From NCBI RefSeq assembly GCF_000621445.1, contig NZ_JHYI01000040.1:1-37945 (forward strand): a stretch of DNA of 37,945 nucleotides, given 5' to 3'. A program made the translations under genes and the position numbers. The DNA comes from Alkalihalobacillus bogoriensis ATCC BAA-922. GTDB taxonomy: Bacteria; Bacillota; Bacilli; Bacillales; Bacillaceae_F. The notes below the pieces were generated by a model. The model ran no database searches. It saw only the letters and a list, made by a program, of their open reading frames with translations, and was not told the DNA's origin. This document shows, in pieces, positions 1 through 37,945 of the stretch (position 1 is its first letter; each line of letters starts with the position of its first letter).

Positions 1-212
1 AAAAAGAATACGTAAGACAACAGCTTTCAGAAGAGAAAACGGGTGAAATCTACGGTAGGCGTAAAACCGATGTGGAACCAGTTTTCGGATTTTTGAAGGC
101 TAATTTGCATTTCACTCGTCTGTCAGTGAGAGGCAAAGAGAAGGTGAAAAATGAATTAGGGTTTGCCTTCCTGGCGGTGAACTTGAGAAAGTACATTGCC
201 AGGAGCGGCTAA
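1..212 (+). CDS. IS1182-family transposase, C-terminal fragment
   Basis: The reading frame entering the window (first full codon at 3) runs 69 codons to TAA at 210-212. It contains the C-terminal signature of IS1182-type DDE transposases: a TDVEPVFGFLKAN segment, whose Glu would be the last acidic residue of the DDE triad, then RLSVRGKEKVKNE and FLAVNLRK. The family catalyses cut-and-paste DNA transposition. Only the tail is visible, so it cannot be said whether the gene is intact. The family call rests on motif memory, not on a search. Confidence 0.8.
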   Translation, partial: KEYVRQQLSEEKTGEIYGRRKTDVEPVFGFLKANLHFTRLSVRGKEKVKNELGFAFLAVNLRKYIARSG

Positions 213-242
213 TATGATAATAATCCATCTAACGCTCCAACT

Positions 243-285
243 AAAAAGGTTCCGAACATCATCTTTGGATGTTCGGAACCTTTTT
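243..285. terminator. Bidirectional terminator hairpin at the IS end
   Basis: A perfect 18-bp stem (243-260 with 268-285) with a 7-nt loop begins with AAAAA and ends with TTTTT. It would terminate the transposase transcript on + and, from the other side, the gene at 323-532 on -. It lies inside the IS. Confidence 0.85.
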
Positions 286-322
286 CAATTATTTCTGGCT
301 AGTTATGTCCCAGCCTCGTTTT

Positions 323-532
323 TTATTTTAATATTTTCTTCAACTGTTCGACTTCTTCTTCAGATAATGTAATTCCTTTTCCCATTTTTTCATGGTTCGG
401 TGCCCATTCTCGAATGTCATATTTCGGCGGTCTTTCGTTCCAGCTAATTAAATTTACTTCTTTTTGCCAGCCTTTTGCAGACGTTGACAACACTCCTAAT
501 GTTTCAATAATTTCATATTTAATCTCTGCCAT
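323..532 (-). CDS. PC4/YdbC-like single-stranded nucleic-acid-binding protein
   Basis: This 69-residue protein resembles the bacterial YdbC family, which has the fold of the eukaryotic coactivator PC4 and binds single-stranded DNA. Visible family features are KYEIIETLGVLS, AKGWQKEVNLISWN, PPKYDIREW and the HEKMGKGITLSEEE tail. The longest ORF starts upstream at 577, but a Shine-Dalgarno AAGGAAGGA lies just before the ATG at 532, which gives the usual family length, so I use 532. The role is probably in DNA replication, repair or transcription, and is uncertain. The gene stops about five bases from the IS1182 end and has no terminator of its own; it probably uses the one inside the IS. Confidence 0.75.
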   Translation of the reverse strand: MAEIKYEIIETLGVLSTSAKGWQKEVNLISWNERPPKYDIREWAPNHEKMGKGITLSEEEVEQLKKILK

Positions 533-640
533 CTTATCTATTCCTTCCTTTCCGCTCTCCACTTTATTCTTCCACAATTATCGTACCACATAGTAAGAAA
601 CTGAATCAAAATCAGGCACAATTTACAGAATCTTTAGGAA

Positions 641-688
641 CAAGAAAAAGGTGAGACTTCTTCGTATGATAATACGAGAAGACTCACC
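641..688 (-). terminator. Terminator downstream of narK
   Basis: An imperfect hairpin pairs GGTGAG at 650-655 with CTCACC at 683-688 and continues inward through CTTC/GAAG and TCGTAT/ATACGA, with one mismatch and one bulge. On the minus strand it is followed by CTTTTTCTTG. It lies just past the narK stop. Confidence 0.75.
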
Positions 689-705
689 CGGTGGTATACA
701 CCGTC

Positions 706-1911
706 TTATATTTTTACTGACTCACCCGATAATTTCCACTGCTTTCTCCACCCTGCTTGTGCAACGAGAAGTAAACCTAATGCAACTAAAGCAATGAGGG
801 AAAATGTAATAAAACCACTTGCATATGTGCCTGTCATGTCTTTTAATGTTCCTAAAATATTTGGTAAGAAAAACCCTCCAATTCCACCAGCAGCACCTAC
901 AATTCCTGTCACCATTCCGATTTCTTTTTGAAAACGTTGTGGTACAAGTTGGAAAATAGCACCATTCCCCATACCAAGACATCCCATACCGATAAACAAA
1001 ATAACAGTGACTAACGCTAATGGCGGAAGAAATGCAACACCTGCCATACATACAGCTACACCGATGAATAAAAACTGAAGTAAACGAACACCACCAATTT
1101 TATCAGCGATATAACCTCCTACAGGTCGTAGAAAACTACCAGATGCAACAATTAAAGTTACGAAATCACCAGCACGAACTCCACTTACACTATATTGCGT
1201 TACAAAAAAGTAACTTAGAAAGCTAGCTAACCCGACAAATCCACCAAACGTTACACTATAAAGCAAGCAAAAATATAATGTGTCTTTCTCTTTAAAAACA
1301 GCAAAATATTGCTTTAACGGTTTTGGTGCTGGTTGATTCGGCGGTTCTTTGGCAAGAAATATATAAGAAAGTAGCACTAGTCCTAATGGGATAAGCGCAA
1401 CACCGAATACTCCATTCCAGCCAACATACTCTGCAATACGCGGTCCGAATAAAGTCGCTAATAATGTTCCACTATTCCCCGCACCCGCAATTCCCATTGC
1501 TAATCCTTGCAAATGGGGAGGATACCAGCGACTTGCCATCGGAAGCGCTGCTGCAAAACTCGCACCTGCTACCCCTAGCAAGATTCCAATTAAAAATAAT
1601 TCAGTGACCGTGTGTCCAAATAACCAGCCCCATAACAAAGGAATCATAGTAACGAGCATTCCACCTATGGCGGTTTTCTTTGGTCCAAAACGATCTGTTA
1701 ACACTCCCATTACAATTCTGAAAAACGACCCGGCTAATATGGGTATTGCGACAATTAACCCGACTTGACCCGCTGTAAGTCCAAAATCAGCAGTAATATA
1801 CACTCCTAATGCCCCTAGTAAAACCCAAATCATAAAGCTAATATCAAAGTATAAAAAAGACGAAAGCAAAGATGGAGCATGACCACTTTTCTTTAATTCA
1901 GATAGTTTCAT
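706..1911 (-). CDS. narK: NarK/NasA-type nitrate/nitrite MFS transporter
   Basis: This is a 401-residue polytopic membrane protein of the major facilitator superfamily. It has the two glycine-rich nitrate-signature segments of NarK transporters: [18 protein letters not shown] (around residue 140) and [15 protein letters not shown] (around 340). It also has the conserved arginine in the [15 protein letters not shown] loop. The N-terminus [11 protein letters not shown] matches what I recall of Bacillus NarK/NasA. It should exchange or import nitrate and nitrite across the cytoplasmic membrane. The start at 1911 has GAGGTGATG upstream. No nitrate or nitrite reductase gene is in the window, so respiratory versus assimilatory use cannot be decided. 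No clear FNR palindrome was found upstream. Confidence 0.9.
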
Positions 1912-2082
1912 AATTTCATCACCTCAATTTTATATTGAGTTCATTATTACAGAAGATTCTAACAACTACAGTAAATATGTCAGCATTACTTACAAGCATT
2001 TTTAAAACTCATGACAATAGCCTATAATTTCCGTTGTTAATTTCATGTATACTTATCTTAAGATGAAAGGATGGTGCCACGA

Positions 2083-3387
2083 TTGGTTGCTACAATTGCT
2101 CTAACAAAAAATATAAACATCAAAGATGGTTCTCATATTCTTTATTTCTTTAATTCTCCTGAAAAATATATCGAAAACGCTTTGTCATTTATTCTTACAG
2201 CAAAATCTTTAGGACAAGCAGTTGTATTTATAGATAACGCTTTTCACACTAATACAGTTCAACATGCCCTCTTGCAGTATGTGGATGAGGGAGAAATTCA
2301 AGAATGGGTTACTTTCATTAATCAGGAACAGTTCTATGGTACAAATAGTGATTTTCAATTCGAACAAGTGTTAAGGAATTTTAAAAATGTTGTCAAGCCC
2401 TTTTTATCAAAACAAATCCCTGTTCGAGTGTGGGGATATATCGACTGGAAAGAACAGCCTGATATCGAGGAAAAACTGAACTCTTTTGAATGTGAATGTG
2501 ATTTAACGATTAATGAAATGGGTTATATTACCGTGTGCGCCTACAACGGGAGGAAAGTACCAGCTTATATCCAAACGGAAATGATGCGCAGTCATGAATT
2601 TATAATGACCGACACCGACTTGGCGCCTTCCTCACTATATCATAAATCCGATCATTTGATTTATCCATCATTATCCATACAAAATAGTATCGAATCAGAA
2701 ATGGACTTTTATAAGCAGAAACTCGATTTTATCCATGTCGTTGCTCATGAAGTGCGTAACCCGCTGACTGTCATAAAGTCTTTTGCCACGATTATTAAGT
2801 CCGAAATTGATAATCCTGATATTAAAGAAAAACTTAGTGTTATCGAGGACTATTCTATTGCAATTGACCATGAAATTCACCATATTATTCAAACTGAACA
2901 AATGCTAACGATTGATACATTTTGGAAGAAAACAGAAATACCTGTACTACCAACGATTCATGATGTCCTCCATGTCATGGATGTGAAAGCTCGGACTCAG
3001 AATATTAAATTAGATTATACATTACAGATTGATGAAAACGTTATAATTAATGGGAATGCGATGGGCTTTAAGTTAATTATTTCGAACTTGTTAAGCAATG
3101 CCATTAAGTATAGCCATGAAGGAGAATCGATTTATTTACATAGCTATAAAGACTCAGAGTTTCTTTACATTGAAGTCATTGATTACGGGGTAGGCATGTC
3201 CGGTGAGCAGTTAAATCGCTTATTTGAAAAATATCAAAAAACAAATCAGGAAATTGCAGGTCAAGGAATCGGTCTTTATATGGTTCATAAGCTAGTGGAA
3301 CATTTCCATGGCGTTATCCACGTTAGTAGTGAATTAGGTTCAGGAACAAGTATCGTTGTTACATTTCCATATCAGTTAAAATTATAA
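2083..3387 (+). CDS. Orphan sensor histidine kinase with N-terminal MEDS domain
   Basis: The protein has about 434 residues. The N-terminal part (numbering from the upstream ATG, about 17-165) resembles the MEDS sensory domain of DcmR-type regulators (HILYFFNSPEKYIENALSFI, VWGYIDWKEQ). The kinase half has the phospho-acceptor H226 in HVVAHEVRNPLTVIK, N box LLSNAIKYS (340-348), G1 DYGVG (371-375) and G2 GQGIGLYMV (397-405). There is no transmembrane segment, so it should be cytosolic. The ATG at 2071 falls inside an AAAGGATGGTG ribosome binding site; TTG at 2083 sits 6 nt after that site and is the likelier start. No response regulator is adjacent. It is divergent from narK, so a link to nitrate or redox signals is possible but unproven. 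Confidence 0.8.
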   Translation: MVATIALTKNINIKDGSHILYFFNSPEKYIENALSFILTAKSLGQAVVFIDNAFHTNTVQHALLQYVDEGEIQEWVTFINQEQFYGTNSDFQFEQVLRNFKNVVKPFLSKQIPVRVWGYIDWKEQPDIEEKLNSFECECDLTINEMGYITVCAYNGRKVPAYIQTEMMRSHEFIMTDTDLAPSSLYHKSDHLIYPSLSIQNSIESEMDFYKQKLDFIHVVAHEVRNPLTVIKSFATIIKSEIDNPDIKEKLSVIEDYSIAIDHEIHHIIQTEQMLTIDTFWKKTEIPVLPTIHDVLHVMDVKARTQNIKLDYTLQIDENVIINGNAMGFKLIISNLLSNAIKYSHEGESIYLHSYKDSEFLYIEVIDYGVGMSGEQLNRLFEKYQKTNQEIAGQGIGLYMVHKLVEHFHGVIHVSSELGSGTSIVVTFPYQLKL

Positions 3388-3411
3388 AAAGCTTGCATTT
3401 GCAAGCTTTTT
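3386..3411 (+). terminator. Terminator of the histidine kinase gene
   Basis: The stem AAAAAGCTTGC pairs with GCAAGCTTTTT around a 4-nt loop directly after the stop codon. It ends in a T-run and would also work in the opposite direction. Confidence 0.85.
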
Positions 3412-3422
3412 ATTTCACGTTT

Positions 3423-3603
3423 CGGACATTTATTCCGTTATTCTCGGCAAAACTAAGCCTTTTCCATATTATTCGGACATATGTTCCGCTAGTATACGAA
3501 AAATCGCTAAAATCCAATTAATATTTCTATACTAACTGAACACAGTGACCGCTACCATCTGAAAACTCATCATTTTTACTTTACATAACGGAACATATGT
3601 CCG
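3423..3603. repeat. Intergenic repeat cluster: CGGACAtntGTTCCG units, F-F-(R)-R
   Basis: Forward units lie at 3423-3437 and 3474-3488 (51 bp apart) and a reverse unit at 3589-3603. A degenerate reverse unit, TGAACACAGTGACCG, lies at 3537-3551, 52 bp before the last. The layout reproduces the intact four-unit cluster at 22092-22269. It lies between the convergent kinase (+) and STAS-like (-) genes, and fills this 237-bp intergenic gap. Confidence 0.8.
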
Positions 3604-3624
3604 TACGACCTCCCCCACTTTTCC

Positions 3625-3990
3625 TTACCCTTTCAAAAACGTCAACGCTTCTTCGTACGTTTCAAAATGATATTCATTTTGGTGGCTGGACTCACGTGCC
3701 GTTCGTTTTAATTGTAGTTTTGCAATTGTTCCATTTACAACAACAGCGGCACGCTTCATTCCTTTTTGTAGTAACCATTGCTGGTGGTCTACTAGTTTCT
3801 TTTGTGATTCAGGAATCATGACAGAAACATCAACCATATCTACGATGACATCAAACTCATTTGTATGTAAACTAGTAATTTCCTTGTCTAGTTTCGTGTT
3901 GGCAGCTTCAATATCTTCAGGTGTTACCTTTCCAGACCATTGAATAGCAATTATTTTTTTGATTCTGTCCTCAACTTGCACATTCCACAT
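3625..3990 (-). CDS. SpoIIAA/STAS-like domain protein of unknown function
   Basis: The protein has about 121 residues and no membrane segment or signal peptide. The pattern is typical of the SpoIIAA-like (STAS/SEC14) superfamily: an N-terminal beta hairpin, a central strand FDVIVDMVDVSVM, helix SQKKLVDHQQWLLQKGM, strand RAAVVVNG, and a final helix YEEALTFLK. Members are small cytosolic proteins, and most are uncharacterised. Two ATGs lie close together. AGGAGG is only 2 nt before the one at 3996 but 8 nt before the one at 3990, so 3990 is preferred. The gene is single and faces the kinase gene. No specific function can be given. Confidence 0.65.
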   Translation of the reverse strand: MWNVQVEDRIKKIIAIQWSGKVTPEDIEAANTKLDKEITSLHTNEFDVIVDMVDVSVMIPESQKKLVDHQQWLLQKGMKRAAVVVNGTIAKLQLKRTARESSHQNEYHFETYEEALTFLKG

Positions 3991-4088
3991 TTTCATTTCC
4001 TCCTACAATATAACTATAAAATCATTATACAAACATTATACAATATGAATATCACTACTTCAAGACTATATAACTAACTAATACAACC

Positions 4089-4132
4089 AAAAAAAGGGAA
4101 CTAATTAGTAGTATAATACTAAAAAATTCCCT
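4089..4132 (-). terminator. Terminator of the LacI-type regulator gene
   Basis: On the minus strand AGGGAA pairs with TTCCCT, with an inner TTAGTA/TACTAA helix, followed by a run of seven T. It lies 20 bp past the regulator's stop codon. Confidence 0.75.
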
Positions 4133-4151
4133 CTTTATCGTTAATTGAAAC

Positions 4152-5177
4152 CTACTTATTAAATTTTTTACAAGTTTCCCTCACAATAATTTTTGTAGGG
4201 ACTAAAATATGCTTTTTCATAATATCAGGATTTTCAAGCATTTCAAGCGCAGCTTTAGAAGCTTCATATCCAAGTTGGAATATATTTACATCCACAGTTG
4301 TAAGCGGAGGACTTGCAAGTTCCGAGATTAACGTATTATTAAAATTTGCTACGCTAATATCATCCGGAACCTTGATTTGCTTGTCTCGTAACGCACTTAA
4401 AACACCTAGAGAAACGAGTTCGTCCGCGACAATGAAAGCAGTCGGTGGTTCTGATAATTTCATGATTTCATCTACTGCTTTTCGTCCTTCTTCTCTACTT
4501 AAACTAATATGCTTAATATATTCTTTTCGTATATCAAGCTGGGCAAAAAATAAGGCTTCCTGAAACCCTTTTAACCGATTTTTTGTTACTTCATATTTAA
4601 TATCTCCAGTGATAAAAGCAATCCGTTTATGACCTAACTTTATTAAATACTCCGTAAGTTCTCGTGAAGCCTTGTAATTATCATTGTCTACATACATCAC
4701 ATTATCTGGGTCATGAAACGGTTTTCCTATTAACACAAATGGAAAGTTCTTTTCATGCAAATAAGGGACAACCGCATCATCACTACTAGAATATAACACG
4801 ATAATGGCATCTACTTTTCTCCCTTGCACCATTTGCACAACGTCATTATATATTTCTTCTTTCGATTCTCCAGTTGTAAGTGTAATGCTATATTCTTTTA
4901 AATGACAATAAGCACTTATACCTCGAATGACTTCTGGAAAAAAAGGATTATAAAGGGAATGCACAGTTGAGCTTGGCATGACAATTCCAATCGTTTGTGT
5001 TGACTTTATCGCTAAATTCCGAGCATTCACATTAATATGGTAACCCATTTCATCCATGATTTTTCGGACTTTCCGTTTTGTTTTTTCACTAATTTGAGGA
5101 CTATTTGCGATAACTCTAGAGACCGTTGATGGAGCAACTTGTGCTTTTTTCGCAACGTCTTTTATCGTTACTGACAT
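4152..5177 (-). CDS. LacI/GalR-family regulator of the alpha-glucoside locus
   Basis: The protein has 341 residues from the chosen start. The N-terminal helix-turn-helix is VTIKDVAKKAQVAPSTVSRV, then the hinge MGYHINVNARNLA, then a periplasmic-binding-protein-like effector domain (about 60-340) with GIVMPSS, DAIIVLYSS and HKRIAFITGD. The ATG at 5207 has no ribosome site; the ATG at 5177 follows AAAGG by 9 nt and matches the family N-terminus. It is the last gene of a minus-strand set of sugar permeases, binding protein and alpha-glucosidase. By family it should bind LacI-type palindromes, and four such sites lie in the locus. A MalR-like maltose or maltodextrin repressor is the best guess; the effector is inferred. 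Confidence 0.85.
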   Translation of the reverse strand: MSVTIKDVAKKAQVAPSTVSRVIANSPQISEKTKRKVRKIMDEMGYHINVNARNLAIKSTQTIGIVMPSSTVHSLYNPFFPEVIRGISAYCHLKEYSITLTTGESKEEIYNDVVQMVQGRKVDAIIVLYSSSDDAVVPYLHEKNFPFVLIGKPFHDPDNVMYVDNDNYKASRELTEYLIKLGHKRIAFITGDIKYEVTKNRLKGFQEALFFAQLDIRKEYIKHISLSREEGRKAVDEIMKLSEPPTAFIVADELVSLGVLSALRDKQIKVPDDISVANFNNTLISELASPPLTTVDVNIFQLGYEASKAALEMLENPDIMKKHILVPTKIIVRETCKKFNK

Positions 5178-5244
5178 AACATTCAACCTTTCATACAACA
5201 ACTTCATATTTTACGTGGAATAAGCTATCATTCTATTATAATCT

Positions 5245-5280
5245 AAAAAGGACGAAGGGTCATTCCCATCGTTCCTTTTT
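5245..5280 (-). terminator. Terminator between sugar permease operon and regulator gene
   Basis: AAAAAGGA (5245-5252) pairs with TCCTTTTT (5273-5280), continued by CGA/TCG and GGG/CCC around a short loop. It is followed by T on the minus strand. The regulator downstream is therefore probably transcribed separately, with some read-through possible. Confidence 0.8.
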
Positions 5281-5293
5281 ACTAAAAAGCTAT

Positions 5294-6163
5294 TTATTTA
5301 ACCGCTCCGTCAGCTACACCTTTAATAATTTGCTTTTGCGCAAAAAAATAACCGATAATAACTGGTAAAATTGAAATCGTTAATCCCGCTAGTGCAAGAT
5401 GCCATTGTTTCGTATATTCTCCAAAGAAGTAAAATAATCGCAACGGAATTGTCAACATCGCCTCATTATTAATAACAAGAGAAGGAAGTAAATAATCATT
5501 CCAAATCCAAATTGTATTTAGTATCCCTACCGTTATAGCGATTGGCTTTAACAAAGGAAAAATGATAAACCAAAACACTTGTAGTCGATTACATCCATCA
5601 ATGGTCGCTGCTTCATCTAAAGATTTTGGAATTGAGTTTAAAGCTCCATGGAACAAGAAAATCGATAAACTACTTCCAAAACCTAAATACATAAAAATTA
5701 GCCCGTATTGGTTGAGCATATTTGCACTTCCAAAAATTGAAACTAAAGGAAGCATGACTGATTGAAATGGAATTAACATAGCAGCCACAAACATTAATAA
5801 GAAAAATGAGCTTAATTTGCTTTTTTGTCGACTTAAAGCATAAGCCGCCATCGATGCAAAGATGATAATAATCGCAACACTACTCACTGTAATAAATGCC
5901 GAATTAAAAAAGGTTTTCATAAAATCTAAACGTTCAAATGCAGTGACATAGTTTTCAAATGTAAACTCTACTGGCAGCTTAATCGTATCAGCGAAAATTT
6001 CTCGTTTCGATTTAAAAGAGTTCACCATCATTAAATAAAAAGGAGAAAGCCAGACAAGAGCTAATAGGACGCCAAAAATTTCTAGAGTGAAGTTTTTCTT
6101 TCTTCGTTTTTTCGTTCGCCCACTCACTTGAACCGACTTTGTTTCTGTCGCTAATTGACTCAT
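5294..6163 (-). CDS. Carbohydrate ABC transporter permease, MalG-like
   Basis: This 289-residue integral membrane protein has six predicted helices and a cytosolic EAA loop, EAATIDGCNRLQVFWFIIFP, that contacts the ATPase. The N-terminus has a basic stretch (RTKKRRKK) before the first helix. It belongs to the CUT1 group of sugar importers. Its ATG shares one base with the stop of the upstream permease, so the two are translationally coupled. No ATPase gene lies in the operon, so a shared MsmX-like ATPase elsewhere probably energises it, as is usual for Bacillus CUT1 systems. Confidence 0.88.
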   Translation of the reverse strand: MSQLATETKSVQVSGRTKKRRKKNFTLEIFGVLLALVWLSPFYLMMVNSFKSKREIFADTIKLPVEFTFENYVTAFERLDFMKTFFNSAFITVSSVAIIIIFASMAAYALSRQKSKLSSFFLLMFVAAMLIPFQSVMLPLVSIFGSANMLNQYGLIFMYLGFGSSLSIFLFHGALNSIPKSLDEAATIDGCNRLQVFWFIIFPLLKPIAITVGILNTIWIWNDYLLPSLVINNEAMLTIPLRLFYFFGEYTKQWHLALAGLTISILPVIIGYFFAQKQIIKGVADGAVK

Positions 6164-7023
6164 TATAGCTCTACCTCCCTCTTTTTATTGTAATAAACTT
6201 GTGTTAATGAAATTGCAGCGACGATGATAAAGAAGATTACGGCTTTTGCTTGGGCATAAGCCATTTGGTTCGCTGAAAAAGCAGTATTAAAAATTTCCAT
6301 CGCTACCATTTGGGTAGAGTTATATGGTCCTCCACCTGTTAATGATAGGTTTTGGTCATATAATTTAAATGCATTGGACAATGTTAAAAACATACTAATC
6401 GTAAAAGCAGGTGCGACTAAAGGAAACGTAACATGGAAAAAGCGTTGAAAACTGTTGGCTCCATCAATTTCTGCTGCCTCAATTAATTCTTGAGGAACGC
6501 CTTGCAAATACGCAATATAAATAATCATAATATAACCTGACATTTGCCAAACCATTAATATGACAAGCCCCCAAAATCCAGTTGTTGGTGTGGAGAGCCA
6601 GCCTTGTAACCCTACAATTCCAAGAGCAAATCCGACACTATCAAATACGCGAATAAAAATGAACTGCCAAATAAATCCAAGAATTAATCCACCAATTAAG
6701 TTAGGCATAAAGAAAATCGTTCGTAACACATTACTAGAACGAAGCTTTTGTGTAACGAGTAAAGCTAATGATAACCCAACCACATTAATTAATAACACAG
6801 ATACTACAGAAAACTTCGTTGTAAACCATAGTGAATTAATAAAGTTACTATCACTAAACAGCTTGATATAATTGGATAGTCCTACAAATTCTGTACTTGT
6901 AATCCCATTCCAATTTGTAAACGAATAATAGAACCCATACAATAATGGAAATATAACAACAACCGTTAACGCTAATAGAACTGGTGATAAAAAGAACCAG
7001 TACCACATTCCTCGATTTCGCAT
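6163..7023 (-). CDS. Carbohydrate ABC transporter permease, MalF/UgpA-like
   Basis: This 286-residue membrane protein has about six helices and the EAA loop EAAEIDGANSFQRFFHVTFP near residue 185. It pairs with the MalG-like subunit through a 1-bp gene overlap. The protein is short and lacks the large periplasmic domain of enterobacterial MalF, as is normal in Firmicutes. The start at 7023 follows a GGAG motif. It is separated from the upstream binding-protein gene by 447 bp holding hairpins and repeats, which probably lower permease expression relative to the binding protein. Confidence 0.88.
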   Translation of the reverse strand: MRNRGMWYWFFLSPVLLALTVVVIFPLLYGFYYSFTNWNGITSTEFVGLSNYIKLFSDSNFINSLWFTTKFSVVSVLLINVVGLSLALLVTQKLRSSNVLRTIFFMPNLIGGLILGFIWQFIFIRVFDSVGFALGIVGLQGWLSTPTTGFWGLVILMVWQMSGYIMIIYIAYLQGVPQELIEAAEIDGANSFQRFFHVTFPLVAPAFTISMFLTLSNAFKLYDQNLSLTGGGPYNSTQMVAMEIFNTAFSANQMAYAQAKAVIFFIIVAAISLTQVYYNKKREVEL

Positions 7024-7066
7024 CTTTTACTCCTCCAGTTAACACTGAAATCTCTTTTGAAATTAA

Positions 7067-7415
7067 AGAAAAAACGCGGAGCGTCTTTTCTTTCAAGAAT
7101 AAGCTTTCAAAGCTTCACTGCTTTCTATCCCAAGTCTAATTTTTGCGGTCAGAGCAGCCGTTATTTGTGAACTTTATACGGGTTTCCGTTTTTTAGCGGC
7201 CACAGGAGCGCTTATTCACTCAAAAGCAACTCTATTCCTAGCGATATATTATGATTAACTGCTCCTGTGTCCTCCAACGTTCCAAAACGCTAGCCATGTT
7301 CATAGATAACGGTTTTCATGGCCACTTACTTACCATCAACAACCGACCAAAGTGTTGAATGATTCACTTGGGTCTTTTCTAGAATAAGCTTTCAAAGCTT
7401 CACTACTATACTAAA
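7067..7415. repeat. Composite repeat: type-A element interrupted by a type-B element
   Basis: The stretch begins with a GC-rich head (AAAACGCGGAGCG, about 7073-7085). It carries the 24-bp sequence AGAATAAGCTTTCAAAG..CT twice (7096-7119 and 7381-7404). A related head and tail occur once at 22296-22425. Between the two tails, CCCAAGT at 7129-7135 and ACTTGGG at 7366-7372 face each other and enclose the type-B repeat. In the other type-A copy the equivalent hairpin (22358-22380) is closed by a 7-nt loop. The region holds no gene. Confidence 0.7.
7140..7340. repeat. Type-B ~200-bp interspersed repeat, copy 1
   Basis: It matches 19952-20151 in the same orientation with about 15 differences. The ends form an imperfect inverted repeat, from GCGGTCAGAGCAGCCGTTAT on the left to ATAACGGTTTTCATGGCC on the right. 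Inside, CACAGGAGC pairs perfectly with GCTCCTGTG. No ORF of note is present. It could be a MITE-like element or a transcribed stable RNA structure. Confidence 0.85.
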
Positions 7416-7432
7416 ATTTGTTGATATAACAA

Positions 7433-7455
7433 GGATGTCTGAAAATCAGACACCC
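7433..7455 (-). terminator. Hairpin directly after the binding-protein gene
   Basis: TGTCTGA pairs with TCAGACA around AAA, extended by GG/CC, 16 bp past the stop of the binding-protein gene. The following minus-strand sequence, CCTTGTTATATC, is a poor T-tract, so partial termination or mRNA 3'-end protection is more likely than a full stop. Confidence 0.55.
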
Positions 7456-7470
7456 TCCAATTTTGATTTC

Positions 7471-8814
7471 TTATCTAGCTTCTTCCCAAGCCGTTTTTAC
7501 TTCTTCAACGAGGTCATCCCATGATTGACCATCACTTAAATACTTTTGAATTGCAACCCCAAGAACATCTTGACCCCAGCTACTAGGATAGCCCATAAAT
7601 GTCCATCCAATTGTTCTACCTTCTTGAGCATATTGGTAGATTTCTTTTGCTAGTGGGTCAGAGATTTTCGAAGAATCATAACCTTCATAAGCAGGAATAA
7701 ACTTAAAGTCTTCCACAACTGTTTGCTTTCCAATTTCAGATGTGTATAACCAATCTAAGAATTCTTTTGCTGCTGCGATCTTTGCATCATCACTATTTTT
7801 ATTTACAGCCCAATACATCGGCACTCCAACTGGAATGGCATCTTCTTTAAATCCTTCAACAGGAATCGGTAAAATTCCAATGCCATCTTGAGCAAGTTCA
7901 GGGTCCATATCAGCGATAGAATTATAAACCCAGTTTCCTTGTTGAATTAATGCTACTCTTTCTAAAGAGAATAATTCTTCAACTTGACGTGAGTAGTCAA
8001 GACTAACAACGGGTTGTACTGAATAATCATTTTGTAAATCTAATACTTTTTTCATGGCATCACTGTATTTGAATTCTAGTTGACTCGCTTCGAATGCAGC
8101 AATGACATCATTATTAAATTCAGGAGCAATAAACGCATTTGATAAATGTAAGCCTGTTACCCATGTTTCTGCTGCAGGAAGGGCAAATACAGCATCCAAT
8201 CCTAGCTCTTCTTTTTTCTCATCTAATGTTTTAACCGCTTCTTCTAACGAAGCTAAAGTCGTAATTGAACTTGGATCAATCCCAGCTTCTTCAAAAACAC
8301 GCTTGTTATAAATTAAGCCATATCCTTCTTGATTATAAGGAAGCCCTAATATTTGACCATCACGGCTAACCCCTTCTAATGTACCATCAAGCGCTAATGA
8401 TGCACTTTCTGTATCGGATAAATCTGCTAAACTATCGATCCAGTCTTCAACGTCTTGTGGTCCGCCAACATTATAAATATCAGGCTCATCACCAGAGGCA
8501 AATTTCGCGCGTAACGCTACGCCATAATCTTGGCCTCCCCCAACGGTAGTTATGTTTATGTTTACATTAGGATTTTCTTCTTCGTATGTTTTGGCTAATG
8601 CTTCAAATTGGTCTTTAAACTCTACTTTAAATTGGAAAATTTCTAATGAAACTTCTTCTCCTTCAGTAGCTGGTGGAGCTTCTTCTGTTTCATTCGTATT
8701 TGTTGCATCTGGCGTATCTTCTGTAGAGCTATCACTACTTGAGCATCCAACTACAGCAAAGCCAAGCAACAAGAGTAGAGCTAAACCAACGAACCAACGT
8801 TTCCCCATTTTCAT
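7471..8814 (-). CDS. Sugar ABC transporter substrate-binding lipoprotein (CUT1 type)
   Basis: This 447-residue extracellular lipoprotein has a signal peptide with hydrophobic core FVGLALLLLLGFAVVGC; the lipobox is VVGC with Cys24. A Ser/Thr/Glu-rich linker follows, then a type-1 solute-binding fold with segments typical of maltose/multiple-sugar binders (SLEIFQFKVEFKDQFEALAK; GEDIYNVGG-like GDEPDIYNVGGPQD; GLPYNQEGYGLIYNKRVFEEAG). The start at 8814 follows GGGGGTAACG. The downstream permeases and upstream alpha-glucosidase suggest maltose, maltodextrin or another alpha-glucoside as substrate; the exact sugar is inferred. Operator-like and cre-like sites lie in its upstream region. Confidence 0.9.
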   Translation of the reverse strand: MKMGKRWFVGLALLLLLGFAVVGCSSSDSSTEDTPDATNTNETEEAPPATEGEEVSLEIFQFKVEFKDQFEALAKTYEEENPNVNINITTVGGGQDYGVALRAKFASGDEPDIYNVGGPQDVEDWIDSLADLSDTESASLALDGTLEGVSRDGQILGLPYNQEGYGLIYNKRVFEEAGIDPSSITTLASLEEAVKTLDEKKEELGLDAVFALPAAETWVTGLHLSNAFIAPEFNNDVIAAFEASQLEFKYSDAMKKVLDLQNDYSVQPVVSLDYSRQVEELFSLERVALIQQGNWVYNSIADMDPELAQDGIGILPIPVEGFKEDAIPVGVPMYWAVNKNSDDAKIAAAKEFLDWLYTSEIGKQTVVEDFKFIPAYEGYDSSKISDPLAKEIYQYAQEGRTIGWTFMGYPSSWGQDVLGVAIQKYLSDGQSWDDLVEEVKTAWEEAR

Positions 8815-8852
8815 ATCGTTACCCCCATATATAAATCTTTAGTCTCACCTTA

Positions 8853-8866
8853 CGAATACGTTTGCA
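8853..8866. promoter_or_regulatory. LacI-type operator or cre site before the binding-protein gene
   Basis: CGAATACGTTTGCA; its reverse complement TGCAAACGTATTCG shares the TGCAAACG half with the other sites here. It also fits the CcpA consensus WTGNAANCGNWNNCW at 14 of 15 positions, so it may serve either protein. It lies 39 bp upstream of the start codon, just after a TATAGT -10-like hexamer. Confidence 0.5.
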
Positions 8867-8922
8867 TAAAACTATAAAAAAATGTCGTTCTAAGATGATT
8901 CCCACAAATCTCTCTTTCCGTA

Positions 8923-8936
8923 TTAAAACGCTTACA
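8923..8936 (-). promoter_or_regulatory. cre-like site
   Basis: On the minus strand TGTAAGCGTTTTAA matches most of the CcpA operator consensus (about 13 of 15 positions in the extended form). It lies upstream of the sugar-binding-protein gene, where carbon catabolite repression of an alpha-glucoside operon would be expected. Confidence 0.4.
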
Positions 8937-8997
8937 CTATAAAGAAAAAAGAGAAAACTCTTATGAGAGTTAGTCCTGTTGAACGACACGTTGCTTT

Positions 8998-9011
8998 CGC
9001 AAACGGTTGCG
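8998..9011. promoter_or_regulatory. LacI-type operator, best palindrome
   Basis: CGCAAACGGTTGCG is a 14-bp palindrome with one mismatched pair and matches the reverse complement of the site at 10829-10842 in 13 of 14 positions. It lies in the 319-bp gap between the alpha-glucosidase and binding-protein genes. Together with the neighbouring sites, this gap is regulatory DNA and holds no gene. Confidence 0.65.
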
Positions 9012-9094
9012 TTCGGGTGGATACCTAGATAATAGCATGCAAAATTTAGAAATTCAACATAAATTTTAGAAAAATCTTTAAATTTTTTCCACCC

Positions 9095-9108
9095 GTCAAC
9101 CGTTTACA
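9095..9108. promoter_or_regulatory. Weaker LacI-type operator
   Basis: GTCAACCGTTTACA; its reverse complement agrees with the other operators at about 11 of 14 positions. It lies just after the alpha-glucosidase stop codon and could take part in looping with the sites at 8998 and 10829. Confidence 0.4.
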
Positions 9109-9133
9109 TTTTTTATTAAGTTATATGAATTTC

Positions 9134-10798
9134 TTACGATAAACGATACACCCTAGCTTCATATGGCTGTAATGTGATGTCATGTTTTGGATTATGTTTT
9201 GTCACATCATAATTAGCTAAAAGAAGGTTGCTATATTCAAGCTCGATAGCTGGTTCTTTAAATTGAGCCGTTTGTTCTGCTAAGTTACAGATGATAACCA
9301 CTTTCTCTTCACCCAAAGTTCTTGTATAAGCATAAATCGTTGGATGTTTTTCAGCGATTAAATCATATTGTCCATATGTGAAAATATCATCGCTCTTTTT
9401 CAAGTCAATCATTTTTCGGTAATATGCTAAAATCGACTTTGGATCGTCCCATTGTTTTTCTACATTGATCGTTTCATAGTTTGGATTTACACCAAGCCAA
9501 GGAGTTCCATCCGAAAATCCACCATTTTTCTCTGCTGACCATTGCATAGGTGTTCTTGAATTATCACGTCCTGTTGCCCAGATAATTTCCATAATTTCTT
9601 CATGACTTACACCTTCTGCTCGTTTAATACGATACATATTTTTAACAGAAACATCATTATAATCATCAATCGATGGGAACTTCACATTTGTCATTCCGAT
9701 TTCTTGGCCTTGGTAAATAAATGGTGTACCCTGCATTAAGAAATACATCGTTGCAAACACAGTTGCACTTTCACGCCAAAATTCTTTGTCATTTCCCCAA
9801 GTAGAAACAACACGTGCTTTATCATGATTTTCAATAAACAGCGCATTCCAACCTTTGTTTTCTAAGCCTTTTTGCCATCTCGTTAACACTTTTTTCAATC
9901 CTAAAATATCTAGCCCTTTATCTTTATCTGCATCCCAAAGACCTAAATGCTCAAATTGGAAAATCATATTGAATTTGCCTTTTTCCTCACCAACCCATTC
10001 TTCGGCATCTTCAACATTTACACCATTTGCTTCTCCAACAGTCATGATGTCATATTTCGCAAATGTTTCTTCTTTTAGCTCTTCTAAAAATTCGTTTATT
10101 CCTTCTACATTCATATGCTTGTCAAAAGAAGAAACGTATTGAAGCTTTTTAGGATTAGGCATATCTTTTAAGCCTTCTTCTTTTTTAATATGACTAATTG
10201 CATCAACACGGAAACCATCAATCCCCTTATCCAGCCACCAATTAATCATATCGTAAATCGCATATCGAACTTCTTTCTTTTCCCAATTCAAGTCAGGTTG
10301 CTTTCTAGAGAAAATATGCATATAGTATTGATCTGACTGTTCGTCATATTCCCAAGCAGATCCACTAAAAATACTTTCCCAATTGTTTGGCTCTTTTCCA
10401 TCTTTTCCATCTCGCCAAATATACCAATCGCGTTTCGGGTTATCTTTGCTTGATTTTGACTCAATAAACCATGGATGTTCATCACTCGTATGATTGATAA
10501 CTAAATCAACGATTAATTTCATTCCACGATTGTGAACTTCCTCTAATAATAAATCAAAATCCTCCATTGTTCCGAACTCTTCCATAATATCTTGATAATC
10601 ACTAATGTCGTATCCGTTATCATCATTTGGTGATTTATAAACTGGACAAATCCAAATCAAGTCTATTCCAAGAGATTTTAAATAATCTAACTTAGAAATA
10701 ATCCCTTTAATATCCCCAATTCCATCACCATTTGAATCCATGAAGCTTCTCGGATAGATTTGATAGGCTACTAATTCTTTCCACCAAGATTTTTTCAT
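9134..10798 (-). CDS. GH13 alpha-glucosidase (oligo-1,6-glucosidase/maltase family)
   Basis: This 554-residue cytosolic enzyme of glycoside hydrolase family 13 (subfamily 31 type) releases glucose from short alpha-glucosides. Visible features are the Ca-site loop DSNGDGIGD (21-29), DLVINHTSDEHPWF (98-111), nucleophile D199 in GFRVDAISHI, acid/base E256 in TVGEANG, and H325-D326 in ENHDKAR. The residue after the nucleophile is Ala200, where isomaltose-cleaving members usually have Val, which points to alpha-1,4 substrates. There is no signal peptide, so it acts on imported sugar. An operator overlaps its upstream region. It probably starts the locus transcript. Confidence 0.92.
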   Translation of the reverse strand: MKKSWWKELVAYQIYPRSFMDSNGDGIGDIKGIISKLDYLKSLGIDLIWICPVYKSPNDDNGYDISDYQDIMEEFGTMEDFDLLLEEVHNRGMKLIVDLVINHTSDEHPWFIESKSSKDNPKRDWYIWRDGKDGKEPNNWESIFSGSAWEYDEQSDQYYMHIFSRKQPDLNWEKKEVRYAIYDMINWWLDKGIDGFRVDAISHIKKEEGLKDMPNPKKLQYVSSFDKHMNVEGINEFLEELKEETFAKYDIMTVGEANGVNVEDAEEWVGEEKGKFNMIFQFEHLGLWDADKDKGLDILGLKKVLTRWQKGLENKGWNALFIENHDKARVVSTWGNDKEFWRESATVFATMYFLMQGTPFIYQGQEIGMTNVKFPSIDDYNDVSVKNMYRIKRAEGVSHEEIMEIIWATGRDNSRTPMQWSAEKNGGFSDGTPWLGVNPNYETINVEKQWDDPKSILAYYRKMIDLKKSDDIFTYGQYDLIAEKHPTIYAYTRTLGEEKVVIICNLAEQTAQFKEPAIELEYSNLLLANYDVTKHNPKHDITLQPYEARVYRLS

Positions 10799-10828
10799 AT
10801 CTTCTCCTCATTTCTCTCTTTATCAATA

Positions 10829-10842
10829 CGCAACCGTTTGCA
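10829..10842. promoter_or_regulatory. LacI-type operator upstream of alpha-glucosidase
   Basis: CGCAACCGTTTGCA lies 31 bp before the alpha-glucosidase start codon. Its reverse complement differs from the site at 8998-9011 only at one position. The placement fits direct repression of the alpha-glucosidase gene by the LacI-type protein encoded in the same locus. Confidence 0.65.
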
Positions 10843-10953
10843 CTTACCATGATAGCAGAGTTTCCATAGGATTGGCAATATACTTTTATTGAAACAAATA
10901 TATTTTTACCGTGTTTATGCAAAATCGTGCAAGCACCGTCACTTTTTCTAACA

Positions 10954-10984
10954 AAATATCCCAATGAATGTCATTGGGATATTT
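10954..10984 (-). terminator. Hairpin downstream of the molybdopterin oxidoreductase gene
   Basis: A perfect 14-bp stem, AAATATCCCAATGA with TCATTGGGATATTT, has a 3-nt loop and lies 37 bp past the gene's stop. The minus-strand tail TTTTGTTAG gives a modest T-tract. Confidence 0.7.
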
Positions 10985-11020
10985 ATTTCTTGTTATTCAG
11001 TTTTTACCAACACATCAATT

Positions 11021-13369
11021 TTATTCAAGTGACATTTCTAAATCAACAATTCGTTTTTCCACATAGTTCTGATCTTTATGAGCATGAAAAATTTCAGCTT
11101 TTTCTACAATCGCTCCTGTATTATATTCAGGGATTTTAGCATGCTCTTCATACACTCCTTTTGGGAGAAGCACATTTCCTTCTGGCCAATATACCGCAAT
11201 GTTCCCTGAACTAACCTCATCAAATTTTACCCAACCTTGAAGCACTCCGTATGGGTTATACACTACAATAGCATCGTTTTCTTTTATTCCAAGCTTAACT
11301 GCATCATGTTCATTCATAATCACATCATAACGAGAAAAATTCGTAAACGGATCTTTCTCATCATAAATCATCGAATTAAATTGTTTTCCTCGGCGAGAAG
11401 TGACATTGAATTGTCCTTCTGTTTTTCGGTTTTCGGGTATATCTATCGCGAATAGATTTCCTCTTCCATCAGGAGTGGGACATATTCCTTCTTCACATAA
11501 CCAAGCACCGCCCCATTGGAATACATCGCCTTTTTCCTTTAAATTCTCGATGCCATCATAATGAGGATTTGCCATTGCAATTTCATTTCGAATCTCTTGA
11601 GCTGCTTGAAAATCAATTAAGCCTTTTTTCTCCGGGTACACCCGCTTTGCTAACTCAACATAAATTTGCCATTCCGCTCTTGCTTCTTCAATTCTTGGAC
11701 CTTTTATTTCTGGACTGAAATAAACCATTCTTTCTGTACTTGTCGATGTTCCACCACCTGGTTGTTCATACCTCGTCATAGCAGGCAGTACGATAACTTC
11801 CTCTTTAGCATTAACGAGTGTGGATGTATTTAAAATAATATCTTGATGCACACGAAGCTCCACTTGTTCAAGTGCTTTTTCAATAAAATCAGGATTAGGC
11901 ATCGTTTCAAGGAAGTTTCCACCGCTTGTATAAAATACTTTTAATTTTCGCTCGTGTCCTTCTTCAAGCATCGTATTTTCTAACATTTGGCCGACAGTGT
12001 CCCCTTGCCATCTTGGAATCGGAAACCCCCAAATCCTTTCCATTCTTTCTGCATTTTGTTCATCAAAATCACTACCAGGTAATACAAATGGGTCAGCTCC
12101 CATTTCTCCAGACCCTTGAACACCACTATGTCCTCGAATAGGCATGACACCACAATGTTCCCGACCAATAAATCCTCTTAATAAAGCTAAATTGGCGACT
12201 TGTGAAATATTATCGGTCGCAAATCGGTGTTGTGTTAATCCCATACTCCAAATGAAAATACCTGTGCTTGCCTTTGCGAGTAATTGCGCAAATTCAAGCA
12301 TTCTTTCTTTTGTTAATCCAGAAGACTGTTCAAGTTCCACCCATTTTTGCTGTGCAATATGTTCTTTTAATTCAGCAAATCCATTTGTATGTTGTTGGAC
12401 AAAATCATGATGAATGGCTGAGCCTTGTTTTTCCTCTTCCATTTCAAACCAATGCTTCATGACACCATTCATAAATGCGATATCGCCACCAATGTTGACT
12501 TGAAATACATCATCTACAATTTTTGTGCCAAATAGGGCACTTTCTGCAATCGATGGAATCCAATATTTCTCCATTGCTGGCTCTCTATATGGGTTAATCA
12601 TAATAATTTTTGTTCCTGCTTTTTTCGCTGCATACATATACTTCGTTGAGACAGGTTGATTGTTTGCGGCAACAGACCCCCAAAAGACAAGGACGTCTGT
12701 TCCAATCCAATCTTTATAATTACAACTAGCTGCTCCTATTCCTAAAGAACGCTTTAACGCTGTTTTACTTGGGGAATGGCAGATGCGGGAAGCATTATCA
12801 ATATTATTCGTTCCTAGAAATCTAGCTGTTTTTGCTGCTGTATAATAGACTTCATTTGTAATGCCTCTTGCTGTTAAATAAAACGCTAGCTGCTTTGGGT
12901 CAATGTTTTTAATTTTACTTGCGATTCGTTGTAAAGCCTCATCCCATGTTATTCTTGTAAACTTCGATTCCCCTTTTTTCCGAGAAAGTGGATATGGAAT
13001 TCGTCCTAATTTTCGTAGTTGTGTACTATTTAATTCTTTTAATTTATCTATATTTTCAAACCATACAGGCTCAATAGCAGGTGCTGTATTTAATCGTAAT
13101 ACATTTAACCTTGTCGTGCATAAATGTGGTCCAGTTAATGTTTGATCATAAAGGCCAGATACTCCAAGAGCACACCCGTCACAAACCCCTTCGGTTAAAA
13201 TGCGATAAGCATAAGGAAGACTGTTCTTATTTTCCCAGATTACTTTAGCCGTATCACGAATATGATGTGGTTTCACTTTCCCTAATCCCATTGGTGCCAA
13301 TGATGCCCATAATTGTGGTGATGGCTTTTTATTTAATTTCATTGGACCGGTATGTTTCGTTTTCCCCAT
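11021..13369 (-). CDS. Formate-dehydrogenase-like molybdopterin oxidoreductase (FdhF/YdeP family)
   Basis: The protein has 782 residues from the ATG at 13369, which follows AAGGAG by about 8 nt; an earlier ATG at 13429 lacks a site. It resembles the FdhF/YdeP family of bis-molybdopterin enzymes. Cysteines C63, C66 and C84 (GVCDGCALG...HLC) sit where formate dehydrogenases bind an iron-sulfur cluster. C197 in RICHSPSK aligns with the Sec/Cys molybdenum ligand of FdhF. Further segments are the domain around GLTQHRFATDNI, the GVMPIRGHSGVQG loop, and a C-terminal molydopterin-dinucleotide-binding barrel (MNEHDAVKLGI). The family's substrate is poorly defined; formate oxidation or an acid-resistance role are options. 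Divergent fdhD and moaA support a molybdoenzyme. No Tat signal is seen. Confidence 0.85.
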   Translation of the reverse strand: MGKTKHTGPMKLNKKPSPQLWASLAPMGLGKVKPHHIRDTAKVIWENKNSLPYAYRILTEGVCDGCALGVSGLYDQTLTGPHLCTTRLNVLRLNTAPAIEPVWFENIDKLKELNSTQLRKLGRIPYPLSRKKGESKFTRITWDEALQRIASKIKNIDPKQLAFYLTARGITNEVYYTAAKTARFLGTNNIDNASRICHSPSKTALKRSLGIGAASCNYKDWIGTDVLVFWGSVAANNQPVSTKYMYAAKKAGTKIIMINPYREPAMEKYWIPSIAESALFGTKIVDDVFQVNIGGDIAFMNGVMKHWFEMEEEKQGSAIHHDFVQQHTNGFAELKEHIAQQKWVELEQSSGLTKERMLEFAQLLAKASTGIFIWSMGLTQHRFATDNISQVANLALLRGFIGREHCGVMPIRGHSGVQGSGEMGADPFVLPGSDFDEQNAERMERIWGFPIPRWQGDTVGQMLENTMLEEGHERKLKVFYTSGGNFLETMPNPDFIEKALEQVELRVHQDIILNTSTLVNAKEEVIVLPAMTRYEQPGGGTSTSTERMVYFSPEIKGPRIEEARAEWQIYVELAKRVYPEKKGLIDFQAAQEIRNEIAMANPHYDGIENLKEKGDVFQWGGAWLCEEGICPTPDGRGNLFAIDIPENRKTEGQFNVTSRRGKQFNSMIYDEKDPFTNFSRYDVIMNEHDAVKLGIKENDAIVVYNPYGVLQGWVKFDEVSSGNIAVYWPEGNVLLPKGVYEEHAKIPEYNTGAIVEKAEIFHAHKDQNYVEKRIVDLEMSLE

Positions 13370-13518
13370 CAGAAACACTCCTTCTTCTACTGAAAAATCT
13401 CGTGCTTTATTTATGTATATAAAAAACACTTTGCAACATCCCTTTTATCAAGTTGTCGCATAGCAGTACAAGTTTTGTACAAAATACCTAAATGAAAGCT
13501 TCATACACTACCAAAATA

Positions 13519-13532
13519 ATAAAGCGCTTACA
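13519..13532 (-). promoter_or_regulatory. Possible cre site in the fdh-like/fdhD divergent promoter region
   Basis: On the minus strand TGTAAGCGCTTTAT (preceded by A) matches 14 of 15 positions of WTGNAANCGNWNNCW. It is placed between two divergent genes and could affect either. No other regulator site was recognised in this 336-bp gap. Confidence 0.35.
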
Positions 13533-13705
13533 TTATGAAGTACAACTAAAGTCCGGCTCGCTAACTCCCCTTAAAAATGTTACAATTTTATGAACACACA
13601 TAAAATATAACCCGTTTTTTATTCATTTTCAATCTTTTCAAATGAAAAATCTCACATCTTTATTCCTTTAGTATCGATTAAAATAAGTATAGGTGAGGTG
13701 AGAAC

Positions 13706-14497
13706 ATGGTTCACCAGCCCATAAGTGTCAAACGAAAAATTATTACTTTTTCCAATAACAAGTTAAAAGAACGAGATGACGAGATTGTCACAGAATATCC
13801 TCTTACCATTTACTTGAACAAAGAAGAATTTGCTACAATGGTATGTACACCAACCCATCTTGAAGAAATGGTCATTGGCTTTTTAGCGTCTGAAGGTGTA
13901 ATTCGCTTTACAAAAGAGATTGTTGATTTTTCTATTGATGTTTCAAAAGGCTTTGCTTATGTCCAACTTGAAACCGATTCTGCTTTTGACCATCTCCAAT
14001 ATACAAAACGGTTTATCGGCTCCTGTTGTGGGAAAAGCAGACAGTTTTATTTTCATAATGACGTAAAAACAGCGAAAACTTCTTTAAGTACAAAAACGGT
14101 TTCCGCTAATCAATGTATTCAATTAATGAAAGCATTGCAAGAAAATAGTTTTGTATTTAAAGAAACGGGTGGTGTTCATAATGCCTCCCTTTGTACGAAT
14201 GAACATGTCGTTGTGACGCGGACAGATATCGGTCGGCACAATGCGCTTGATAAATTATATGGGTATAGTCTACTACAGAAAATTTCAATTCGTGATAAAA
14301 TTCTAGCTTTCAGTGGTAGGCTTTCATCTGAGGTGTTAACGAAAGCGGCAAAAATCGGTGTAGGAATTGTATTATCAAAGGCAGCTCCTACTGATTTAGC
14401 GATAAAGCTAGCCGAGGACTTAAATATAACAACGGTAGGATTTATTCGTGGTGAGTCATTTAATATATATAGTCACGCAAACCGTATAACGTTGTAA
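13706..14497 (+). CDS. fdhD: FdhD, sulfur carrier for formate dehydrogenase
   Basis: This 263-residue cytosolic protein matches FdhD, which passes sulfur from a cysteine desulfurase to the molybdenum cofactor before insertion into formate dehydrogenases. Seen in the sequence are RFIGSCCGKSRQ (C107-C108, the region of the sulfur-carrying cysteines), FKETGGVHNASL, VVVTRTDIGRHNALDKLYG and the C-terminal GFIRGESFNIYS. AGGTGAGG precedes the ATG. The gene is divergent from the formate-dehydrogenase-like gene and 25 bp before moaA, so it probably forms an operon with moaA. Its presence next to the YdeP-like enzyme suggests that the enzyme needs sulfurated cofactor. Confidence 0.93.
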   Translation: MVHQPISVKRKIITFSNNKLKERDDEIVTEYPLTIYLNKEEFATMVCTPTHLEEMVIGFLASEGVIRFTKEIVDFSIDVSKGFAYVQLETDSAFDHLQYTKRFIGSCCGKSRQFYFHNDVKTAKTSLSTKTVSANQCIQLMKALQENSFVFKETGGVHNASLCTNEHVVVTRTDIGRHNALDKLYGYSLLQKISIRDKILAFSGRLSSEVLTKAAKIGVGIVLSKAAPTDLAIKLAEDLNITTVGFIRGESFNIYSHANRITL

Positions 14498-14522
14498 CGC
14501 AAAAATGAAAGGAGCGATATAG

Positions 14523-15542
14523 ATGAGTAAAGAAGCAACTGTTCTTGATAAACTGAAACGCCCACTTCGAGATTTACGTATTTCAGTCACAGATAAATGT
14601 AATTTCCGCTGTTCCTATTGTATGCCAGCTGAAATTTTCGGGCCTGATTATCCCTTTTTACAGCGGAATGAACTTCTTAGTTTTGAAGAATTAGAAAGGC
14701 TCTCAACCATCTTCGTCCAATCTTTAGGCGTAAAAAAAATCCGCATCACAGGCGGTGAACCTCTGATGCGTAAAGATTTGCCACATCTTATTGAAAAGCT
14801 TAGTGGGATTTCTGGATTAGACGACATCGCCATGACGACAAACGGTTCTCTGTTGCCAAAACATGCCCAAGCTTTAAAAGAAGCAGGGCTGAAACGCGTT
14901 TCCATTAGTCTTGATTCCTTAAAAGATGAAGTTTTTGGGAAAATTAATGGACGAGGCGTTACAGTTCAAACCGTCCTTGATGGAATTGATGCAGCCTCAA
15001 AAGCTGGACTTTCAGTAAAAATTAACATGGTTGTTAAGCGCGGGATGAATGAGGATGAGGTCATTCCAATGGCTAAATTTTTTAAAGAAAAAGGCCATAT
15101 TCTCCGCTTCATAGAATACATGGATGTTGGCAATACAAACAATTGGAAAATGGATGAAGTTTACTCGAAAAAGCAAATTATAGAGGATATTCATCAAGTC
15201 ATGCCACTTGAAGCCATTGCTCCAAATTATGAAGGCGAAGTCGCTACAAGGTTTCGTTATCAAGGCGAAAAAGTAGAAATTGGGGTCATCTCTTCTGTAA
15301 CAGATGCATTTTGCAAAAGCTGTAATCGTGCCCGTCTATCTGCAGACGGAAAATTATACACCTGTTTATTTTCATCATTTGGTCATGATTTACGAACGCC
15401 TACTCGCTCTGAGCTTTCTGATGTGGAACTAGCTTCTGTTATTAAAGACATATGGTACAACAGAAAAGACCGGTATTCTGAAGAAAGAGGGCAAACGAAA
15501 AAATCAAAAAGTAAAGTCGAAATGTCTAGAATTGGAGGGTAA
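14523..15542 (+). CDS. moaA: GTP 3',8-cyclase MoaA (molybdenum cofactor biosynthesis)
   Basis: This 339-residue radical-SAM enzyme converts GTP to 3',8-cyclo-GTP, the first step of molybdopterin synthesis. The N-terminal cluster motif is C26-x3-C30-x2-C33 ([15 protein letters not shown]), SAM binding GGEPL is at 77-81, and the C-terminal second cluster is C264-x2-C267-x13-C281 ([10 protein letters not shown]). It ends in Gly-Gly, as needed for catalysis in MoaA. AGGAG lies before the ATG. Co-transcription with fdhD supplies cofactor for the divergent oxidoreductase. Other moa/moe genes are not in the window. Confidence 0.95.
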
Positions 15543-15546
15543 TTAT

Positions 15547-15777
15547 ATGGGTGAATGCAAGCTTGATCATTCAGTACAAGATGTCATACAGAAACTCAAA
15601 AGTCAAAAAGAGTTTATGCCGCCACAGCTGTATAAAGGTTGCGAGGCATGGCTTCAAACAAACCCAACACAATTACAGCTTAATGACGTGTTTCATTTGT
15701 TAAAGAAATATGATTTAGCATCCGTGGAAGAGCAAGAACAACGAAATAAGGCACTTGAAGGAATTGTATACGGGTAG
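15547..15777 (+). CDS. Unrecognised 76-residue protein in the fdhD-moaA operon
   Basis: The ATG at 15547 is preceded by GGAGGG overlapping the end of moaA, so translation is probably coupled. The ORF opens slightly earlier at 15532, but inside moaA without a site. The protein is soluble, charged and mostly helical (SVQDVIQKLKSQKEF, LNDVFHLLKKYDLAS, EEQEQRNKALE). It has two cysteines (C4 in GECKLD and one in YKGCEAW). No signal peptide, membrane segment or known motif is seen. Position suggests a helper for the formate-dehydrogenase-like enzyme or its cofactor. I do not recognise the family. Confidence 0.65.
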   Translation: MGECKLDHSVQDVIQKLKSQKEFMPPQLYKGCEAWLQTNPTQLQLNDVFHLLKKYDLASVEEQEQRNKALEGIVYG

Positions 15778-15798
15778 TTACTTATATAAGAAGCAACT

Positions 15799-15836
15799 AA
15801 GGGACCTATATTTTCATATATAGGCCCTTTTTTTTG
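15799..15836 (+). terminator. Terminator of the fdhD-moaA operon
   Basis: AAGGGaCCTATAT pairs with ATATAGGCCCTT (one bulged A), followed by a run of T to about 15836. From here to 16024 nothing else was recognised. Confidence 0.85.
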
Positions 15837-16024
15837 TAAAGTTCAAAAGGAAAAAATCATTCGCATTTTATAAGGGGATTGAACTAAAAAATCTAGCGAA
15901 AACCTACTGACTTTAGCTCAATAAGGCTTCTCTCTGTTTACCCATTCCCCCCCAAAAATCAGGCTCACTATTACAAATACAACTGATAAACCAGAGACAC
16001 GGTAAATATAATTCTGTAAAACTG

Positions 16025-16222
16025 TTATTTCGCTGGATTTTTATCAATCAGTAATAAATTACTGATTGATAAAAATAAAGTTACACTTAGTAAATACGGG
16101 AATATAGACTCTTTTCCAGTAAAACCTGCCCATATTATAAAGCTCATTGATATTATTGTTAAAATCAATAAAAACACCTTTAAAAAAGACTTCACTTTGT
16201 GACGCTGTAAAGTACTTTCCAT
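16025..16222 (-). CDS. Small two-helix membrane protein (1 of 4)
   Basis: The protein is 65 residues: a basic N-terminus (MESTLQRHKVKSFLK), helix VFLLILTIISMSFIIWAGF, a short polar turn (TGKESIF), a second helix PYLLSVTLFLSISNLLL, and tail IDKNPAK. The ATG at 16222 follows GGATGTGA; the ATG at 16267 has no convincing site. The family is not recognised. It is the last of a minus-strand run of similar-sized two-helix proteins downstream of an ABC exporter. Confidence 0.5.
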   Translation of the reverse strand: MESTLQRHKVKSFLKVFLLILTIISMSFIIWAGFTGKESIFPYLLSVTLFLSISNLLLIDKNPAK

Positions 16223-16343
16223 GTAGTCACATCCGTTTTTAGAAATTTTTCCATCCAAATACGCCATACTTCTACAAATATTCTCAAAAAAAACATTCCA
16301 TCTTGAAAGGGTAAAAGTGTTCTCTTTTACTCAATAACGAATT

Positions 16344-16535
16344 TTATTTAAAGAAAGGATTTACTTGTTTTGGATTATTTTTTATAACAAGACTTAAGAC
16401 CATTAATGTTATTCCTATAAATCCACCGATTAAAAATGGAATATTCGTTTCTCTCCCTCTAATAATATCCAAAGTAAATGGTCCCCCTGAAAAGCATATT
16501 AATGCCCAACCAATTGCCATTAACCAATATTTCAT
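16344..16535 (-). CDS. Small two-helix membrane protein (2 of 4)
   Basis: The protein is 63 residues with a clear GAGGAG ribosome site 8 nt before the ATG. Helix 1 is about WLMAIGWALICFSGGPF, then a charged loop (DIIRGRETN), helix 2 IPFLIGGFIGITLMVLSLVI and a basic tail KNNPKQVNPFFK. No family is recognised. The site strength and codon pattern support a real gene. It may act in the membrane with its neighbours or with the ABC exporter upstream; that is inference. Confidence 0.6.
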   Translation of the reverse strand: MKYWLMAIGWALICFSGGPFTLDIIRGRETNIPFLIGGFIGITLMVLSLVIKNNPKQVNPFFK

Positions 16536-16608
16536 AGATTAATCTCCTCTTTAAACATTTTTATTGCGCTATCACACCCGTTTACTTTAAGTGTTTTCTT
16601 TCACAATT

Positions 16609-16805
16609 TTAGTGATTATCCGAGGTGGAAAAATAGTTCCCAATAAGTCCAAGTAACAGTGTTAAAATAAGCCAGTAAATATGAATTTTACATACTGATT
16701 TCTATATGCACCTTCTCTTAATTCCCAAAGGCCTAATGTAATAAAATATAAGCCAGTCAAAATTGAAATAAAAGGAAGAATAATCACTAAGCCCCATATA
16801 ATCAC
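16609..16805 (-). pseudogene. Small two-helix membrane protein gene with a probable 1-base deletion (3 of 4)
   Basis: In one minus-strand frame, from GTG at 16805, there is a hydrophobic peptide (VIIWGLVIILPFISILTGLY, then FITLGLWELREGAYRN and KFIFTGLF) that ends at TAA 16664-16662 in a TTTT run. If one T is restored there, the frame continues LTLLLGLIGNYFSTSDNH to TAA at 16609. That gives a 65-residue two-helix protein of the same size and plan as its neighbours. The start is weak (AGAGG is only 2 nt before GTG). It may be a decayed gene or a sequencing slip. Confidence 0.45.
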
Positions 16806-16874
16806 ATCCTCTCAACATCACCCCTATGATTGGTTTTACTTATCGATGAAATGCATCCGTTTGTTGAATAAACC

Positions 16875-17060
16875 TTAGTACCAATTTTTTTTCCTTTTGT
16901 TAATAACAATTAACAAAAGGAAACCTATAATTAACCCATAGTTCAATTGATTTACAGTTTCCCATCCTGCCGACTCTCCTAGTTTTAATGTAATTGCCAT
17001 ATATAGAAGTGGTAAAAATACTAAACTCAATATAAATATAATTATTTTATTTGCACTCAT
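16875..17060 (-). CDS. Small two-helix membrane protein (4 of 4)
   Basis: The protein is 61 residues from the ATG at 17060, which follows GAGGTGG by about 5 nt; an earlier ATG at 17093 lacks a site. Helix 1 is IIIFILSLVFLPLLYMAITL, then a loop KLGESAGWETVNQ, helix 2 LNYGLIIGFLLLIVI and a basic tail NKRKKNWY. The DNA coding for the end of helix 2 forms a perfect 15-bp inverted repeat followed by eight A. Family unknown. Confidence 0.55.
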   Translation of the reverse strand: MSANKIIIFILSLVFLPLLYMAITLKLGESAGWETVNQLNYGLIIGFLLLIVINKRKKNWY

Positions 17061-17189
17061 GGAAACCACCTCATTTTTTAGTTTATTGAACATTACTGCT
17101 TGTTAGTGCAACAATCACACTTTCGTTAAAAATACATGATTATTAGCTTTTGGTGAGCACCGAATACACAAAGACAACCAGTGGATGCT

Positions 17190-18821
17190 TCAGACACACC
17201 CTTGCATAAACGCCCTTTTCCATACAACCCACGTAATAATCAGTAAAAGAGACATATAAATATAAACTCCATACGGAATAAGAAAGCTGACGGTTAGATG
17301 AATTCCAGCAAACAACGCAAAAAGGATAAAGAGGATAAAGAATTTAAACCCGTCTGCTTGTTGTGCCGATGAAAAGGATTCCGTAAACGGTAATGTCTTA
17401 CCGTTTAACATTTTATAAGAAAGAACCATAAATAACAGGGAACTGATAAATACAATAACAAGGTGTGGAATAATTGCTAGTGAAAAGATAAAGCAAAAAA
17501 CCACACTTAACAATAGAAAGATAGGGAAAAACAATCGAATATAAACGGCTTTTAATGCCCCTTTATAAATCGATTCAAGTCTAGTAATCGGTGTCGCTTT
17601 ATATATCCAAGAGCCTTTGTATGTCCCGGAAAACTTTAACATTAAGACAAGTGTTGGGATTAAAATCACACAAAAGTAAATGGAAAAATACCAGTTGCTT
17701 ATCTTTATTTCTTCCCATGTGCTTATTCTAAGTTCTGAAAATATAAAAAGAAATGGAATGACGAGAGTGAGACCAATTTGTGGGTACACTTTTAATTTAA
17801 ATTCTCGTTCATGTTGTATTAATTTACTTGCAAATCGAAATATCGCTTTTTCTGAAGGAGTCGAACAAAATAACTTAGCACAAACGTCAACCCATCGTCC
17901 TCGCTGTCTCTGAGCTGTAGGCTGATTCGTTAATTTTTCTAAGTTTTGCTCAAACTTCGGCATAAGTTTAATATAAATCGCGATGCTGATAAACGGAATG
18001 ACAATCGCTTGAGCAACGAATACATATAATAACGGGTTAGATGCACCATGTAAAAAAACTTCAAACATTGCCGCATACCATATTGGCGGAATGAATAGTT
18101 GCCACCACATTGGCTCAAAGGAAATATCTAGCCCAATTAAATCGAAAGAGCGAATAACAAGTTGATACCCTATAATAATCGCAATCGATAGCGAGATTTG
18201 CACATAATTGATCATATCTTTTAAACGTTCTCCATCAAAAAAGTGCAAAACGACAATATAAATAACACCTGTTAAAACAACGATAAACAAATTGATCAAA
18301 ACAATATGCCCTAGAAAGAAAAGAAAAAACAAAGCACCATGTGTAAAAAAAGAGACGTGTAGCGGAATCGTAATAATAGCTCCTGTTAAAAAAAACATAT
18401 AAATCAAAATATGAACGATTTTCGCTGCATTCATTGTCCGCTTAGACACTGGCTTTGTTCCAAGGATGACTTTGTCGCGAATATCTAGTAAAACTGTAGA
18501 AAAGTCAGAAATCATCGATGTCATAAGGAAAAACATGATTATCGTATAAATTAAACTCATTTGAAATAAAAAAGCATCTCCTAAAAACAAAAAAGGAATT
18601 AGCAAGAGCCCTAGAAGAGCATATAACCAAAGCGATTTAACAAATTGATTTCCTTCACGTTTTTTATTTGAGCCCGATTGTGAAAATACCGTAGGCACTC
18701 GTCGTTGGTCCATGAGAAGTTTCAAGACTAATATTTGCCTCATCACTCGATAGTCGACACCCATTTTCGTAAAAATAAATTTGAATTTATCGAGTATTCG
18801 TAATGTTAAAAACTGGTCCAT
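17190..18821 (-). CDS. ABC-2-like exporter permease, large (543 aa)
   Basis: This integral membrane protein has about 12 hydrophobic segments. The cytosolic N-terminus includes a basic stretch (LLMDQRRVP, NKKREGNQF), and a central loop after residue 280 (TNQPTAQRQRGRW) divides two membrane halves. It starts on the last base of the ATPase gene, so the two are translationally coupled and should form one transporter. The arrangement (separate ATPase and permease, no binding protein) is that of exporters. It is longer than typical EcsB or YthQ permeases. The substrate is unknown. The initiating ATG is at 18821. Confidence 0.8.
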   Translation of the reverse strand: MDQFLTLRILDKFKFIFTKMGVDYRVMRQILVLKLLMDQRRVPTVFSQSGSNKKREGNQFVKSLWLYALLGLLLIPFLFLGDAFLFQMSLIYTIIMFFLMTSMISDFSTVLLDIRDKVILGTKPVSKRTMNAAKIVHILIYMFFLTGAIITIPLHVSFFTHGALFFLFFLGHIVLINLFIVVLTGVIYIVVLHFFDGERLKDMINYVQISLSIAIIIGYQLVIRSFDLIGLDISFEPMWWQLFIPPIWYAAMFEVFLHGASNPLLYVFVAQAIVIPFISIAIYIKLMPKFEQNLEKLTNQPTAQRQRGRWVDVCAKLFCSTPSEKAIFRFASKLIQHEREFKLKVYPQIGLTLVIPFLFIFSELRISTWEEIKISNWYFSIYFCVILIPTLVLMLKFSGTYKGSWIYKATPITRLESIYKGALKAVYIRLFFPIFLLLSVVFCFIFSLAIIPHLVIVFISSLLFMVLSYKMLNGKTLPFTESFSSAQQADGFKFFILFILFALFAGIHLTVSFLIPYGVYIYMSLLLIITWVVWKRAFMQGCV

Positions 18822-19603
18822 TACTTCACCTCTTGCACAATCGAAACAAATTGTTCGGCAATTTCCTTATGCTCGTTAAATCCTGTCAGTTGATTAAAAA
18901 TCGCTTCTAGTGTTCCTTCTGTACTTTTCGCTTTTAGTTCATCAAAGCTTCCATCAGCGATAATTCTTCCATCTGCAAGTAAAATAATTCGATTACTTAT
19001 TTTTTCAACTACGTCCATAATATGAGAAGAATAGAAAATCGTTTTCCCTTGTGCTGCTAGTTGGGCTAAGATCTCTTTTACTATCATCACACTATTGGCG
19101 TCTAATCCACTTAAAGGTTCATCTAAAAATAATAAATCAGGGTTATGTAATAAGCTAGAGATGAGTAGAACTTTTTGTCTCATTCCTTTTGAATAGGAAG
19201 AAATTCGAGTATGGAACACATCTGCTAGTCCAAATTTCGCGATTAATTTCTCCGCTTTTTCTCGAGCGATATCTTGCTCCATCCCATATAATTCTCCGAT
19301 GAAACTTAAATATTCGCAAGCTGTTAAACTATCATATATTTCTGCCGTTTCAGGAACATACCCAATTCGTTTTTTATATAAAATATTGTCTTTAATCGAT
19401 TCCCCAAAAATTTTTACTTCACCAAAATAATCTTCAATGAGACCTAACATAATTTTGACAGTTGTACTTTTTCCTGCCCCGTTTGGTCCGATATAACCGA
19501 TAATTTGTCCTTCATATACTTTTAGATCGATCGCTCGTAACACCATATGATTATTAAAGTTTTTCGTTAAGTCCTTAATTTCAATAATCGGTTTGATTTT
19601 CAT
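18821..19603 (-). CDS. ABC exporter ATP-binding protein
   Basis: This 260-residue nucleotide-binding subunit has Walker A GPNGAGKST (39-47), signature YSKGMRQK (137-144), Walker B LLFLDEP (157-163), D-loop SGLDAN and switch His in YSSHIMD. YSKGMRQK rather than LSGGQ is typical of CcmA/EcsA-like exporters. The C-terminal extension (about 215-260) is usual for such ATPases. It overlaps the permease gene by one base and follows the DUF4083 gene by 11 bp, making a three-gene operon. The ribosome site GAGG is close to the ATG at 19603. Confidence 0.9.
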   Translation of the reverse strand: MKIKPIIEIKDLTKNFNNHMVLRAIDLKVYEGQIIGYIGPNGAGKSTTVKIMLGLIEDYFGEVKIFGESIKDNILYKKRIGYVPETAEIYDSLTACEYLSFIGELYGMEQDIAREKAEKLIAKFGLADVFHTRISSYSKGMRQKVLLISSLLHNPDLLFLDEPLSGLDANSVMIVKEILAQLAAQGKTIFYSSHIMDVVEKISNRIILLADGRIIADGSFDELKAKSTEGTLEAIFNQLTGFNEHKEIAEQFVSIVQEVK

Positions 19604-19614
19604 TCACCTCGTTT

Positions 19615-19797
19615 TTATTCTTTTTCTTCTTTATTTAGTTTTTCTTTCACCTCTTCTATAGACGCTTCGATTCGATCGAGCTTTTTATTTCTTGTAGTCA
19701 TTGATCGAATGGCATAAAAAATTCCTATGATAATTCCAAATAAGATTAAAAACGCTAGCAATTGATAAATGATTGAACCAAATGAGATTGTATCCAT
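19615..19797 (-). CDS. DUF4083-like small membrane protein
   Basis: The 60-residue protein has one N-terminal membrane helix (IIYQLLAFLILFGIIIGIFY), then a basic turn (RSMTTRNKK) and a charged amphipathic helix likely to form a coiled coil (LDRIEASIEEVKEKLNKEEKE). The pattern is that of DUF4083 proteins of Bacillus as I recall them; function unknown. AGAGGTGAG lies 3 nt before the ATG. It is the first gene of the ABC exporter operon and may regulate or stabilise the transporter. Confidence 0.65.
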   Translation of the reverse strand: MDTISFGSIIYQLLAFLILFGIIIGIFYAIRSMTTRNKKLDRIEASIEEVKEKLNKEEKE

Positions 19798-19951
19798 GTT
19801 CTCACCTCTTTACATGTGAATTTTACTACTATGATTTATACGATACCAAAGAAATGAATGTTACAAAAACAGCTTACGAGAACAAATTCAAGGGTTGGAC
19901 ATGCGAATAAATAGTTTGTACAAACAATTAAGTTCTATTGACTCCACATCT

Positions 19952-20151
19952 TTTTTGCGGTCAGAGCAGCCGTTATTTGTGAACATGATACAGGTTTCCG
20001 TTTTTTAGCGGCCACAGGAGCGCTTATTCACGCAAAAGCAACTCTATTCCTAGCAATATATGATGATTAACTGCTCCTGTGTCCACCAACATTCCAAAAC
20101 TCTAGCAATGTTCAAAGATAACGGTTTTCATGGCCGCTTCATTACCATAAA
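19952..20151. repeat. Type-B ~200-bp interspersed repeat, copy 2
   Basis: It is the same element as 7140-7340, in the same orientation, with about 15 substitutions. The left end GCGGTCAGAGCAGCCGTTAT and the right end ATAACGGTTTTCATGGCCGC form a terminal inverted repeat (about 20 of 28 positions paired), and CACAGGAGC/GCTCCTGTG pairs inside. Here it lies between the ABC exporter operon start and the fhs terminator. The rest of the 496-bp gap (19798-20293) shows only that terminator. Confidence 0.85.
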
Positions 20152-20203
20152 CATTATAGCAATGGTATACACAGGTCGACTATTTTGTAGTTTCCTAAAC
20201 GAT

Positions 20204-20236
20204 AAAGAAAAGAGCTGACACGATTTTCAGCTCTTT
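20204..20236 (-). terminator. Terminator of fhs
   Basis: AAAGAGCTGA (20209-20218) pairs with TCAGCTCTTT (20227-20236), followed on the minus strand by TTCTTTATC. It lies 58 bp past the fhs stop. Confidence 0.75.
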
Positions 20237-20293
20237 ACACTTTTTCCCTAATTTAATTATATCTTGAATACTTTCTCATATTCAACACTTATA

Positions 20294-21991
20294 CTAAAAT
20301 AACCCCGACACAACCCCGTCTTTCGAAACATCCATTTTCAGTGCTGCTGGTTGTTTTGGGAGACCTGGCATTGTCATCACATCGCCAGTTAATGCTACGA
20401 TAAAACCTGCGCCAACCGAAGGTCGAATTTCTCGAATCGTAATTGTAAAATTTTCTGGTCTGCCAAGTAATGTCGGATTATCAGAAAGAGAGTATTGCGT
20501 TTTTGCCATACAAATTGGCAAGTCACCCCATCCATTTTCCTCACATTGTGTAATTTGCTTTTTCGCAGCAGAAGTAAATTCTACCCCTTTTGCCCCATAT
20601 ACTTTTTTAGCAATCGTTTCGATTTTTGCTTGAATCGAATTTTTAACATCATAAAGTGGTTCAAATTTACTTTCTTTTTTATCCATGACATCTAGTACCG
20701 CATGGGCAAGGTCAACTCCACCTTCTCCACCTTTTTCCCAAACTTCGGTTAAGGCGACTTGAATGTCATTCTCTTCACACCATTTGGTTAATCGCTTAAC
20801 TTCTTGTTCAGTATCTGTATGGAAACGATTAATCGCTACAACAAGTGGTAATCCAAAAGCTTGAATCGTTTCAATATGCTTTTGTAAATTTTCAATGCCT
20901 TTTGATAAAGCTTCCACATTTTCCTTTGTTAGCTCTGATTTTTGAACTCCACCATGCATTTTTAATGCACGAATAGTCGCCACAATAACAACAATATCCG
21001 GATGAATTTCAGCTGTCCTCGCTTTAATATTTAAAAACTTTTCTGCACCTAAATCGGCACCAAATCCAGCTTCTGTGACAACATAATCACCAAGCTTACT
21101 TGCCATTTTCGTTGCAATTACACTATTACATCCATGTGCAATATTAGCAAATGGTCCACCATGAATGATTGCTGGTGTATTTTCTAATGTTTGCACTACA
21201 TTCGGTTTTATCGCTTCTTTTAGTAATAACGTAAGGGCACCCTGAACACCTAAATCCTTTACCGTTACTGGTGATTTATCCGATCTATATCCAACAACGA
21301 TGCGAGCTAATCTTCCTTTTAAATCTTCTAGACTTGTTGCTAAACAAAGGATTGCCATGATTTCAGAAGCAACGGTAATGTTAAACCCATCTTCACGTGG
21401 CACACCTTGGGTTGGACCACCTAACCCAATCGTTACTTGACGAAGCGCTCGGTCATTTAAATCAACCACTCGCTTCCACACAATTCTTCGAACATCGAGA
21501 CCGCATTCGTTTCCTTGGTGAATATGATTGTCAATTAAAGCGGCTAGTGCATTATTTGCGGTTGTAATCGCATGAAGGTCACCTGTGAAATGGAGATTTA
21601 TTTCTTCCATTGGCATCACTTGCGAATATCCTCCACCACTAGCGCCCCCTTTAATTCCCATCGTTGGTCCAAGGGAAGGTTCACGCAATGCAATAATCGC
21701 CTTTTTTCCGACTTTGTTCAACGCTTGACCAAGTCCTACAGTTACGGTTGATTTCCCTTCTCCTGCTGGAGTTGGATTAATGGAAGTGACTAAGATAACT
21801 TTAGCTTCCTTTGTTTTTTCCTTTTTTAAAATATCTAACGACAATTTCGCCTTATATCTTCCGTAAGGCTCCCACTCTTCTTCCTTCAATCCGAGATTTG
21901 CACAGATTTCTTCAATTTTTACCATTTTGGCTTCGTATGCAATTTCAATATCTGACTTCATTTGAACTTGAGTTTGAGTTTTCGTTGTCAT
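20294..21991 (-). CDS. fhs: Formate-tetrahydrofolate ligase
   Basis: This 565-residue cytosolic enzyme makes 10-formyl-tetrahydrofolate from formate, ATP and tetrahydrofolate. Visible features are the P-loop-like TPAGEGKST (74-82), [24 protein letters not shown], the conserved [10 protein letters not shown] and [16 protein letters not shown] segments, and a C-terminal [22 protein letters not shown]. Length and motifs are complete. The start at 21991 follows AGGAG by about 6 nt. It is monocistronic with its own terminator. It may share formate with the formate-dehydrogenase-like enzyme upstream, although nothing ties them in transcription. Confidence 0.97.
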
Positions 21992-22091
21992 ATTTTCTCC
22001 TATGTATGAAAGATTTTACATCTTTATTTTACAATATAATTTCATAACATTCACTTCATTTTCAAAGTAATATAACTATGTTCTAAGCTTA

Positions 22092-22269
22092 CGGACATTT
22101 GTTCCGTTAAATCTGTGAAATTCTTCTTTTACCGATCGTTTCGGACATCAGTTCCGTTATTCACCTAATCTGACGAGAAAATTCCCTTCACATGATGAAA
22201 TAACGGAACAGATGTCCTTTACAAATTGAAAATACCCTAAAAACCAATAGATAACGGAACAGGTGTCCG
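22092..22269. repeat. Intact F-F-R-R cluster of CGGACAtntGTTCCG units
   Basis: The units are forward at 22092-22106 and 22142-22156, and reverse at 22204-22218 and 22255-22269. Start-to-start steps are 50, 62 and 51 bp. The outer pair is nearly fully complementary over about 22 nt (CTTACGGACA...CCGTTA), as is the inner pair. The spacer sequences do not match those of the other clusters. The cluster lies between the fhs start and the end of the E3 gene, and no gene is present in this stretch. Confidence 0.85.
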
Positions 22270-22295
22270 TAAGCTCTCTAACCAGACCACTAAAT

Positions 22296-22425
22296 AAAGA
22301 AAAACGCGGGAGCGCCTTTTCATTTAAGTGCGGAGCCCTGCCCGCTTTTGAAAGTGAACCCCAAGTGCTCTTCTTGGGGTGAAACCTTCGCTCTTCTAGA
22401 ATAAGCATTCAAAGCTTCACTGCTA
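22296..22425. repeat. Type-A intergenic repeat, uninterrupted copy
   Basis: The head AAAGAAAAACGCGGGAGCG resembles 7067-7085. The tail AGAATAAGCATTCAAAG..CT (22398-22421) differs at one base from the 24-bp tail found twice near 7096 and 7381. Between them is a perfect 8-bp hairpin, ACCCCAAG/CTTGGGGT (22358-22380), and a smaller GCGG..CCGC pair. It is non-coding; the short ORF across it is not credible. Confidence 0.65.
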
Positions 22426-22455
22426 AACCAAAATTTTTATGCTTTCTTATCACTA

Positions 22456-22482
22456 GAAAAAGGAGCCCAAAAAGGTCTCCTT
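22456..22482 (-). terminator. Terminator of the 2-oxoacid dehydrogenase operon
   Basis: On the minus strand AAGGAG pairs with CTCCTT around an inner CC/GG and a T-rich loop, followed by TTTTCTAG. It touches the E3 stop codon. Confidence 0.7.
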
Positions 22483-23905
22483 ATTTGTTTATAATATGAA
22501 TCGCGTGACCAAGGGCTGCTTCTGCTGCTTCTAGCCATCCTTCGGTTAATGTTGGATGTGGATGAATGCTCATCGCTACATCTTCCACTCTCGCGGCAAG
22601 CTCTAGTGCTAACACTCCTTCGCCAATTAAATTGGATGCATCACTACTGACGACATGCATGCCAAGTAATAAATGAGTATCTGCATCAACAATGACCTCG
22701 GCAAATCCATCTGTTTCATTTGTCGCCAATGCACGACCGTTTGCTTTGAATGGGAACTTTCCTGTTTTGACCGTATAGCCTTGTTGCTTTGCTTCAGCCT
22801 CCGTTAACCCGACTCCTGCAACTTGTGGATCAGAGAAAATAACATAAGGAATATATGGCGAATCAACCGCACTTGCAATTCCACCAATGACTTCTGCTGC
22901 CACAATCCCTTGTTTTGACGCGCGATGTGCTAATGCAACCCCTGGTGTTACATCCCCAATGGCAAATATATGGGGCACATTTGTCCTACATTGCTCATCA
23001 ACATGGATTAATCCCCGTTCATCTATTGAAACCCCTGCTTGGTCTAAGCCAATATTTTCTGTATTCGGTCTTCGTCCAATCGTCACTAATACTTTTTCAC
23101 TCTCGATGTGTTCCGTTCCTTTTTGCTCAGATGTGACTTCAATTTGAACTTTACCGTTTTTTATTTCTGCTTTCTCTACTTTCGTTGACGGTTTTATCGT
23201 CATTCCCATTTTTTTCGCTTGTCTCGCTACTTCTTTTGCTTGATGACTAGCGAGTTGCGGCAAAATTTGTTCTCCCATTTCAATAATCGTCACATCTGTT
23301 CCTAGCTTTGCAAAGGCCATTCCCATCTCGATTCCAATATAACCTCCTCCGACGATCGTTAACGTCGAAGGCACTTCTGTTAATTCAAGTGCAGCAGTAG
23401 AATCTAATATATAAGTACCATCTATCTGTAAAAAAGAAGGAATAAGTGGTCTTGAGCCAGTAGCAATAATCGCTTTTTCAAATTTGTATGTTTCAAAATC
23501 ACCACCGGTTTCCACACCGATTCGATTATCTGATAGAAACGTAGCTTCACCTTTTACAACCGTAACTCCATTCTTTTCACATAAATGAGCTACTCCTGAG
23601 CTAAGTTGATGAACGATTTGTTGTTTCCATCCTTGCCATTGGCCTAAGTCGATCGTCGCCTTTTTGTCCCCAACCGCAATTCCCATCTTACGAAGTGTTG
23701 GCAGTTTATGAAATTCATTAGCTGTATGAATAAGCGCTTTTGACGGGATACAGCCACGATTTAAACATACACCGCCTAATGCATCTTTTTCGATTAATAC
23801 GACCGCTTTTCCAAGTTGTCCTAGACGAATCGCTGCGGCATAACCACCGGGGCCTCCCCCAATAACAACGACGTCTGTTTCGACTGCCACTTCTCCAACA
23901 ACCAT
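22481..23905 (-). CDS. lpdA: Dihydrolipoyl dehydrogenase (E3) of a 2-oxoacid dehydrogenase complex
   Basis: This 474-residue FAD flavoprotein reoxidises dihydrolipoyl groups of E2 and passes electrons to NAD. The FAD-binding motif VVIGGGPGGYAAA is near 13-25, the redox disulfide C47/C52 lies in GGVCLNRGC, the NAD motif is TIVGGGYIGIEMG, and the C-terminal catalytic segment HPHPTLTE is at 448-455. The gene begins directly after the E2 stop; GGAG inside the E2 end serves as ribosome site. It is the last gene of the E1alpha-E1beta-E2-E3 operon. Confidence 0.94.
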   Translation of the reverse strand: MVVGEVAVETDVVVIGGGPGGYAAAIRLGQLGKAVVLIEKDALGGVCLNRGCIPSKALIHTANEFHKLPTLRKMGIAVGDKKATIDLGQWQGWKQQIVHQLSSGVAHLCEKNGVTVVKGEATFLSDNRIGVETGGDFETYKFEKAIIATGSRPLIPSFLQIDGTYILDSTAALELTEVPSTLTIVGGGYIGIEMGMAFAKLGTDVTIIEMGEQILPQLASHQAKEVARQAKKMGMTIKPSTKVEKAEIKNGKVQIEVTSEQKGTEHIESEKVLVTIGRRPNTENIGLDQAGVSIDERGLIHVDEQCRTNVPHIFAIGDVTPGVALAHRASKQGIVAAEVIGGIASAVDSPYIPYVIFSDPQVAGVGLTEAEAKQQGYTVKTGKFPFKANGRALATNETDGFAEVIVDADTHLLLGMHVVSSDASNLIGEGVLALELAARVEDVAMSIHPHPTLTEGWLEAAEAALGHAIHIINK

Positions 23906-25165
23906 TTAACTCATCTCCATAAATAATAGATTCGGCTTTTCTAGTAATTCTTTCAAACGATTTGTAAATTTAACTGCAGTTACGCCGTCAATAATCCGGT
24001 GATCAAACGACAATGACATATTCATCATTAGACGAATGACCCCTTCCCAATCACGCACGACCATACGCGGTTCCATTTTATGCAATGCTAGAATTGCGAC
24101 TTCTGGGTGATTAATAATTGGAGTCGCCTGCATCCCACCAATCGGTCCTACATTACTAATCGTAAACGTACTTCCTGTAATTTGATTTATTGCGAGTGTT
24201 CCTTCTCGGGCTTGTGTTGCCAGCTGCGAAATTTCTGCGGCAAGCTCAAAAATGCTTTTTCGATCCGCATCTTTAATGACAGGAACAACTAATCCATCTT
24301 TTGTATCTGTTGCGATTCCAATATGGTAATACTGCTTCAAAATGATTTCGTTTGTTTCATCGTCAATGGAGGCATTTAACGTTTCAAACTCTTTTAACGC
24401 CGTAACGATGGCTTTTATAAAAAATGGTAGGAATGTTAGTTTAATATTTTTCTCTTCCGCATAAGGTTTAAGCTGTTCTCGAATTTCTTTTAATGGTCCC
24501 ATTTCCATTTCATCGACATGAGTAACGTGTGGAATGATGGAAACGGACTTCACCATATGCTCTGCAATTTTTTTGCGAATCCCTTTCATTGGAATTCTCT
24601 TTTCTGGTTTATTCCCATCTGTCTTCATCACTTTTTCTTGCGGTGCTTCTTTTTGTTTTTCTTGACTCACCGGTTCTTTTTGTACTTGGACTTCGACTTG
24701 TGAATTGTTCAAAAATCGTTGTAAATCATCTTCCGTAATTCTGCCTGCTGGACCAGTGCCTTTCACTTGTTCTAGGTCGACTTTCCACTCTCTAGCAAGT
24801 TGACGAACATATGGTGTTGCTAAAGCGCGGCCCCGGTTCATTTCAGGTGGTGCTGCTGATTTTTCGTGATTCACTTTTTCACCCGAATGTTCGCTATCAG
24901 TCTGTTCTTCTTTCGCTTCTACAACTGTGCCTTCTGGAACAATTGTAAATAATGTTGTTCCTACTTCCGCTACTTCTCCTTCTTCTACTAAAATCTTTAC
25001 GATTTTTCCTGTAATGGGTGAAGATAGCTCAGCATTTACTTTATCGGTTTGAACTTCGACTACGGGCTGGTCCTGTGTAACCGAATCTCCTTCTTTTACA
25101 AGCCAACTGATGATTTCTCCTTCATGCATGCCTTCCCCGACATCAGGAAGTTTAAATTCCACCAT
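23906..25165 (-). CDS. 2-oxoacid dehydrogenase E2 (dihydrolipoyl acyltransferase)
   Basis: This 419-residue protein builds the core of the complex. The single N-terminal lipoyl domain (1-76) carries the lipoyl lysine K42 in VQTDKVNAEL. A Glu/Lys/Gln linker leads to a peripheral-subunit-binding domain (about 111-150, ATPYVRQLAREWKVDLEQV and GTGPAGRITEDDL), then the acyltransferase domain with active-site H389-R-x2-D393-G. There is one lipoyl domain, as in Bacillus BCKDH and many PDH E2. Acyl specificity cannot be read directly; neighbouring phenylalanine dehydrogenase suggests branched or aromatic 2-oxoacids, but pyruvate is possible. Confidence 0.92.
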   Translation of the reverse strand: MVEFKLPDVGEGMHEGEIISWLVKEGDSVTQDQPVVEVQTDKVNAELSSPITGKIVKILVEEGEVAEVGTTLFTIVPEGTVVEAKEEQTDSEHSGEKVNHEKSAAPPEMNRGRALATPYVRQLAREWKVDLEQVKGTGPAGRITEDDLQRFLNNSQVEVQVQKEPVSQEKQKEAPQEKVMKTDGNKPEKRIPMKGIRKKIAEHMVKSVSIIPHVTHVDEMEMGPLKEIREQLKPYAEEKNIKLTFLPFFIKAIVTALKEFETLNASIDDETNEIILKQYYHIGIATDTKDGLVVPVIKDADRKSIFELAAEISQLATQAREGTLAINQITGSTFTISNVGPIGGMQATPIINHPEVAILALHKMEPRMVVRDWEGVIRLMMNMSLSFDHRIIDGVTAVKFTNRLKELLEKPNLLFMEMS

Positions 25166-25191
25166 ACTCTCCCTCCTCCTATTTCCTCTTA

Positions 25192-26175
25192 TTAAAACAA
25201 GACCGTTTCTTCAATTCCTTGTTTTACTCGGTCGACTGTAGGTAAATACTCATCTTCTACACAAAACTGTGGCACAGGCACATCAAAACCAGCAATCCGT
25301 TTAATTGGTGCTTTTAAATAAATAAGGGCTGCTTCGTTGATTAGTGAAATGATTTCACCACCTAATCCTGCTGTTTTATGGGCTTCATGAATAACAACCG
25401 CACGTCCTGTCTTTTTCACAGATTCAATGATTGTTTCTTTATCTAACGGATACAATGTGCGTAAATCAATGACTTCACACGTCCATCCTTTTTCTTCCTC
25501 TATGCTTTTTGCTGCTTGCATTGCTTCTTTCATCATGGCTCCCCAAGCAAAGATCGTTAAGTCCGTTCCTTCTTTTACAATTTTCGCTTTTCCTAATGGA
25601 ACCGTGTACATTTCTTCTGGCACTTCTTCTTTAAAAGCCCGATACATTCTTGTTGGTTCAAGGAAAATAACCGGATCTGGATCTTCAATAGCGGCTAATA
25701 ATAACCCTTTAGCATCATATGGATTGCTAGGCGCTACTACTTTTAATCCAGGCGTATGCGCAAAAAACGACTCAACACTTTCAGAATGAAGCTCAGGTCC
25801 TCTAATTCCTGCACCATAAGGAGTCCGAATCACCATCGGAACATGAAATTGTCCACGAGTACGGTAACGCATTCTCGCCGCATGAGAAACAATTTGTTCA
25901 AAACCAGGGTAAATAAAAGCTAAAAATTGAATTTCTACAATCGGAAGTTTGCCATTTAAGGCTAGGCCTATGGATGAACCGATAATCCCTGATTCAGCCA
26001 ATGGTGTATCAACGACTCGCTCAGAACCATATTTATCAAGTAACCCTTCTGTGGCACGGAAAACACCGCCATTAACCCCAATGTCTTCCCCTAATAACAT
26101 CACTCGTGAATCTTGCGCTAGTTTTTGGTCAAGTCCTTCCGTTATCGCTTGAATCATTGTTATTTTTCGGCTCAC
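25192..26175 (-). CDS. 2-oxoacid dehydrogenase E1 component, beta subunit
   Basis: This 327-residue transketolase-like subunit forms the E1 heterotetramer with the alpha subunit and helps bind thiamine diphosphate. Typical segments are ITEGLDQKLAQDSRVMLLGEDIG, RVVDTPLAESGIIGSSIGLAL, a Phe/His-rich core QIVSHAARMRYRTRGQF, RGPELHSESVESFFAHTPGLKVV, and C-terminal DLRTLYPLDKETI and EAHKTAGLGGEI. It starts 3 bp after the alpha gene; GGAGG is present. The E2 gene follows after 26 bp. The substrate is unresolved (pyruvate, branched-chain or aromatic 2-oxoacid). Confidence 0.93.
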   Translation of the reverse strand: MSRKITMIQAITEGLDQKLAQDSRVMLLGEDIGVNGGVFRATEGLLDKYGSERVVDTPLAESGIIGSSIGLALNGKLPIVEIQFLAFIYPGFEQIVSHAARMRYRTRGQFHVPMVIRTPYGAGIRGPELHSESVESFFAHTPGLKVVAPSNPYDAKGLLLAAIEDPDPVIFLEPTRMYRAFKEEVPEEMYTVPLGKAKIVKEGTDLTIFAWGAMMKEAMQAAKSIEEEKGWTCEVIDLRTLYPLDKETIIESVKKTGRAVVIHEAHKTAGLGGEIISLINEAALIYLKAPIKRIAGFDVPVPQFCVEDEYLPTVDRVKQGIEETVLF

Positions 26176-26178
26176 CTT

Positions 26179-27276
26179 TTAGTTCCTCCCTTTTTGTCCT
26201 TGTTTGAACTCTTGTTTTTGCTCTTCAATATGCCATGGTGTCGTTGCATACACATGGTCAAACATTTGCATCGGGTCGGCTTTCGGGTACATTTCTGCTT
26301 TTTTTAATTCTTCATCGATTCTCATGTTCATTTCAGTCCATAACTGTTCTTCCTTCGATTCTGACCATAGCCCCTTTTTCACTAGGTATTTTTGCAATCT
26401 TGCTAGTGGATCACGAGCGTCACGCCATTCTTTAGCGAGCTTTTCTTGGTCACGATATTTTTTCGGGTCGTCAGCTGTCGTATGGGCTCCGTAACGGAAT
26501 GTCATCGCTTCAATTAACGTTGGACCTTCTCCATTTTCTGCTCGTTTAATCGCCTCTTTCACAGCTAAATAAACAGCAAAAATATCATTTCCGTCTACAC
26601 GAACTCCTTTAATATCATAAGCAATCGCACGCTGAGCAATTGTCCTTGAAGCCGACTGACTAGAAAATGGCACACTTATGGCATACCCATTGTTTTGGCA
26701 TAAAAAGACTGTCGGTGTTTTTAACACACCAGCAAAATTTAACGCCTCATGGAAATCGCCTTCCGATGTTGCTCCATCTCCGAAAAATGCTAGACTTACA
26801 TTTTTTTCTTTATCGAGTTTACTAGCCCACGCTGTGCCCACCGCATGAAGCATTTGTGTAGCAATTGGTACGCTTGGTGGCATAATACGTTTCCCGTCTG
26901 TACAGGTTGAACCGTCCATATGTCCCATCCAGTATAGAAAAACACGGTACATTTCTTGTCCGAATACAAGCGCAGCAGCATGATCTCGGTATGTTGGAAA
27001 TAACCAATCATTTGTTGATAAAGCTAGGGCACTTCCGACTTGAGAAGCTTCTTGTCCTTCAAAAGGAGCATATGTCCCCATTCTTCCTTGGCGTTGTAAA
27101 TTTATCGACTTTCTATCAAAGGCACGAACCATCACCATATTTTCATACATTTTGACCATTAATGCCTCATCAATCTTCCCGCTAATGGAATTCGTTAATT
27201 CCCCTTCTGGTGTTAACACTTGAAATAGATCGAACTCGTAATTTGCAAATGGAAGCTCACTACTTTTCATTGCCAT
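26179..27276 (-). CDS. 2-oxoacid dehydrogenase E1 component, alpha subunit
   Basis: This 365-residue subunit decarboxylates a 2-oxoacid with thiamine diphosphate. The cofactor motif spans GDG (166-168) to NN (195-196): GDGATSEGDFHEALNFAGV...CQNN. YRDHAAALVFG and the phosphorylation-loop-like FRYGAHTTADDPKKYR are also conserved. It is the first gene of the operon. The 5' region contains a cre-like site at 27456-27469. A sigma-54 -12/-24 element, found before bkd operons in Bacillus, was looked for and not seen. Confidence 0.93.
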   Translation of the reverse strand: MAMKSSELPFANYEFDLFQVLTPEGELTNSISGKIDEALMVKMYENMVMVRAFDRKSINLQRQGRMGTYAPFEGQEASQVGSALALSTNDWLFPTYRDHAAALVFGQEMYRVFLYWMGHMDGSTCTDGKRIMPPSVPIATQMLHAVGTAWASKLDKEKNVSLAFFGDGATSEGDFHEALNFAGVLKTPTVFLCQNNGYAISVPFSSQSASRTIAQRAIAYDIKGVRVDGNDIFAVYLAVKEAIKRAENGEGPTLIEAMTFRYGAHTTADDPKKYRDQEKLAKEWRDARDPLARLQKYLVKKGLWSESKEEQLWTEMNMRIDEELKKAEMYPKADPMQMFDHVYATTPWHIEEQKQEFKQGQKGRN

Positions 27277-27455
27277 ACATTCTCTCTCCCTTCAATTTGA
27301 AAAGCTTTACACTGTGCGAATGTGAATAATAAACATGAAATAGTTGGTACTTTAAGTATAAAAGATCCACTTTTACCGCTATATAGCAAAGAGGATGAAT
27401 TGTTGGAATATTTTTTATAGTTTGTATGAATTAAATCTTTATTTTTTACAGTTTG

Positions 27456-27469
27456 TAAAAGCGCTTACA
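27456..27469 (-). promoter_or_regulatory. cre-like site upstream of the 2-oxoacid dehydrogenase operon
   Basis: On the minus strand TGTAAGCGCTTTTA (preceded by A) matches 14 of 15 positions of WTGNAANCGNWNNCW, 180 bp before the E1alpha start. It suggests CcpA control. Confidence 0.45.
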
Positions 27470-27530
27470 TTTAAGCTTGTCCTTCGTTTTTTTTACCTTT
27501 TCTTTCCCCATTTTCCCTTTTATTCGTACA

Positions 27531-27586
27531 AAGCAAAACACATTCATTTTGCAAGCGTTTACTTACAAAATGAATGTGTTTTGCTT
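27531..27586. promoter_or_regulatory. Perfect 21-bp inverted repeat with a cre sequence across the loop
   Basis: AAGCAAAACACATTCATTTTG (27531-27551, shown to 21 nt; last G closes the stem) pairs perfectly with 27566-27586. The 14-nt loop plus adjoining bases reads TTGCAAGCGTTTACT (27549-27563), a full match to the cre consensus. A T-rich tract follows on +. It lies between two divergent genes (E1alpha - and YitT-like +), where no ordinary terminator is expected. It may end a short unannotated transcript or act as an attenuator for the + gene. Confidence 0.6.
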
Positions 27587-27715
27587 ATTTTTTATTCGAA
27601 ATGAAGGTTAAACGTTACCAAGTGATACATTAGAGTATTTTATCCTACTTTGAATTCTTATACGCTTATTATAAGAAGATTTCTACACACCACTCTATCC
27701 AAAAAGGTGATTAAC

Positions 27716-28375
27716 ATGAAACGAATCCTTTATATTTTATTAGGTTGTATGATTACAAGTTTTGGTGTAATTATTTTATCTCACTCGAATATTGTGACTG
27801 GGGGAACAGCTGGTCTATCTTTAAGCCTCTCCTATTGGTTTAGTATTCCTTTTTCGATTGCGTTCTTTTTAATTAATATTCCATTTTATATTTTCTCAGT
27901 GTTGCGAATGGGATGGAACTTTACGATTACAACGATAATATCGGTGACATTATTGTCAGTTATGACTAGTGTTGACCAGCTATTACCTGCATTTGTGCTC
28001 CCGAGCTGGTTTGGTGCCATTGCTGGCGGACTCATTATTGGGTTTGGTCTTTCTCTCTTGTTTATGAATGGGTCTTCTTTAGGCGGCTTTAATATTCTAT
28101 CTTTATATCTACAAAAAAAATTCTCAATCAATCCTGGCAAAACAACGTTTGCTCTTGATTTCCTCGTTGTGTTTTCGAGTTTCTTTATTGTTGGATTACT
28201 ACAAGGCCTTTACTCGATCATTACAATTGCTGTCACAGCAAAAGTAATTAGTTTCTTTAAAACACGAATTGCTTCAAGTCAACAACCAACCGTAAAAAAA
28301 GAAGCAACACGAAGACATCAAACCCTATCCCAGCCACTGAATCGTAATCTAGTCCTCCCCATTTTTCTATTCTGA
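27716..28375 (+). CDS. YitT/YczE-like (DUF161) membrane protein
   Basis: The protein has 219 residues from the ATG at 27716, 6 nt after AAAGGTGA; the ORF opens earlier at 27650 without a site. It has five or six hydrophobic segments with family marks: SHSNIVTGGTAGLSLSLSYW, FFLINIPFYIFSVLRMGW, and GGLIIGFGLSLLFMNGSSLGGFNIL. It lacks the C-terminal cytosolic DUF2179 domain of longer YitT proteins. The C-terminus is a basic tail (VKKEATRRHQTLSQPLNRN). Function unknown; integral to the cytoplasmic membrane. Its last codons overlap the convergent Lrp gene and the shared terminator. Confidence 0.8.
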   Translation: MKRILYILLGCMITSFGVIILSHSNIVTGGTAGLSLSLSYWFSIPFSIAFFLINIPFYIFSVLRMGWNFTITTIISVTLLSVMTSVDQLLPAFVLPSWFGAIAGGLIIGFGLSLLFMNGSSLGGFNILSLYLQKKFSINPGKTTFALDFLVVFSSFFIVGLLQGLYSIITIAVTAKVISFFKTRIASSQQPTVKKEATRRHQTLSQPLNRNLVLPIFLF

Positions 28376-28393
28376 ATCAAATGTGGGGAGGAC
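28352..28393. terminator. Shared bidirectional terminator overlapping both stop codons
   Basis: GTCCTCCCCA (28352-28361) pairs with TGGGGAGGAC (28384-28393). The stops of the YitT-like (28375) and Lrp-like (28367) genes lie inside the loop, so the genes overlap by 9 bp tail to tail and both mRNAs encode the stem. Confidence 0.75.
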
Positions 28394-28813
28394 GCTTTTA
28401 TTTTCGACTGGTGACTTTAAAACAATTGATGTATTAATAATGCCAAATGGAATTAAATAGTCAATTAATGTTCGAAGGTGATTCATATCGTTTACTGCTG
28501 CCTTCAAAAAATAATTAACCATTCCTGTCACACGATGACATTCAATAATATCAGGATGTTCAACCATCATCTCTTCAAACTCATGGTAAGGAATCTTGAC
28601 TTCACTTACTTGAATAAATAATAAAACATTTCGTCCCACTGCTGCAGGTGAAACCCGAGCAGCTATCCCTTCAATAATCCCTTGTTCTCTTAATCGCGTC
28701 ATTCGCTCAGACACACTAGGTCTGCTTAACGACAGTTCTTTTGACAAATCACTTAATGTAATCCGTCCGTCTTTTTGAAGAATTTCAAGCAATCGAACAT
28801 CTGTGTTATCCAT
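28367..28813 (-). CDS. Lrp/AsnC-family transcriptional regulator
   Basis: The protein has 148 residues from the ATG at 28813, which follows GAAGGTGA; an earlier ATG at 28846 has no site. The N-terminal winged helix includes DNTDVRLLEILQKDGRITLSD and the recognition helix LSRPSVSERMTRLREQGI. The C-terminal RAM/ACT-like sensor is about residues 60-145 (LLFIQVSEVKIPYHEFEEM, ECHRVTGMVNYFLKAAV). Such regulators respond to amino acids. Its position after the phenylalanine dehydrogenase and thioesterase genes suggests control of amino-acid catabolism, perhaps by phenylalanine; that is inference. Confidence 0.9.
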   Translation of the reverse strand: MDNTDVRLLEILQKDGRITLSDLSKELSLSRPSVSERMTRLREQGIIEGIAARVSPAAVGRNVLLFIQVSEVKIPYHEFEEMMVEHPDIIECHRVTGMVNYFLKAAVNDMNHLRTLIDYLIPFGIINTSIVLKSPVENKSVLPTFDSE

Positions 28814-28923
28814 GCAATCACCTTCATTAATTAAGTTGAATTTCATCCTACCTTTACAAATTGAAAGATATTATTATTTTTATCATACCTTTTGAAATGT
28901 TCTACTTTCAAGCTTCATTATCG

Positions 28924-29346
28924 CTATTGCTCTAAAATCATGACAGATGAAGTGACATTAGCGACTAACTTATCATTCTGATTAAGCTCTGCCACTAAAT
29001 AGGCAACTTTACTTCCTATTCTTTCTACTTTTGCTGTCACTTCCACTTCTCCTTGAAAAACAGGGCGATGAAAAGTCGATTGCAATGTAATTGAAGCAAA
29101 AGATTGTTCATCCGTTAGCTTTGATGCGATAGCATAAGCCATTGTAATATCAGCAGCAGAGGTGACAAACCCTCCCATTACAACACCTACACCATTCATG
29201 AACCGCTCATCAACGAACCATTTTGCATGTGCGACTCCTTCTGTACATGCTTGCATTTCGATATGCATTGTATCATCGCAATGTGGTGGTTCATTTTCAC
29301 GTTGGACAACTTTCATTAAATCACTGCTTTTATATTTGCTAATCAT
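28924..29346 (-). CDS. PaaI-like hotdog-fold acyl-CoA thioesterase
   Basis: The protein has 140 residues from the ATG at 29346, which follows AAAAGGAGGG by 6 nt; upstream in-frame codons overlap the pdh end and lack a site. It has the single-domain hotdog pattern of the PaaI family: AKWFVDERFMNGVGVVMGGFVTSAADITMAYAI contains the long central helix and the GG turn, and ASITLQSTFHRPVFQGEVEVTAKVERIG the strands. Family members hydrolyse acyl-CoA esters, including ring-hydroxylated phenylacetyl-CoA in PaaI itself. It starts 14 bp after phenylalanine dehydrogenase, so co-transcription is very likely. An aromatic acyl-CoA substrate is a reasonable inference. Confidence 0.82.
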   Translation of the reverse strand: MISKYKSSDLMKVVQRENEPPHCDDTMHIEMQACTEGVAHAKWFVDERFMNGVGVVMGGFVTSAADITMAYAIASKLTDEQSFASITLQSTFHRPVFQGEVEVTAKVERIGSKVAYLVAELNQNDKLVANVTSSVMILEQ

Positions 29347-29360
29347 ACAGACCCTCCTTT

Positions 29361-30494
29361 TTACACATCCCATTTTGGTCTTTTTGAATGTAAGAAAAAA
29401 CTATTTCTTTCTTTACGGTCTTGAATTCGTTTCTCACACATTTCATTTGCTGCTTTAACTGTTGTCATTTGTTCACGACTCGCTTGTTGAAAAACTTCTA
29501 GTAACGAAAAATAAATCGCTTTTGTTTTCGTCAACACTCGTTCTTTATTCGATCCATAAAGTTCGTCGGCTACTTGAATTAATCCACCACTATTTACAAT
29601 ATAATCAGGCGCATATAAAATCCCTTTTTGGACTAACACTTCTGCATGATGCTCATCTTGAAGCTGATTATTGGCTGAGCCAACAATGGCTTTTACTGTC
29701 ATTTGCTCGATTGTATCGTCATTAATAATGCCACCTAATGCACACGGTACAAAAACATCCGCTTTTGCACGATAAATATCATCACCTTTTACAACAGTGA
29801 CTTCATTTCCAGCTTGTTTTCCGACTTCCTTGATTTGATTCAATACATGCTCATTTATATCCGTCACAATTAAACGACCACCCCCATGAAGAAGCTGCTC
29901 CGCTACTTTAAAACCAACTTTCCCTAACCCTTGAATGGCATATACTTTTCCTGCCACATCATCATGACCAAATAACACTTGGTTTGTCGCTTTGATCCCA
30001 TTAATTACCCCTTCTGCTGTCGGAATCGAAGAGTCACCACTACCTCCATATATTTCTGGAACGCCAACGATGCATTGTGTTTCTTTTAAAGCATGAACAA
30101 AATCGTCCATTGTTGTCCCCATATCTGTTCCGGTGTAAAAGCGACCATTTAAAGAAGCAACATATTGACCAAACGCTCGAAACATTTCTGGTGATTTTTG
30201 TGTACGAGGATCACCAATAATGACCGCTTTCCCTCCACCAAAATCAACATCTGCTGCTGCACATTTATAAGTCATTCCTTTTGACAAGCGTAATACATCG
30301 TCTATAGCTTCAGACATAGTAGAATACGGATGCATACGACATCCCCCCAATGCAGGGCCAAGTGTCGTATCGTGAATGGCGATGATTGCTTTTAACCCTG
30401 TATGGGAATCATTGCAAAAAACAATTTGCTCATGCCCTGACATCGCTTGCAAAACAGAAACTTCTCCGCTCATATCACGTTCTAGTAGATTCAT
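29361..30494 (-). CDS. pdh: Phenylalanine dehydrogenase (Glu/Leu/Phe/Val dehydrogenase family)
   Basis: This 377-residue NAD-dependent enzyme oxidatively deaminates L-phenylalanine to phenylpyruvate and ammonia. Substrate lysine K77 is in [17 protein letters not shown] with catalytic K89, D124 is in [12 protein letters not shown], the NAD motif GLGKVG is at 189-194, and [12 protein letters not shown] and [14 protein letters not shown] follow. [27 protein letters not shown] and the tail [15 protein letters not shown] agree with Bacillus/Thermoactinomyces phenylalanine dehydrogenases rather than leucine dehydrogenase (which has NAAAGLNLGGGK, SRSQF). GGAGG precedes the ATG by 9 nt. It lies 87 bp after the TRAP operon with no clear terminator between. 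Confidence 0.85.
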
Positions 30495-30581
30495 TTTTAT
30501 AGACCTCCATCTTTCTCTCTTATTCTCTTATTTTTCATATCCCGCTTTTTAGACGTGACTATATTTTTCTGTATTATTTTT

Positions 30582-31856
30582 TTACTTGTTTAATAGTCCA
30601 AGACTAATGCTTGGAATAAATGTGATAATTAATACATTCACGATGAGCATTAGTAGAAATGGAATAATCGCTTTTACTAATGCTTCATATTTCGTCCCAC
30701 CTACTTGTGCCCCAATAAATAAAGATACACCTACTGGTGGAGTAATGAGACCAATTGAAAGGTTCACAATCATAATGATGCCAAAATGAATCGGATCTAA
30801 ACCAGCACTTACAGCAATTGGCAATAAGATTGGCGTTAATATAATAATGGAAGCGATCGTTTCCATAAACGTACCAACAACGAGTAACAACAGATTAATA
30901 ATTAATAAAATAATAATCGGTGACAAGTCAAAACCTGAAATAAAACTTGCAACAGATTGTGGTACATTTTCTCTCGTTAGGACCATGCCGAATAACCCGG
31001 CTGTTGAAATGATAAATAAAATAACAGATGTTGTCACAACCGAAGACACTAATATTTCTCGTAGTTGTTTTACTTTAATTTGTTTATATACAAACGCGCC
31101 GACAATAAATCCGTATACAACAGCAACAACAGATGCTTCAGTCGGAGTAAAAATTCCACCATAAATTCCACCTAAAATGATCACTGGCATAATTAACGCA
31201 AGAAAAGCTCGTTTAAAAGAATTCCAAATGTTTTTGACATTTGCTTTTTCTAAGTCACTTCCGTAGCCTTTAATCGTCGTGATAATAAAAGCAAGAACCA
31301 TTAAAGAAACACCAATTAATATACCTGGCAAAATCCCTGCAATAAACAATCCACTTACAGACACACCTGCTGAAACACCATACAGGACTAGGGGTACACT
31401 TGGAGGGATAATTATTCCCGTTGTACCAGCAGCAGAATGAATCGCTGTTGCAAAATTACGGTCATACCCTGCTTTTACCATCGACGGAATTAAAATCGCC
31501 CCGATCGCTGCAGTCGTTGCCGCAGCCGAACCCGATAACGCAGCAAAAAACATACAAGAAATAATCGCTACATGAGCAAGCCCGCCTTTCATTTGTCCAA
31601 CGAGGCTTTTGGCAAAATCGACAAGCCGTTCAGATATCCCACCGTGCTCCATTAACTTTCCAGCTAAAATAAAAAATGGTGCAGCCATTAGCGGAAATGA
31701 ATCTAATGAAGCAAATAGTCGTTGTGGCAATGAAATTAATGGGATATCCGCAACTAGGACTAGAAATAACGTGGAGGCTAACCCTAACGCGATGGCGATA
31801 GGGACACTAATAAAAAATAAAACGAGTAAAATAATAAATAGAAGTAAAGTTCCCAT
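30582..31856 (-). CDS. dctM: TRAP transporter large permease DctM
   Basis: This 424-residue membrane protein of the ion-transporter superfamily has about 12 helices in two inverted halves. Conserved segments are SLDSFPLMAAPFFILAGKLMEHGG (discontinuous helix, first half), ISCMFFAALSGSAAATTAAIGAI, GIIIPPSVPLVLYG and, in the second half, MIVNLSIGLITPPVGVSLFIG. It uses the sodium or proton gradient to import an organic acid delivered by DctP. It starts 2 bp after dctQ. The C-terminus has no extension. Confidence 0.92.
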   Translation of the reverse strand: MGTLLLFIILLVLFFISVPIAIALGLASTLFLVLVADIPLISLPQRLFASLDSFPLMAAPFFILAGKLMEHGGISERLVDFAKSLVGQMKGGLAHVAIISCMFFAALSGSAAATTAAIGAILIPSMVKAGYDRNFATAIHSAAGTTGIIIPPSVPLVLYGVSAGVSVSGLFIAGILPGILIGVSLMVLAFIITTIKGYGSDLEKANVKNIWNSFKRAFLALIMPVIILGGIYGGIFTPTEASVVAVVYGFIVGAFVYKQIKVKQLREILVSSVVTTSVILFIISTAGLFGMVLTRENVPQSVASFISGFDLSPIIILLIINLLLLVVGTFMETIASIIILTPILLPIAVSAGLDPIHFGIIMIVNLSIGLITPPVGVSLFIGAQVGGTKYEALVKAIIPFLLMLIVNVLIITFIPSISLGLLNK

Positions 31857-31858
31857 CG

Positions 31859-32347
31859 TTAAAGTCCTTTCTTCTCGAGTTCATTTCCTATAATGGATTG
31901 AATCGTGACATCGATGGCATTAAGCAACATAAGAAACCCACTAATCGGAATGACCATATACACATAGCCCATCGGAAGATTAAGTGCTGCTGATGTTTGG
32001 ACCATTGATCGTTCGGCAAACGCATACCCTTGCACGATCATAAAAAGGAAAAAGGTCGCTCCACAGAGCAAGGCCGCGATTTCAAACACTTTTTGTAACA
32101 TTGGGGGGCACTTCATTTTAAAAAACTCAATGCCAATGTGAGCACCATATTGAAATGCAAAACTCGCACCAAGAAATGTAACCCAAAACATTAAATATCT
32201 TGCGGCTTCCTCAGTCCAAGGAAATGAGGAACCCATGATTTCTCTTGAGATTACTTGAAAAAATATTAAAACGACCATAAGCCCTAACATGGTAGCGCTT
32301 ATGAGCTCAACTACTTTATTGAGATGTGAGACGATAGTTTTGTACAC
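31859..32347 (-). CDS. dctQ: TRAP transporter small permease DctQ
   Basis: This 162-residue protein has four helices and the DctQ signature: ISREIMGSSFPWTEEAARYLMFWVTFLGA (residues about 35-62) and IEFFKMKCP. It forms the membrane complex with DctM. The initiation codon is GTG at 32347. The ribosome site GGAGG is paired with CCTCC directly before the GTG in a small hairpin. A second hairpin separates it from dctP. Confidence 0.88.
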   Translation of the reverse strand: MYKTIVSHLNKVVELISATMLGLMVVLIFFQVISREIMGSSFPWTEEAARYLMFWVTFLGASFAFQYGAHIGIEFFKMKCPPMLQKVFEIAALLCGATFFLFMIVQGYAFAERSMVQTSAALNLPMGYVYMVIPISGFLMLLNAIDVTIQSIIGNELEKKGL

Positions 32348-32360
32348 GGAGGTCTCCTCC
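32348..32360 (-). promoter_or_regulatory. dctQ ribosome binding site inside a hairpin
   Basis: On the minus strand GGAGG-AGA-CCTCC abuts the GTG start codon. The 5-bp stem would hide the Shine-Dalgarno sequence and may lower dctQM translation relative to dctP. Confidence 0.5.
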
Positions 32361-32373
32361 TTTTAGGAAAAGC

Positions 32374-32392
32374 AAAGTGGGAAGCCCACTTT
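32374..32392 (-). terminator. Intra-operon hairpin between dctP and dctQ
   Basis: AAAGTGGG pairs with CCCACTTT around 3 nt, followed by GCTTTTCC on the minus strand. It probably causes partial termination or protects the dctP mRNA, giving more binding protein than permease. Confidence 0.6.
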
Positions 32393-32404
32393 ACTTTTTA
32401 TCTA

Positions 32405-33460
32405 TTATTCACTTGCTCTAATTTTCTCGATAAAGCTTCCGAACTGATCATTAAACTTTTCATACACAGGTTCAACCGCATTTCGGAAAGCTTCAATATC
32501 AATCTCACCTGCTTCCACAATCGTAACCCCTGCTTCAAGTAGCGTTTCTTTTTGCTCTGCTTCCATTTCTTGCGTTAAATTACGTTGAAATGATTTGTAT
32601 TCTTCGCCTTTTTGAACGAATAGCTCTTGAATATCTGTTGGTAATGATTCAAACTTATCTTTATTTAAAACGAGTAATGCTGCAGCATAATACATTCCAA
32701 CTTCACTTAAATGCGCTTGTACTTCATAAATGTTTGTACTTTCTGCTACACCGTATGACGTATCCGTACCATCAACAACACCTTGCTGGAACGAAGTATA
32801 CAATTCTGTAAATGCGATAGGTGTTGGATCTGCTCCTAAAGCGCGATACGTTTCTAGGAAAATATCACTTTCTAACGTTCTCATCTGTAATCCATTTAAA
32901 TCCTCTGGCGTTTTAATTTCTTTTTTATTATTTGTAAAATGTCTCATGCCGTTTTCCCATAATCCTAATCCTTTAAAGCCGTTACTATCAATAGCTGTTA
33001 ATAACTCTTCCCCAACTTCACCGTCTAATGTTTCGTATACATGATTTAAATCTCGGAATAAAAACGGTAAATCAAGAACAGCAACTTCTGGTACAAAATT
33101 AGCAACAGGACCTGATGTTAACAAACTCATATCTAAACTTCCAAGCTGAACTTGTTCTGCTAAATCACGTTCCCCGCCAAGTTGACCATTTCCAAAGATT
33201 TCAAACTGAACTTGTTCATTTGTTTCTTCTGTAATATCTGCTGTCATTTCTTCTAGTGCTATCGTATAAGGATGACCTGGTGGGGCAATATGTCCGATTT
33301 TAATCGTAATTGTATCGCCATTGTTTTCTACAACCTCTGTTTGTGTTTCAGGTTCTGTTGGCTCTGTTGTAGGTCCTCCACTTTCACTGCTTCCACAGGC
33401 AGCTAGCATACTAACCGCTAGTATCCCTAAACCCAAAAGCTTTCCACATGATTTTTTCAC
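32405..33460 (-). CDS. dctP: TRAP transporter substrate-binding protein DctP
   Basis: This 351-residue lipoprotein has signal peptide core LLGLGILAVSMLAAC with lipobox LAAC (Cys22). The DctP fold shows KIGHIAPPGHPYTIALEEM, EIFGNGQLGGERDLAEQVQLGSLDM, GLGLWENGMRHFTNN and LQMRTLESDIF, whose Arg is the usual carboxylate ligand, then PIAFTELYTSFQQGVVDG. It should bind a carboxylate outside the membrane and deliver it to DctQM. The start codon is GTG at 33460 with GGGGGAG 6 nt before it. Adjacent phenylalanine dehydrogenase suggests an aromatic or branched 2-oxo or hydroxy acid; C4-dicarboxylates are an alternative. Confidence 0.92.
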   Translation of the reverse strand: MKKSCGKLLGLGILAVSMLAACGSSESGGPTTEPTEPETQTEVVENNGDTITIKIGHIAPPGHPYTIALEEMTADITEETNEQVQFEIFGNGQLGGERDLAEQVQLGSLDMSLLTSGPVANFVPEVAVLDLPFLFRDLNHVYETLDGEVGEELLTAIDSNGFKGLGLWENGMRHFTNNKKEIKTPEDLNGLQMRTLESDIFLETYRALGADPTPIAFTELYTSFQQGVVDGTDTSYGVAESTNIYEVQAHLSEVGMYYAAALLVLNKDKFESLPTDIQELFVQKGEEYKSFQRNLTQEMEAEQKETLLEAGVTIVEAGEIDIEAFRNAVEPVYEKFNDQFGSFIEKIRASE

Positions 33461-33532
33461 GTTCTACTCCCCCTAATTAAAATAAATCTCTATAACAATA
33501 GCTTTCTTATAAAAAGCTAGGTTATACCCAAA

Positions 33533-33547
33533 AGAAAACGTTTACAT
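33533..33547 (-). promoter_or_regulatory. cre site upstream of the TRAP operon
   Basis: On the minus strand ATGTAAACGTTTTCT matches every position of WTGNAANCGNWNNCW, 73 bp before the dctP start. It implies CcpA-mediated carbon control of the transporter and possibly the phenylalanine dehydrogenase genes behind it. Confidence 0.6.
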
Positions 33548-33776
33548 TTAACAACTAAAAAAATAAACCTCTATTAACACTATGATTATATGTAAAAATC
33601 ACATAACGTTATTACAACGAAATATTATCATATTGTTATATAATTTTCAAACAATTTTTTCAATTTTTTCGCAATAATGATTTACTCAATAGTTTAATTA
33701 TAAGATTCATTGGATTTCTCTCATACGTTTTTCACACGGCAATTAAGAAAATAGCTACTTTCAAAGTTTTTTCTAA

Positions 33777-33792
33777 TTTACATTGATTTACA
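33777..33792 (+). promoter_or_regulatory. Possible PhoP box
   Basis: Two TTTACA repeats (33777-33782, 33787-33792) lie 10 bp apart, and TTAACA follows 28 bp later. Pho boxes of Bacillus are TTAACA-like direct repeats about 11 bp apart. A Pho-controlled phosphonate importer would be logical, but AT-rich DNA gives such matches by chance. Confidence 0.3.
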
Positions 33793-33954
33793 AAAAGACT
33801 ATATTCCATTAAAACTTAGTTAACATTCATTTTCTATGATAGTACCTGTTAGACAACATCCATTCACAGGGGGTTTGATGCTTTAAAACGGAAATAGCTT
33901 TATTCTTTTTTTATCCAAAACCAAATTCGTTTAAAAATGAGAGGAGTATTATTC

Positions 33955-35052
33955 ATGAAAAAAGCGTTATTATCGTTATTTGCTTTATTAATCCTAACTG
34001 TATTTACTGCATGCGGTTCATCAGAGGGCACAACGGCTCCTGATAACAACTCAGATGCAGAAACACAAACAGAAGACACAAACAAAGAAACAAAAAGCGA
34101 AACAACAGAAGGTGGTACATTAACGATTGCTTGGCTACCAAATGAATCTGGCGCTGACATTAAAGCTGCTCGAGATGCGATTGGAAAAGAAATTGAAGAA
34201 GCTACTGGAATGAAAGTTGAACATCAAACAACAACAGATTATATCATTGCTATTGAAGCGATTGCGAATGGAAATGCTGACCTTGCTTTCTTAGGTGCTC
34301 AAGGTTATGTAGAAGCTCACACAAAAAACAGCAATGTATTACCTTTAGTTGTAACTAGTGGTGCATCAGGAACAATTGACGATGCTGTATATTACAGTTG
34401 GTTAGCGGTGAAAAACGGAAACGAAGACGAGTATAAGAACGGTGATGAATTTTCTATCGATAACATCGCTGGAAAACGTTTCTCTTTCGTATCAAACAGC
34501 TCAACTTCAGGATTTAAAGTTCCTGCAAACGGAATCGTTTCTCATTTCACTCAAATGGATGAACATAAAGATTTAACTGACGAAGATTTACTAGAAGGTG
34601 GAGATTTCTTCTCTGAAGTTTTATACGGTGGTTCACACCAAGGATCTGCCGTAAACCTTATTACAGACAAAGCTGATGTAGCAGCATTTTGTGATGCGTG
34701 TGTACAAAACTATATTGAGTTAGCTTCTGGTGAAGAAAACCGTGCTGGTTCGGTTTATAAAGTAAAAGAAGGTGCAGATGAGCCATTTAACACTTTCCCT
34801 GGTGAAGAGTTTGTTTTAATCTCTGTTACTCCAGTACTTAATGCACCATTTGTTATGAATACAGACAATATCGGCGAAGACCTTCAAAAGAAATTACTAG
34901 AGTTATTCACTTCTGATGCAATGGCAAACAACGAAGAAGTGTTTGTACCAAAAGATTCTGGTGAGAATGGTCTATTCTATAAAACAGAAGCAGAGCGTTT
35001 CTTAGAAGTAGAAGATGCTTGGTTCAACCCAATTCGCGAATTATCAAAATAA
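33955..35052 (+). CDS. phnD: Phosphonate/phosphite-type ABC transporter substrate-binding lipoprotein PhnD
   Basis: The protein has 365 residues from the ATG at 33955, 8 nt after AGGAG; the ORF opens 18 nt earlier without a site. The signal peptide core LLSLFALLILTVFTAC ends at lipobox FTAC; an Asn/Thr/Glu linker follows. The PhnD/PtxB fold shows TIAWLPNESGADIKAARDAI, DYIIAIEAIANGNADLAFLGAQGYV, FSFVSNSSTSGFKVPANGI, EVLYGGSHQGSAVNLITDKADVAAF and SVTPVLNAPFVMN. It should capture phosphonate, phosphite or a similar phosphorus compound outside the cell. It is first in a tight four-gene operon. Confidence 0.9.
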   Translation: MKKALLSLFALLILTVFTACGSSEGTTAPDNNSDAETQTEDTNKETKSETTEGGTLTIAWLPNESGADIKAARDAIGKEIEEATGMKVEHQTTTDYIIAIEAIANGNADLAFLGAQGYVEAHTKNSNVLPLVVTSGASGTIDDAVYYSWLAVKNGNEDEYKNGDEFSIDNIAGKRFSFVSNSSTSGFKVPANGIVSHFTQMDEHKDLTDEDLLEGGDFFSEVLYGGSHQGSAVNLITDKADVAAFCDACVQNYIELASGEENRAGSVYKVKEGADEPFNTFPGEEFVLISVTPVLNAPFVMNTDNIGEDLQKKLLELFTSDAMANNEEVFVPKDSGENGLFYKTEAERFLEVEDAWFNPIRELSK

Positions 35053-35071
35053 GTAAAAAAAGGAGTTAACA

Positions 35072-35860
35072 ATGACAACGTTACTAGAATTAAAAAATGT
35101 ATCAAAACAATATGGTCCTGATACTAAAGCGTTATCTGATGTTAACTTCTCTGTTAATGAAGGAGAGTTCATTTCCGTAATCGGTCCATCTGGAGCGGGG
35201 AAGTCAACTCTTCTTCGTTGCATTAATCGCATGATTGATGCAACTGATGGAGAAATTATCTTTGATGGCGTTACTATTCAATCTTTGAAGAAAAAAGAGC
35301 TTCGTAAGCTAAGAACAAAAATCGGAATGATTTTTCAACATTATAATCTAGTCAATCGATTAAGCGTCATTGAAAATGTCCTTCACGGTCGACTTGGCTA
35401 TAAATCTACGTTTGCTGGTGTCCTTGGTCTTTATAACCAAAGCGAAAAAAAACAAGCGATCGAAATGCTTCACCGCCTTGGGTTAGAAGATCAAGTGTAT
35501 AAACGTTGTGACCAACTTAGCGGTGGCCAAAAGCAACGTGTTGGTATCGCAAGGGCTCTTGTCCAAAACCCCAAAATGCTCCTATGCGACGAACCAATCG
35601 CATCTTTAGACCCGAATGCCTCAAAAGTTATCATGGATTATTTAAAAGATATTTCTACAACGATGGGAATTACAGTATTAGTGAATCTTCACCAAGTCGA
35701 TGTTGCCCTAAATTATTCCGACCGTATTATCGGAGTAAGCAAAGGATCAATCGTGTATAACGGTTCTCCAACGAATATTACGACTGAAGAAATTCACCAT
35801 ATATACGGTTCAGAAGCAGGAGACCTCATTGTTGATGTAGGAGGAAGAAATGCAGGATAA
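35072..35860 (+). CDS. phnC: Phosphonate ABC transporter ATP-binding protein PhnC
   Basis: This 262-residue ATPase has Walker A GPSGAGKST (38-46), Q-loop IFQHYNLV, signature LSGGQKQR (149-156), Walker B MLLCDEP (169-175) and switch His in VNLHQVDVAL. The spacing and the segment ENVLHGRLGYKSTFAGVLGLY are typical of PhnC. AAGGAG precedes the ATG. The end overlaps the next gene by 11 bp. It energises import by PhnDEE. Confidence 0.93.
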   Translation: MTTLLELKNVSKQYGPDTKALSDVNFSVNEGEFISVIGPSGAGKSTLLRCINRMIDATDGEIIFDGVTIQSLKKKELRKLRTKIGMIFQHYNLVNRLSVIENVLHGRLGYKSTFAGVLGLYNQSEKKQAIEMLHRLGLEDQVYKRCDQLSGGQKQRVGIARALVQNPKMLLCDEPIASLDPNASKVIMDYLKDISTTMGITVLVNLHQVDVALNYSDRIIGVSKGSIVYNGSPTNITTEEIHHIYGSEAGDLIVDVGGRNAG

Positions 35861-36635
35861 GTATTTTGCCAAAAAGAGATTTCGATCTTCTATCATATTA
35901 CTCATCATTTTCGGGGTCACATATGGCTCTATCATTTTAACCGAATTTAGTATTGTAAAAGGGTTGGCGTCATTCCCAAAAGCAATCGAATGGGGATTTA
36001 CTAATTTTTACCCCAATGCAAAATCACTTGAACGCCTCCCTAATATTCTTGATAAACTTTTGGAAACTCTTTTAGTTTCTATTGCAGCTACAACAATTGC
36101 AGGCATATTTGCCCTCTTTTTTGCAATCGCTGGGTCGAATACAACAAAAGTAAATGGATTTTTAAGTACAATTAGTCGAGGGTTCGCAACGTTATTCCGT
36201 AATATTGATATTGCTGCCTGGTCGATGATTTTATTATTCTCATTTGGTCAAAGCTCATTAACTGGATTTTTTGCCCTATTTTTTGTTTCTTTCGGATTTT
36301 TAACTCGTGCCTTTATTGAAGTTATTGATGAATCTAGTATTAACTCAGTGGAAGCTTTACAAGCAACAGGCGCCACTTATTTTTCTACTATTTTTCAATC
36401 TGTTATTCCATCAAGTATTCCACAAATGATTAGTTGGCTTTTATTCGTTATCGAAACGAATATTCGCAGTGCGACATTAATCGGAATTTTAACAGGAACC
36501 GGAATCGGATTTGCCTTTGATTTATATTACAAAAATATGAACTATAATGCCGCTAGTTTAGTTGTCATTGTCATCATGCTTTCCATTTTACTCATCGAAT
36601 ATATTTCAAACTATGTGAGAAGGGTGATTTTGTAA
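35850..36635 (+). CDS. phnE: Phosphonate ABC transporter permease PhnE (first copy)
   Basis: This 261-residue membrane protein has six helices and the permease loop EALQATGATYFSTIFQSVIPSSIPQ. NIDIAAWSMILLFSFGQSSLTGFFAL corresponds to the PhnE core, though RNIDIAAWS replaces the RAIPTVLW seen in the second copy. Translation starts inside phnC after GGAGGAAG. The stop TAA shares one base with the next ATG. It forms a heterodimeric channel with the following permease. Confidence 0.9.
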   Translation: MQDKYFAKKRFRSSIILLIIFGVTYGSIILTEFSIVKGLASFPKAIEWGFTNFYPNAKSLERLPNILDKLLETLLVSIAATTIAGIFALFFAIAGSNTTKVNGFLSTISRGFATLFRNIDIAAWSMILLFSFGQSSLTGFFALFFVSFGFLTRAFIEVIDESSINSVEALQATGATYFSTIFQSVIPSSIPQMISWLLFVIETNIRSATLIGILTGTGIGFAFDLYYKNMNYNAASLVVIVIMLSILLIEYISNYVRRVIL

Positions 36636-37492
36636 TGGGTCTAAGAAAATATCAAGATCAAGAACCATTGGAAATAGCAACTGACAAACCCATTAAAGTC
36701 AAACCTATTACAAAAGCATCGATCGTTATTCAATCCACTCTTTATTCTTTAGTCATTTTAACGATTTATGGGTTTTACAGTTTTGATTATAAAAACATAA
36801 ATATCTTTGAAGGTATTTGGTCAACATTAATTAACTTTAAAACAATGTTTACCGAACCACATTTTAACCATTTTACGTTTACCGATGCGCTCTATGCCAT
36901 TACAGTCACTCTCGCAATGGGGTTATTAACAACAATTTTCGGAGCCATCATTGCCTTATTTCTAGGTTTACTCGCTGCCCAAAACTTGTCCACTCCAAAA
37001 GTATCTAATGCAATAAAAGGATTTGTAGCGATTGTTCGTGCGATTCCAACTGTATTATGGGTACTTATTTTTGCGGTAGCTGCTGGATTAGGAAGTGTCG
37101 CTGCCGTTGTCGGGATGACCTTCCACTCTGTCGGATACTTAGTCAAAGCTTATTCCGAGTCATTTGAAGAAATTGATAAAGGTGTCATTGAAGCATTACG
37201 TGGAAGTGGAGCAAATTGGTGGCAAATTGTGTTCCAAGCTGTCATTCCATCAACAATGACATACCTTGTTTCTTGGACATTTTTACGATTTGAAATTAAC
37301 TTCGGGGTAGCCGTCGCGATGGGTGCTGCAGCTGGTGCCGGTGGTATCGGGTTTGATTTATTCATGGCAAGTAGCTTCTATTACGATTTACGTGAGGTCG
37401 GCGTAATTACGTACTTTATTCTTGCCGTTGCAATTCTTCTTGAAGTTATTGCGACACAAATCAAAAAGCGATTACGGGTTAAACCTGTATAA
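36635..37492 (+). CDS. phnE: Phosphonate ABC transporter permease PhnE (second copy)
   Basis: This 285-residue permease has six helices and an N-terminal polar stretch of about 35 residues. Marks are IVRAIPTVLWVLIFAVAAGLG and the loop EALRGSGANWWQIVFQAVIPSTMTYL, then ATPase-facing GAAAGAGGIGFDLFMAS. Start and stop overlap the first PhnE by 1 bp, so they are coupled. No C-P lyase, phosphonatase or phosphite dehydrogenase follows in the window, so the real substrate and its fate are open. Confidence 0.9.
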   Translation: MGLRKYQDQEPLEIATDKPIKVKPITKASIVIQSTLYSLVILTIYGFYSFDYKNINIFEGIWSTLINFKTMFTEPHFNHFTFTDALYAITVTLAMGLLTTIFGAIIALFLGLLAAQNLSTPKVSNAIKGFVAIVRAIPTVLWVLIFAVAAGLGSVAAVVGMTFHSVGYLVKAYSESFEEIDKGVIEALRGSGANWWQIVFQAVIPSTMTYLVSWTFLRFEINFGVAVAMGAAAGAGGIGFDLFMASSFYYDLREVGVITYFILAVAILLEVIATQIKKRLRVKPV

Positions 37493-37496
37493 AAGA

Positions 37497-37526
37497 AACC
37501 CTCCGCTGTTACGGAGGGTTCTTGTA
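37497..37526 (+). terminator. Terminator of the phn operon
   Basis: AACCCTCCG pairs with CGGAGGGTT around a 6-nt loop, 4 bp after the stop, followed by CTTGTATTTG. The T-tract is weak but the stem is strong. Confidence 0.8.
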
Positions 37527-37533
37527 TTTGCAA

Positions 37534-37599
37534 CGGACATCTGTTCCGCTATATTCATATTTTTTGCATGTTTTTTCTTCGTTTCGGACATCTGTTCCG
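37534..37599. repeat. Half cluster of CGGACAtntGTTCCG units (F-F)
   Basis: Two identical forward units, CGGACATCTGTTCCG, lie at 37534-37548 and 37585-37599, 51 bp apart, as in the other clusters. No reverse units follow; the next sequence is a C-run (AAGTCCCCCCCAC). Confidence 0.8.
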
Positions 37600-37945
37600 C
37601 TGATATGAACAAAACTGTCAAGTCCCCCCCACTTTTTTACGTTTTTGGGCAACCTTAATAAAAGAACCTTGTTGCTTCTTTTTTTAGATTAACCAATCTG
37701 GTTAGACTATTTCCTTCGACCTTAACAACTCCCACTCAATTGGACGATAGGTTGTCAAGTGCTTTCCTTGACGAGCTATCGTCCAATTGAGATGCTGTAA
37801 AGAAGAGAAGGAAGGGTAAGCACACGGCACGAAGGCAAAATATTTTTAACACCGGTTGGCATTCTGATATACGTGGATTCACACAATTTATAATCCGTCT
37901 AGAGGCCTTTCACTAACTATTTACGTGCATTCACCTTGTAGAAGG
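37600..37945. other. Unassigned terminal region
   Basis: No gene was recognised. It contains the long hairpin at 37735-37791. A minus-strand frame entering from the right edge (…FYKVNARK, stop at 37919-37917) might be the tail of an outside gene, but eight codons prove nothing. Confidence 0.4.
37735..37791. repeat. Long hairpin of unknown role
   Basis: CTCAATTGGACGATAG (37735-37750) pairs perfectly with CTATCGTCCAATTGAG (37776-37791). Inside, after a 3-nt mismatch, GTCAAG pairs with CTTGAC around loop TGCTTTC. There is no T-tract after it on either strand, so it is not a plain terminator. A folded RNA, a recombination site or an IS end are possible. Confidence 0.7.

Follow-up and report, generated by a model that had tools for sequence, protein, structure and literature searches.

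The window (the whole stretch of DNA analysed) is contig NZ_JHYI01000040.1 of Alkalihalobacillus bogoriensis ATCC BAA-922, 37,945 bases long, and belongs to a genome of 5.0 Mb in 51 contigs, here called G000. It carries copies of a 15-bp unit arranged in quartets of two forward (F1, F2) and two reverse (R1, R2) units, of which F1 and R2 are the outer and F2 and R1 the inner ones. The units in the window are:

22092..22106, forward strand: quartet under study, outer unit F1, exact match
22142..22156, forward strand: quartet under study, inner unit F2, one mismatch
22204..22218, reverse strand: quartet under study, inner unit R1, one mismatch
22255..22269, reverse strand: quartet under study, outer unit R2, exact match
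3423..3437, forward strand: second quartet, outer unit F1, one mismatch
3474..3488, forward strand: second quartet, inner unit F2, exact match
3536..3551, reverse strand: second quartet, inner unit R1, recognised by eye 62 bp after F2; it is decayed, carries a 1-nt insertion and is beyond the two-mismatch search
3589..3603, reverse strand: second quartet, outer unit R2, exact match
37534..37548, forward strand: third quartet, outer unit F1, exact match
37585..37599, forward strand: third quartet, inner unit F2, followed by CT and then by an IS1111-type element; F-F-R-R is intact in the ortholog (L207) of the sister species G001

Searching the window with at most two mismatches returned nine units against 0.28 expected, a number reached in 0 of 100 shuffles. 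An earlier note, made from the letters of the window, had placed four units at 22092(+), 22142(+), 22204(-) and 22255(-), with steps of 50, 62 and 51 bp, and all four were recovered by the search. It had also read the same geometry at 3423-3603, in what proves to be a gap between convergent ORFs ending at 3387 and 3625; the two F units and the outer R unit stand there as described (3423, 3474 and 3589; steps of 51 and 115 bp), but the inner R unit is decayed. What was read as a half array at 37534-37599 belongs to a complete design: its G001 ortholog is a full F-F-R-R quartet, and the IS1111-type element stands directly after the second F unit. Another dispersed repeat (GAAGCTT..AGCGAAGG type) adjoins the array under study at 22281-22430 and has many copies in G000 and G001. 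It has a 32-bp piece in common with the family at L107 11204-11697, which is made of TTCTATTRGACA..TGTCTAATAGAA pairs in tandem units and also has many copies in both genomes; a separate dispersed repeat at L064 2934-3230, unlike either of these families, has about 40 close copies in G001. Among 102 copies of other dispersed repeats, pooled from two query families with one query including part of a unit, 10 lie within 60 bp of a unit, and 2.15% of the sequence is that close.

The observation is confirmed and is larger than the earlier note had it. Across G000, 724 units with at most one mismatch were found, compared with 5 for the reversed pattern. Spacing peaks, which had been named beforehand as the mark of a functional array, appear at 50-51 bp for F-F (30 pairs), 61-63 bp for F-R (32) and 50-51 bp for R-R (30) when counted with no geometry filter in 838 kb (two 400-kb stretches and the window), and the same 838 kb has no peaks at spacings one helical turn longer or shorter. 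Most G000 units belong to a dyad-symmetric F-F-R-R quartet of about 180 bp with usual steps of 51-62-51 bp. A search restricted to steps of 49-52, 58-66 and 49-52 bp found 72 quartets in 1.217 Mb, 44 of them with exactly 51-62-51 bp and the remainder off by 1-2 bp at one step at least; when G000, G001 and Rossellomorea marisflavi are pooled, the exact steps occur in 79 of 118 quartets. Two G000 stretches and one from G001, together 1.2 Mb, hold 80 clusters: 57 plain quartets, 1 tandem pair and 22 partial, single or irregular groups.

The unit reads CGGACATnTGTTCCG-y-TA(TTT), preceded by a weak TA, and is an imperfect dyad, in agreement with the near-dyad of the earlier note. Position 8 varies freely and position 9 partly, while at position 10 inner units have G (91% in G000) and outer ones often have A (42% of F1, 24% of R2), a difference that is mirrored across the dyad and is stronger in R. 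marisflavi than in G000. Outer and inner units each have their own consensus, most clearly in R. marisflavi, where the outer unit reads TTTATTCCG and the inner unit has G replacing that A. On the R strand, the consensus next to the palindrome is AAATAR. A weak AT pattern (AAAAA..TTTTT) is all that the spacers keep. Identity between copies is 83-89% for units and 42-45% for spacers, where composition would give 27-29%; for G000 against R. marisflavi it is 83% and 37%, respectively. A likeness to the Bacillus LexA box was set aside because G at unit position 3 is 97-100% conserved.

Of the 118 quartets in the three genomes, 109 are intergenic, 8 overlap short ORFs predicted by a simple ORF caller, and 1 has no neighbour. 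The intergenic quartets lie in 64 tandem, 42 convergent and 3 divergent gaps, compared with 331, 97 and 148, respectively, among control gaps of at least 150 bp, and the median distance from a quartet to a gene 3' end is 71 bp. Quartets prefer the 3' side of genes, a placement that harmless insertion would give too. Two explanations of placement were rejected. Insertion at terminators is not indicated, a terminator-like site preceding the copy at 30 of 123 facing gene ends and being present at 170 of 705 control ends; and an apparent forward excess in the unit lists of G001 and R. marisflavi, which suggested a strand or replichore bias, stems from listing order and cut-off, forward and reverse units standing together in the fetched DNA of both.

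Within the order Bacillales, a 21-mer searched with one mismatch matched 25 of 397 genomes and 16 of 135 genera (reversed control, 2 hits overall); 13 of these genomes, from 10 genera, have at least ten hits and the other 12 have 1-9. A draw of 398 genomes from the phylum gave a match in G000 itself only. The carrier is often a single species among many of its genus: R. marisflavi has 149 hits and its 15 drawn congeners 0, and G001 and G000 have 446 and 334, respectively, and their congener G002 has 0. Among named genomes, the exact three-unit pattern matched Gracilibacillus lacisalsi and R. marisflavi. At 17 loci from nine other genera (Gracilibacillus included), a full quartet is present in 15, from seven genera, with steps of 50-51, 61-63 and 50-51 bp, and three units were detected at the fetched loci of two genera (g76 and g99). 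Full quartets of the same geometry are thus found in Rossellomorea, Gracilibacillus and six further genera, and the distribution of the family over genera is patchy. In R. marisflavi quartets also form tandem arrays, and one convergent gap that holds a four-quartet array there is shorter and has no unit in three congeners.

G001 is syntenic with G000 and about 93% identical to it in the compared region. Of the 72 G000 quartets, 20 were aligned to G001 and 8 stand in gaps of a different length there; for the remaining 44 at least one flank was unmapped, most of them lying on contigs with no fetched G001 counterpart. In a clean set of 15 of the 20 aligned orthologs (spacer and loop divergence <20%), fixed unit positions changed at 21/708 sites (3.0%) and spacer and loop at 138/1391 (9.9%; Fisher p=1.6e-9), the unit divergence being somewhat lowered because copies were picked by their match to the G000 unit, at a lax cut-off of 10 mismatches of 52. 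In the same set the variable unit positions (7-9) changed at 21/177 sites, the TATTT part at 12/354 and the flanks at 152/2183. All 20 aligned orthologs gave 37/945 for fixed unit positions and 290/1863 for spacer and loop, and a separate set of 19 pairs, counted over all 15 unit positions, gave 76/1137 for units, 314/1796 for spacer and loop and 578/3571 for flanks. Since the fixed unit positions are slower than spacer and loop, the units, more than the spacers, have been held back after the species split. These substitution rates support selection on the units; gene conversion between copies could be an alternative keeper of their likeness. As counter-evidence, a blast-based count of 22 quartets gave divergences of 6.4% for units (all positions), 11.8% for spacers, 11.9% for the loop and 5.7% for other intergenic DNA, which changes no faster than whole units. 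The spacers diverge about twice as fast as this other intergenic DNA.

Selection on distance, which the earlier note had proposed, fares less well. Spacing is kept across genera with dissimilar spacers, but suppression of indels inside the element is doubtful, being weak in the aligned set (8 per 1391 spacer and loop sites vs 27 per 2183 flank sites, p=0.056) and absent in the blast-based count (per 100 sites, 1.03 in spacers, 1.73 in the loop, 1.24 in other intergenic DNA and 2.60 in flanking intergenic DNA). The constraint on units, the position behind genes and the depletion between divergent genes, as described for REPs, would also suit a BIME-like site that lineages gain and lose and that is bound by a conserved protein of the host, such as gyrase or some other nucleoid protein. 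We regard this as unlikely, given that most relatives are without the repeat while presumably having the same core proteins, and that 43 units judged by eye are spread along the G001 chromosome with no ori/ter pattern.

The layout permits two nested helices, outer F with outer R and inner F with inner R, and the copies lie 3' of genes, both of which would agree with a structured RNA in 3' untranslated regions. About 80% of nested positions do pair because the units share a consensus, and the nested pairing put forward in the earlier note finds little support in covariation: over 19 orthologous pairs the changes at nested positions are uncompensated, with 98 one-sided, 6 two-sided and 1 compensatory. 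Among 18 unit comparisons made in each of the three genomes, two results in G000 favour pairing: the inner units F2 and R1 resemble each other slightly more than shuffled ones do (p 0.03-0.05), and the outer units F1 and R2 agree at the y position (p=0.001). Both lack significance in G001, and in R. marisflavi these signals are absent or reversed (F2-R1 reversed). In none of the three genomes are the spacers complementary, and Rfam has no match above the gathering score in the window. An RNA function of this kind is in our view very improbable, and we take the element to act as DNA. The distance of about five helical turns that the earlier note saw between units fits all four sites near 10.25 bp per turn (R=0.994, compared with 0.66 at 10.5), but that value was fitted afterwards.

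The third quartet of the window is interrupted by an insertion sequence with the following features:

37602..37945, reverse strand: end of the IS1111-type element, with the 3-bp extension GAT and part of the non-coding guide-RNA region; the contig ends inside it
37605-37617: IS1111-type subterminal repeat ATGAACAAAACTG
37917..37925, reverse strand: predicted IS1111-type guide segment CTATTTACG, which matches the DNA just after the unit

Passages of one paper (PMC11187229) define the IS1111 group by a DEDD transposase, a long non-coding region downstream of tnp and subterminal inverted repeats of 11-13 bp, and give its extensions as 7 and 3 bp. The end in the window, unit included, is 98.9% identical over 363 bp to a complete copy of 1740 bp in G001 (L204 4041-5780), where the step without the IS is 51 bp. 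That copy has a transposase matching DEDD_Tnp_IS110 and Transposase_20, 13-bp subterminal repeats, extensions of 3 and 7 bp, and a 494-bp non-coding region downstream of the transposase gene; judged on it, the element at 37602 belongs to the IS1111 group. A query from the end of the window found 4 IS copies (3 in G000, 1 in G001), all after TTCCGCT of a unit. In the non-coding region, GTTCCGCT and CGTAAATAG match the unit edge and follow each other as IS1111 guides are described to do, and the match lengths of both predicted guides were reached in 3/2000 shuffles for the window target and 61/1000 for the target of the G001 copy. The units are a natural target of the IS1111-type element, whose class has, according to passages of the same paper, guide RNAs that were redirected in the laboratory (PMC11187229). 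A link between this transposase and carrier status was rejected: at E<=1e-60 it matched G001 alone among 16 carriers, the G000 copies being cut by contig ends, and it is also present, at 70% identity, in one non-carrier (G340, L209).

Other insertion sequences enter quartets as well. Of three copies of a Mutator-type IS (Transposase_mut) in the searched stretches, two lie within quartets; this IS256-like element of 1381 bp stands in quartet spacers at G001:C1 1790423-1791803 and 1958346-1959726, and its three copies are identical, with 8-bp target duplications by eye. An IS3-type element has entered the F1 unit of a G001 quartet (L112 and L113, about 31623-33075), and its transposase (rve, HTH_21), which lies between two G001 quartets and was considered as a partner, was rejected on that position. 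REPs are likewise IS targets, according to part of a paper on them (PMC1525189).

Signs of movement by the quartet itself were sought at its edges and between the two species. For 59 quartets, target-site duplications of k=4-8 showed no significant excess, and the 3-bp quartet edges matched at 79/177 letters vs 69.4 when shuffled, a value reached by 76/2000 shuffles. At the places of 22 G000 quartets in one 400-kb stretch, G001 has a quartet in 19, one split by an IS in 2 and one shorter by 51 bp in 1. In the other direction, 7 of 26 G001 quartets have no full quartet at the corresponding G000 place; the aligned ones among these 7 are mostly partial, rearranged or deleted copies, and one leaves no trace between diverged flanks. 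No clean filled and empty pair was seen between G000 and G001, the differences being internal deletions, IS insertions and rearrangements. At G000:C2 259976 and 336904 the species differ by 51 bp at quartets, as recombination between neighbouring units would give.

A vehicle or partner was sought more widely. Stretches of G000 (0.8 Mb), G001 (0.8 Mb) and R. marisflavi (0.4 Mb) showed no autonomous element with the same ends, and in the classified stretches FF and RR are parted by no gene except an inserted IS. In 12 regions inspected by eye, no candidate partner gene recurred next to tandem arrays or in the DNA that separates close copies. Viral contigs had no exact match, plasmids had no match to one quartet, and phages gave two chance-level pieces only.

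The literature offers several families for comparison. Passages on REP, BIME and REPIN sequences describe extragenic imperfect palindromes that occur in many copies, form inverted groups at regular spacing and lie mostly downstream of genes (PMC2817692, PMC3733652). The conceptual likeness to REP/BIME drawn in the earlier note holds, the quartet repeat being high-copy, extragenic, mostly 3' of genes and an IS target. Unlike REPs, it has a unit of 15-21 bp, a fixed four-site geometry and free spacers. The palindrome, the short conserved head, the copy number and the tandem arrays would also agree with a genuine REP/REPIN family that a RAYT (Y1 transposase) mobilises, yet the head is AAATAR and not GTAG. 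Y1_Tnp is present in 27/30 genomes tested, in carriers (12/14) and others (15/16) alike, and G. lacisalsi (G272), with 46 hits of the 21-mer, has no Y1_Tnp match. No unit with <=2 mismatches stands within about 2 kb of any of 20 Y1 loci (21 of the 41 Y1 matches, 12 carrier genomes), so no RAYT adjoins the examined sites. By these tests the repeat lies outside the REP/RAYT group, though it works like a REP or BIME as a palindromic extragenic site, and mobilisation by RAYT is the explanation we hold to be extremely improbable. Several Y1 loci of carriers have other repeats beside them, and RAYT-like genes at L184, L185, L187 and L195 adjoin other palindromic repeats (GTGTCAGACACCCC; AAGTGCCTGACCCCCAC), possibly the actual REP families of these hosts.

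CGTC-tagged palindromic repeats are described in part of PMC3733652 as REP-like and without a dedicated transposase; the quartet unit differs in its consensus, which has no CGTC tag, and in having four sites rather than singles or dimers. The repeats bcr1-bcr3 of the Bacillus cereus group, to go by portions of two papers (PMC3446304, PMC2267715), are MITE-like, dispersed, intergenic and of similar size; they belong to another host group and are compared here by description only. The quartet resembles a MITE in its inverted outer units at the ends and its length of about 180 bp (<300 bp), and 8 of 118 copies overlap a short ORF. The ends of the transposons Mu, Tn7 and Tn552 carry mirrored inner and outer transposase sites at set distances. 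The quartet is like them in this respect and differs from them in having no gene between its ends and no clear target duplication. In line with the earlier note, which knew of no described family, the literal unit spellings are absent from open-licence PMC texts. Among the matches listed there for repeats of Rossellomorea or Bacillaceae nothing was relevant, and no paper in the same collection joins REPIN, RAYT and purifying selection. We file the repeat under dispersed palindromic repeats and MITE-like elements, its distinguishing mark being constraint on four sites at a fixed distance.

A MITE with no host function would account for much of this. Its two inner and outer pairs of transposase sites would mark one end each of a mini-transposon, the units would have been kept through repeated rounds of transposition only, and the present copies would be inert. 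The dyad layout, the distinct outer and inner sites, the patchy spread, the tandem arrays and the array missing from congeners at one gap all agree with it. Inert copies should decay evenly, yet orthologous fixed unit positions change about three times slower than spacers, and the lack of a clear target duplication and, in the classified stretches, of any gene-parted FF and RR other than by an IS also count against such an origin. We consider inert copies possible, if on the whole rather unlikely.

The reading we prefer, to which we give close to an even chance, is that of a non-autonomous mobile repeat of about 180 bp whose units are sites for a putative dimeric DNA-binding protein, held at a fixed distance and under selection. 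It would join the copy number, the geometry, the patchy spread, the preference for the 3' side of genes and the slower change of units than of spacers between two species. The repeat does not pass the tests for the best-known repeat family and so points to a putative DNA-binding partner. In the layout outer-inner-(loop)-inner-outer, each unit is an imperfect dyad of the kind that a dimeric DNA-binding protein would read. With a helical repeat of about 10.25 bp, steps of 51, 62 and 51 bp would bring all four sites to the same face of the DNA, and therefore a protein on each could close the element into a compact complex. A transposase or recombinase may have spread the repeat, and the array, once bound, may now be of use to the host, for instance by acting behind genes as a topological or boundary site. 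The interpretation given in the earlier note stands in part: the near-dyad of the units and the likeness to REP/BIME are upheld, and there is little support for nested RNA pairing.

For extragenic repeats, the usual explanations are a resident transposase and RNA hairpins. The quartet combines a constant four-site geometry, poorly conserved spacers, constraint between orthologs and no link found to a RAYT, and whether it is a passenger or a selected site is directly testable, with the unit as a clear bait sequence for finding the partner. More tentatively, and with the chances rather against it, horizontally spreading site-arrays might nucleate a four-site nucleoprotein complex with the putative partner and be kept as part of the architecture of the chromosome or of transcription units. 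If so, the quartet would be a mobile, self-spacing structural element, neither gene nor RNA, that single species of many Bacillales genera have acquired.
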